The notes below the pieces were generated by a model. It was not told the DNA's origin. It was given only the letters and a program-made list of their open reading frames with translations, and did not search any database. Both the position numbers and the translations under genes were made by a program. DNA of 64,000 nt from NCBI GenBank assembly GCA_001972305.1, contig BDDD01000177.1:50172-114171 (forward strand), given 5' to 3'. The DNA is from Cephalotus follicularis (taxonomy: Eukaryota; Streptophyta; Magnoliopsida; Oxalidales; Cephalotaceae). Of this stretch, positions 1 to 64,000 are shown in pieces. How positions within the stretch are numbered: the first letter of the stretch is position 1; every line of letters begins with the position of its first letter.

Positions 1-356
1 GGACACGCGACACGTAATACGACACGACACGATACGTCGACACGACATTTCTAAAAAAATAAGAATTTTGACACGTTAGGACACATATATTTAGTATATA
101 ATTATATATGATTAAGTATCGTTTATATTATCATTCTCATCGTTATTTCCAACGAGTTAATATAATACTAGAAATATAGTCATTAAATCACATTAATAAT
201 ATTACTCAAAATAATGTAATATATTGATTAATATACTAAAATAATAAAGTAGAATTCATAATCAATTAATCAATATAATATATTGATCGAGTGTAAGAGA
301 GTGTCGGTGTCCGACACGAGTCCGACACTGACTCGTCACCGTGTCGGTGCTTCATA
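1..356. mobile_element. Truncated GTGTCGG/CGACAC-rich repeat, probable DNA transposon end
   Basis: Both ends of this stretch are dense in CGACACG or GTGTCGG words (positions 1-75 and 297-350) around an AT-rich core, and it closes with GGTGCTTCATAG at about 345-356. The left side runs off the window. Words of this type, ending in CTATGAAGCACC on the other strand, are common in non-autonomous plant DNA transposons. The family assignment is from memory and no target duplication can be checked because the other end is missing. Confidence 0.45.
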
Positions 357-879
357 GGTGAAGACTTGGCTTCCAACGAAAAGTTAGCTTTAACGAGGTG
401 GGTTTTAGTTATGCTCAAAATTTGTACCTTTTCGATCCTTTTGTTGTTTTAGTTATTTGAATGAAACCTTTTTGTTTTGTTTGCATCAGACGATGATAAA
501 ACCCTTTTATTGTGTTAGGTCATTGATTCCTTGTCAATGTTTTGTTTTTTCTTTGCGAAGAAGGATCACATTATGCTTGATTTGGAACTTAAATTAATCA
601 CTTTGGAAACCACAGTTTTATTGCTGGTGACTGGTTGCTTATGAGTTGAAGTTCCAATCGAGCATAATCTGGTTTCTGTGATTTGTTCAGAATATTCTCA
701 TTAAATATTGATACAAGTATGGGCAGTTTGTTATTTTTTTATGGAAGGAGTGTGGGATGCGTTTTGTATACACCATTTCGCAATTATCTTTTCTATCATT
801 GATTGTTGAACCAGTTAACTAATGCTTTAATGTTTTTTTCAGAAGAGAGTGCAATTATTTCTACTCATTGGAGAGAATC
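357..879 (+). promoter_or_regulatory. VIP5 upstream region with probable 5'-UTR intron
   Basis: This stretch lies between the repeat and the VIP5 start codon. A T-rich tract ending in CAG at 833-842 looks like a 3' splice site, so the start codon is probably in exon 2 and the transcript starts upstream. A possible donor is GAG|GTGGGT near 398. The short space to the repeat means the promoter may overlap transposon-derived sequence. The splice sites are inferred, not proven. Confidence 0.4.
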
Positions 880-2865
880 ATGGCAGACTTAGAAAATTTG
901 CTCCTGGAAGCAGCGGGAAGAACCAATTCGGCAGGGAGAAACCGGCGCTCACATCCAACTTCTAGAAGGAGACGTGATGGTTCAGATTCTGATGGTGGAA
1001 GTGACTTTAGGGATGATGATTCAGATGATGATCGTGGCTATGGAAGCAGGAAGCCCTCTGGATCTCAAGTTCCTTTAAAGAAGAGGCTGGACCCTACGGA
1101 AAGAGACAATGATCAAGGCAGCCAGGGGGATGGTGATTATGATGGTGGTGGTTCTGATCATGAGGGTGACAGCAGCAATGAATCTGATTTTGGTGATGAT
1201 CTCTACAAGAACGAGGATGACCGACTAAATCTCGCCCAGATGACTGAACTTGACAGAGAGATGATATTATCAGAACGGGCAGACAGGAAAGGTGATAAGA
1301 GTTTTACTGAGAAACTTAGATCAAAGCGCGACAGTGAGAGGACCAACCGATCAAGAAAAGAGACTCCACCTCTTCCATCTTCTCGTGGTGTGCGCTCATC
1401 AGCTAGATCTGCTGACAGGGCAGCAGCCAAGGATGATGCATTGAATGAGTTAAGAGCGAAACGATTAAAGCAGCAGGACCCAGAGGCTCATAATAAGTTA
1501 AGAGATGCAACTAGAGGAAGTTCAGGCAGCCGTGGTTTTTCACCAGTCAAGCGTAAAACATTTACTGCAAGTGTGAGTAGCTCCAGTCAGAGTGAAAGTG
1601 AAAGTAGGTCTCATAGTGAGGATGAAGGATCAACGGGGGATGGTGGAATTGCTGACAGTGACGATGACACGGTCATGCCAGGGTCGGAGGGGCTGACATT
1701 TGATGATATCAAGGAAATTACTATCCGGAGGTCTAAACTTGGAAAGTGGTTTATGGAGCCATTTTTTGAGGACTTGATTGTAGGTTGCTTTGTGAGGGTT
1801 GGCATTGGGACAACAAAGAAAGGGCGGCCTATTTATAGGCTCTGCATGGTCCGCAATGTAGATGCCACAGAACCTGATCGTCGATACAAACTGGAGAACA
1901 AAATGACACATAAGTATCTGGATGTTGTTTGGGGGAATGAAAACTCTGCTGCCAGGTGGCAAATGGCCATGGTTTCAGATTCTTCGCCACTGGAGGAGGA
2001 GTTTAGACAACTGCTTAGGGAGGTGGAGCGTACTGGTGGTCGGATGCCAAGCAAACATCTTGTTTTGGAAAAGAAGGAGGCCATACAAAAAATTAATACG
2101 TTTGTCTATTCTGCCGCCACTGTGAAGCAGATGTTGCAGGAGAAAAAGTCAGCCTCATCGAGGCCATTGAACATTGCAGCTGAGAAGGACCGCCTCAGGA
2201 GGGAGTTGGATGGTGCGAAAATGAAGCATGATGAGGCAGAGGTGGAGAGAATTAAGACAAGACTGAAGCAACTAGATGCATCTCGGCAAACACAAGTGAA
2301 AGATGAAAAAGCTATTAAGCTGACCGAGATGAATAGAAGGAACAGAGCTGAAAATTTCAGAAATGCCTCAGAAATGAGACCAGTAAATACAGATTTGAAA
2401 GTAGGAGAGGCTGGCTATGATCCCTTTTCAAGGAGATGGACTAGGTCAAGAAATTACTATGACTCGAAGCCCAGTGGAGATATAGCTGCAGCAGCAAATG
2501 GTGATACTAATGGTACATTGGAAGGTGCAGAAAGTAATGGTGCAGGAGCAGTGGTGACAGTAGAGGCTGGCATGGCAGCTACAGAAGCAGCATTGGTAGC
2601 AGCAGCTGGTGCAGGCAAATTGGTTGATACAAGTGCTCCTGTGGATCAAGGGACAGAATCAAATTTATTGCACAATTTTGATCTTGATATCTCGTTGGCC
2701 ACCCTTCAAAAGTTTGGTGGGTCTCAGGGAGCTGTGGCAGGATACCTTGCAAGGAAGCAGAAAATAGAAGCAACAATTGGATGCCGAGTCTCAGAAAATG
2801 ATGGGAGGAGACATGCTCTGACCTTGACAGTTAGCGACTACAAAAGAAGAAGAGGGCTTCTGTAA
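880..2865 (+). CDS. VIP5: RTF1/VIP5-like Paf1-complex subunit with Plus3 domain
   Basis: An uninterrupted 661-residue reading frame. The first ATG (MADLEN) at 880 is used; an upstream in-frame TTG at 868 is ignored. Order of parts: an acidic/serine and Lys/Arg-rich disordered N-terminal region (about 15-260) with D/S-rich blocks; a Plus3 domain at about 270-400, recognisable from TFDDIKEITIRRSKL, the GTTKKGRPIYRLC stretch and the GGRMPSKHL region; then a charged, probably coiled-coil segment (about 410-500) and a Gly/Ala-rich tail. In the RTF1 family the Plus3 domain binds phosphorylated SPT5 and single-stranded nucleic acid, and Paf1C supports transcription elongation, H2B ubiquitination and H3K4 methylation in the nucleus. 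In Arabidopsis VIP5 keeps the flowering repressor FLC active. Length and lack of introns in the coding part fit the family. The gene appears intact. Confidence 0.95.
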   Translation: MADLENLLLEAAGRTNSAGRNRRSHPTSRRRRDGSDSDGGSDFRDDDSDDDRGYGSRKPSGSQVPLKKRLDPTERDNDQGSQGDGDYDGGGSDHEGDSSNESDFGDDLYKNEDDRLNLAQMTELDREMILSERADRKGDKSFTEKLRSKRDSERTNRSRKETPPLPSSRGVRSSARSADRAAAKDDALNELRAKRLKQQDPEAHNKLRDATRGSSGSRGFSPVKRKTFTASVSSSSQSESESRSHSEDEGSTGDGGIADSDDDTVMPGSEGLTFDDIKEITIRRSKLGKWFMEPFFEDLIVGCFVRVGIGTTKKGRPIYRLCMVRNVDATEPDRRYKLENKMTHKYLDVVWGNENSAARWQMAMVSDSSPLEEEFRQLLREVERTGGRMPSKHLVLEKKEAIQKINTFVYSAATVKQMLQEKKSASSRPLNIAAEKDRLRRELDGAKMKHDEAEVERIKTRLKQLDASRQTQVKDEKAIKLTEMNRRNRAENFRNASEMRPVNTDLKVGEAGYDPFSRRWTRSRNYYDSKPSGDIAAAANGDTNGTLEGAESNGAGAVVTVEAGMAATEAALVAAAGAGKLVDTSAPVDQGTESNLLHNFDLDISLATLQKFGGSQGAVAGYLARKQKIEATIGCRVSENDGRRHALTLTVSDYKRRRGLL

Positions 2866-3317
2866 AATGTGGTGATGCATACTATCAAGATCTTATCAGG
2901 TAACAATGTTTTGGGTTTCTGCTGTCTGTTTCAAATGAATAATTTATCCCATAACTAAAGCTATATTGAGCGCATTGCTCATTTCCGCACTTCCACTTGC
3001 CTGCTGCATTTCAAATATGTCCGTGAGCTAAGAGTCAAGAATAGGATCCTTTCATCCTAAGCTTATAACTAGATAGATCCCTTTCAAGGCTTTTAAGTCA
3101 CATGGTGTTAATTGTTATGAGTATTAATAAATTTGTATTGTTTAGAATAAATTCCTTGTAAACTATGTAGCTAATGAGATTTAAATTGTGGAATTGTATG
3201 TTTTTTGACAACTGCTAATGAGTCGAAGTTAGACTGCCAGGCCAGTAATCGCTACAGGTTTATGACTCTGCAAATGTCAATGAATTGACTTACCCTGCTG
3301 CATATAAACAGCAGGAC
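2866..3317 (+). other. VIP5 3' flank
   Basis: Non-coding sequence after the VIP5 stop. It is moderately AT-rich with several AATAA-like words and is the likely 3' UTR and terminator region. No gene is visible before the epoxide hydrolase fragment. Confidence 0.4.
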
Positions 3318-3545
3318 ATTTAATGAAGGCTTGAACGTAAAAGACCCAATCGTTAAAGTTCCAGCATTACTGATCAAGGGTGATAAAGATTATTTCTTCA
3401 AATTTCCAGGAATGGAAGACTACACAGATGGTGGAAAGGTAAACGAGTATTTCCCTGATTTGGAGATCGTATCATCTGCCTGGAGGAACACATTTTGTTC
3501 AGGAGCAATCAGCTAATCCTCACTTTCCCTAATAAACATGTTTAG
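3318..3545 (+). pseudogene. Epoxide hydrolase last-exon fragment, frameshifted
   Basis: The frame at 3331-3475 encodes a segment close to the C-terminal part of plant soluble epoxide hydrolases (alpha/beta hydrolase fold): VKVPALLIKGDKDYFFKFPG, then GGKVNEYFPDLEIV. The next family motif, PGGTHFVQEQ (containing the catalytic His), continues in the +1-shifted frame from 3479. The final LILTF and NKH motif lies in yet another frame and ends at TAG 3543-3545. The catalytic nucleophile half of the protein is absent upstream. This is therefore a 5'-truncated fragment with at least two frame breaks. The break near 3471-3479 is a single-base shift, and the one near 3510 looks like a small deletion. 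It is not expected to make an enzyme. Confidence 0.85.
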
Positions 3546-4391
3546 TTGCTAATACTTCTGTGAGAATATAACTGCTGTTTGATTGAGCTTTATATGAATC
3601 TTTGGAAGTTGAATGAACTTCATATGTATAATTTGTGTCCAATGCTGTATCTGGGAACTTTATACAATGTATTTTATGTTTACAACTCTACAAAAAGTTG
3701 TGCTAGTTTAAAAAAAAAAACAAGGAAGAATGGTCTTGAATGGCCATTGGAGGTCCATTTGCATAGTGCCTTGTCATATAAGATGAGCAGACAGTGTGCT
3801 AAACATACTAAAAGATCATATTATAAGTAATAAAGCTCCTATAGACTGGTAAAACTATGAGCCTGAATGCTCCTAATGCACACCAGTAGTCATGCAAAGT
3901 TCTAATTAAAACATGCTTTGGTGTTTTATTACTCTATTGTATTACATATATTTTGAAGTATTCACTTCCCAAAAGTGACAGAAGCTAGTGAAGGAGCTGC
4001 TGCAGAAAGAGGAAATCCTTGTGCCAGTGGTTGTTGAAGGATTCTCCATGTTTTTTATTTGATTTTATCTTTATGTCATTGGTATTTTACAACCTTAAAA
4101 AAGAATGCAGGAAGGTAATATATCGAATTCAATTCCTCTGCAAGGAGCCATACTGCCATAGTCCACACCAGGGACATCATTGTGATATCTATCAAGAACA
4201 ATTTATTATATCCATTAATCTTTTGCATCACCATGAGGCACATTTTTATGGCTCTGCAATTGGACTTCAGTAAAATTTCCAAGTCAAGAAATGGATCAAC
4301 CAAACTATATTACTTGCCACTGCATCATTCCCAAAAAGACTTTCTATAAAAGCTTAAATTGGCACACAAACTACTGAACTAGTGCTAATCA

Positions 4392-4443
<52 letters not shown>

Positions 4444-5514
4444 GAAGCTTACACTGCTGATAGAACGTAAAGCTATGCATTGTTGAGATTGGAAATGGTT
4501 TAAATTGACAATTTTGTCTTTTGACATAATTAATTTCATTTAGCACTCCCCGATAGAAAAGGTGTTTCTAGTAAGTTTAAAAACACTAATCAATTCCTCT
4601 TCAAATTGTCTATGATATATGAGTGGCATGCGTTTTTGCAAGCTTGGAAACACATATTTGAGTTCCTCATATTCTTTCTCTGATTACATTTTCCTGATAT
4701 TGAAAAAACCCTCCAATGAAAAAGGATACAAGAATAGGAATTACAACCACAAATAAATAGAAAATGCAGAGGGAAACTACTTTCGCCATCAGCATTTTAA
4801 GTATACAAGCCTATAAACAGTCTAAACCAACAGTGATATGATGGAAAAGAAGAGGGAAAGGAAGAAAAAAGAAGAATATGGTAAACACAGATGGACAAAG
4901 AATGGGTGATAAAAGGGGTCAATCGGACTATAACACTCCTGTGGTCAGTTTGATACAGTAAGGCATAACCTCATCCCCGTGGGCATTATTATGGAATGCC
5001 CACACATTTATCTCAAAGAAATTGAGGCTGTACAAGATCTCAGTTTTTCGGTCTTTCATGGAATCCTACATGATTCGATTCGATCACTTCACTCACAGCT
5101 TTATGAGTCTCTGGTGAGATAATGTTTAACGTCAAATGTAAAGCCCGAAAGGAGGGTAGAAACGAAATCTTGCGAGTATGGTGAACATCAACATTTTCAA
5201 CAATAATGATACACATTTTCAACCCTACATGATAGCTTATTTATCTGAAATTGTAATTCAAAATGAAGGGTCCAAGTCATATCTAAAGTTCCAATAGAAA
5301 GTAATTTCTTTAAATGGAAGGCAACAAGAATATCTGTGGATAGAATAATACACTGTTTATGTTGTGATGATCACAACTTGACACAATCTCATATTTATTG
5401 CTTGGTGAAAAAGAATCTTGCTTGAAATCTGCGCCTGTTTATGTACAAGATTATTTAACTTATCCGTATGTGTTGATATGGAGTAATGATCAGTTGCATG
5501 TAGTGGGATTTTAC
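3546..5514. other. Intergenic region
   Basis: No coding region is supported. It contains an A10 tract at about 3710-3720, a long CT microsatellite (listed separately) and otherwise AT-rich unique sequence. The part from about 5000 to 5514 would be the 3' UTR or terminator region of the minus-strand ARM gene. Confidence 0.5.
4396..4440. repeat. (CT)n microsatellite
   Basis: About 22 perfect CT repeats in a row, between two intergenic AT-rich stretches. Length is likely polymorphic. Confidence 0.95.
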
Positions 5515-8203
5515 CTATCTTAGCAACTCCAATGCAGTTTCAATCAGTGATTGCATTGTGGTGTTGTGCCTGCTTAGTCCAACAATACCGGAGAAGATAT
5601 TGAAGTTCTCAAGTTCTGCTGTGGTCTGCAAGACACACTCTAGTTCCTTCTCCATCCCTAGCTCCTTGAATATACCTACATTTGTCGCTTTGTCTCTCAT
5701 CATCCAAATTGCCAACTCTATGGTAAACCTTCTGATTCTTGGAACCTTGATCGGTGGATGTTGGTGCTTCCTCAGAATCTGGACTAATGCATTTGCTAAT
5801 TCTGCCTCTTTAATCTCAGCTGTTTCAAACATGATGCTTGATTCTTGAGAAGACATGAATTTGAAAGTACACGCTGCTAGTCCAACCATTACTTCCTGTA
5901 GTTTGCTTTCTTCGGACATGATTGCCTTGAGGATCTGCCATGGGGTGAATCGGTTGGTTAAAATCTACTTAACAGTGTTCTATTATTCTGCATAATATTT
6001 GTGAGAGGAGAATGAAAAACTTTGATCCTGAGCCTCTACTGACTTAATTTGATGTTAAAATGACTGTAAGGAAAGACAAGATAAAAGCAAATAAGTTCCA
6101 TAGTCATTAGTCTTCGAAAGCACTTACTGTGGGTGTTGCAGCTGTGACACCCTTCAACCGGTGGTAGTAATCTGCAGCACCATAGGTGCACAAATTCCTT
6201 AAGATTCTTGCAGCATTCACTCGAAGAAGTGGATCTCCTAATGCTTCAGCAAGCCTCTCAAGCAAGTTCAAGCTCAAAATGCGATGACAATTACTCTTGC
6301 TCTCTAATGCCAGCATTGCTAGTGCTTCTCCAGCAGCGGTTTTCACGTCATTCTGATCTTCCGGCAAACCCTGTTTGAAAAAGATGTTGAACAACTCCTT
6401 GAGAACTCCACCTGTCTCCCCAATCCTCTCCGTTGCTTCCTCTTCCAGTGCCAAACTGGTTAATATTTCTATTCCCAGTTTTTGCAGCATTGGTTGTCTC
6501 TCCCCGTATCGCAAAATATCTCTGATGTTGCTGATTGTGAAAACAATCTCTGAAATCTCCTTTCGAAGATGTTTTCCTGTGGGGCCTGTTGTGTTTGCCA
6601 GCATCTTCACCAATTGTAGAGATCGTTTAACTGTCAAAATCTGAGATGTTGCGACATTTTCATCCTTCAAAAACCTCTCTTCAGCGTGTGTGAAATCTAT
6701 GATTTTAGGGAGGAGACCCCTCGTACTTCCAATCTTTCCACAGTTATCATGGTCACGTGCAAGTTTCTTCAACATGAGAAGCCCTATATGATTAAATGTC
6801 CAAAACCCATAACCTGCGTGATCGAATATGATTTTCTTCTCGCCAATTTCATCGGAGGCACCACTGGAGCTTCTATTGGTTTGGAGCAGAGATGATATTG
6901 ACTCCATTGCTCCTGGTATGCCAGCAACCCTTAAGGAGTTTTGCTTTTTGCCTGCTAGTTTTGTCAGTATTTCTGCAGCTGATTGCCGGATCTCTTCTTC
7001 TTGTGGATCTTTCCAATTCAACATCTCGACTAATGTTTCTATCACCGATAAGTTTATTCCAATCTTTTGGAGGGTGTCATCGGAGAACCGCAAACTGCTT
7101 GCAAATTGGCGAAGTATTCTTGCTCCAATGAGCTGCTCATCTGGAGATGAAGCCAACAGATCCATACCAAAAGAAACCAAATCCATTTTCAAGCCATCAA
7201 AAATGCTCCCGAAAACACATTTTGAGTAGGCATCATAGAAAAACCGCTTGATTGAAACCACACCTGAAGCCCCCAACTCACATTCTGTAGTTACCTTTTC
7301 CAAAAGTTTACAGTAGACGACCTTCCACTCCCAGTAAACTTTCTCAAGCAGAAACAATGAAGCCTCGGCCAAGGCCAAGGAATAAAAGATAATCAAAGCA
7401 GCTTTCCGGTTCCTTTTGTCAGTATCTCCTTCTTCTACCTCACCGTAGTTTTGCTTGATAAGCTTCATCAATGAGAGAACCACACAGGCCAATGCAGATG
7501 CAAGCTGGAGCCAATTGAGAAGCTTACTGACATTTCTAGTGAGAAAAACCCATTGAGCATAAGGTAGGAGAGGGACTTCTGAGCTTTTCCATGTACGGGT
7601 AGGCAGCCTTAGGCAACTCAAGTTTCCAGGATTTCCTGCATCATTGCTCCCTGACGTTTCTCTTATGCGTTGACTACGCTTACTGGCTAGAATTTTGGGA
7701 TGCAAGATTGCTTTCGAAGTTTTGAGGAGAAAGTCATGTGATCTTGATCTCAGTGCCCTGAAGCTGTTAATCCCAGCATCAGTGATTGACCATGTAGCTT
7801 GGTGTTGCCATTCAAGTTCATGGCTACGGCTAAATATACGAGTTCCCTCAATCAACAAAATAGTGGTGATAAACCAGAAGTCAGTTTTCTCTAAGGTGAT
7901 GGCAAAACCGCCTAGAAGCACAACCGTTGCCCAGATAAACCCAAGAGTACCTAGCCCTGTAGCTGTCTTTTCAAGGATTGCCAGCCTGAGTGCAAAGAGA
8001 GTCAGTTTCTTCTCTGGTGCTCGAACTGCCGGAGTTGTTGGAGGAACAACAACAGAACTTGCATCACTCCTGCCTGTCTTCTCTATGCAGCTCTGGGGTT
8101 CAAAAATAGTGTTGCTTGAGCAACATGTTTCACTTAGTTTGCTAAGCTCAGTAATTTGCAGATGAATACTTTCATCATCTTGTGCAGAATGACTGCGATC
8201 CAT
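5515..8203 (-). CDS. Membrane-anchored ARM-repeat protein, two exons
   Basis: Coding exons 6128-8203 (692 codons, ATG at 8203) and 5515-5934 (stop TAG), joined in phase 0 with donor ACA|GTAAGT and acceptor GGCAG|ATC; predicted 831 residues. The N-terminal 60 residues are polar. Hydrophobic segments follow at about 82-103, 108-122, 229-250 and 268-290, giving a probable multi-pass anchor, after which about 500 residues are helical ARM-like repeats (for example ARILRQFASSLRF and ARILRNLCTYG, the latter just before the splice). It matches in layout and wording a plant-only family annotated as ARM repeat superfamily protein (Arabidopsis At3g06210, At4g14280, At5g18980, from memory). No biochemical role is known to me. 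ARM repeats usually bind proteins. The second-exon frame is clean and ends in LELLR. The gene looks intact. Confidence 0.88.
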
Positions 8204-11200
8204 GTTTCAGGATCTGAAAACAATTGATTGTGATTAAAAGGTTGAAAGTCTTGAGGTCTTAGGTGGTGTAGAGAATGGAGAAGGAAGATTATAATACTAT
8301 ATACAAGTAGGAAGAGGTAAATGAGCTTAGGGAGCACGTTTATATTGTGGAAATGTTGAGGGAAGAAAGAGTAACTTGTTTCACTTTTTGTCCCATGTTT
8401 GTTATGCTTGCTTTTTTTTTTTTTTTTTGTGTGTGTACAAGTCCAGCCTTTAACTTGGGGAAACAGGTTTCTCCATCTCTCTCTTTCATTTCATGTCTTT
8501 TTTAAGTTTTTTTGTCTTCCACTAATAAGTTCCTTGAAACATACTCTTGTATCCAAAAAAGGATAAAATTAAATGAAACTGATTTTCTGTATTTGTCATA
8601 ACATTATTTTTAGAGTTTGTGTCTAATGGGTAATAAGTAAGTAATTAAAAGATATCATCGTTTAAGCAGTGTATTTCAGTTTCATCATATTCGATCAAGT
8701 TATTTATGTAAATAAACAATAATATAAAACCCATCTACTTCTTTACCAAGATTTCTGGGTAAGTCAAATGCATATGAAGTGTGTAAGTTTCAACTTGTGG
8801 TTTTGCTTCTTGGACGCATTGACAATATCAACCTCTCAATACATATCCTCCAAGTAGCTTAAATTTGTGTGGTTTTGGTCGATGTCATGATAACAAGTTG
8901 GAGACGGCCTGTCATCTAGTAAGCTTAATGATTTGGTGAGCTTAGGATTGGGATTAAATCAAACTCAAGTTTTATTCAATAGCCACGTGTTAAAATAAAT
9001 TGGCCGTTGATCCATTTTTTAACTATTTATGATTTGATAATATACGAACAACAATATTTGTCTTTATTATATCATTGTATAAAAACTTTTTTTTTATATT
9101 AATCAGTGGATTGTTTATTTATCATTCGTAATTTATAAATCCCCGTATCAGATTTCACGTTTTATAAATATAAGTTATTTATACAACTTTTTGAATAAAT
9201 TAAATATTTATAATTGTTTTATATTTAGAATTCATTTCATAATTAAAATTATTATACGTATATAAAATAATTAAAAATATTCAATATATTATAAATTTAA
9301 CATACATGATAAAATTTAAAATCTTACGATTTGATTTATAAAATATAAAACGTACATAATTAAAATGTTAGTAGGTAAGGGAAACTGACACGGCAGAAGA
9401 TTGATATAAACTTTTTTTTATTCATCGTTAACAAAGATAATCATGTTGCCTTTAATGATTATGAAATAATTTTAAGGAGTATTACAATCATTTAAGAGTA
9501 AAATATTATTTTCATTAACGATAACTTAAAAAGTTATGGATGATAAGGATCAAGTGTCTCAAACTTGAGATGGATCAACACACAGTGTGATATTATGCAA
9601 TCTAAATTCTCTGTAATAATTATACCTATAATTATTGTAAAGTAAATATATGATAATGTAAAAAATAATCAATAATATGATGTATTTGTAACAATTAAAT
9701 TTTAATAATTATAAAGAATTTGGATCGGATATTATGCGTAACCGGAGTACCTGACCCAATCTTTGCCAACTCATTTATAAGGTGGCAGGCACTTCTAACC
9801 GCATATATCTGGTCTTTCAATAGGCTTCGGCCTGGCAGATAGTGTCATTAGCTGTCTTAATGTCCCCACAAGGACATCATTATTATGTTGCTTTTGCGTG
9901 TGGTGTCAATAACATTTTGCTTTCTTTGTCTACAACTCCTTGACCTTAAGCATATATAAGACAATTCAATTCTTTAACTGCCTTACTAATATTATAAATA
10001 TTTAAGTGCTTGAAGAGGGTCTCAATATAGAAAAATTGCATACCTTTTTTAGGCTTTTGGGAAATTGGGCCATCATCCCTTTATAGTTTGGTTCGGGCTC
10101 TTTATTGATGGGCAAAAAGCAAAAGATAAGAAGAGAAAAGAGACTTCTCCAAATTCATTGGTACAACAACAAATGCCAAATACAATGAGATACCTCATGT
10201 AAACACATATATAAGGGTCCTTCAGATATTAACCTGACAAAATGTTATAAACAATTAATACGAATTCTTATTATCGATCAGGTCTTCCCGATTCTTTTTC
10301 CAGATACGAGTCAGTATAAAGTTAGAAATTAGAAACAATATGCCATCTTTCTATCGTTGTCCTGCAAACAAAGCAACTGATCAAACATTTGCTTGATACA
10401 ACAGCTCAAATGATACACAGTGACCCCGTTGTTATTTAAGAAAACAGAGTAGCCTAGAATGGTTTCAGGGCATATGAAACCAAATAGAACTGCCCTTTAT
10501 GTGCAAGCCATTATCTTTAGGTCTCAATTCTGATTCTCAATAGAAGTTCTATTTTGCTCACACCAGAAACAACTCATTCTTTCCTACAGAAAGTCCATTA
10601 TGTTGCAAAAACGTAATGGCTTCTTAGTGTGATAACCAAATGCTGATCTACGCTTTGTCGTTTGACAAATTGAACACGGTACATCTGATTAACTCACAGT
10701 ACTCAAACTGCAGAATCTTTATATCAACTCCAATGAAAGGGTCATTTGAAATTAACAAGACCCTCCTAAAGCATCAAATAAGCAAAGGACAAACTCTAGA
10801 GGCATTGTATCCAACCAATCCTCATATTGTATAAAACAGCAATAAAATAAAAAATAAAAAAAGAAGATATCTATCGTAAATTCTGCAATAGCATTTAACA
10901 TAGCCACAAACAGTGCTACGCAGGCATATATACACATTCTTAGTAGGCAACTCAATGTGCAAGTACTAGGCTTTATCGTCTGCGGTAAGATCCATTTCAA
11001 TTACAAAACTTATAATCATTTGGAATTTCAGTACTTTAAATCATCGGAGAATCAGACAACAACCAAGCCATACAGTGAACACCTAAATGCAGCACAAACC
11101 ATCCGAATCATATAAACCATTTTCAATCCTATAAAAGACCCTCATGACATAAATGCATTTTCAATTTCTGATTTTCGGATAACAATGATCCTACTCCTAA

Positions 11201-11379
11201 CCAAATAGTAAAACCACGATAAAAGACCCCAACATGCAAGAACAATGTAGTGTGATTAAATTTCCAATGTGGTAATCGATATGTACAAATCAAAATTCAA
11301 ATCATAGCAAGCATTAAAGCATGCAATTAACAATAATAAGAAAATTGGCAATGAGAAAAAAGAAAAAAGAAAGATACTA
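8204..11379. other. Intergenic region between ARM gene and guanylate kinase
   Basis: The first few hundred bases are the ARM gene promoter and 5' UTR, with a T18 tract near 8410-8428. The middle (8.6-9.8 kb) is strongly AT-rich with no coding signal. The right part (10.3-11.38 kb) is the 3' flank of the minus-strand guanylate kinase gene. I see no gene, no clear transposon termini and no RNA gene here. Confidence 0.5.
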
Positions 11380-12270
11380 CTAAATGATGGGATTTCTCTG
11401 GCATACTCTGGCCTTTTCGGCATCAATTATACAATGTAGCAACCCAACAGCCTCGTCCAACTTGCCCTGCGCATTGACAACCACATAGTCAAAAAACCTC
11501 ATATGCTTAATCTCTTCCTTGGCTGTAGCAATCCTAACCAACAACTCTTCTTTACTCTCCGTCCTCCTCTCCACCAATCTATCCACCATCTCCATCTCAC
11601 TCCCCGCGACCAAGAACACAAAAACAGCCGAATTCCCAAGAATCCGCCGCAAAGTCTGGGCACCCTGAATGTCCACTCTCAACACGATGTCACACCCTTT
11701 TGCCATGAATTCACGAATCTGAGTCTTGGGTATCCCTTTGTAATCCCCATAAACGAGGGCATACTCCAATAACTGGTTTCTCTCCACCATGGATAAAAAT
11801 TCCTCCTTTGAGACAAAGAAGTAATCTTTCCCGTTGACCTCACCGGGGCGCATTGGGCGGGTGGTGGCGGTGACGAGGAAGTGGAGGTTGTGACGGGAAT
11901 CACGGAGCTTGGAGATGACGGCGTCCTTGCCGACGCCGCTGGGGCCGGAGATGACGAGGATGAGTGGGTTTGGAGGGGGGCGGATGGGATCTGTGGTGAA
12001 GGTGGAATTGAGGGAGGATTCGAGGGAACGTAGGAGTTGGGGTTTGGGGGATTTATCAAGGGGAGGTATTGGGTTTTGGTTTTGTTGGGTTGTGCTCATT
12101 CTGTGGTGGCTTGGAGATGATGGTGAGGAGAGAGAGTGAGAATGGGGTGTTGGGTTTAGGTGTTTTGTAATTGGAATACAAAAGGGTCTGGTGGTGGGTG
12201 CAATACTGGTAGAGAGAGAGAGGGAGGTGCTCAGTTTGCGAAACATTTGATTTTGAGAGCTAGGGAACAT
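11380..12270 (-). CDS. Guanylate kinase, organelle-targeted (GK2/GK3 type)
   Basis: Single-exon frame of 296 residues. It starts at ATG 12270; a second in-frame ATG at 12246 (MFRKLS) is an equally good start. The first about 100 residues are Ser/Thr/Pro-rich, contain Arg and Lys and lack acidic residues, as in a plastid or mitochondrial transit peptide. The kinase core follows: P-loop GPSGVGKD at 109-116, GMP-binding region TTRPMRPGE with GKDYFF at 136-152, the [13 protein letters not shown] motif at about 167-179 and the lid segment [10 protein letters not shown]. The enzyme converts GMP + ATP to GDP + ADP and is needed for organellar guanine nucleotide pools; loss in rice (V2) gives virescent plants. 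The transcript is divergent from nothing close: the MAPK gene is 2.6 kb away on the same strand and a solo LTR sits only 221 bp upstream of this start. Confidence 0.93.
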
Positions 12271-12491
12271 GAGAATATTTTTGTTTAGGGTTTTATGGAA
12301 TCTCTTCTTTCGTTTTTTTTTCTTGGGTTATTTTGTATGCTTTGTGGATAACATATTGTTCAGTCTTTTTAGTCATAAACAAAATATCAGTTCATGCTCG
12401 ACTATTGAAGAATATAAGGATGGTAATTTAGATCATTAAGCGTGGATCAACCTAAAAAAAAAATTATTAATAACACATGAGTAAGTATAAT

Positions 12492-13590
12492 TGTTGATAC
12501 AGAAATCATTCTCTCAACAGTATCCTACGTGGGGGACTTTGATTTGTTAAGAGAAACGCTTGTCACTGATGCCTGTGAGGAAGAAACCGATCTCGGACAC
12601 CTGCACAAGTAGCAACAATGGTGAAGGCCCAGGAGGTTGTTCTCCCGGGGACACTCCGACGCTCAAGTTAATCAAGTACAGATGAAAGATTATACTCTCT
12701 TGAATGTAAAAATTGCTGACCTTTGTTCAGTGTGTTGAACTTGTATTTATAGTGGAATTTGGTAGCTGTTAGAGCGTGTAAATCGGATGTGATCATTATC
12801 CCCTAGGAAGTGCCGAGGATTTCGGACATTCCTTATCTCCGTCAGTAATGTAGTACTTTCCTTTATCTCCTCTTTCCTTTTGTTGTAGTTGATTAGGATT
12901 CTATCTCCTTGTTTGGATAGGTATGGATCCCGTGAAATCTGGTGAAGTTATTCCCTTTATCCTATCTTCCAAATCTGTTGGTTGTCATCCTTATCTCCTT
13001 TACTTAGAGGATAAGGATCCCTGGAATTTAGGCTAACTCCCTATCCACATTCCGTGAATGAGGAGGAGACCTTCTATCCGAGGAGAGGAGCTGATGTGAG
13101 GCCAATGAGATAGTCGGCCCATGTCCTCGAAATCTTCTCGGTCCATAGACTTGTATTTAAATTGGATGGCCTTTGGTTCTTTGTCTGAGGAAATGGATCT
13201 TGGCAGTGGAACCATTGGGCGTGTCCTCGGCACTTATGCCGAGGAGAGGTCCTCCTTGAGCTATTTCTTTCTTGACTCCCCCTACTACCAGTTCACTGAT
13301 TACGGAGTCACTTGTAATAGATCGCTTGTTATGTGACCGAGGGTATCCTCGGCTGGGTTGCTTCAAATGGTGTCCTCGGACCCGGAACCGAGGAGGTTGA
13401 TTATTGTACTGGAATCACTGGGTGTGTCCTCGGCACTTGTGCCGAGGAAGAAACCTCCCTTTACCACTGTTATGTTGGCGTACGTGCTTCCTCTGCCTTT
13501 AATTCATTAATTCTTATCTCTTCGTACACTTGGCCAGGTAATCAAGAGGACACGTGTTGCTTTGAATTTGACTTAATTTTCCCCACATCA
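12492..13590 (-). mobile_element. Solo LTR 1 (gypsy family of the 39-kb element), 5-bp TSD
   Basis: On the minus strand the unit starts TGATGTGGGG at 13590 and ends GTATCAACA at 12492, giving TG..CA ends. It is flanked by the direct repeat ATAAT (12487-12491 and 13591-13595). Its end (CGTAGGATACTGTTG, ATTTCTGTATCAACA) and a block with GTGTCCCCGGGA, GAACAACCTCCTGG match the LTR end of the Ty3/gypsy element at 38.9-39.4 kb. No internal region or second LTR is present, so it is a solo LTR left by LTR-LTR recombination. It lies 0.2 kb upstream of the guanylate kinase start and may influence that promoter. Confidence 0.85.
13225..13447. repeat. Three palindromic CCTCGG...CCGAGG motifs inside solo LTR 1
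   Basis: Near-perfect 20-nt hairpin words occur at 13225-13244, 13374-13393 and 13428-13447, for example CCTCGGCACTTGTGCCGAGG. The first and third also share flanking sequence (a GGG(C/T)GTGT lead and a CCTCC tail), so they are copies of a longer module inside the LTR. Confidence 0.8.
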
Positions 13591-13595
13591 ATAAT

Positions 13596-14893
13596 AAATA
13601 TATATTTTTTAATTAATAAAAAGAAGAATAATTATATTAATTTTTTTCTATTTCATTTCATTAATTGGATGACAGTCACTTCATATGTTAGTATTATTGA
13701 GATCAACTCGATATGATATTAGATTAAATGAGTTTAATTAGATTTGATTTCGAATCATATTCAAACTAACTCTTTAAACACAATAGAAATCCAAAAGAAA
13801 CACAAAAAAAAGACACATTTATCCGGATAAATTATCACATATTGATAATTTTTTTAGTTTATTACCCTATTTTACACTATATATTAATTAGAGTCTTAAA
13901 ATTAATACACCCTATTAAATGATATTAAATAATATAATATAAGGTGACAGATAACAATTTATCATAACACTTATTACATTATAGATAACTATTTTATCTG
14001 TTACTTGTAAACATGGAGTTCTCAAATGATTGTTGATCTGTAGCTACTTCCATACTAATAGAGAAATTAATTACGCTAAGTGGAACCAAACAAAGAAGAC
14101 ACATTCATATGGCAACCAAACAAAGAAGACACATTCACATTCAAGATGCTTAAATGAACAGAAGCTTCTCAATAACCATTTAATCTTTTCAGATTTTTCT
14201 TTTTGCTTTTAGACGCAAGAGCTTTTCGTCATTATCTTGTCCATACATTAGCAACATTCGAAAAGAATTTATCTTGGTTTTCTATTAACAAAGAATTCTT
14301 AAGAAGCCCAAATAACAGACATCACAAATGCTACATAACTGCGCATGCATTCCAGTTACACTCCTCAAATACCCTGTATATATGTTTCTAACAGGAAATG
14401 CTAACATTCAATGAAGTTGCGGTCACGTTTCTTTCTGGTCATATACATTTCCAAGTGAAAGTAAGAAAAACAAAGAGGCAGTTATTTTGATGACAATAAC
14501 ACAGGTGAAAGTGAAACAATACAACAATCAATTGTCAAGTTACAGCCTGAAATATGGGAGCGAAAAGTGGCAACTTCTAGTTGTTAATAAGGAATGATAA
14601 GTAAATCAACATATCGCTTTTTCCTCTTCCTCATTTCTGGCTTCCACTTGTCAGAATCAGAGAGAAACAGGGTCAGGACGCCAGGCAGCCAAGAACCAAT
14701 TTTACCTTTCAAATTAGTGATAAAAATTACAGCTTTTAGCTAGACTCTCCCAACAGGAGTTGCAAGTCCATGTGCTGCTATATAATGCCGACAATTTCAC
14801 ATCATGCCATATTAATCATGGCAAGTAATTGACGACAATTACCATTTGGGTCAGCCATAGGCAGGACGAGCCGATACAAAACATGATATGCAG
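13596..14893. other. Intergenic region, MAPK 3' flank
   Basis: AT-rich sequence without a gene. A short direct repeat (AACCAAACAAAGAAGACACA) occurs twice at about 14085 and 14113. The last few hundred bases before 14893 are the likely 3' UTR of the MAPK gene. Confidence 0.45.
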
Positions 14894-20178
<5,285 letters not shown>

Positions 20179-20845
20179 CTTATGAACAAAGCATCAAAAC
20201 ACTCGCAATCAAAGAATAGTGAAGCTAAACTCCAATTCCAAGATCACAGAAACCCAGTAGAACTAAACACAGATTCAACAGAGCTCAAATACCCAGAAAC
20301 CAAAATCACCTAAAGAGATCGAACTTGCACCATAATGCCAATATGAAAAACAAAAAGCTCATAAAACATCAAGAGAGCCAAAACCCAGATGTCAAATTCC
20401 AATTTATGGCACAAATGCAAAAGTTAAGCTCTAAAGAAGGGAAATTTTAGTAAGTATTTGGTACTAAAGTAAACAACTTTCGAATATAAAGTGGGAATAG
20501 ATACTTAAAAATGTAAACTTTCAGTATAAAGGAACCAAAATTGTGAAGGAAAAAAAATGAGGGAAGTGACAAAATGTAGGTGTGAGAAAGAATGGTCCGC
20601 TAAAAATTAGCGGAAATGACTAAATTTTGGAGAATATAAGAAAAAGATAAAATCTAGTAGTCCCCTTTTTCTTATAAAAAAAACAGGTGATGATTATGAT
20701 AAATGGATGACATGAAGAAGAAAAGAAACAACTATTTGGGAGAGCAAAATGAAACACTTGTGTTGCGCGTTGTTGTAGGTGAAATGCTTCTGGATCTCAG
20801 TATCAACTCAAGGTTCTTCAAGTTGAAGACTTTTTCTTTGCACAC

Positions 20846-20877
<32 letters not shown>

Positions 20878-22061
20878 CGAAAATGGATATTTTTATGTGC
20901 TAAAGAAATTCAGATTGGTATTGGAAAAGAAATATCGTGCTGTTGTTTGCCTTAAATGACTTCTTTCTTTCTTTGCCACACATTTTGTTACTTCCTCGCA
21001 ATAGGGTCTTTTTTTTTATTATTAGCGAAACATATGAAAGATAGGATAAGACTCCAATTAATACATTTTATTGGATGTTATAAAATAAGATGGTAATTTA
21101 TCCAAACTTAATATACGTAGAGAGAGAAAAAAAAAAGTGAACATACTTATTAGAATATATAAGTTATAAATTTTTTATTTTTATGGTTAGATTTACAGAT
21201 TATATTTCATCAATCATATCATTAAATTAAATATTTTATATCTATAAATCTAATATGTTAAATTTTAAATTAATTAAAAATTTATAATTATTTTACATTT
21301 TCTTAAAAAATTGAACCGTTTTATAATTTTTCATGAATGATTTATTCCATGAATGATAAGAGATATCCAACGTATTGCTACATGTTTTACAAGTTGTATC
21401 TGAATGGTTGAATTTACAAAATATATGTAATAGATTAAACAATTTTAGATTTTTTTTATGTTCACCGTCACATGTTCCTACATGACTTACTAAGTGGATC
21501 ATTCGTATAACAGAAAATGTTCTATCGTCCATCTCTTTCAAATCATCGTCTGATACCGTATCTGGTTTTTTCATTTTTTCTCACAACGCCTTTTCCGAAC
21601 CTTGTTACGTTAGAACTGTCATCATACGCAATTTTCATTAACTGATATTAATATTGCAATCTAAATTTTTAACTTTAAATTTTGTTGTAATAGACCGAGC
21701 CATAATACCGATAAAAAAAAAACTTTGATACAACTTATTGAAAAAATATGATATTTTTCCTTTTTGAAACCACTCACATGTACTAATATCAAATTACTGA
21801 TACAATCTATCTACGAAAATAAACAAATTAGATAAAAATAAATAAAATATTTAGTAAACACAATAGACATAATATCAATACAAAATAACAATTAAATTTG
21901 TATCCTTAAATCTAATCTTATAAAATTTTTATACACCATCTTTCAACCAAATGACAATCTCGCGTTGAATTCTTCTTTCTTTTACCTTTCTCCCTTGTGC
22001 AGCCGCTGCCCCCCTCATTTTTCTTCTTTTTAACGCAGCCACCGGCCACTTTTTCTTATTA

Positions 22062-22098
<37 letters not shown>

Positions 22099-23590
22099 AA
22101 AGCACTAATCTCTAAACAAACTAAAGACAAAAGGAAAAAAAGCAGCTAATATAAGGTCGAACCCACGTACCAACCCAACAAAAAAATCAACAACAAAAAA
22201 TTTATTATTGTATCATTTTTGCATTTGAAATTTTTTTTCACGTACTTATAACTTCATAAGTGTAACATTACAATACAAGTTACTCTTAACATTATTTGAA
22301 TCAATTGTTAATTGTTTTCTATAAATGACGAACTAATGCGAACTTATAAATCGCATCGAACCAATTCGTTAAAAATTCTAATCTTAATCCTGAAAAAAAT
22401 AAAGATCAACTCAGATCACTTGTGACTAATCCTTCATTGGTCCGGATTGTTTTAGGTTACGAGTCAGAGGGCTCGGGACTGGACCAATTCGACCTATGCT
22501 CATCATTAACCTTACTGCATGATTGAAAAGAATGTATTTGATAGATATTCACGCATTAAGAAGTAAGGGTGCTCTCAAATCAAGACGAAAAACCGTGGAG
22601 AGATATTGTGTGTGATCCATGGATTTTTGATCAAAAAAATGAATCCAAGCTTGATGGCTAGTTTAGGACTCTTTGGACTTTTAAAACTTAACAAATTGAA
22701 AATTTTGAATAGCTAAAGAAAGAGAAATTAACCGAGACCTCGTTAGTAACAATGAGCAATATTGGATATGATATATGGAATTGGTCATGTTGAAGTTAAG
22801 TTAGCACAGTTTTGGAAGTAAAAGGTATGCGTATAACAAGTGAGAGAGTGACCATATTTTTTGAAATTTGGTTGAGTTGCCTACTTATTAAGAAGGGGTA
22901 GTTGTCGGTGTACTCATACTGTACACAAGTTTGTGTGAAAATCATCATACATATAATATTTTAAGTCAATGTGATAAGACTTGATGTCCATAAAAAAAGC
23001 ATGTTTATGACGTAAGTGAGTAAATGTGACAAATGGATATCCTCTCATAAATTTTTTATATCCAAAGATACAACGGATATAAAATATCTATACTTGTGTT
23101 TGTGAACTTTGAATATCCGTAGTTATATATATAACTTTATTTTTAAAAAGTTTAACTTTTGAAAAAAAGAAAAGAAAATGCTCAAATTCAATAAGTTTTA
23201 CTCACATTTAATCAAATACAAAACTACATTTTTAAGCACAAACATATAAATGTTTAATAGTTAATATAATTTCTTTTATAAATATTTTATTTTAGAATTG
23301 GGATATTAAAAGGATAAAAAAGAAGAAGAGTGAAATACTCATAGAGTATGGATCCAAAAATACTACTAATTTTTTAATCCATAGGCTGTACATGTACAAG
23401 TACATTAACGGGTATTGCTGGTATAAGTCTAAATTGCCAAGTAGCCAACATATTAACTACAATCAATCGTCAATCATAATTGATTTTTGTAAGTTGGAAG
23501 TGATATTTTTTAATAATTATCACATGCAATCTACATGTTTTTATAGTTTTCCAATAATATATTTGTGCTACATCAAGGGATAGAAGGAGG
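20179..23590. other. Intergenic region upstream of MAPK
   Basis: The part next to 20178 is the MAPK 5' UTR and promoter, with a GA microsatellite at about 20846-20876. From 21.0 to 23.5 kb the sequence is very AT-rich, with an AT microsatellite (22065-22096) and no supported coding region. Small open frames here lack any recognisable domain. Confidence 0.5.
22065..22096. repeat. (AT)n microsatellite
   Basis: A run of 16 AT dinucleotides in intergenic DNA. Confidence 0.9.
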
Positions 23591-24188
23591 TAGAGTTACA
23601 AACCGGTCCGAACTGGTCCGTGTGGTCCTTGAACCGGTCTGGACAGTTCTCTACGTGGCAGACCCGTGGTTAAACTGGCTATTGAGAGCGGTCCAGACCC
23701 GTTCAGAGTGTTCAGAACCATTGAACCGGATCGTGAACCGGAGATAGATTTCAACGCCTATCGTACACGTCAACGCCAAAGACAGCTACACACAAAAGGA
23801 TTCTCAAATTGAAATGGACGTTAACGCACAAAACAAATGAAGTCAACTCAAATGACATTAACGTCAACGTCATACATACGCGTCAACGTGAATAAAGCAA
23901 AAATCGAACATAAGTTTATGATGTCAACGCAAAATACCAAATGTGTCAACGCATAAGGAGATAGACGTCAACGCCTATCATATACGTCAACGCTAATATG
24001 AACTGAACCGGTCCGAACCGTTTACGGTTAAGGTTCACGGGTCGGTTCGGTTCTCACTTTTTAGCTCCATGAACCGGACCGGCCCGAACCGTGAGAAAAG
24101 CAGGTCGGTTCACGAACCGAACCGCCTTTCACCGGTCTCGAAAGATCTGGGCCACGGTTCGGACCGGCCCGGACCGCTTGCAACTCTA
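23591..24188. mobile_element. hAT-like non-autonomous element with GAACCGG and GTCAACGC repeats
   Basis: The left end TAGAGTTACAAACCGGTCCG and the right end, read on the other strand as TAGAGTTGCAAGCGGTCCG, form imperfect terminal inverted repeats of about 20 bp. The subterminal parts are packed with CGGTTC/GAACCG words in both orientations. The core (23745-24000) carries at least ten copies of GTCAACGC-like words. The right flank ATAGAAAG resembles ATAGAAGG, which lies 3 bp outside the left end, so a target duplication is only suggestive. There is no transposase frame. Confidence 0.65.
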
Positions 24189-25332
24189 ATAGAAAGTTGA
24201 CCTAGTAGAACCAAATATGATTTGTTAACTTTTAATTTGTCCAATGAAACTTTGTTTTGAAATTATATATATATGTTTCATCTATCATTGCACAACAATG
24301 TAACTTCAACCAAATAATTGTTTTTTCATGATATACTGCAATAGTAGATGCACAACTCCCAATCCCTTTCATGAAAGATCAAACTTTGGTATTTCTAAAT
24401 AAAAACACAATGTATTTATCGTTTGGGTGTTCCAAAGGAACAATGTTAATCGAATAAGTAAATGCTTTATATTAGTATCGGTGAAGGTTTGCAAAAATAA
24501 AAAAATTGGATATGTTACTCGTAATAATCATTCGATACTCCTTATGTTAAGATTTTAACTGAAAAAACATATGGTATTCCTGTAATATTAATCATTGGGT
24601 ACTTATTCTAATAAGATTTTAACATTTGAATGAGTCTCCCATGAGACCCACTAAATACAAAAATCTATAATATGGTGTATCATAAATATATACATATATG
24701 GAGAGGAGAGAGAGAGAGAGAGAGTAGAATATAGGTGTAGATAGACATCCAAGAAAAAAATTTGGAGTGGCAAGTCTCAACTGAATACACATATAAGCTG
24801 TACTTGTCATTGCGTATGTGTCTTCCATCCATGGGTTCTTATAAAGACATTTCGCTTTGTTAGATTAATTATTTTGTCAACATTTGATTGCGTTTTATCC
24901 ATTTGTTGTTATTGTTGCTAGCATGGTACAAACGTTACAATGAAGTATTCTCCATGTAACGATGCATAGATTTTCGTGGATTTAGTTGGGTCCATGATAT
25001 ACGTAGGAGAAGCAATATAATGACGCGGAATTGTCTCGGTATTCATCTGAGGTTGAACCGAATTTATTATCGGTGTCGTTTTAAGCTTTATGCTGTATGT
25101 CATTTTCTACGAAGAATTATTTGTTATTATTATAGTTTTGAGAATTATTTGATAATTCTGTTATTTAATTAGAATTAAGGATTTGTTTATATAAATAGTT
25201 ATGATAAACCTAATTATTTTGAGATTACTGACATTTGGTTTATTTACTTCTCCTTTCTTCTAATCCCAGAAATTCTTGGTTCTTAATCCCTAATCTATTT
25301 GTTTTTGATTACTGCTCGACATCAACTGAAGA
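24189..25332. other. Intergenic region upstream of F-box pseudogene
   Basis: AT-rich, with a GA run near 24700-24725. No gene is supported. The last about 150 bases may be the old promoter and 5' UTR of the F-box pseudogene. Confidence 0.45.
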
Positions 25333-26539
25333 ATGGTGGTTGGAAAGAGGAAAAAAGTAGTTGCTGATGCAAGGTGTGATTGGGCATCAGGACTTCCTGT
25401 GATCTCCTTGAGGGCATTATTGAGCAGCTGCCTTTAATGGATCGCATTGCCTTTAGTTACGTTTGCAAGCCATGGAAAAGAGTTTTTGTGGAACATGCTT
25501 CCCGTCAGCAGATGGGTAGTTTCCCATTGCTTCTCAAGGCCCATCAAGAAGACAAAGAGATGAGAACTTGTGTTAGTGTACTAGAAAACAAAGTTTGGGG
25601 GTTGGACCTGTCTCAAGCTTATGGTAAATTTTTGTTGGGGATCATATCAGGATTGGTTGATTGTTGTACAAGTTATTGGTAAACCTGATGCAGCAAATTG
25701 CTCAATTGATATCAGCTTGTTGAATCCATTCTCTGGTAGAAAGATTGATCTGCCTCGAGCACCCGACATTTATTACCGGGTGCTTCTTTCAGGTATTTCC
25801 TCTGAGGACAACCTTGTTTGCACGCTGGCTCCTAAGGGTAGTGAGCCCGCTTTCTGGATTCCAGGAGCTCAATTGTGGTACAAATATCAAGGTGTCATAC
25901 GACAATCTGTGGATGCCATATTCTATAATGGAAGTTTCTATCTTGTAACCCGACAATATGATATTTGGGAAGTTGATGCTGCAAGCGTTGTTTCTACCAT
26001 TAGAAGAGAGGATCTAGATACCTCTTTTGATAATGCTTCCACTATCAAAACACAATTTCATAGTCAAAATATCAGAGAGAACATCGAATGTTTTTACTTA
26101 TAAATACCTTGTGGAGTCTTGTGGGGAGCTTTTACTTGTCTGCAGAGTATATAATGAAGGGGTATATCTTGAAACAGTATACTTTGAGATATATAAGCTA
26201 GATGTTGACCATATGGCTTGGAAGAAGATTAAAAACTTGGGGGATAGGATGTTTTTGGGTAAATGTTGTTCCATATCATTGTCTCCGAAGCAATTAAGAG
26301 TTGGAATTTCCAACTTTATCTATTTCGCCAATTGTATTTATTATCCTGCTGTGAACCAGTGGCAGCTCTCTAGCATCCTTGGTGGTCTGGACAGAATCTT
26401 AAAAGGATCTTGTTTAATGGACGACGATTGCAAAAGGGAGGATTGGGTCACTTTTCACTTCGGCAATGAAATTTGTGGCAGGTTTAGCTTCCGTCGTAAT
26501 ATTCAGGACTTCGGACACATCTGGCTTACTCACCTCTAA
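25333..26539 (+). pseudogene. F-box/DUF295 protein gene with three frameshifts
   Basis: The ATG at 25333 opens a frame (MVVGKRKKV... DWASGLP) that breaks near 25393-25397. The F-box itself continues in another frame (DLLEGIIEQLPLMDRI, then CKPWKR). A second break near 25630 sits in a T5 run and moves the frame to the DUF295 part (INPF-type motif SLLNPFSGRKIDLP). A third break near 26090, again in a T5 run, leads to the last part, ending at TAA 26537-26539. Each shift is a single base. F-box proteins are substrate receptors of SCF ubiquitin ligases; the DUF295 class is large and fast-evolving in plants. The gene is intronless and nearly full length (about 400 residues), so this is either a young pseudogene or a real gene damaged by homopolymer sequencing errors. 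Confidence 0.85.
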
Positions 26540-27333
26540 CGTGTTACCGTGCCAAAAGAAGACAGTGATTTTGTTAGCCCCGTGTGACTGATTCATTATG
26601 AGGGATCTACATTTTTCGTGTATTGCTGCACAAATCAGAATAAGTTCTTGGAGACCTTCGCAATGACAAGTTATCAGCTTCTGCTTCCATAGCATGCCTA
26701 TTTTCATATACTAATAGTAGTAGTATATCTTCATTCATCATTTTGGTCTTTATGAAAGTGCTATATTCTAAATTAAACAAATTAATCTTCGTTGAGCTCA
26801 ACGGTGGGATTTCTTTATTTTTTTCCTTTTCTTTTTTTTGGGTGCGGATATAAGATATGTCATTAATGGCATGAAAGGATCTTCAGGTTAATCAAAAAAA
26901 AAAAAAAAAAAGTATGCCTCTTTGAATAAAAAACAGTATACCTCTTTCATTCTTAAATTGCCAAAGACGTTAATTTCACTGGGTAAGATTTAATTAAATA
27001 TAATTCACATTATTTTCTCAGATTAGACATGTTTGATAAAATATTATTTGAATTACACCTTACCAATATGCCATGGTAATAAAAACACCAATTTGGGGAT
27101 ATATATGTTAGCTAAAATGATCAAACTCATTCCTCACCATTGTCTCTTGCGAAAGCAACAAAACCTGCATCTACATGCACAATTTCATTGCAGGATCGGA
27201 TGGCTTGTGCATGTTGGTAGTGATCTATTCAACATTAACTCGGCTTTTTTATGCAGATTTAATACGAGGAGTACTTAAGTTTTTTTTTATTATCTCTAAT
27301 AAGATACATAGATTCATGTTTGCTTGTTGCACA
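26540..27333. other. Intergenic region downstream of F-box pseudogene
   Basis: AT-rich, with an A18 run at about 26895-26912. No coding or RNA feature is visible. Confidence 0.45.
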
Positions 27334-27420
27334 TCCCCAAGTTTGATTTGAATCAACAAACTGTCTGTTACTTAAAGTTGACTGTAATTGCCGACCGCTA
27401 TACCACTGAGCTACTAAGGT
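27334..27420 (-). pseudogene. Decayed chloroplast-type tRNA-Asn(GUU) copy
   Basis: Read on the minus strand, the first part CTTAGTAGCTCAGTGGTATA followed by GCGGTCGGC, and the end part with GATTCAAATC and CTTGGGGA, match the 5' half, T-arm and 3' end of chloroplast trnN-GUU closely. About 16 extra bases sit between the D-arm half and the anticodon half, and the anticodon region is altered (GTAAC instead of GTTAAC). It is therefore a non-functional plastid-derived insertion (NUPT). The cytosolic tRNA-Asn sequence fits less well. The identification is by memory of the tRNA, not by a search. Confidence 0.7.
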
Positions 27421-27713
27421 ACAACGAAAGAAGGGATTTTTTCATGGATGCCAAAATAGTTGGTAATGCTTTGAGAAATAAAAATAATTATCACTCCGGC
27501 GTGTCATAAAAAAATGGTAAAAAAAAAAATGGTGTGAGTGTCAATGTTATGAAGCTAAATGTTGTGGCGTGAAATTTTTAGATAAATTGAATATTTAAAA
27601 TTATTGTGAATGCACAAAATAACAGAAATAGAAATGATATTAAAAGTATTTGTACCTTGTTTGGTAAAAACAATTTAAACTTTTATTAATATTACATAAA
27701 AAATTATAATAAT

Positions 27714-28298
27714 TATTGATACAGAAAATTATTCATCAACAGTAAAGGTTTGATTTATTGAAAAAAATGCTGCCATATGCTTCGAGAATGTAGTTTTAGC
27801 TGTACACTCCGATACTTAAGTTAGTTTTTGGCAAAGAATATAAAACTATGTGCTTTTTAGTGTAAAATTGACTAACATTTGTTAAGACTGTGAGGCTGAT
27901 ATTTATAGTGTCAGATTGTAACCGTTTTAAGCATGAATTTCGGAAGTAATTGTTGTCCTCTAAGGAAATGCCGAGAATCTCAGGATTTCCTTTATCTCCA
28001 CCTGATTTTACGTAACTGCTTACTAATATCGCGGAGGTGACTCCCTGAAACTTCGGCTGATTTTAGGGCCATATTTGGCTATCAGTGTTGGGATCCTTTG
28101 ACATATTGCCAAGGACCCCACTTGACCCCTTAGCTGGCACCATGGTGCTTCCTCTGACTAGTACCCATATGGGGTTCAAATCCTTTACAGATATCAGTTT
28201 CGGTAGAGGACTCGTGGTAATCTTGGACAGATGATTCCAGGCAGTGCTTTCGGAGGACACGGGCACTTTGACTTTAGGGAGATTTTTTTCCCACATCA
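27714..28298 (-). mobile_element. Solo LTR 2, same family as solo LTR 1, 5-bp TSD
   Basis: The left end TATTGATACAG and the right end CCCACATCA match the two ends of solo LTR 1 (TGTTGATACAG and CCCACATCA). Internal wording (TCCTCTAAGGAAATGCCGAG, AGGATTTCCTTTATCTCC) also parallels it. It is flanked by ATAAT on both sides (27709-27713 and 28299-28303). At 585 bp it is about half the length of solo LTR 1, so it has internal deletions. No internal retrotransposon sequence is present. Confidence 0.8.
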
Positions 28299-28303
28299 AT
28301 AAT

Positions 28304-29269
28304 TATCGAGAATACAAGTTCGAATAATATTTTATTACATATTTATAAAATATACCAGTTATGATTAAATGAGAATTTACATATTCATAATATTAGAAAT
28401 TTAAAGAAAAATATTTCTACCATAAATTATTAAATAAAAATAATACTATTAACCATAAATAGGAAAGCATTACAAATATATGATAAATAAGTTATAAAAA
28501 TATCATTTGTGTTTTTTGAAACACCATTAATAATGTTTTGATTTTTAATAACACGTAATACCTCATTAAAAATTAATGACATTACTCAATAAATCATTTA
28601 TCTTTAGTGGAAAACTTAAACCAATAAAAAGATTTGCCCTAATTTCAGTAACTAAAACAAGAAAATTTAATTATCGTATCTTCATGATCATCAAGTCTTT
28701 TGTATGTTTTTCTCGGATGTGTAAAGTATAAATGATCACACATCCCATTTAGAAACCTAAACGAACCAATAAAATTATTAAGATCAGAATCGGCTCTTTA
28801 GTTACCCCCCCCCCCCCCCCCCCAAAAAAAAAAAAACAATACTAATTGATCTGAAATGGAAAGACAAGACAGCATTGAGACAACCTTAATGCACTGTCTC
28901 AGCTAAAGAAGGATTTATGTACTTCATTGCATGCACATGGGTAAACCGGTGAGATTCTAAACTTGATGTTTCTCATTTCCCACTTGTGACCATCCCGCAC
29001 GGGTAAACCGAAATTTAGCAACCTAATTTATAACAAACACAACAACTTTAAGCACAAGAACTTTATCCTTTTATTCAATCTTAGTATGCTACATAATAAT
29101 CTAACTCCAAACTAGTATGCAAAGGCATTACATTCTTCTAGTCAATTCAGCACACACAACAAACACAATATAAGCGTAAAGATAATTCCAAGCACTACAC
29201 CGGAGATAGATACCAATCGTGTTCGAGCTATAGGCACTCCGCACAATAAAATTACTGTTTGCCAAGTTG
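28304..29269. other. Intergenic region, DLH gene A 3' flank
   Basis: AT-rich with an unusual homopolymer junction of 19 C followed by 13 A (28805-28836). The part next to 29269 is the 3' UTR of the first DLH gene. No other gene is seen. Confidence 0.45.
28805..28836. repeat. C19-A13 homopolymer junction
   Basis: Nineteen C followed directly by thirteen A. The lengths are likely to be unreliable in the assembly. Confidence 0.85.
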
Positions 29270-32200
29270 TCACTTGACATATTTGGCGAACCAGTCCAAT
29301 GTGTCCTGATGAGCCTCCTCTGCACTTTTTACCTCTGCTGCATCTTCATCTTTGTACCTTACCGTCCACCCATGTGAAACTTTGGGAAATATCTTCACAA
29401 AGCCATCAACCTGTAGACAATTAAAGAAATCTGTGTCTTTTATATCATTCATATATTATTATGCAGCCGGAAAAAAAAAGTTTAATGGATTTATGTCACC
29501 ATGTAGAAAAGAGAATGGACATGAAGAACATCGGTAAAAGCAGCAAGTGATAATTAATGGAAAATAGGGGCATATTGAGTTGAAGGAAAAAGAAAACATG
29601 TAGTCAAATTTAAGTGTTTCGGGTTGTGGCTTGCTGAATTGAGATGGGTGACACAAGTTACAAATCCGATTGTTATATCTGCAAAGAATAGACACGAATC
29701 AAATTGAAATCTTTGTCAGGATATAGTTCTCTTGTCTTTTCCCCTAATATCAATGAAGACATCTACAAAATCATTCAAAGAAGCGAGTTGAACTATCAAA
29801 TAAAATAAAACCCAGTACACAACATGAAAACCGAGATTCTGTACAAAAAGGATTTAAGTAGTAGAGGATAGCATGGGAGATATGTAACAAGAACATGAAA
29901 ACCGAGATTCTGTACCAAACGGATTTAAATGCTAACAATTCCTAGTATTTCATTTGGTGTCTGCAATCCATCATATCAAAATTTGCACAAAGTGTCAGAC
30001 CTTCATACCTCAGACTTAGCATTTAAGACCTCTTCAAACTGCTTGAGCAGTGCCGGTGGAGACATCTGGTCAATCTCAGCTCCAAGTACTGAAATGGGAA
30101 CCTTAACCCCTGAAAGTAAATTCAACATGTAATCATTCATTGACTAATAGGCCCAATTGTGGTTCATAAATGTGCCGCATACTCCTCCCCTGTCCTCTTG
30201 ACTTTATCTTCCCACTCCCTTTTTCACATTCCTACAGAATGAAAGAGCCAAATCTGCCCAAGGGAAGGGAGTCTCAAGTAACTTTTCAAAACTAAAAGAT
30301 TTCTTCCAGCCTAGATTACTCTTAGTGGCTAAGAAACAATGAAGTACAGTGGGTTGAAACATGGTATCTCACATAATTAGTTCAGCAACATAGTGTATAA
30401 CCTCAAAGACAAGGATTTTTAAGAACTCATATGAGGCAGATGATACTAATATGTGCTATTTGAACATTGCTATAAAATTTTGTATCTAATAAGTTACGCA
30501 ATGCATTCGTTTTAAGATTTTAGCTCGAACCCGTGTTGAAGGTGTTTTAACTCACCCTAAGCCACTGAAAATAAAAACAATACTGAAATTTCGAAAATTC
30601 AAGTACTCTTGAACACATACCCTTGATATCATCCACGGTGACCAAAGAAGGATGTATCAGCACAGCAGTTTGGATAAGCTCACTCTTCGCCAATTCAACC
30701 ACAACTTTAGCTGAGCATCATCCAAAAGATTCAATTTCAGCCAGACAAAGGAATAAATGCTGTATTAAAAACTACTAAGAATCGTATATTGAACTTGCAT
30801 GAGTTGACAAATAATAGTGTAAGAAATTGTCTATACACGAAAAATATAATACAAAAGAGAGATAAAACTATGAAAATTGAACAACATAAAGTGATGGACA
30901 TATACAACTCACCACCCCAACAGAAGCCCGCAGCCCCAATTGCACAGACACCTTTTTCTTTCAAAGCTTCAATTACCGGCTTTGCATCCTCAAATCCCTT
31001 ATCCTATTTTAAAAAGAAAAAAGCACCAATGCCTTAAAAACCAATTTTTTGCAAAACTGCCTAGTCAATGGAAAATTACAATATCAGGGCTACCAATTTC
31101 AACTTGGTTTATATTAATGGTTTGAAAAGATGTACCACATCCTGCTGTTATAAACCATAAGAAAACAACGCAACTACCCTACTTGTCATCAAACTTCCCA
31201 GAATGAGAATTTTTCAACTAGCCCGAACAATCAAGTTCAAAACGATAACAAACTAGCAAATCAAGAATCACATAAAGATCTGAACGAACCGGCCCATGTT
31301 CTTTTAACCAAACAAGTATAGGCCTGTCAGGATTGTCAGGTACATAGGGATCACCGTAGAAGAAGTCAGGAACCACCACATAGTAACCAGCAGCTCCAAC
31401 CTTGTCTGCGAGCTTCCTTTACAGTGGAAAGCAGCTGAGATGAGATTCCAGAAAGTCGTGCAGGGGTACAAATAATTGCAAATTAAAGAAAGTAGATTAA
31501 ACTGATGGGTACACTACTATATACTCATAAAGAGAGTACAATAGTGTTAAAAATGCAAAACTCAAGGCAGTAAATGGATCCTGAAATTTCATTTGCTTTG
31601 TGTAATGTTTAAATCAATGACTTGCCTCCAACATAAGACAGACCATGACTTCCCTTCCACAACGCAAGGGAAAGAGTGCCAGGAAGGATGAGGTTAAATT
31701 CCTTGACCAGGTTACTGAACGGGAGTTTCTCACTCTCTTCAATGTGGAAGCACAATACCACATTTAAATTGACAGCACAGACACTAGAAACTAAGAATTA
31801 CTTCTAAATGCGCTTATTGCCAGAGGCACTACTCACTACTGTTCATGTAACTAAACGGCATATTGCACACCTTCCCACAATGTACTACAGCTGACAGCAT
31901 ATTAACTAATATTAGCAGAAAGCCATAAGAACTTCTCGGGGGTAAGTTCATACAACACTCCCTCGCGTAACTTGCTGCAGCTAACCTTCGGAATGTTTTA
32001 GGCAGATAAACATATAACCTCGAAGAGTTTTGGACAAGCAACACAAGCATTCTTATCCATGTACGTAATATTAAGGAGCCAACATCTTCTTCAGGCAAGT
32101 GATAACTTTATATTTTTTGCCTTGAGATGCATTCTCAGTCATGAAAGGGAATTGTGAATAATTTACATCATTTGAGGTCAATCAATGAATCTCTGTGAAA

Positions 32201-33327
32201 TTTAAGCATAGATTAGTATACCAATCCCAAATTATGGTTTTAATTAATTACTCAAATATCGGTGGAAATTGAACTCCTTTAGTTTCTGCTTCGTGAAAAT
32301 AACGACATTATACAAGATTTTATGCAGTCATTAGAACAAATTATCTCTATCTTGTAATTGTAAAACATTCCCTTGAAACAGAAGATATAAATATGGATTA
32401 CGTCCTGCGAGGCTGTAATCTAGAAAATCATGACTAGCCTTTCCAGGCGACATTATGTTGCTGAGATGTTCGAAACAAAAAATATATATAAACATAAAAA
32501 AGTACACGGTCTCAGTACCAAGAATGAAGAGTTGTGTGTGCACTTGTGTGTGCAAATTATGCCCCCATCATTTTTTTCGTTCATTTAGTTTAGACCAGTG
32601 TAACTAATGTCATGAACTTTCTAATCATCTTAATAATGAAGGTGGATTCTATCAGTACCAAGAATGAAGAGTTGATGTCAATGTTACCTAAACCAAAATC
32701 ACCCACAGAAAAGGTGAGAACATATTATATTGCACTCTCTAGTGGCTGTAGAATACAGGAGTATGGAAATCATCAATTATACATACCTCAATTTTGGAGC
32801 TTCAAATCCTGCAGAGCAAAACCAAGTGAGGGATGTGAAATTAGAAGACAATCGTGATGATGATGACGACAATGATCTCAACCCAAAAATCAAGCTGGTG
32901 GATAGTTAAATATCTCTTTGAACACCATAAAACTAGACAGATCATTTTAAAAAAATTAATTTTGCTCTTTGATTTATCATAAAGTTGATAACTTTTTTAA
33001 AAACCCATAACTAAAGATAAAGCAATCAATTACCCAGTGAAGAAAATAAAAATAAAAAACGCATATAGAAAAAACTAAATAAGCAAACCCCAAATGACCT
33101 TTTGAAGTAAAAACACACACAAAAAAAAAAGTACAGCTAAAAACAGTAATGAAAATAAATGTAGGAGTTGGGTAGCTACCAAAAACATCGGAGACAAGAA
33201 GGATAGCGAGCTTGGAGTGAGGAGAGCCAGTGATATAGGTGTCAAAGCCGCCAACTTTCTCAACGTGGCCTCCTCCATAGCTTGGGTTCAGTGTTGGTGC
33301 GTTAGAGCAGCACTGAGGACCTGACAT
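29270..33327 (-). CDS. Dienelactone-hydrolase-like protein, copy A
   Basis: Seven coding exons on the minus strand: 33180-33327, 32787-32808, 31290-31416, 30913-31003, 30621-30710, 30009-30109 and 29270-29410. All are GT-AG with consistent phases; 239 residues. Domain: dienelactone hydrolase (alpha/beta hydrolase fold) over nearly the whole length. The triad is visible: Cys127 in GFCWG, Asp173 in GAEID, His206 in SHGW. The C-terminal half carries AEEAHQDTLDWF. Exon 2 is a 22-nt microexon coding GFEAPKL. No signal peptide, so probably cytosolic. Plant members are often labelled endo-1,3;1,4-beta-glucanase in databases, but the fold and motifs are those of DLH; the natural substrate is unknown. 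A TATATA box lies about 100 bp upstream (near 33424). First of three tandem copies. Confidence 0.92.
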
Positions 33328-34545
33328 TCTCTTCTTTGCACCAGTTTTAGCACAAAAAACACAGAGACAATGTAATCTTAATACTATAATGCCAAATGAG
33401 TATAAACAGTTTGTCGTGGTCGATATATACCAGACTTATAAATCAGATTTTATAAATTTAATAATTTAAATTTGATATTTTATTTACGTGAATATAATAT
33501 GACCACCTAAAAATTGCATAATCACTTACGTCATCACTTTAGAAGTAGCATTCTGGACCTCATAAAATTGCATAATCACTGAAGTGAAGGTAGAAACTTT
33601 AAGTTAAAATAAATAGGTTGCATGGTCTAAATTCCACCATTTGTTTAAGCTATTGAGAAAGTAGGTAAGGAAAGGGATTGGGTTTATATCCGAGTCATGT
33701 TTGAGTAAGATTTTTGTAGTATTTAATGAATTGATTGAAAAATAACTCGAATTCAAATCTAATTAATAGGATTGGCCTCAATATAATCCGATTTATTTAA
33801 ATTAACGGAGAGTGTTAACGACACTCTCCTTAATCATTTTTTTATGAATAATCTCTATAATAGAATATGATCTAATATGTCAATTTTCAACTCAATCAGA
33901 TATTATGCTATTAAATAAGAATTTATTTAAAGAGAGTGTGCCACTAAAAAAAATGTCTTTAACAATCTTCTAAACTAATATCGAATCGTATTTAAATCCT
34001 ATTTGAACGGCATAATCCAAATTATAGATAAGAGTAATGTCAAAACTGTGAACCATGCTACGTTAGAGGCATTGTACATTGGCATCAACTGATTAAAATT
34101 CCCAAAAATCAAAAAAGTTGGAATTTTGTCATTAAAATTCCCATAAATCATGAACTATGAGATGGTCATGAATTTTGTTATTGCATCAACTTGAACTTGA
34201 TACTATAAACGTACACTAACGGTAACAAAACTTGTTAAATCACACTTTCTGAATTGAGGGCAGTTCTTGGAAATGATTAACTGGCATTCAAATCTCATGA
34301 TTGATCAAAATATATTGCTTTGAAATACTGAAACTGTCTTGTGAAACAGAACTAACTTAGATCATGGTGTTTTAATACAAACGATTAGATTCCTCGCAAA
34401 CAAACCTATATCACCACATGCATGGATGCAATTTTCTTATATCTTTGCATACAATGCACAATCACATCAATCTGGTTCCATTGCATTACAAATAAGTACT
34501 TTCCTTTATTGAGATTCTTTGTTTATCTAAGCAGAACCAATTTTT
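33328..34545. other. Spacer between DLH copies A and B
   Basis: Holds the promoter of copy A and the 3' UTR of copy B. A 17-bp word AAAATTGCATAATCACT is repeated at about 33510 and 33563, and a short hairpin GAGAGTGT/ACACTCTC occurs at about 33807-33829. No gene is seen. Confidence 0.45.
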
Positions 34546-36724
34546 TCACTTGGTGACATGCTTGATAAACCAATTCAGCATGTCCTTATGGGCCTCCTCA
34601 GCTTTCTTGACAGCAACTTTATCATCAGTTTGGTACTTCAATGTCCACCCATGAGCTGTTCCAGGGTATATTTTCACAAAGCTATCGAACTGCAACATAT
34701 AAATGAACAACAGTTAGATACCAATCATGGGTTTTGATATGCAAAACAGAATATAAAAGATAAACCGTCTCCTTTATGAAGAGAATCTTGAAAGTATCTG
34801 TTGCAAGTTTCATCAGATTGCTTGAAAACTTCTATGAAACTAGTAATTTTTACAACAGCATGAATACACACACACTTCTTCAAATTTATAATCTTGGAGT
34901 TATAAATTCAAACAACAAAATTTTGAACCATGTCACTAGCTACATGATAATAACAAGCACCAGGCAAAGGCATCATTAACAAAATCTAGAAAATATTTAA
35001 AGTATACAATCAATGTGTGAAGTTCTTATTCAAAGACCTCTCACCTTATTACGTTTTTTTGATAAAATCTCCTCATATTTTATAAGTTGTTGTGGCGTCA
35101 AACCACCGTCCTTCTCAGCTGCCAAAATAGCTGTTGGAATGTTGACATCTGAAACATATCTGTCCATCAGCCACATATATAGATATGAACTGATGAGCTT
35201 CAAAAGTTTGGAACTAACCTTGGATGTCATCAGTTACGAGCCAACTTGGATGCAACAGAACTGTAGCTTTAATGTCATTACCGCTTGCTAGTTTCACTGC
35301 TACCTTCCCTGACATAGACGCAAGCAACCAAAGATTAGTAGCTGAATTGATCAGTCTAGGCCTCCTAATAATAATATTGCATGCAACATTGTAGACTCTT
35401 GCTTTATTAATTAAAAAGAACGGGAAACTACTCACCTCCCCAGCAAAAACCTGCTACTCCTATGGAAGACACACCTTTGGCTTTTAGAGCAGCTATTACT
35501 TTCTTGGCATCTTCAGCTCCTTTGTCCTACAAGGGAAATTAATCAAATTAACAAAGGGGCTATATGCATCTGTCACTCTTTCTCTTGCAGAAGTTATGCG
35601 TGGCTATGTATTGGTATTCCCTAGAGTATGCTTTGCTATATGTTAATGTTACACACCATAATGGCACTTCTACACGTTTTCAATACTTCAATGTAACATG
35701 AATCTCAAGCAATTCCATAAATGGCACTTCAAATTACTTCAACCACCCTTTAGGCATGTATATAGTCTTCATTTTTATTTTTTTAATCCTTCATTGAAAT
35801 GAGGTCTTTCTTATTTATTTCAATGAGCTTGGTGACCTCTCTCAAATAAAAATGGCCAAATGTTCCTCAGTTACAATGTAATTGAAACTGAATCCTTTTA
35901 TTTCCACAAGACTTTATAATAACACATGCCTACATGTTTCGTTATATTATCAAAAAATGGCAAACTAGTAATCTATATATTTGGGTTGTTACACATTTTT
36001 ATCAACATTGTGTCCTGCAATGGTATTTGTATCAATATTGAAACAAGAACTTTACCGTGTTATGAAGTTTTTTCCAGGCTTCAAAATCAAAATTGGGTTT
36101 GGTAATATTAATAACAGGATCACCATAGAAGAAATCAGGAACCACAGCCAAGTATCCAGCAGCTGCAACTTTGTCTGCAACTGTCCTGTATAGAAAGGTC
36201 ATGAAAAGCATATTATATATCATGGGGAAAAAAAAAAAGCAGGATCCATTGCCACTTAATGACAAACTAAAAATTTTATCAACCCATCTTGTACTATTCA
36301 ATAAATCATCATCCAAGATTGTATGGTATAAAATTAGTTAGGCAACTGACAATGGATTCTATTCAAAAANNNNNNNNNNNNNNNNNNNNNNNNNGATTAC
36401 ATATATGAATAGTGATATATATATATATTAGATTCTTAAAAAAGGACCCATACCTCAAATTGGGTTTTTTATACCCTGCAAAAATTATATTTCAAGAAAT
36501 CAAATCAGTAAAAAGCAACCTCCAATAAAACACCAATAAAAAAAGAGGCTTGTTAAGAAAAAAAATAAAAAATAAAAAAAGAGATGCATTTGATTGTTAC
36601 CATAAACATCAGAGATTAAAATGATGGTGGCAAGCCCAACAAGAGAAGGACCAGCTACATAAGCCTTGAGGCCACCAATATTAGACACAGACCCAACACC
36701 CGATGTTGCATTAAGGCTAGTCAT
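34546..36724 (-). CDS. Dienelactone-hydrolase-like protein, copy B
   Basis: Seven coding exons on the minus strand: 36601-36724, 36454-36475, 36056-36185, 35436-35526, 35219-35308, 35045-35148 and 34546-34689. Phases all agree; 234 residues. The triad residues are kept: Cys120 in GFCWG, Asp166 in AAEKD and His200 in AHGW. The N-terminal segment (MTSLNATSGVGSVSNIGG) lacks the Cys-rich/NPxYG start seen in copies A and C, and wording around the triad (AAEKD instead of GAEID, IYPGTAHGW instead of SHGW) differs, so this is the most diverged copy. The 22-nt microexon is present. The assembly gap is in intron 2 and does not touch coding sequence. The large inverted repeat begins about 450 bp upstream of this start codon. 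Confidence 0.9.
36370..36394. other. Assembly gap (25 N)
   Basis: Twenty-five N bases inside intron 2 of DLH copy B, next to an A-run and an AT-repeat, probably a difficult simple-sequence stretch. The true length is unknown. Confidence 0.99.
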
Positions 36725-37179
36725 GGTATCTCTCTTACTTACAAGTTAGGTGCATTTAGTTACAGCTCCAGTGATGTACAGGAGGCAGCTAAATAAATAG
36801 GAGTGACTTGTTGGTGATAGGCGTTGAATAAGTCAATCGTAAATCATGGCGGCTAGTAATAAGGACAATTCCATAAATAGAGTGGCTTTGTAATAATGTT
36901 GAATAAGTCAACCGTATCAAACGCTTTGTTCTGTTTTTGTCCTAAAGTCATACAAAAGCTGTCCATAAATTTAAGAAATCTCATAAATTTAGTGATTGTA
37001 TAGTCATATAAGAATTCTTGATATTCTGTTGACGGTTTGTACTTTGATTAAGCCTGGATTTAGGTTGTCCATATTTGTACAAAGAAGACTATACATATAT
37101 AGAATAACTTTCTTTCTCTCCTAACTAACAATAGATTCTCATTTGTTTCTTCACTCTGTTTTGTTTTACACAATATCTG
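36725..37179. promoter_or_regulatory. DLH copy B upstream region
   Basis: Contains a TATTTATT word on the minus strand at about 36791-36803, suitable as a TATA element, and an imperfect direct repeat GTTGAATAAGTCAA at about 36823 and 36897. It ends at the 9-bp target duplication of the inverted-repeat element (37171-37179). Confidence 0.4.
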
Positions 37180-38816
37180 TAGTTTATTCCCCTTATACCA
37201 CTTTTATAAAAACTTATTCCCACAATACCATTAAAACCAAACTTATTCTCAATCTACCATCCCAAACCTCCAATACACTATCCAAACCTATATCCAAGCC
37301 AACTTTAAAGATACTGATGACATAATGGGTCCTACTAGTTTTAATATTTGTTTTCTTCTTATATTTATTTACCGAAACTTCAGAATGGTTCGGCTCAAGA
37401 ACTAAAAATATTCCAAATGATTTTATGAACAAAATGAGTCCAATATTCAATATTTTTTGAGCCTTACATTTTGAATTCTCTTGCTTAAACGTATGCAATC
37501 TTTAACTGACATTTGACCCAAAACCACTTAACTTGAAAAACTGTATTTTAGCTCATTTTTCTTTCAACTCCATAATTATAAAGCTAATACTTGTAAATAC
37601 AATAAATCATACCCAAGTAGCTCTGTTCAAGTGTAAAAATGCACGATTTATATACGTAAAATTCACACATAAATGTGTTCATCAATGACGTTAGGCTGAT
37701 AATATACACTATAGCGAGTCTGGACCTAATAATGCACCTAAATGACATGCACAATATTCAATTAGTAATATACACGATAATTAGGCCGGACCTAACAGTG
37801 CTCATAAATCTTGTAATTAGTGAAGTATATTAATTTTTAATATTGTGATTACATTTTTATTATATATATCATGATCATTCGTAGTATATATATATATTAA
37901 TTAATTTTATATATTAAATTTATATAATTATTGATTTGTGTTTGTTAATATTTTTTAATTAAAATCGCTAATTAATGGGTTTTCTATATTTTTTAAATTT
38001 GGTTAAATTTATATTTTAAATTATTTCATTAATTTATATTATTGATCTATGGTTCAATATTATTTTCGCGTGATTGAATTTATTCAAAGCATCATCAAAT
38101 ATATATATATACTACGAATGATCATGATATATATAATAAAAATGTTATCACAATATTAAAAATTAATATACTTTACTAATTACAAGATTTATGAGCACTG
38201 CTAGGTCCGGCCTAATTATCGTGTATATTTCTAATCGAATATTGTGCATGTCATTTAGGTGCATTATTAGGTCCAGCCTCGCTATAGTGTATATTATCAG
38301 CCTAACGTCATTGATGAACACATTTATGTGTGAATTTTAGGTATATAAATCGTGCATTTTTACACTTGAACAGAGCTACTTGGGTATGATTTATTGTATT
38401 TACAAGTATTAGCTTTATAATTATGGAGGAGAAAGAAAAATGAGCTAAAATGCAGTTTTTCAAGTTAAGTGGTTTGGGGTCAAATGTCAGTTAAAGAGTG
38501 CATACGTTTAAGCAAGAGAATTCAAAATGTAAGGCTCAAAAAATATTGAATATTGGACTCATTTTGTTCATAAAATTATTTGAAATATTTTTAGTTCTTG
38601 AGCCGAACCATTCTGAAGCTCCGATAAATAAATATAAGAAGAAAACAAATATTAAAACTAGTGGGACCTATGATGACATCAGCATCTTTAAGGTTGGCTT
38701 GGATATAGGTTTGGATAGTGTATTGGAGGTTTGGGATGGTAGATTGGGAATAAGTTTGGTTTTAATGGTATTGTGGGAATAAGTTTTTATAAAAGTGGTA
38801 TAAGGGGAATAAACTC
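37180..38816. mobile_element. 1,637-bp foldback element (719-bp arms), probable Mutator-like
   Basis: Left arm 37180-37898 and right arm 38098-38816 are reverse complements with exact positional symmetry (paired positions sum to 75996) and only scattered substitutions. The loop (37899-38097) is 199 bp of AT-rich sequence. The flanks CAATATCTG (37171-37179) and CAATATCGG (38817-38825) match in 8 of 9 bases, so the insertion probably made a 9-bp duplication as Mutator-like elements do. The two 94-residue open frames in the arms are mirror images of each other and are not genes. No transposase is encoded. The absence of indels between arms suggests recent duplication or gene conversion. Confidence 0.85.
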
Positions 38817-38929
38817 CAATATCGGTTACTACCTCAATTATTCGCGGGGAAGTTAGTGCGGAGAGAGAGCATCCACTTGATTCGTGAAAGGGCGTCATTT
38901 CAAAATTCTTGAAAATATATATTATTATA

Positions 38930-39389
38930 TGATATGAGAAAAACCCCTTTTAAACCTGATGACACGTGTCAGGGGAGGAGGACTGTCCTCCTAGGAATGA
39001 TAGCATGACCTATGTGTCTTGTCATCAATTAAGGGAAAGGTCTCCCAAACAGTCTGACACGCCACACAGGCCAGGAAGCCAGTCTCGCACGCCTGCGCAG
39101 CATCAATCACAGACGTTCCTATAAATACCAGTTCAACAGTCAATATAAAGGTCAGTCATTTTCTTCTAGTACAAAAAGAACCTCAATACTCTCTGTACAA
39201 CTGCTAACTTGAGTGTCGGAGTGTCCCCGGGACAACAACCTCCTGGACCTTCTACTTTTCTCTCTTGCTTGTGCAGGGATCAACAACCATCACTCGACAC
39301 CCTTTCTCGGACAGATTCTCGCGTTTCCTCTAAACAAATCAAGCCTTTACACGTGGGGTACTGTTGACGGAAGGATTTCTGCATCAACA
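38930..39389 (+). repeat. 5' LTR of the gypsy element
   Basis: The start was placed by similarity to solo LTR 1: both have TGAT(G/A)TG then GA-rich sequence and an ACACGTGTC block about 33 bp inside. The end ATCAACA lies one base before the primer-binding site. It includes the GTGTCCCCGGGACAACAACC block shared with solo LTR 1. The element's 3' LTR is missing, so LTR age cannot be computed here. Confidence 0.75.
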
Positions 39390-39434
39390 GTTGGCGCCGT
39401 CTGTGGGAAACGCAGCAAAAAGTCATCTAGAATC

Positions 39435-41824
39435 ATGCCTCCGAGGAAGAACGCTAACAACTACTCCACAGCAGGTGGAAGCCAGTGCACGGCGGGGAAC
39501 GACCCAGCCCAAATCAGTCAAGTTGCCATGGATATCGAACAGGTTCCGGTTACGGGGGAGCAGCTCAATCGTCTGCTCCAAGGGGTGGAGCGCAATACCG
39601 ATTTGTTGGTCACTACGTTGGCCAACCAACAGCAGCCAGCCGGGCCTGTCCAGCAAGTGGTCCGAGGAGTTTCAGGTCCCAACAGACAAGAGGTGGAAAC
39701 TCGGCACCCACAAGGTGCCAGGCGAAACCCGCTGAGGGGAGACGAACTTCCCCTTAGGCGGTCAGAGGACCATGTTCCCCTGGGGAGGAGACCTGAGATC
39801 AACGCATCTCAGCGGGCAGAGTTCTCGACCGCCCGGGATCAACCTAACGATCCCAGGAGAGCGCGTCCTGAGCGCCAGTCAATGGAGGTAGACCCCCAAG
39901 GGGAGGCCAAAGGTGTAGAGCAGGCGCCAGCGCACACTAACGCTTCGCGCAGGGTAGGAGCGGAGCAGGGGAGCAGACACGACCACACAGCCGCTGTGGC
40001 TGGGGGGTCGCGTGTCTCTAGCAGGGTTAGGAATATCGAAGACGTGGAGCAAGCGATGAACAGAAGGCTTGAGGAGGTGGAGAAAAGGCTCCAAGGAGCC
40101 AAGAAGCCGAAGGGATACCTGGCGGAGGTGCGCAGCCTCAGTGCCCATCCGTTCACGACAGAGATCATGGCGGAGCGCATCCCCAGTGGGTTCCGGCTGA
40201 CAAGTATGACGGGTCAAAGGACCCCCTCCAGCATGTCCGCACCTACATCCAGACTATGTTGGTACACCAGGCTTCAGACGCCACGCTCTGACGAGGGTTC
40301 CCATCCACACTGACTGGAACCGCCCAGTCATGGTTCTCGACCCTGGCCCAGAAGTTAGTTGAGGACTTTGATCAATTCACGGAGCTGTTCGTCACCAAAT
40401 TCCTCAATAGCACCACGCAGAGGAGGAATGTCACCCATCTGATCAATGTGGTGCAAGGAAGGGACGAGTCTTTGAGGGACTACCTGACCAGGTTCAACAA
40501 GGAGTCTCTCACGGGGAAGGACCTGGAACCATCTTTCGCCATGGCGGCATTAAGCAACGGCCTGAGGAACAACTCCTCTTTCACCTTCTCCCTTCTGAAG
40601 AGACCCGCCTTGGACATGGCAGACCTGCTGAGGAGGGCAGAGAGATACGTCAACGCGGAAGAAGAGATGGCGGCCAGAAAACAAAAAACCCCCTGGCCGG
40701 GCCATCAGGAGGAGAGGGAAGACCATTCACGAAATGCTCCTGGAAAGAAAGAGAAGAGGAGAGAGAGAACGGACCTGACCAAGGACGACCTTAGACACAA
40801 GCTCTCTAGAATGGAGGGCCCTACTCAGGGAGGGGCGCCGATCCTATCCTACAACCACTTCGCCCCCCTCCTAGACACCCGTACCAGGATACTGGCCGTG
40901 GAGCAGGATAAGGTCCCCATCCAGTGGCCCGAGAAGTTGAGGTCCCCAACAGAGAGATGGGACGTGAAGAAATACTGCCGGTACCATTGTGACCATGGAC
41001 ACGATACCGAGGAATGCAGGCAACTGAAGAATCAGATTGAGGATCTGATCCGAAGAGGGTATTTACGCAAGTATGTCGATAGAGACAGAGACTCTCCCCG
41101 GGGAAGGAGGGAGCAAAGGAGAGAAGAGGCTCCCCGGCAGGAGGAAGAGCTGCAGCAAAAACCCAGGGGTGTTATCCACACAATCTCTGGGGGGGTCGCT
41201 TCTGGCGGTGACCACAAGAATGGCAGGAAAGCCTACGGGAGGCAGTCCTTGGCAGTGCAGCAGGTCCATCATAGCAAGAGGCTGAGGACTGGGGGAGACG
41301 AGGAGGTCATATCCTTCTTGGAGGTGGACTATGAGGGAGTACGTCTCCCTCACGACGATCCAGTGGTGGTGACTCTAATGGTGGAGCTCTTCACCATGAA
41401 GAGGATCTTGACTGACAGCGGCAGCTCGGCCGATATTCTGTACAAACATGCCTTTGATCAACTCAGGATACCGGTCGACCAGTTGAAGCCCGTGAAGACC
41501 CCACTAGTCGGCTTTGCTGGGGAGATAGTCCATCCTCTGGGATTCATCGACCTTTCGGTGGTTGCAGGCACAGCTCCATGCCAAACCCAGGTGCAGATGA
41601 CTTTCTTGGTGGTTGACACGCCAAGCCCATACAACGCGATAATCGGGCGACCGAGGCTGAACCTGATGGAAGCAATAGTGTCCACGAGGCACTTACTCAT
41701 GAAGTTTCCTACGAGGTTTGGTGTGGGAGAAGCCATAGGAGACCAGCAGACGGCCAGGCAGTGCTACAAGACGTCAGTCACTGACCGGGGAAAGGACAAA
41801 GTGCTTATGGTAGAGAACGTATAG
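39435..41824 (+). pseudogene. gypsy gag-protease region, frameshifted
   Basis: The gag frame starts at ATG 39435 (MPPRKNANNYS) and is Arg/Glu-rich. A one-base deletion at about 40200 ends the first frame at 40313, and an in-frame TGA follows near 40290 in the restored frame. From 40448 the frame is open to 41824, carrying the retrotransposon gag core, a CCHC-like zinc knuckle (C-x3-C-x3-H-x4-C at about 40976-41018), a charged linker and an aspartic protease with the active-site DSGSS (about 41413-41427). Gag would pack the RNA and the protease would process the polyprotein. The breaks make this copy non-functional. Confidence 0.85.
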
Positions 41825-41983
41825 CTCCGTGGGGACATGGAACCCGAGCGGCCACAGCCTGCTGAAGATGTGCTCCAGGTGCCCCTGGAAGCAGGCAACT
41901 CCGAGTGAGTCTTCCAAGTCGGCTCACAGCTCGGAGAGGCGGAGAAGGGGGGATTAATAACATTCCTCCGGGATAACAGAGAT

Positions 41984-43141
41984 GTGTTCGCCTGGACGGC
42001 GGAGGAAGTGTCTGGCATCAGCCCAAGCGTAATGGTCCACAAACTAAGCGTGGACCCGACAAGGACCCCAACCAAGCAGAAGAAGAGAAACTTTGCTCCC
42101 GAGCGTCAGCAAGCGATAGCCGATGAGGTGAGCAAGCTCATGCAGGCAGGGTTCATACGGGAGGTGCATTACTCAGACTGGCTGACAAACCCGGTTCTAG
42201 TCAAAAAAGCAAACGGCAAGTGGAGGATGTGCATCGACTTCACAGACCTCAACAAAGCTTGTCCCAAGGATCACTTCCCTCTTCCAAAGATAGACCAGCT
42301 GGTGGATGCGACCTCTGGCTACAGAATGTTGAGCTTCCTAGATGCTTACTCAGGGTATAATCAAGTCCCTATGCATAAGCCCGACGAGGAAAAAACAACC
42401 TTTATCACGGACCGGGAGATGTACTGCTACAAGGTTATGCCCTTTGGTCTGAAGAACGTAGGGGCCACCTACCAACGACTGGTCAATAAGATTTTTGAGT
42501 CCCAGATTGGGAGAAATATGGAGGTCTATATTGATGACATGCTCGTCAAAACTTCGGCCAGGAGCCCCCATATCAAAGACCTAGAGAAAACATTTGAGGT
42601 GCTGAGAAGATATCAAATGAAACTCAACCCTTCCAAGTGTACGTTTGGGGTCACCTCAGGAAAGTTCCTGGGATTCATGGTTTCGGGCAGAGGAGTAGAG
42701 GCCAACCCGGAGAAGATCTCGGCGGTCCAAGATCTAAGGCCCCCCCAAACCATCAGGGATGTGCACAAGCTGAGTGGAAGGATAGCGGCCCTGAGCCGGT
42801 TTGTTTCGAAGTCAGCAGAGAAATGTCTCCCGTTCTTTAAGGTGCTGAGGGACCCCAAGGGGTTTTCCTGGTCAGATGAATGCCAAGCAGCCTTCGACAA
42901 GTTGAAGGGGTACCTGACTTCCCCGCCCCTGATCTCAAAACCTAAGGACGGGGAAGACTGGTATTTGTACCTTGCAGTCACCCCGGGCGCAGTGAGTGCA
43001 GTGCTGGTCAGAGAGGAAGAGAGGGTTCAAAGGCCGGTGTACTATGTGAGCAAGGCGCTAAATGATGCTGAGGGGAGGTACCCGGAGGTGGAGAAGTTCG
43101 CCTATGCTTTGATCATCGCGGCGAGGAAGAGAGAGAACTGA
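41984..43141 (+). pseudogene. gypsy reverse transcriptase and partial RNase H
   Basis: Open frame of 385 residues containing the RT palm motifs (KWRMCIDFTDLNKACPKDHF; MPFGLKN; active site YIDDMLVK, with Ile in place of the more usual Val) and the first part of RNase H (YLAVTPGAVSAVLV, PVYYVSKALNDAE, then YPEVEKFAYALI). It ends abruptly in a GA-rich stretch. Two stops (TAG at 41822-41824 and TGA at about 41906) separate it from the protease frame. Integrase is absent. It would have copied element RNA into DNA. Confidence 0.88.
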
Positions 43142-43144
43142 GGA

Positions 43145-43400
43145 AGTTCCTCATTGGATTTCAATGGTGGTTGTAAGATTTTGAGTGCTGTGGAGAGAGA
43201 ATCGGTGAGAGAGAAAGAGAGAGAACTGAGGAGAGAGACGGAGATTTTGAGTGTTGTGTTGTGGAGAGCATATATCGGTGAGAGAGAGAGCTGAGAAGAG
43301 AGACGAAGAGAATCGGTGAGAGAGAGAGTGTGTGCTGCGTTGTGGAGAGCATATGTCGGGGAGAGAGAGAGACGATGATTTTGAGTGCTGAGTTTTTTTT
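43145..43400. repeat. Imperfect GA-rich tandem repeats at the retrotransposon break
   Basis: The words ATTTTGAGTG(C/T)TG (about 43178, 43243, 43378), TTGTGGAGAGCATAT (about 43258, 43340) and ATCGGTGAGAGAGA (three times) recur in a purine-rich strand. The 18-mer AAGAGAGAGAACTGAGGA occurs both at the end of the retrotransposon (43127-43144) and inside this repeat (43215-43232). Confidence 0.75.
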
Positions 43401-44072
43401 TTCTTTTTGCGAGTTTTGATCTCAGCCATCCAATCTTTTATCATTAAAATCCAATGGTTTAAAACAGTTTAGCGTTTTCAATTGGATGGCGTTCTTTGCT
43501 GTCCATATCATATTACATAAAATATTGTATCGATGAAGGTAGAGGTGTAATTATAACATTGTACTGATGAGGATAGAAGTGTAATTATAACATGTGAAAA
43601 TTAAATAAGTACAATTATTTTATGTCTATTACTCACATCTCACATCCCTCAATCTTGTGTATGTGTGTGTGTGTGTTTTTTTTTATTAAAATTAATTCAT
43701 ATACTAAAAAGATGGGTAAAAGAGTAATTTTATTGTTTATTCCTACGAGAACATTGGATTCTCACCATTTTTTGTGGGAATCAGAGGATTCCCGCGAGAA
43801 TGTAACATTCTCAATAATGCTTTAGAAATTTTTCAACCGAACTCCGGCATTCATAAACATTACTAGGAATATTACATTCATATGTAAGATGCCCCAAACC
43901 AAACGCACCATAAGAGAAATAAATGTTTTACAGCAAGCTCTTGTAAATCCTTCATGATCATGATTTTAACACTCATTAACTTAACGAGCATAGCTTGAAC
44001 AATGATGAGTTCGATTTGTTAAGATTCGTGAATAGCTCGCTAAGAGATCGTTAAAAAATGTCGGAATGATAT

Positions 44073-44438
44073 TCTCTCATGCTCTCATCAAGCATTCCAA
44101 AAAATTGAACTCATAATTTATATTTTATAAATCCAATCGTTGAATTGATTTCTATCCATGTAGATCATTCAAACTAAGTTTTAAGTCAATTTGATATATA
44201 TAATTATTCAATTTTTTGGACATTTACGCATAATAATTCAATGGTTATAAATAATTCGTAATCTCCATTGAATTATTATGTGTAAATGTACAAAATTAAA
44301 TTTATATAGATATTTAATCAACTTAAAAATTGATGTACATTATCTACATAAATAAAATATCAAATTAAACGGTTATATTTATAAAATATAAATCATAAGT
44401 CTAATTTTTTGGGGTGCTTAATAAGAGCATAAAAGAGG
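44073..44438. mobile_element. Palindromic MITE-like inverted repeat
   Basis: The left half (from CTCTCATGCTCTCATCAAGC) and the right half, read in reverse complement (from CTCTTTTATGCTCTTATTAAGC), stay alignable for about 170 bp and meet at the hairpin CATAATAATTCAATGG / CCATTGAATTATTATG around a 20-bp loop (about 44247-44266). The arms are clearly more diverged than those of the 37-kb element. No coding frame. The family is not identified. Confidence 0.75.
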
Positions 44439-45430
44439 AGTACATGATAAGGTCCAACTCCATTACTGAGAAACTCAATTATATGCTTGCTTACAACTTG
44501 ATTAGGGTATTGTTAAAATTTGATTATATATATTATTCGTCATTTTATTTCATTAATTATTTGTATTGATTAGATTTATTTATTACATAAAATGTTCAAA
44601 CTTGAATTATTAGCCATAACAAATTTAGATTAACTCGAACTCTAATTCTTAATTTTTTTATTGATTCGAATTCCAACAATAATTTTTTGAGCTCGTTAAA
44701 AGTTTGCAAAATGCGTAGATCGAACTCAAACTTGATAAAAATTTTAACGAAATAAGTTTGAACAATAATTTTGAACTCGTTAAAAACTCGCAAAATTCAA
44801 ATTTGATAAAATCTTAACCAAATAAGCTTAAACAGACCTAAGTTTGACTGGACTTAACTCGTTTGTAACTCTACCATTAACAACTAACCTTACTAATTCA
44901 TCTTGTATCAAAGGAATATTTAAAGTCCAACGACTCAAGCCCAAAAGAAAGGAGCAACTTTGGGCCAGGTTGAGCGAGCAATATAAGCTCATAAAACACA
45001 AATGTCAGCCCAATAAATAAAACGAAAAATAAAATTTTAAATACATTAATTAAACCAATCTAATAATACTCATTTAGACATTATTGAATTGAGATCTTTT
45101 GCCTCATTTTATGTGGTATTAAATACAGATGAATCTCAATTTTTTAATTTAAAAAAAAGTAAAGATCCAGTATTTTATACAACAAGATCTCAGTTGTACA
45201 ATACTTGTCTAAATACAAAGCAAGAATATTTTTGGAAATTAAGGATGTCCTTGAGTTTGAAGTTTCTTAAATTTAACTCTATGGTGATATGAATATTTTG
45301 CCAATATTTCAAGGCACCTCAACTCACACTAAAAACCAAATAAGCATAATTATTAAACTTGTGGGGAAATCTTGGGAGAGGATCCTCTGCAACTACAACA
45401 CCATTTGTACAACATTAGATTTGGGTTTAG

Positions 45431-45464
<34 letters not shown>
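45431..45464. repeat. (ATT)n microsatellite
   Basis: Eleven ATT/TTA trinucleotide repeats downstream of DLH copy C. Confidence 0.9.
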
Positions 45465-45465
<1 letters not shown>

Positions 45466-45738
45466 AAAATAACCTAATGATGCAATGGTACTGCAGAAAA
45501 TGCAGCACCATTTGCTGCAGAAGATTTTTTTGGGGGAAATCTTGGACATAGAGATACAAAATAACAATGGAACATTCAAAGTCTCATGCTTGATATCATT
45601 GATAGAAATAATATCATATCACTCCATTCATAAAACTACAAAGATCATTTAACATTTGCAAACAATGCATAACCATTTCATAGCAGACAGGTAGTTTCTT
45701 AATTCATGTTGATGGTTAATCTAAGTGGAACCAATTTT

Positions 45739-48173
45739 TCACTTGACATACTTGACAAACCAATTCAACATGTCCAAATGGGCCTCTTCAGCACTCTTGA
45801 TAGAAAATTCATCATCATCTTTGTACCTCATCGTCCATCCATGAGAAACACCGGGGAATATTTTCACAAAGCTATCAAACTGCAATGCAATAACATAAAA
45901 AACAAAATGAAATCAACAGTTAGATTCCAATCACCAGATTCGATATGCAAAGCATGATTTAAACGATAAACCGTCCATTTTCGTTTCGAAACCTATAAAC
46001 TCTTGAAGGTTTATGATCACGGGTGGATATTCTTCTTTGAGGACTTCTTACCTCAGATTTTGCTGATAACATGTCCCCATAGTCTTTCAGTTCTTCTGGT
46101 GGAGTACCATGGTCAATCTCAGCTCCCAAAATAGAAATCGGAACCTTGACCGCTGAAATATAAGTCCCATCAGTCATATATAAGGAGTGAGCTTCAGTGG
46201 GATTGTGGGAAACTTACCTTTCATGTCGTCAGCTGTGATCCGACTTGGATGCAAAAGTACTGCAGCCTGAATGTCCTCAGTACCTGCTAATTGCACTGCA
46301 ACCTTCCCTGGAACAGATGCAAGCAACCAAAGCTTAGTAGCTAAAATATCAGCCTAGGCTCTTAAACACTGCATATAGTACCGTATATCCTTGCAATCGT
46401 GAAAGGAGTGGAAAGTGCTCACCTCCCCAGCAAAAACCTGCAACCCCTATGGCAGACACACCTTTAGCTTTTAGAGCAGCGATGACTGATTTGGCATATT
46501 CATATCCTTTGTCCTACAAGGCAGATTCTTTCAAATGAAGCTTGAATGTAGTTGAACAAAGAGGATGTGCGGTCGATCTTTCTTTTGCAGAAGTATATTA
46601 GCTTAGTGACAACAAGGAAACAACATGAATCCAAAATCATTCCTTTTCAGTTTACATGGAAACTTCAATTACCAATTATGTCACATATATAGAGCATAAC
46701 ATTCTTGCTTTCAAACCCTTGACCAACTAAAATACAATCATTCTTATACTTTGTCAGTCTCAGTGAACTCTCCAATAAATACATGGAAAATTATTACCCA
46801 GTTAAAATTCAATTGAAAGTAAATCCATTTATATCCACAGGTTTCCATAACAACACTTGCCTACATGTGATTATAATAGTATAGAACAAATTCTAATAAC
46901 GGCAAATTGGTAGGACTCTACTTTCTTATTTTATAACAATTGTATCAGTGAAGAAAGGAGCCTACAGTGTTATGAAGTTTTCTCCATGCGTCGCGATCAA
47001 ATTGAGGGTTACTGAAATCAACAATAGGATCACCATAGAAGAAATCAGGAACAACTACCAAGAATCCATCAGCTGCAACTCTGTCTGCAAGTTTCCTTCA
47101 TAGGAAGACATTGCAAATATTAAAAATGATGAAATCAGAAAATATTGAGAATTACATGCAAAAACAAAGGTCTTAAAGAAACTAAATACAAAAAGATTTG
47201 GAAGGACTATCACATAAAAGAAAAGGTCAGGACCAGCTCACTAAACTGATGGATAAAACCCCAAATAACTGCAACATTCAATGTCTTTCCTAAGGAGGAT
47301 GTGTCATAAAGCTGATATTCCTGCTTTAAGGAGGATGTTTAAAAGAATACTAACTGATTAAGGCCACTAAACATCATTAATAGTGTTTAAAACACCAATG
47401 ATATTTTAACACCTCAATTGTGAATGGTATCACAATTGTTGTTAGTAACATTATTCGCAAGAGCATCCTTATAAGTGCTCCATTTAGCTCAATATTTGTT
47501 TTTATTGATGTATGGTACTGAACATTTTTTGCTCTAGTACAAGAAACAATGGGGATAGGCTCAAACAATTCCTTAGTTACCATGCTATTAAAAATTGCAA
47601 ACACTTTGTGTAAAAAAGTAAATTTTGATGTGAATCATATAATGAAGCCCCAAAGAGTTTATGAAGATTAACTTTATACAAGAACAAGGCCTTAAATAAA
47701 ATTGTAAGTCAATGAGCTTTTACCTTTTGGCTTAACTATAATCTTGATTTCATATGAGACATTTTCCCAAACTATTCAACAAGTTACCTTATTAGTGTAA
47801 ATAAAAGAAACAAAGTTTATAATACTTTCTATAATGAATTTAATAATCCCATGGTGCACATTTCCAAAAACTATGATAAAAAAACCATACCTCAAATTGG
47901 GTGCTTCATACCCTGCAAAATATTGTTTCAACATAACAAATCAGTTAAACTCTAGCTCCCAAAATCACCCTTCAAAAAAAAAGGAAAAAAAGAAAATTGA
48001 AATAAAAGAAACAAGTGAATGTCACCAAAGACGTCAGATATCAAAAGGATGGCAAGGTTGGAATGATTAGGATCAGTGACATAGGTTTTGAGGCCACCAA
48101 GTTGTTCAACAAAACCAGCTCCATAAGTGGGGTTGAGGGTTGGTGGGTGCTCAAAGCACTGAGAGCTTGACAT
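45739..48173 (-). CDS. Dienelactone-hydrolase-like protein, copy C
   Basis: Seven coding exons on the minus strand: 48026-48173, 47891-47912, 46966-47095, 46423-46513, 46218-46307, 46052-46152 and 45739-45879. GT-AG introns with consistent phases; 240 residues. The triad is Cys128 (GFCWG), Asp174 (GAEID) and His207 (SHGW). The start (MSSSQCFEHPPTLNPTYGAG) is close to copy A (MSGPQCCSNAPTLNPSYGGG), so A and C share their N-terminal form while B differs. Exon sizes equal those of A except exon 3, which is 130 nt as in B. A TATAAA word lies about 110 bp upstream on the minus strand. The gene is separated from copy B by the foldback element and the gypsy fragment, and is head-to-head with RNR2, whose start is 1.45 kb away. 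Confidence 0.92.
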
Positions 48174-49623
48174 ATCCTTCTTTATGCAATAACTTTGGTG
48201 CTCTCGACTCTTGTTGTCAAAGAGTTTGAGAGTAAACTAAGACTGTGAAACTGAGAAATAGACAAGGTTCCATGCTTCTTTATAGTTACTAAGTTGAGAA
48301 ACGTCACTGCTTACATCACACGATAAATATTAATAGTTCCTAAGAAATAAAGGAGAGGAAAGGTAGCATGGTACCATTTTTTTTTTTACTATTTTGCTTC
48401 GATTGTTTGTAGTGATTACCACAAGTTTTTCTTGGGTAAGCAAAGAGTAGGATTACGTAGTATTTACCTAATCAGCACCCTAAATATCAATATTAAGAAC
48501 CCATTTGATAGTGTTGTTGGGTTGTCCGATCACATTTTGGGGTTTTACTAAACTCCAAATTAATGTTTGATAAATTAAATTACAATTATGATCAATTGAA
48601 AGTACTTTCACTTTTATAAAGAGCAAAAACACTTTTTAAACTGATAAATTGTGGTCAGTTCAAAAAATAATTTTGTCAACCACATGTTTATATAGCATTT
48701 ATAATTTCATGTTCATTTCAGTCATTTAAAATGTCTATAGCAGTTTCAAAAATATATTTACCAAACACATATTTACTCCAGAAGCACTTTTTAGGTTCCT
48801 CACAACTTTTACAAAATATACAGTGTTACCAAACAGACCCTAATTATTACGTTACGGTAGTAATTAGAATTTTTTTCATTTGAGTTATCGTTAATGATTC
48901 TAATTTCATAGAGTTTTAGAGCATATCTAATCAGTTTAATTCAATACAAGTCAATATCTTTATTGTACAAATTTTTTATGATTGTGAACAGAAAGAGTAA
49001 GTGTAGAGAGGTGCCAGACATCGCTTCGAGATTTTTTTTTTAATATAGAGTTGTCTCGAATTTTTATTCCGAATTTGTATATCGAATGATGTGACACTTA
49101 TCATATGTCATAACATGTATATATTATCATTTATGTGCCATTCATTAACAAATATCACGTCATTAGAACACAAATTAGAGATAAAAATTGGAGATAAAAA
49201 ACATTACTTTTGAATATTTTACAAAAAAAAAAATTTGTTCTTGTTGAATTTGAAACTCCTATAACCATATGGCCCAATCATATTTTACGGCCCATTGAGC
49301 TGATAAGCCCAATGGTCTCTACAGCCCCAACAAGAATAAAAGAAACCGCTTTAAATTTAGTAAACGGCGCCGTGTCAATCATAAAATTACCAAACCTTTT
49401 AATAATAATAAAAAAAGCCCATGCAATGCAACCCCCCCAAAAAAAAAAAAAAAAGAAAAAGAAAAAATCAACCGCTGATAGTGGTACAATGTTTGATTCA
49501 TTCACTATCAACAATAACTAACTGTCGGTTTGTGTCTCTGTTTCTTGTGGGGGGTTTTCGCAGGGTTTATCTCTTCTATTTGCTTCTCCAAACATACCAA
49601 AAACTTGGATATAGAGATAAAAG
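48174..49623. promoter_or_regulatory. Divergent region between DLH copy C and RNR2
   Basis: Shared upstream region of two head-to-head genes. It contains a T9 run (48379), AT-rich sequence, a perfect 10-bp GC-rich palindrome (listed separately) about 250 bp before the RNR2 start, and an A-rich run at 49440-49465. No other coding region is seen. Confidence 0.45.
49364..49373. promoter_or_regulatory. Palindrome ACGGCGCCGT upstream of RNR2
   Basis: A perfect 10-bp GC-rich palindrome in AT-rich DNA about 250 bp before the RNR2 start codon. RNR2 promoters in plants are controlled by E2F factors, which bind TTT(C/G)(C/G)CGC-like sites; the GGCGC core here is compatible but the T-rich half is imperfect. 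Treat as a candidate only. Confidence 0.25.
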
Positions 49624-52600
49624 ATGGGTTCTTTAAGAAATGAGAAAGAGATAGTAAGTGACAGAGTTAAAGAAGAAGAAGAACAAGAGCCGATTTTAAT
49701 GGAGCAAAACCAGAAGTTTTGTATGTTTCCTATAAGATACCAGCCACTTTGGGAGATGTACAAGAAGGCTGAAGCCAGTTTTTGGACAGGTAGTTACTCT
49801 CTTCTTCAGTTCTTCTTGTTCTTTTATAACTGTTTTTTTAACCGTTTGTTTTGTTTTTGGGTTTTGGTTTTTTTAATGTTGAATCAGAGATTTTGGACTT
49901 ATTTTTGTGTTCTTCGAATTGGGTATGATTTAGTTTTTTCAATTAATGAATGGAAATTGCTAATTTTGATGGTTAAGGGGGAATGTTGGTGGATTTTCAC
50001 GAAGTGGGTTATTTATGTTTGACATTTTTTTTTTTAAATTTCTCTTAACTTTAACTTAGGATGATTGGGATTGTTTTTGTGTGCTTTGAATGGGGTTTGC
50101 TTTCTTTTTTTTTTTTTATTCGAAAAGTATCGTTGAAGTTTAGCTAGAGGTTATTTTTTATTTTATTTTTTAATAATTGAAAGTGGATTGAAATACTGTT
50201 GTGTTTACACTTCAATTACAGCTGAAGAGGTTGATCTCTCCCAGGACCGCCAGCAGTGGGAAGCCCTCTCTGATTCGGAGAAACACTTCATAAGCCATGT
50301 ACTGGCATTTTTTGCTGCATCTGATGGGATTGTTTTGGAGAACTTGGCTGCAAGGTTTTTGAATGATGTTCAAATTCCAGAGGTGATCTTTATGTCTATG
50401 CCCCTTCTCATAATTTTATAACTTTAAAGCCAAATAATAGGAATGTTTTGGCTGTATAGAATGTTTAACTTGTTTTGTCCTGCTCTGTATTTGCTGAAGA
50501 TAAAGCACCTTATACTTCACATTTTGCATTTGGTTCCAGTTTTTAGTTTATTTTGTTAGTGAAAGTAGTTTTTTTAACGCTTTACTGAGAAACACGAATC
50601 TGTTTTGCGATAGATATTAATTTATTTTAGCTTTGACTTTTCTAATAACTTCTAGTAATGTATACGGCTTTGGTGAGATTGCACTTTTTTATATATATGT
50701 GTGTGTGTTGCTCCTTCAATCTAAATATCTAACATCAAGGCTTCTCATTCACTCAGGCCCGGGCATTCTATGGATTTCAAATTGCAATGGAGAATATTCA
50801 TTCTGGTAGAGCTTTGTTAATGATGTTTATGGACATATTTACGGATTCTTACTATAGCTACCTGACAGGATTTGTCTGCTGCCTGTTGTGCCAGAGATGT
50901 ACAGCTTGCTTTTGGAGACATATATTAAGGATTCGAAAGAGAAGCATAGATTGTTTAATGCAATTGAAAACATTCCTTGTGTGGCTAGGAAGGCCAACTG
51001 GGCTTTGGAATGGATTCAGAGGTCTAACTGCATTTTAATGCTTTCCTTTTAACTAGGGATGTGCAAAACAATCGAGTAAAGCGAGAAACCAAACTAAACC
51101 GCTCTTTTCGGTTCGGTTTGGTTTTATCCTTTACGGTTCGGTTTGGTTGATGAAAGTAAAGAAACAGGCTGGTTCGGTTCAGTTTCGGTTTGGACAAATA
51201 AAAGACAGTATAAATGGAACCCAACTGTTTATATTTAATTAATTATAACAAAATAATATCAAAGTATTAAAAACCGTAAAACTGAATAGAATTGAACTCG
51301 GTAGTTTCGGTTCGGTTTTTTCACTGCAAAAAACTGGTTACTCAGTTCGGTTTTTGGTTTTTGAAAGAAAAAAAAAGAACCGAACCGAATTCAAATAATC
51401 TTTAATCGGGTTTGCTGAAAGCAATAAACCAAAGTGCTTTTGAAGTCGTGATACAGAAAACATCACCAAATGAGACAGCTCTTTTTTGTTTGAAAATTCT
51501 ATGTGCAGTTCCAGTACGTTCGCCGAGCGACTTGTTGCTTTTGCATGTATTGAAGGGATCTTTTTCTCAGGAAGGTAATCTTCTTTCAATATCATGGCTG
51601 ACATGGTCATTTTTGTTGTACAATAGTGATGCAATTTATTTATGCTCCTCAGTTTCTGTGCCATCTTCTGGCTAAAAAAGAGGGGACTAATGCCAGGTTT
51701 AACATTCTCAAATGAGCTCATATCTAGAGATGAGGGCCTCCATTGTGACTTTGCTTGCCTTTTGTATAGGTATATTTTTCTGGCTTATTGATAATGCGCT
51801 AACTTTCACACTTGATGCTTTGTTTCATGTTTGTTTTCTTCCTGTTTTACTAACTTGATTGATTTAAGTTTGGTGTTCTTCACAGTATAAAACTAGTGTG
51901 AATTGTTTTGTTGTTTACAGTTTTTTACGTACGCAACTTCATTTGCAAAAGGTTCAACATATTGTTCATGAAGCTGTAGAAATTGAGACCGAATTTGTGT
52001 GCGAGGCTCTTCCTTGTGCATTGATTGGCATGAATTCAGCACTCATGAGCCAGTACATTAAGTTTGTCGCTGACCGTCTTTTGGTATATCTCCTTCATGT
52101 TGTTCCTCTTTATGGTTCTTGGGGGAAATAACTGCTTAAACTGATTCTTTCTTTCTTTTTCTTTTCTGGTATTGGTATTGGGTTGGGGGCAGGTTGCTTT
52201 GGGTTATCAGAAGAAGTACGACGTGGAAAATCCTTTTGATTGGATGGAAATTATATCTTTGCAGTGAGTAATGAGGGGCATTTAGCTTTGTTGGTTTTGA
52301 TTTTATGTCATTCAACTTATCAAATTAGCAAGTATTAGCTAATTTTCTGCAAAGAAATTAATAACTAAGGCTGATACTTAGTGTCTTGCATTCAAGTCTC
52401 TTACTTCAGGTTATCTAGCCATTAGCACTTTAGCAGGAACTCCATAATCCAGCTAAGAAGTAGACAACCTCTAATAGTTTTGGCAGGATTTGTTAATTAT
52501 TCTAAGCCTTTGATCTTAACCCTCCATTCCAAAATAATTCAATGGTTGAATTTATCTTATATCTTGTTAACCATTAAATATGCACTTGCCATTGGTAGTG

Positions 52601-53148
52601 CCCACAATGTTGATCCAAATTATTTGTAGACTGTGTATGCTAGAAGGTTTAATTCTTGGATTGTACCACGACTTTTAATTAGAGAAGGTCGTGACCAAAT
52701 TTAGACATTCTAGTAATGCTATAAATCACAGTTGATGTGTTATTGAGTAGTAATCCGTTAAAGCTACAAATTAAAAACATAAAAGTTAAAAAGTAAATCA
52801 CACCTCAGTTGTATTCCAAACACAAAAAACTTTTTTAAGAGATCAAGGGTCAAGCAGGCTGTGTCCCACATGAGTTGGAGGACATTAATTGAAAGCTAAT
52901 AGATGTCAATCTTTTTGACTTGTGATTTTGATTGTTAAGCCATTGCATATTTAACAATTGTTTAAGTTATCCAGCCTCTAATACAATATTCTTGCCATCT
53001 ATTTGGTGCTCAGTCGTTTGTTTGACTTTGCAGAGGTAAAGCAAACTTCTTTGAGAGAAGGGTGGGTGACTATCAGAAGGCATCTGTAATGTGTAGCCTT
53101 GAAAATGGAGGCAAAAACTATGTCTTCAAGCTGGATGATGACTTCTAG
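49624..53148 (+). CDS. RNR2: Ribonucleoside-diphosphate reductase small subunit (R2), nine exons
   Basis: Coding exons 49624-49789, 50222-50382, 50757-50805, 50895-51021, 51509-51574, 51653-51769, 51921-52083, 52193-52263 and 53034-53148. All are GT-AG with matching phases; 344 residues. The diiron ligands are all present: Asp90, Glu121, His124, Glu183, Glu217 and His220; the radical tyrosine is Tyr128 (in HSEMYSLL, built across the exon 3/4 junction). The C-terminus FKLDDDF matches the conserved tail that docks on the large subunit. R2 holds the tyrosyl radical that lets the R1 subunit reduce NDPs to dNDPs in the cytosol, mainly in S phase. Intron 4 contains a hAT-like fragment and the coding frame is unaffected. 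Neighbouring DLH genes repeat an arrangement known from Arabidopsis RNR2A. Confidence 0.94.
51054..51400. mobile_element. hAT-like fragment inside RNR2 intron 4
   Basis: Starts TAGGGATGTGCAAAACAATC, resembling the TAGGGGTGTGCA end of the element at 58936, and is full of CGGTTCGGTTTGG words in both orientations. A matching right end (CATCCCTA) is not found before the exon at 51509, so the right boundary is approximate and the copy is probably truncated. It makes up most of the 487-bp intron. Confidence 0.6.
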
Positions 53149-54523
53149 TCATCTTTTTTGTTGGCCCCCCTCAAGCATTATTAAAAAGAAATGCTGGAGT
53201 TTTTGGCATCAAATTTTTGTTACTATTGACAATTTAATTCCAAGGAATTCTTAGGCATCATATGACTATGTCTACCTTTAATATTATAATATGTAATTAT
53301 ATATTGGCCCTCCTAAACTTTGGCATATGTACAATTACTTTGGATGTTCATTGTTGTTTCTTTTGCCATATCATAGTGCTTGTCATAATCGAATAAGCAT
53401 TACATGACTTTAGTGGAATCTTTTCTTGAAGATGGAATATGTATATCATTTTGTTTTCACATAGTGGACATCCATTATAAAACATTAATCAAGTAAAACT
53501 CAAGTAAGTTATTAATACAAAATATTGATACTTTTGTGGATATAACTAATCATACTGCATATTAATAATTTAATATTTACGAATCGGCAATATGATTTTA
53601 TTCCCTAATAGTGAACTTTATGTGGACACAATTATTCACTATAAATGAATAAACATCTTATATTCTCTATGCAATGGAAGGTTTTCATAACGTCTACCAG
53701 CTAAAGGGATATAATACACCTACAAATTTCATGTATATCTTATATTTTATTAAAGTGTTTAATAAATCATAAGATCATATCTTAAGGATTGAAAAATAAA
53801 TTAACTAATTTATTACATAATACATCTTATGTATATAAGATTCTCGTAATCTTCGTAAGCTAAGATTTTTTTTCAATCTTTTTTTTTCAATCTTGGACTC
53901 ATGTTTAATAGATCTCTTTTATACATTATTTGGATAGAGTGATTCAGATGAACAATCTTGTTTGGATAGTTTTTTAAAAAGAAAAATTGAAGAATTGAAG
54001 TTATATTTTATATCACTTTTCATCTTTTATTCTACCCCGAAAGTGAGGTAAAAGTGAAAAAAAAAAAGTTAGTAACTAAAGAAAATTTTAATATACTCAA
54101 AGAACCCCTGTTTTATTTTAATATTCTAAAATTATCATATCTATTCTACCTAACAAAAAAATAGAGAACATAATAATACAATAAATTTATGAGTTGTCAT
54201 TTCATTTCATTTTTTCTATCTTAACAAACACAAATTACAATATATTTTTTTTTCTCTTCTAACATCCAAACATAAAATAAGACATTATTTACTTTTCTTT
54301 TCCTTTCTTTTATTTAATTGATACTTTTATCATCTTTTTCCTTTTCTCTAAAAAAATAAATACACATTATGACAAAAATAATATCATATTTTATTAATAA
54401 TAAATAAATAAGATTGTTCCTTTAATAAATGACAATTAAAACAATATCAATTGTCACCCACTTACTTCAATCAATAACTTAAACTCTATTGACATCCTAA
54501 TTTGCTAACTTCTGATTAATGGT
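53149..54523. other. Intergenic region between RNR2 and NOT1 fragment
   Basis: The first about 250 bases are the RNR2 3' UTR. The rest is AT-rich with T-rich tracts and no coding or transposon structure that I can support. Confidence 0.45.
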
Positions 54524-56330
54524 TTATAACCAGTTATCTCCCTGTTCCCCATGGTAGAATAAACCAAGGTGATCAACAGCAGATGTATTGTTGCCTCCAT
54601 CTGATTCTGAAGGACCGAATGAAAGCCTGGTAAGAACACGGTCGATGAACGCAACAAGCTCCGAATGAGTAGCACGCAGATGGGATGTTTGTAAGATGTC
54701 ATTGCAATATCCCGGCCACTCAATCAGGCGATCCACGAACTGCTCTAAAGCCATGGTTCCAAACAAAAACATCTGTACGGAGAGACACAAGTAACATCAT
54801 AAACAAATTAAACCCAGGGAGGAAAAGCCAATAACTGGAAGATGATACACACTTTTGAATCAGCAGGTTTGCGTAATGCATCTAAAACACCACGCAGGGC
54901 AATCCTAAGTGTAAGATGAGTCACGATCTGGTGCTTAATAACAGAGCCTGATATTGGGTTCAGAACCATTAACAAAATTAAGCAAAATGAAAAAACTATA
55001 CCTTAATACAAAAAAACAAATAATGATTGCAATAGAATTAGAGAGAGGTGACTCTTAAGGAAATTAATGCGTTAAATGATCTTTTTCAATACTTCAATAA
55101 GGCAAAACAAAAACTTTGCTCAACGTTTCCAAAAAAAAAAAAAAACCTTGCTAGAAATGAGTCTCCCAAGTTAGTGGATTTGAAGGTACAATCATACAAA
55201 ACTTGCGTAATGAAAAAAGAATAATACTAAAAGTTCAAATAAAACTCACCAAAGAGAACAGCAGCAATCTTAAGCTGCTTTTCAGGATATTTAGGATAAA
55301 ACCTGTACTACTCCAAGATATTGCCAATCATGCACTCAAATATAGATTGTTCCCTGGCAATTCATACAATAGCCCATGAGTCATTTTTTTAAAGTTCATA
55401 AATGTTGGTATCACAAGAAATAAAAAAGACATTATCAGCAGACTGCATATTTAATTAATTAACAAATCAGATTGTTATATTAGAACTTCCAAAAAGAGAG
55501 TGAGAGAGAGAGAGAGAGAGAGTAAACAACTTCAAATCATTTGATTTTTAGTTTTATCAAACCCAATAATCATGCAAATGGTTCAACTCCCATGAATATA
55601 GAATGTGAAACATAAAAAAGCAACTCCTGTGCTGACAGGAGCTAAAAATAGGTCATCTTTCTTGACACAAAGAAGCAAATACTTAAGAGGTAATAGGTAA
55701 TTTGCACCTCCAATTTATAGTAAAAATATAAGTTGTATCCTAAATTTGTTTTCGGTATCAAATCAATTAAAAGACCATCATTAGTCACTAATAGCGGAAG
55801 ACGTAACTGTAGGTGATGAAATGAAGGATATACCTATAAATTAAATGATGGATTACTTGTTACAAAAATACAAATTACACACTGAACTCATTTCCGATGC
55901 AACCCACAAAATTAATCTAGATATACAGAGAGTACAGGCCATAAATACAACAATGAACCCCCCTACCTACCCCTTGCCAAATAACACAAGAAAAAGACCA
56001 ACATGCGAATTCATTAACATAAAACCTCAGTGTCTTACATGCTTCTACTGTCTATGGTTTCTCAAAGCTCGTGGGTTTTGCAAATATACATTATACAACA
56101 TGTGTGACAGCTGCCACAATGGAAAAGCTGTAACAAACACCACACCTTTTCACAGAGGATTCCTTGAATCGGGCAAGCACTTGAACCATATCATGGATGG
56201 TCTACTGACCAGAAAACAGTCGATGCAATATCATCACCATTTCCATTAGGCGTTGAGGAATCTGTAGCCCCATAGTTCTGCCGATTCGGATTGGAATTCA
56301 TTATATTCTCTAAAAGGCTGCAATTAAACC
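54524..56330 (-). pseudogene. Fragment of NOT1 (CCR4-NOT scaffold subunit)
   Basis: Minus-strand exon remnants in the correct order: about 56146-56330 (ends in VLARFKESS), 55250-55353 (IFECMIGN then YPEKQLKIAAVLFG), 54853-54947 (IKHQIVTHLTLRIALRGVLD, then ALRKPADSK) and 54524-54772 (MFLFGTMALEQFVDRLIEWP, then TSHLRATHSELVAFIDR). These match a central stretch of plant NOT1, the scaffold of the CCR4-NOT deadenylase. Splice sites are still visible. Damage: an in-frame TAG in the second remnant, a deletion with a frameshift and a TAG in the first, and loss of everything on either side (NOT1 proteins are over 2,000 residues). The intron-containing structure shows it arose by DNA duplication, not retroposition. 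Confidence 0.88.
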
Positions 56331-57209
56331 AGAATATTGCAAATCTAAATTAAACCAACTCTTAGACTCCTTAACTGCCCAAATAATTGTTTTTTGTGAT
56401 TTGCGGTGATGATTTGGTGGAGGGGATTGTGGCAGTGCAGTGACCAGTGCTATATGTGAAGAAAGAAAAAACTTTGCAATCAAGAAGATACCTTTGTCTT
56501 TATTGTGCTCCCTTTTTGTTTTTGTCGACTCTCTTCTTTCTCTTTTCTTTTTGTTTGTAACTGGAACCTATTTAGTCTAGGCTATAATTCTAATTTGAAT
56601 AAATTTCTCTTGACTAATTAAAAAATTATTAAAAGAGAATTAAATCAAATATATGTAAGTCAATAAAATTAAATCAAACATATATAAAATAAATAGAAAA
56701 ATATCAAAATTAATAAATTACAAAAAAAACGAATCATGGTGATAATTTATTAACCGATAATTTGATTAAAATAAAATATCACAATGAGTAAAATAGAAAA
56801 AACAAACGACAAAATAGCGACAATTTATTAAATGATAATTCGATAAAAAAAATGTCTCAATTTAACTACTAATTTAATTAATCATCCAATCGACTTGACA
56901 CGAGGCTAAACAAAATCAGGTATCAACACAATTATATCTGTGTTAATAATATAATTATACTTATTTGAACTAATATGAGATATGCGTTTTATTGTATTAA
57001 TTGTTTGTTATATATGGTATCATAATATATGAATTGCTTAAATATATGTAGTAATGGGCATAGGACCAATCCGGTCCTAATTTGGTGACAGTCCAGGATG
57101 AGGACTAGACCGGTAATCAGTCCTACGGGCCACACGCTCGTTAAGGACCAATCTAGTTACGGGCTTGGACCAGGGACAGGTTTTGGCCCATTGGTCCAGT
57201 CCGATATAA
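56331..57209. other. Intergenic region with GGTCC-rich segment
   Basis: AT-rich to about 57050. From about 57056 to 57206 there is a GGACC/GGTCC-rich stretch (for example GGACCAATCCGGTCC and GGACCAATCTAG), similar in style to the subterminal parts of the hAT-like elements elsewhere in the window. I cannot define termini or a target duplication. Confidence 0.4.
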
Positions 57210-57850
57210 ATAAAAAATAAAAAAATTTAAGAACATGTCGTTGGCAACAGCTACAAATGTAGCCATTGCCAACGATAGGCAACAATTACTACCTTTTGGC
57301 TTGGTCTCAAGAGAAACCCTAAACAAGATATCAACTCCACAACATGCTTGCTCCATTTGGACGTGTTGATTTCTCAACTAGTGTCCTCAGATCCTGTGTG
57401 ACCAACTGGCTCCTTAGCTCAATCTTGAGACCTTGAAGAACTTTCGTTGCTCTCCTTGACTCACCTTGCACAAGATACTGAGCAGACCGTGATAGTTCCA
57501 TGAACTTGGTTTCTTATTGTGATATTGTCATGTCTCTTTATGTTAGGTTGGCAAATTCCTATTCCCTATTGTCCTTGACATCCTCGGGATAAAACCGAGC
57601 ATTAAACTCTGTCACAAATGCCTCCCACTCATGCTCAACTTCTCCTTGAAGCATATAAACTGCTAAGGAAAGTTTCTTCTGGTCTGTACTCTCTATAGCC
57701 ATAAAGATCTTCTCTATATGAATGAGTCACTCTTCAGCTGCCACTGGATCTATCTCTCCTTTGAAAACTGGAGGATTCAACTTCATAAACCTTGCCAACA
57801 CATCATCTCCCTTGATGACGTTCATTCCTTGCATTCCTCCTTAATAACTA
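57210..57850 (-). pseudogene. gypsy gag remnant with several stops
   Basis: Minus-strand translation gives gag-core wording such as NPPVFKGEIDPVAAEE, HIEKIFMAIESTDQKK, VTEFNARFYPEDVKD and ETKFMELSRSAQYLVQGE, broken by at least three in-frame stops. This corresponds to the retrotransposon gag domain of plant Ty3/gypsy elements. No open frame longer than about 75 codons remains. Confidence 0.8.
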
Positions 57851-58197
57851 TTCATTCATCATTGCGATAGCTGCACACATATCTCTCTTAGTGACATGAT
57901 TATCGTCAGTAGGTGGAGCATTCTCATCGAAAGTCTATGCCTCATTATCATGTACTGATTCATCTTCATTGCCAATAACCAAGTCATTTCTCCTTGCTTT
58001 TCCCTTTTCTCTTTGGCCTCTTCATCCTCTGTTGTCCATATCTACATTATATACGAAGTCATCATTAATAAATGCACATATATCCAATCAAAAGCATCAA
58101 AAAATGTAAACACATAAGTCATGTATATCCATTCGGTCAATCTATAACCATCAAATCAAACTTAACTAATATGCCAATGCCTCTCTGATACCAACTA

Positions 58198-60848
58198 TGA
58201 CACCCCGAACCTAGTAGAGGTCTGAGACGTCACCCAAACTCATTCAATTTCTTAACCCATAAGTCATGTACTAGTTAAGTCTATTTCATACAGCGAAAAA
58301 ACCATAAAATCTTTAAATTTTAATACATAATATCCATTCAAATATTATTGAACACTCATGCATAGCATGCATAACCATCATATCCTTTTTATCATTACAA
58401 ACCAATATATACATAAAAGAAATCCATAAGAGAAACCATCCTTAAATCAATGCTCCTAGCATCTTTACTCTCACCGATATCTGTATCCATCACCATTACT
58501 ATTAGCTCCTGATCCATCCGTACCGGATCACATAGACGGTACTCCATCCCAAATGATGGGTTAGCCAAATGGCCTCGTAGAAAACAACATCATACTTATG
58601 ATATGAACATGTATCAGAAATATATATGCATGTCATGACATAATGCGTGAACAATTGTGGTTAGCTAATCCATATATAAAACCATCACATACCGGCAAAT
58701 ATATAAATCGCTAACCTAACCCTGCACTCATATTCATACATCTATCAGACAATCAAGAGGTCGACCAATTATATACAACTATTTCGTACGAGCGTATATA
58801 ATTAATCAACATAACATACAATTATCCATAAGTCTAAAACCTCATTTTTCAAGATGTCACAAACTCGAGGTTTAAAATATCTGGTTGTCTACCGATAGAC
58901 CAATAAGAGCTCAACTAAAACTAGTTGCATATATGTAGGGGTGTGCAATAACCGAAACCCGAAAACCTGAACCAAACCTCACCTAATTTTTTTCAGATCG
59001 GATAATTCAGGTATTTCGGATATTCAAGGAGGGTATTTCGGTTAAAATCAAAAGTGCGATTCATATGCGGTTTGTAGAAGTATTAAAATTCGGGTATTCG
59101 AGTATCCGAATACCCGAAATTTTAGTTGGGCCATTGTACACAATACTACAATAGTATACAAGTTCTCGAAAAAAAAATTTAGTTGGGCCATTTTAAGTAT
59201 TATGCATTGAAAAAAAAAATTCTTTATTTTTAATTAAAAAAAGAAAAAGTTAAAAAATGCGGGTTTATTCGAAAATCCGAAAACTGCTCTTGAAGTTTTC
59301 GGCGAATAACCTAACCTCGAACTTTAAGTTCGGTTCGGTTACGGGGTGCTATATTTTCACCCGCAAATTGAAAACTCGAATAGCAAAAAATTACGGTTCA
59401 TGTAATATTCGAATAAACACCCCTACCTATATGTAAACTTATAGGAGCTTAACTAGTTACAGATCCATAAAGCCATCCGTAATACCATAGCATACCATCA
59501 TATCAAACCATATCATCATGAGTCTAGAACCCCTTCAAATGTGACACAAGCTCAAGGCCTAGAATCTAGTTGCCTACCGAGAGACCGATAAGAACTCAAC
59601 TAGACCCAATTGCCTACCGAGAGACTGATAGGAGTTCAACCGATCACAAGATCCATACCCTATCCATATATGAGTATAAACCCCCCGAAGGCAGCACAAA
59701 CTCAAGGTTTATACATCTCATCATATATCGGTAGACCAATAGGAGCTCGACTAGAACTAGTTGCTTATTGGTAGTAGACCAATAGGAGCTCAACTAGTAA
59801 CGTATTGTGAGTAACTCTAGTAGACGGATTAGTCGACTATAGAGCAGCGCTTACCTGACTAGAATTTACATTTCACTCTACGGTGAACACCTATAAACTT
59901 TCCCTTACCTTATTATACCATCTTTAATTCTGGGAAGAAGCCTAGTAAAAACTTTCAGATGGGCCTAGGAAAGAACCCGAAAAAAAAAACATTTTGATAA
60001 AAAACTGAACCAGGCCTTAAGCGGCGACGCCTTAGTCCTAAGCGTCAACGCTTTGCGCTAAACATCAACAGTTAGGTCTAAGCGTCATTTGTTGAGGAGG
60101 CAGTAGGTTTTTAAGTTCATTGCGTGACGCTCAAGACTAAATGTCGTCGTTTAGCTAAATGTTGTCAAAGAAAGGCTAACTATTAAAGGTTTGAACGTAA
60201 TCCATATTTAAAATATCCCCTAAGCGGCAATGCTCACAGGCTAGGCGTCGGCGCTTAGGGTTGCAGAAACATAGTTATGCACTTCAAATCTTGTCCAATT
60301 CATTTCCTTTATTCAAATCCTTTAGTATCAAGTTCAATACAAGTTATTATAACCATTCTTAAGCCATTAAAACTGTTTTCAATCCATGAACCATGTCCTT
60401 TCAATTATAGGTTAAAAGCCCCTTTTATAACCCTAAAACTCTATTCCACCCATAACATTCAATTTCAATCCTTTCAAGTCATAGAATCAGTTCATGTATA
60501 TGCATACAAGTGTAAATCATAAGCATATTTAGGTAGAGAATGTTTCTATCAAAGATTAAAGCTTGTTCTTGGTTCCTAGGTTGAGAGATTGAGAACAGGT
60601 GAGGGAGAGTGAATGAGAGAAAAATGAGAGTTGTAGACTAGTGTTTGGTCTATTTATACTCTCCCTATGATAAACTACCTTCATGCATAACTAATACCAT
60701 AAACAGACATAGAAACATAACATATGGGTACTGAAAATACCTAATACCATCCATACCATATGCGCAATTATTGTCCATAATATATGTGTACCATGAAATA
60801 TGATGTAATAAATTCTAAAGCAAGTATGGGTTATTTCGGGGCATTACA
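58198..60848 (-). repeat. 2.65-kb LTR with nested element and internal repeats
   Basis: On the minus strand it starts TGTAATGCCCCGAAATAACC (60848) and ends GGTTCGGGGTGTCA (58198), giving TG..CA ends; the plus-strand view is TGACACC...ATTACA. It holds a nested hAT-like element (58936-59425) and several copies of a module like ACCGATAGACCAATAGGAGC followed by TCAACTAG (about 58895, 59570, 59610, 59730, 59775). The net LTR length without the insertion is about 2.15 kb. Confidence 0.78.
58936..59425. mobile_element. hAT-like non-autonomous element, 490 bp, 8-bp TSD
   Basis: The ends TAGGGGTGT (58936) and ACACCCCTA (59425) are inverted repeats. Flanks CATATATG (58928-58935) and CCTATATG (59426-59433) match at 7 of 8 bases, the target size of hAT transposons. 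The interior has CCGAAA/TTCGG words at both sides and an A/T-rich core, with no coding frame. It is inserted into one of the internal repeat modules of the surrounding LTR, so it is younger than that LTR. Confidence 0.85.
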
Positions 60849-62225
60849 TTGGTCTTGGATTCCATTTCACTATAGGTGTCATTCATAGCGAGAGAAATCA
60901 AGCTAAAGGTGGAATGATTGGAAAGCATATCGTCGCCTAATTTAGTGTTTGACTTTCTTTCTAAGAAATCAGAGGCAAAGTTGTTAAAGATGACATGAGG
61001 AGTAAGATGCATTCGTGATAGCTGACTCAAAATGTGAATTCCTTTCCTTATTTTGAAGACAAGGCATTATTATGATACGTCAAATTTCAAACGCACTGTT
61101 TTAGTAATCTATATCATATCATCATGACGTAAAATCGAATTAAGTTTTGCAATAAGAAGAAAGACGTAAATCACTTTGTCATTATAGAGTTCTTGCTATT
61201 TCATCTTTTCACATACGTGTTTTTTTTTTTTTTGAAAAGCCAAAAATTGACCCCAACAGAGATCATATCAGTATATGATATTTTGTTTCTATATGATGTT
61301 GACCATTATTACTAGTTGTGTCGACATGAGTTGTGGCCATGCAAGAATAACTTTTAAGGGGTCTATGTTTTCATTAAGGGATTAGTGTTCAATGTTAGAT
61401 TTCAAACATGAATTCTTATGACTTTCTGGTATTGTCTAACGTTGAATGTTGTGGTAATGGGCCGATTTGTGAGATAAAATCGGATGCCTAATCAATTTAT
61501 CAATCCTTAGGATCGCCTTAGATGTAAGAGAAATACCTAAATAACAATGATAGAAATCGTACATTGTTTAGGATCCATGATAAGCAGCGGAAATATGTAG
61601 TGATCCTGATTAAGCAAGGTACAGCTCTCTTAATTCCCTAGAACACTAGCTCGATGAGGCACCGTAATACACAAAGAAGATAGTTGTCTAAATCCTCCAC
61701 TACTGTGTTTGTATTTTCTCTTATGTCAAGATTAAGGTTAAGAGAGGAGACCTAGCTATTATTTAATCCTTATTAGTAACCTAATGGGCCCTCTCATCAA
61801 AAGCCAATTAGTTTACTACAGTCCACACTAGTCAGTCCATATACGACTATTTAGAATATGTATGTCCCACTTTATTAGACCAATTATCAGCCTAGTTTTA
61901 TTTAATAAATAATTACCCAATTAATATAAGCCCAATAAGAAAACGATCGGCTAGAAATTGTTCTTTCGATAGGCGACACATCGCGGCAAGGGTTGCGTCA
62001 TTATGGTCCTATGTCAGAGCCTCACACTGATGCCTCGCGCTGTGGTCTCCCAGCGTGGCCTCTGCTACTAATGTGCTAGTCCCATCTGCTATGTTTGTGT
62101 TCCAAATTTGGAATTGTCATAAATTTTGACCAATGGAGGATCACGAGATGCACAGTATATCAAATCGATACGCATGCTGAGCTTTATGATGTTTGACGAC
62201 AATTTTTAATATAGTTCATTGTGGA
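60849..62225. other. Intergenic region
   Basis: No supported gene. A T13 run lies at about 61219-61232. Sequence at 61.5-62.1 kb is less AT-rich and may be old repeat, but no termini or domain can be named. Confidence 0.4.
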
Positions 62226-62545
62226 GGCAAGATGCGGACTTTGTCCGTAAGGGCTTATCTTCTGAAGACTTCGTAGACCTTCGGGGATGTAATGCCTTGT
62301 AGGAAGGTGAGAACTTTGCTAGTAAGGGCTTATTGTCCGAAAGTTTCGTAGGCTTTCAGAGATGTAATGTCTTATAAGAAGGTGAGAACCTTGCTTGTAA
62401 GGGCTTTTCATTCGAAGATTTCGTAGGCCTTCGGAGATGTGATGCCTTGTAGGAAGGTGAGAATCTTGTCGTAAGGGCTTTTCATCCAAAGATTTCGTAG
62501 GACTTCAGAGATGTGATGCATTGAAGGAAGGTGGGAACCTTAAAT
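62226..62545. repeat. 75-bp minisatellite, at least four copies
   Basis: The anchor GTAAGGGCTT occurs at 62247, 62322, 62397 and 62471, giving spacings of 75, 75 and 74 bp. Each unit reads roughly GTAAGGGCTTxTC, GAAGATTTCGTAGGCCTTC, GGAGATGTGATGCC and TTGTAGGAAGGTGAGAACC. Copies differ at about 10-20 percent of positions. The period is a multiple of three but stops occur in the plus-strand frame I checked. Confidence 0.88.
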
Positions 62546-63225
62546 GTTCGTTTGATACTGTTTTTGGGTTATCAAAATCATTTTTTGAACAAAAAAACAG
62601 TACTATTTGGTATTTGATAAATAAGAACTCAATTAAGTTTAAGTAAAAATACTTTTTCTTTTTGCCTATGATAAAACACTTTTTAGACTAAATCCAAATG
62701 TATTAGTTAAGAAACTGTTTTTCTACAACAATTTTTATCACAATAATTTTACTCTCAATACTTTTATAATATTTTTATGAAACACACAATAATATTAAAG
62801 AGGCCATGAATGCAAGGACTTATATTTGGATGACCGTTTTTGTACTTGTTAAAGATGTTGTTTTATGTTCAAATGGACACCAAAAAAAATATGTTGTTTT
62901 CAATTTAAACAAAAATGAAAAATTGTTTGCAACCCCACAATGGGTAAGGACAAAGTGCACCGAATGATTCACATCACACTAAACATTATGGAGGATGAAT
63001 CACATCATACAATGGACTCTGATTTACTCATAAGCGTTATGGTCCTAACAATTCTTGAGTGTGCTCCTAGTTTTGACCCCACCTATTTCGTCCATATAAT
63101 AAGGTTGTGTTTGGGTTACGGGGAGCCTACGCCACGGGTAAGTTATAAGTTATAAAGTTTGAGACTCTGACCTCACATTGACGCACTCAAAGGAGCGAGT
63201 CTTGGTCAAATCTTTTCTACATTAA
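62546..63225. other. Intergenic region
   Basis: AT-rich, with no coding support. A 71-codon open frame starting at 62940 has no recognisable domain and is not called as a gene. Confidence 0.4.
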
Positions 63226-63978
63226 TCCCTCTTTTTATTTCTTTTTTGGATAGTCCTTCCTCCTCTCAAAAAAAAAAAAAAAAGAAAAAATTCATGTCGT
63301 GACATTGTCATAAGACTTTTATGTACTAACTTGTCATTAATAACATTATTATTTCTTATAACACTACAATTTTATTAATTAAACTTTGATTAAATCTGTA
63401 TCGCATACCTCCACTTTAAATTTATTCAATTTGGTATGTAAACTTTGAAAATTGAACAATGTTATACATACTATTAATATAAAGTTGAATAGGGCTAGAC
63501 AAAAAACCAGAGAATCCGAGAACACGATCTAATCTGAATCTGATACTTTTTTGGATTTGGATCCTAGAATTCTATAATTTGACGAATTCGGATCGAATTG
63601 GTCCCTCTTTTTATTTTTATTGGGTGAGTCCTCTCTCTTAAAAAAAAAAATTTCATATTGTGACATAGTCGTAAAAGTCTTATGTATGTATTTTCTTATA
63701 ACAATTAACCAACAAGAAACATTAGTTTAAAACTACTATTTCGGTTGTTAAACTTTGATTAAATGTGTAATAGATATCTCCACTTTAAATGTATTCAATT
63801 GGGTATGTGAACTCTGAAAATGGACAATGTTATACATATCGTTACCATGACGTTAAATAGAGCTAGACCAAAAACCTGAGAATCCGAGAACATGATCCAA
63901 TCCGAATCGAGTACTTTTTTTTAATTCAAATCCTATAATTCTATAATCCAATGAGTTTGGATCAAATTGGATCCTAGA
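63226..63978. repeat. 376-bp tandem duplication at the window edge
   Basis: The block starting TCCCTCTTTTTATTT at 63226 restarts at 63602 and runs in parallel to about 63977, including an A-run, a TTAAACTTTGATTAAAT word, a CCACTTTAAAT(T/G)TATTCAAT word, and GAGAATCCGAGAACA. Sequence after 63977 may begin a third copy cut by the window end. Copies differ by many substitutions and small indels, so the duplication is not recent. Confidence 0.85.
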
Positions 63979-64000
63979 TTTTGATAACTTGGGAGATCCA

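Follow-up and report, generated by a model that had tools for sequence, protein, structure and literature searches.

The inverted repeat and its surroundings

The window analysed here, a stretch of 64,000 nucleotides from the genome of Cephalotus follicularis (contig BDDD01000177.1, positions 50,172–114,171 of the forward strand), contains an array of genes whose exons resemble dienelactone hydrolase (DLH), and upstream of one of these lies a large inverted repeat (Table 1; positions are those of the window). Of four exon-bearing frames tested from this neighbouring gene, two hit PF01738 just under the cut-off of 21 bits (E 8.5e-4 and 1.3e-3; 19.4 and 18.8 bits), and the other two gave no hit. 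A distance of 454 bp separates the left edge of the repeat from the ATG of the DLH-like gene, as placed by eye, in agreement with the approximately 450 bp given in an earlier note on this DNA. A run of 25 Ns within the same gene (36370–36394) is an assembly gap.

Table 1. Features of the inverted repeat and the adjacent gene
Feature	Position	Strand	Basis
DLH-like gene	34549–36726	-	ATG at 36726 and extent by eye from reading frames; PF01738 hits just under cut-off
Left target-site duplication (TSD), CAATATCTG	37171–37179	+	8/9 bases matching
Non-autonomous foldback element with long terminal inverted repeats (TIRs), most likely Mutator-like, 1637 bp	37180–38816		arms and edges; related copies sharing these ends, with 9-bp TSDs
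Left arm (TIR), 719 bp	37180–37898	+	arm comparison; derived state at 18/25 arm differences
Three 18-bp direct repeats	37183–37200, 37213–37230, 37242–37259	+	spacing 30 and 29 bp
Unpaired middle, inner part of one ancestral arm with partner deleted	37899–38097		alignment to L009, L012, L014
Right arm (TIR), 719 bp	38098–38816	-	arm comparison; derived state at 6/25 arm differences, 1 undecided
Mirror set of three 18-bp repeats in right arm	38737–38813	-	arm comparison
Right TSD, CAATATCGG	38817–38825	+	8/9 bases matching

An ungapped base-by-base comparison from 37180 confirmed the two arms, which are 199 bp apart and differ at 25 of 719 positions with no insertion or deletion. One of these mismatches is the outermost base (T at 37180, C at 38816) and the other 24 are internal. 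Automatic repeat finding placed the arms at 37178–37898 and 38098–38818, 97% complementary and 199 nt apart. The arms described in the earlier note (719 bp, collinear, paired positions summing to 75996, scattered substitutions) were thus recovered unchanged on re-measurement, as were the eight matching bases out of nine in the flanks. The two ends of the window copy read TAGTTTATTCCCC and GAGTTTATTCCCC.

None of the 12 frames of at least 50 aa overlapping the repeat reached the Pfam cut-off. A 56-aa frame with a weak PF18513 hit (E 0.0044; 17.7 bits, cut-off 25) was taken as chance, and the arms yielded no transposase domain in the Pfam scan of these frames. The same 12 frames contained no Pfam-detectable host gene fragment between the TIRs, which is the Pack-MULE trait. 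There was no Rfam hit in the window at gathering thresholds, and a bacterial promoter scan, a method not applicable to a plant, found 12 promoters compared to 14.9 in shuffled sequence.

Close to its outer end, each arm carries three direct repeats of 18 bp, which in the arm consensus read TTTTTTCCCCTTATACCA, CTTATTCCCACAATACCA and CTTATTCCCAATCTACCA. All three agree at 12 of the 18 columns, a level that none of 60 Markov-sampled controls attained; the best pair taken by itself stands out less, since 4 of 200 such controls equalled it. Maize Mutator TIRs are described as carrying a site of approximately 32 bp for the transposase MURA (PMC3310237), and by analogy with that site the 18-bp repeats are possible candidates for transposase binding.

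Several other repeats lie in the window. To the right of the element is a remnant of an LTR retrotransposon (approximately 39213–43141) with a reverse transcriptase/RNase H frame (PF00078, PF17919, PF17917). The frames before the reverse transcriptase look gag-like, with no Pfam hit in the one scanned, and self-comparison of the window gave no second direct LTR and one inverted match of 69% at 12489–12752. Between this remnant and the next DLH copy is a second, less perfect palindrome (44073–44436, 364 bp, 76% self-complementary), which looks like another miniature element (MITE), its ends and duplication being unclear by eye. Tandem repeats occur at 62246–62541 (75 bp, 4 copies) and 63279–63947 (369 bp, 1.8 copies).

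Related copies, target-site duplications and classification

A search of the 1.58-Gb C. follicularis genome with the left arm returned at least 46 matches on 30 contigs, at 84–100% identity, both figures including the window's own two arms. Among the matches listed, 39 of 46 begin at arm position 1 or 2, and arms face each other as +/- pairs on 16 of the 30 contigs. Scoring covered 40 of 2052 first-look candidates, so the 46 matches are a minimum and the copy number of the family is likely to be higher. The loci retrieved (29 others plus the window, with longer versions of up to 10 kb for 11 of the 29) include 18 with two usable arms, where element sizes range from 1366 to 2722 bp. The consensus end of the family, from the arm alignment, is GAGTTTTTTCCCC.

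Sixteen elements, in which both ends could be placed within 3 bases, were used to count target-site duplications. Ten carry exact 9/9 duplications and three match at 8/9 (the window copy, L014 and L016), while two have exact 8/8 duplications (L020, L023) and one has none (L009). The mean flank match is 0.88 at 9 bp compared to 0.32–0.38 at 7, 8, 10 and 11 bp, and in swapped-flank controls, pairing each left flank with the right flanks of other elements, none of 240 combinations reached 8/9 (the maximum of 7 occurred once). L017 and L026, in which the arm match began more than 3 bases from the end, were left out of this count; at the projected ends their flanks match at 5 and 7 of 9 bases respectively. 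The duplicated sequences are of mixed composition and differ between copies.

The inverted repeat is a DNA transposon insertion. The earlier note had proposed searching the genome with the arm, and had named a lack of such copies among the signs of an inert palindrome. The search yielded further copies that end in the same way and are flanked by 9-bp duplications, on which ground we reject a local palindrome or assembly artefact. A gap of 25 Ns lies some 800 bp from the element and palindromes are hard to assemble, but an inert local inverted duplication or a misassembly would also have to account for the same arms on 29 further contigs, for 9-bp duplications of differing sequence, and for arms separated by 24 internal substitutions, no indels and a single-copy middle; we regard the probability of such an origin as close to negligible. 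The striking 719-bp palindrome is thereby explained as an ordinary transposon landing. The window's own duplication contains one mismatch and the two end bases of the element differ (T versus G), so that mutation since insertion is required.

An empty site was not found when the joined flanks of the 16 elements were compared with the fetched loci, there being no foreign match across a junction; one match flagged as spanning, for L011, proved to be its own locus and the re-fetched copy L006. Comparison of the window flanks with the other DLH upstream regions in the window gave only short pieces at chance level. At L042 the left flank of the element copy (1–523) is 98.7% identical to a sequence 5 kb away (5181–5701), and this copy, whose far end was not found, seems from these alignments to have landed inside a repeat. 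One exact 20-base pattern had no match in IMG/VR, and the whole element had none in plasmid and phage collections, as expected for a plant repeat. Six arm sub-sequences searched in an open-access library returned one unrelated bacterial paper and nothing relevant, and we do not present the family as previously undescribed.

Mutator-like elements (MULEs) are characterised by TSDs of 9–11 bp and TIRs of typically 100–500 bp (PMC3310237). The family duplicates 9 bp, and its TIRs (719 bp in the window, approximately 900 bp in near-full-length copies) are long, indeed longer than typical, while almost all of the element consists of its inverted arms, with little or no middle, as in Foldback elements. 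The element is therefore very probably a non-autonomous foldback DNA transposon with long TIRs, of Mutator-like type, an assignment to superfamily that rests on TSD and TIR length because the cognate transposase was not found. The ends and TSDs of the other copies give strong support to the transposon half of the earlier note, its reading of the repeat as a Mutator-like element with long TIRs that duplicates 9 bp. We propose that a MURA-type transposase supplied from elsewhere would bind the 18-bp motifs at both ends, then cut and paste the element, the copy upstream of the DLH-like gene being one such landing.

With the MULE transposase model (PF10551), 150 matches were scored and listed from 982 candidates, and no transposase with these ends was present at the eight loci examined among the 150. 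One of these matches (L056, G000:C312:131000-139500) lies between inverted repeats of more than 700 bp with 99% identity; it represents a different long-TIR MULE family, which may be recent.

Two further loci, L038 and L039, bear on an origin outside Mutator, e.g. from a CACTA-type transposon or an undescribed TIR superfamily with 9-bp duplications. At both, a Transpos_assoc domain (PF13963), which we take to be typical of CACTA transposases, lies directly inside one arm, and L039 has a hAT dimerisation hit further in; together with the failure to link a MULE transposase to the family at any of the eight loci (of 150 listed), this could be read in favour of such an origin. However, the sequence shared with the family stops sharply (...GCATTAAT, then unrelated sequence) and the PF13963 match begins at profile position 17 of 74, which gives the domain the look of something captured or inserted. 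In addition, the duplications of CACTA elements are 3 bp long and their ends begin with CACTA/G, compared to 9-bp duplications and GAG ends here, and we consider a superfamily other than Mutator very unlikely. L038 and L039 are near-duplicates (approximately 96% over several kb, including one arm and its flank and the transposase-associated and hAT fragments), either a duplicated locus or uncollapsed haplotypes, and the 10 kb covered contained no second arm. We also considered whether a CACTA-type transposase element might have had its 5' end duplicated head-to-head to give the arms, in the style of Mu killer, and set this aside as unproven because the junction is sharp, the two loci count as one, and the frame is not kept (judged by eye, the shared part before the junction has a one-base length change relative to other copies). 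From their sequence context the domains at L038 and L039 look like captured or inserted transposon debris rather than the family's own gene, and these loci may be cases of Pack-MULEs.

The element thus belongs to an already known kind, the closest being MuTAnT of Medicago truncatula, a group of foldback MULEs (PMC4486113). As described there, MuTAnT elements are also non-autonomous, with hairpin-forming TIRs that occupy almost the whole element, 9-nt TSDs, many copies (218) and frequent locations near genes. They differ in size (the first described was 292 bp with 144-bp TIRs, and the family spans ca. 200 bp to over 1.6 kb), in targeting TA microsatellites and in having a mudrA-coding partner, whereas the Cephalotus family has arms of up to approximately 900 bp, mixed-sequence TSDs and no partner found, and is likened to MuTAnT by description and not by sequence. 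Likeness by description likewise extends to the FARE/Foldback group of Arabidopsis, now classed with MULEs (PMC4486113; also cited in PMC3169594), which has long palindromic ends in common, and to Tm1, a Mutator/Foldback family of root-knot nematodes with foldback-like TIRs. In the account of PMC3169594, TSDs of Tm1 are commonest at 9 bp (8–10 bp in 45 of 53 complete elements) and mean identity of TIR pairs is 93%, but Tm1 belongs to animals, its TIRs are modular and its transposase is Phantom-like. With ends, duplication length and near-full-length form now defined, the Cephalotus family can be masked by annotators of this genome.

Near-full-length copies and the history of the arms

Six copies (L009, L012, L014, L015, L016 and L025) are near full length, at 1859–1893 bp, and match their own reverse complements at 92–96% over ungapped columns. 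Their half-arms extend past position 714 almost to the centre, giving an estimated arm length of approximately 900 bp. In an alignment with L009, L012 and L014, a single gap of 254 columns opens in the window copy just before 37895, and the missing block covers the inner left arm and the centre (approximately 250 bp). Because this block has been lost, the 199-bp middle is the inner portion of the opposite arm, which no longer has a partner. Palindromes commonly lose sequence at their tips. The 199-bp loop of the earlier note therefore holds as a spacing, and as a structure it is not a separate loop but a remnant of the inner arm after deletion. An apparent flipping of the centre between copies, viewed by eye, was discounted: in the copies inspected, its orientation follows which arm type is on the left in the arm tree, and thus is merely the orientation of insertion.

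A tree was built from 44 arms reaching from the first 20 positions to beyond 640, including both arms of 14 elements. The arms of the window copy are sisters in this tree (100/97, from a bootstrap that had not fully settled), as are those of L014 (97/72), and in the remaining 12 of the 14 elements the two arms are not sisters. By identity, the window copy is the only one of the 14 whose arms are closest to each other (0.965 versus 0.947 and 0.960). Since this sets it apart from most copies, one of its arms probably overwrote the other, judging from these sequence relationships; a possible alternative is a parent element whose two arms were already of one type. The polarity of the 25 arm differences (Table 1) was assigned against the majority of the 42 other arms, and the differences are somewhat clustered, 11 of the 24 internal ones lying within 117 bp (p ~0.02). 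Overwriting, if it took place, would have followed the insertion and come about through gene conversion or a template switch inside the hairpin.

The predicted RNA hairpin and the neighbouring gene

The whole element is predicted to fold as RNA with a minimum free energy of -1155 kcal/mol on the + strand and -1143 kcal/mol on the - strand, compared to -298 to -399 kcal/mol for five other 1637-nt stretches of the window. The predicted folds contain 700 (+) and 705 (-) pairs between mirror positions, and the longest unbroken helix on the + strand is 132 with G-U pairs counted. The earlier note had expected a perfect double-stranded stem, which the 24 internal mismatches contradict. Any transcript across the element would nonetheless fold into a stem of approximately 700 bp that could be diced into siRNAs, which would be a by-product rather than a demonstrated function.

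The 24 internal arm differences give no hint of selection for pairing in an RNA stem: seven retain G-U pairing on the + strand, seven on the - strand and ten are transversions, and since the G-U-compatible differences are equal in number we see no bias towards a stem on one strand. As the hairpin is a trait of the whole family, no local function at the DLH-like gene is needed to explain it.

These observations bear on whether the element is a working small-RNA locus, a possibility raised by the earlier note, whose hairpin would be diced into siRNAs controlling the gene through methylation or looping of the DLH promoter. The exceptional folding energy relative to the rest of the window and the position a few hundred bases upstream of the ATG are consistent with such a role, as are published precedents for inverted repeats near genes. 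For one Arabidopsis accession, the review PMC12595863 reports 24-nt siRNAs from approximately 486 of the 634 inverted repeats located no more than 3 kb from a gene, and approximately 68% of these repeats are likely derived from transposable elements, particularly MITEs of the MuDR family; the same source describes a 260-bp MITE, 600 bp upstream of sunflower HaWRKY6, which works via siRNAs. Like these, the Cephalotus element is an inverted repeat placed some hundreds of bases upstream of its neighbouring gene; the precedent for which siRNA and chromatin data exist is the HaWRKY6 element. The balance of the arm differences between the strands and the presence of the palindrome throughout the family argue against a working locus, and on this combination of predicted folding and analogy we consider control of the DLH-like gene by the element a plausible but tentative idea that is less likely than not. 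A related comparison is with Mu killer of maize, also an inverted duplication of Mutator class, for which read-through into a hairpin RNA has been proposed (PMC3440606); Mu killer is, as presented there, a single locus containing mudrA, whereas the Cephalotus element is multi-copy and has no recognised transposase sequence.

A broader and still more speculative conjecture, which we rate as improbable, concerns the family as a whole. By spreading as an almost perfect palindrome of 1.9 kb whose arms re-copy each other, it might distribute ready-made genes for long-hairpin RNA, with the window copy (re-symmetrised, and so close to the DLH start) acting as a switch in cis and the family as a silencer in trans of its own transposase. 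If small RNAs were found, the locus would offer a natural test case for long inverted repeats altering the expression of a downstream gene, and the neighbouring copies in the DLH array would provide possible controls.
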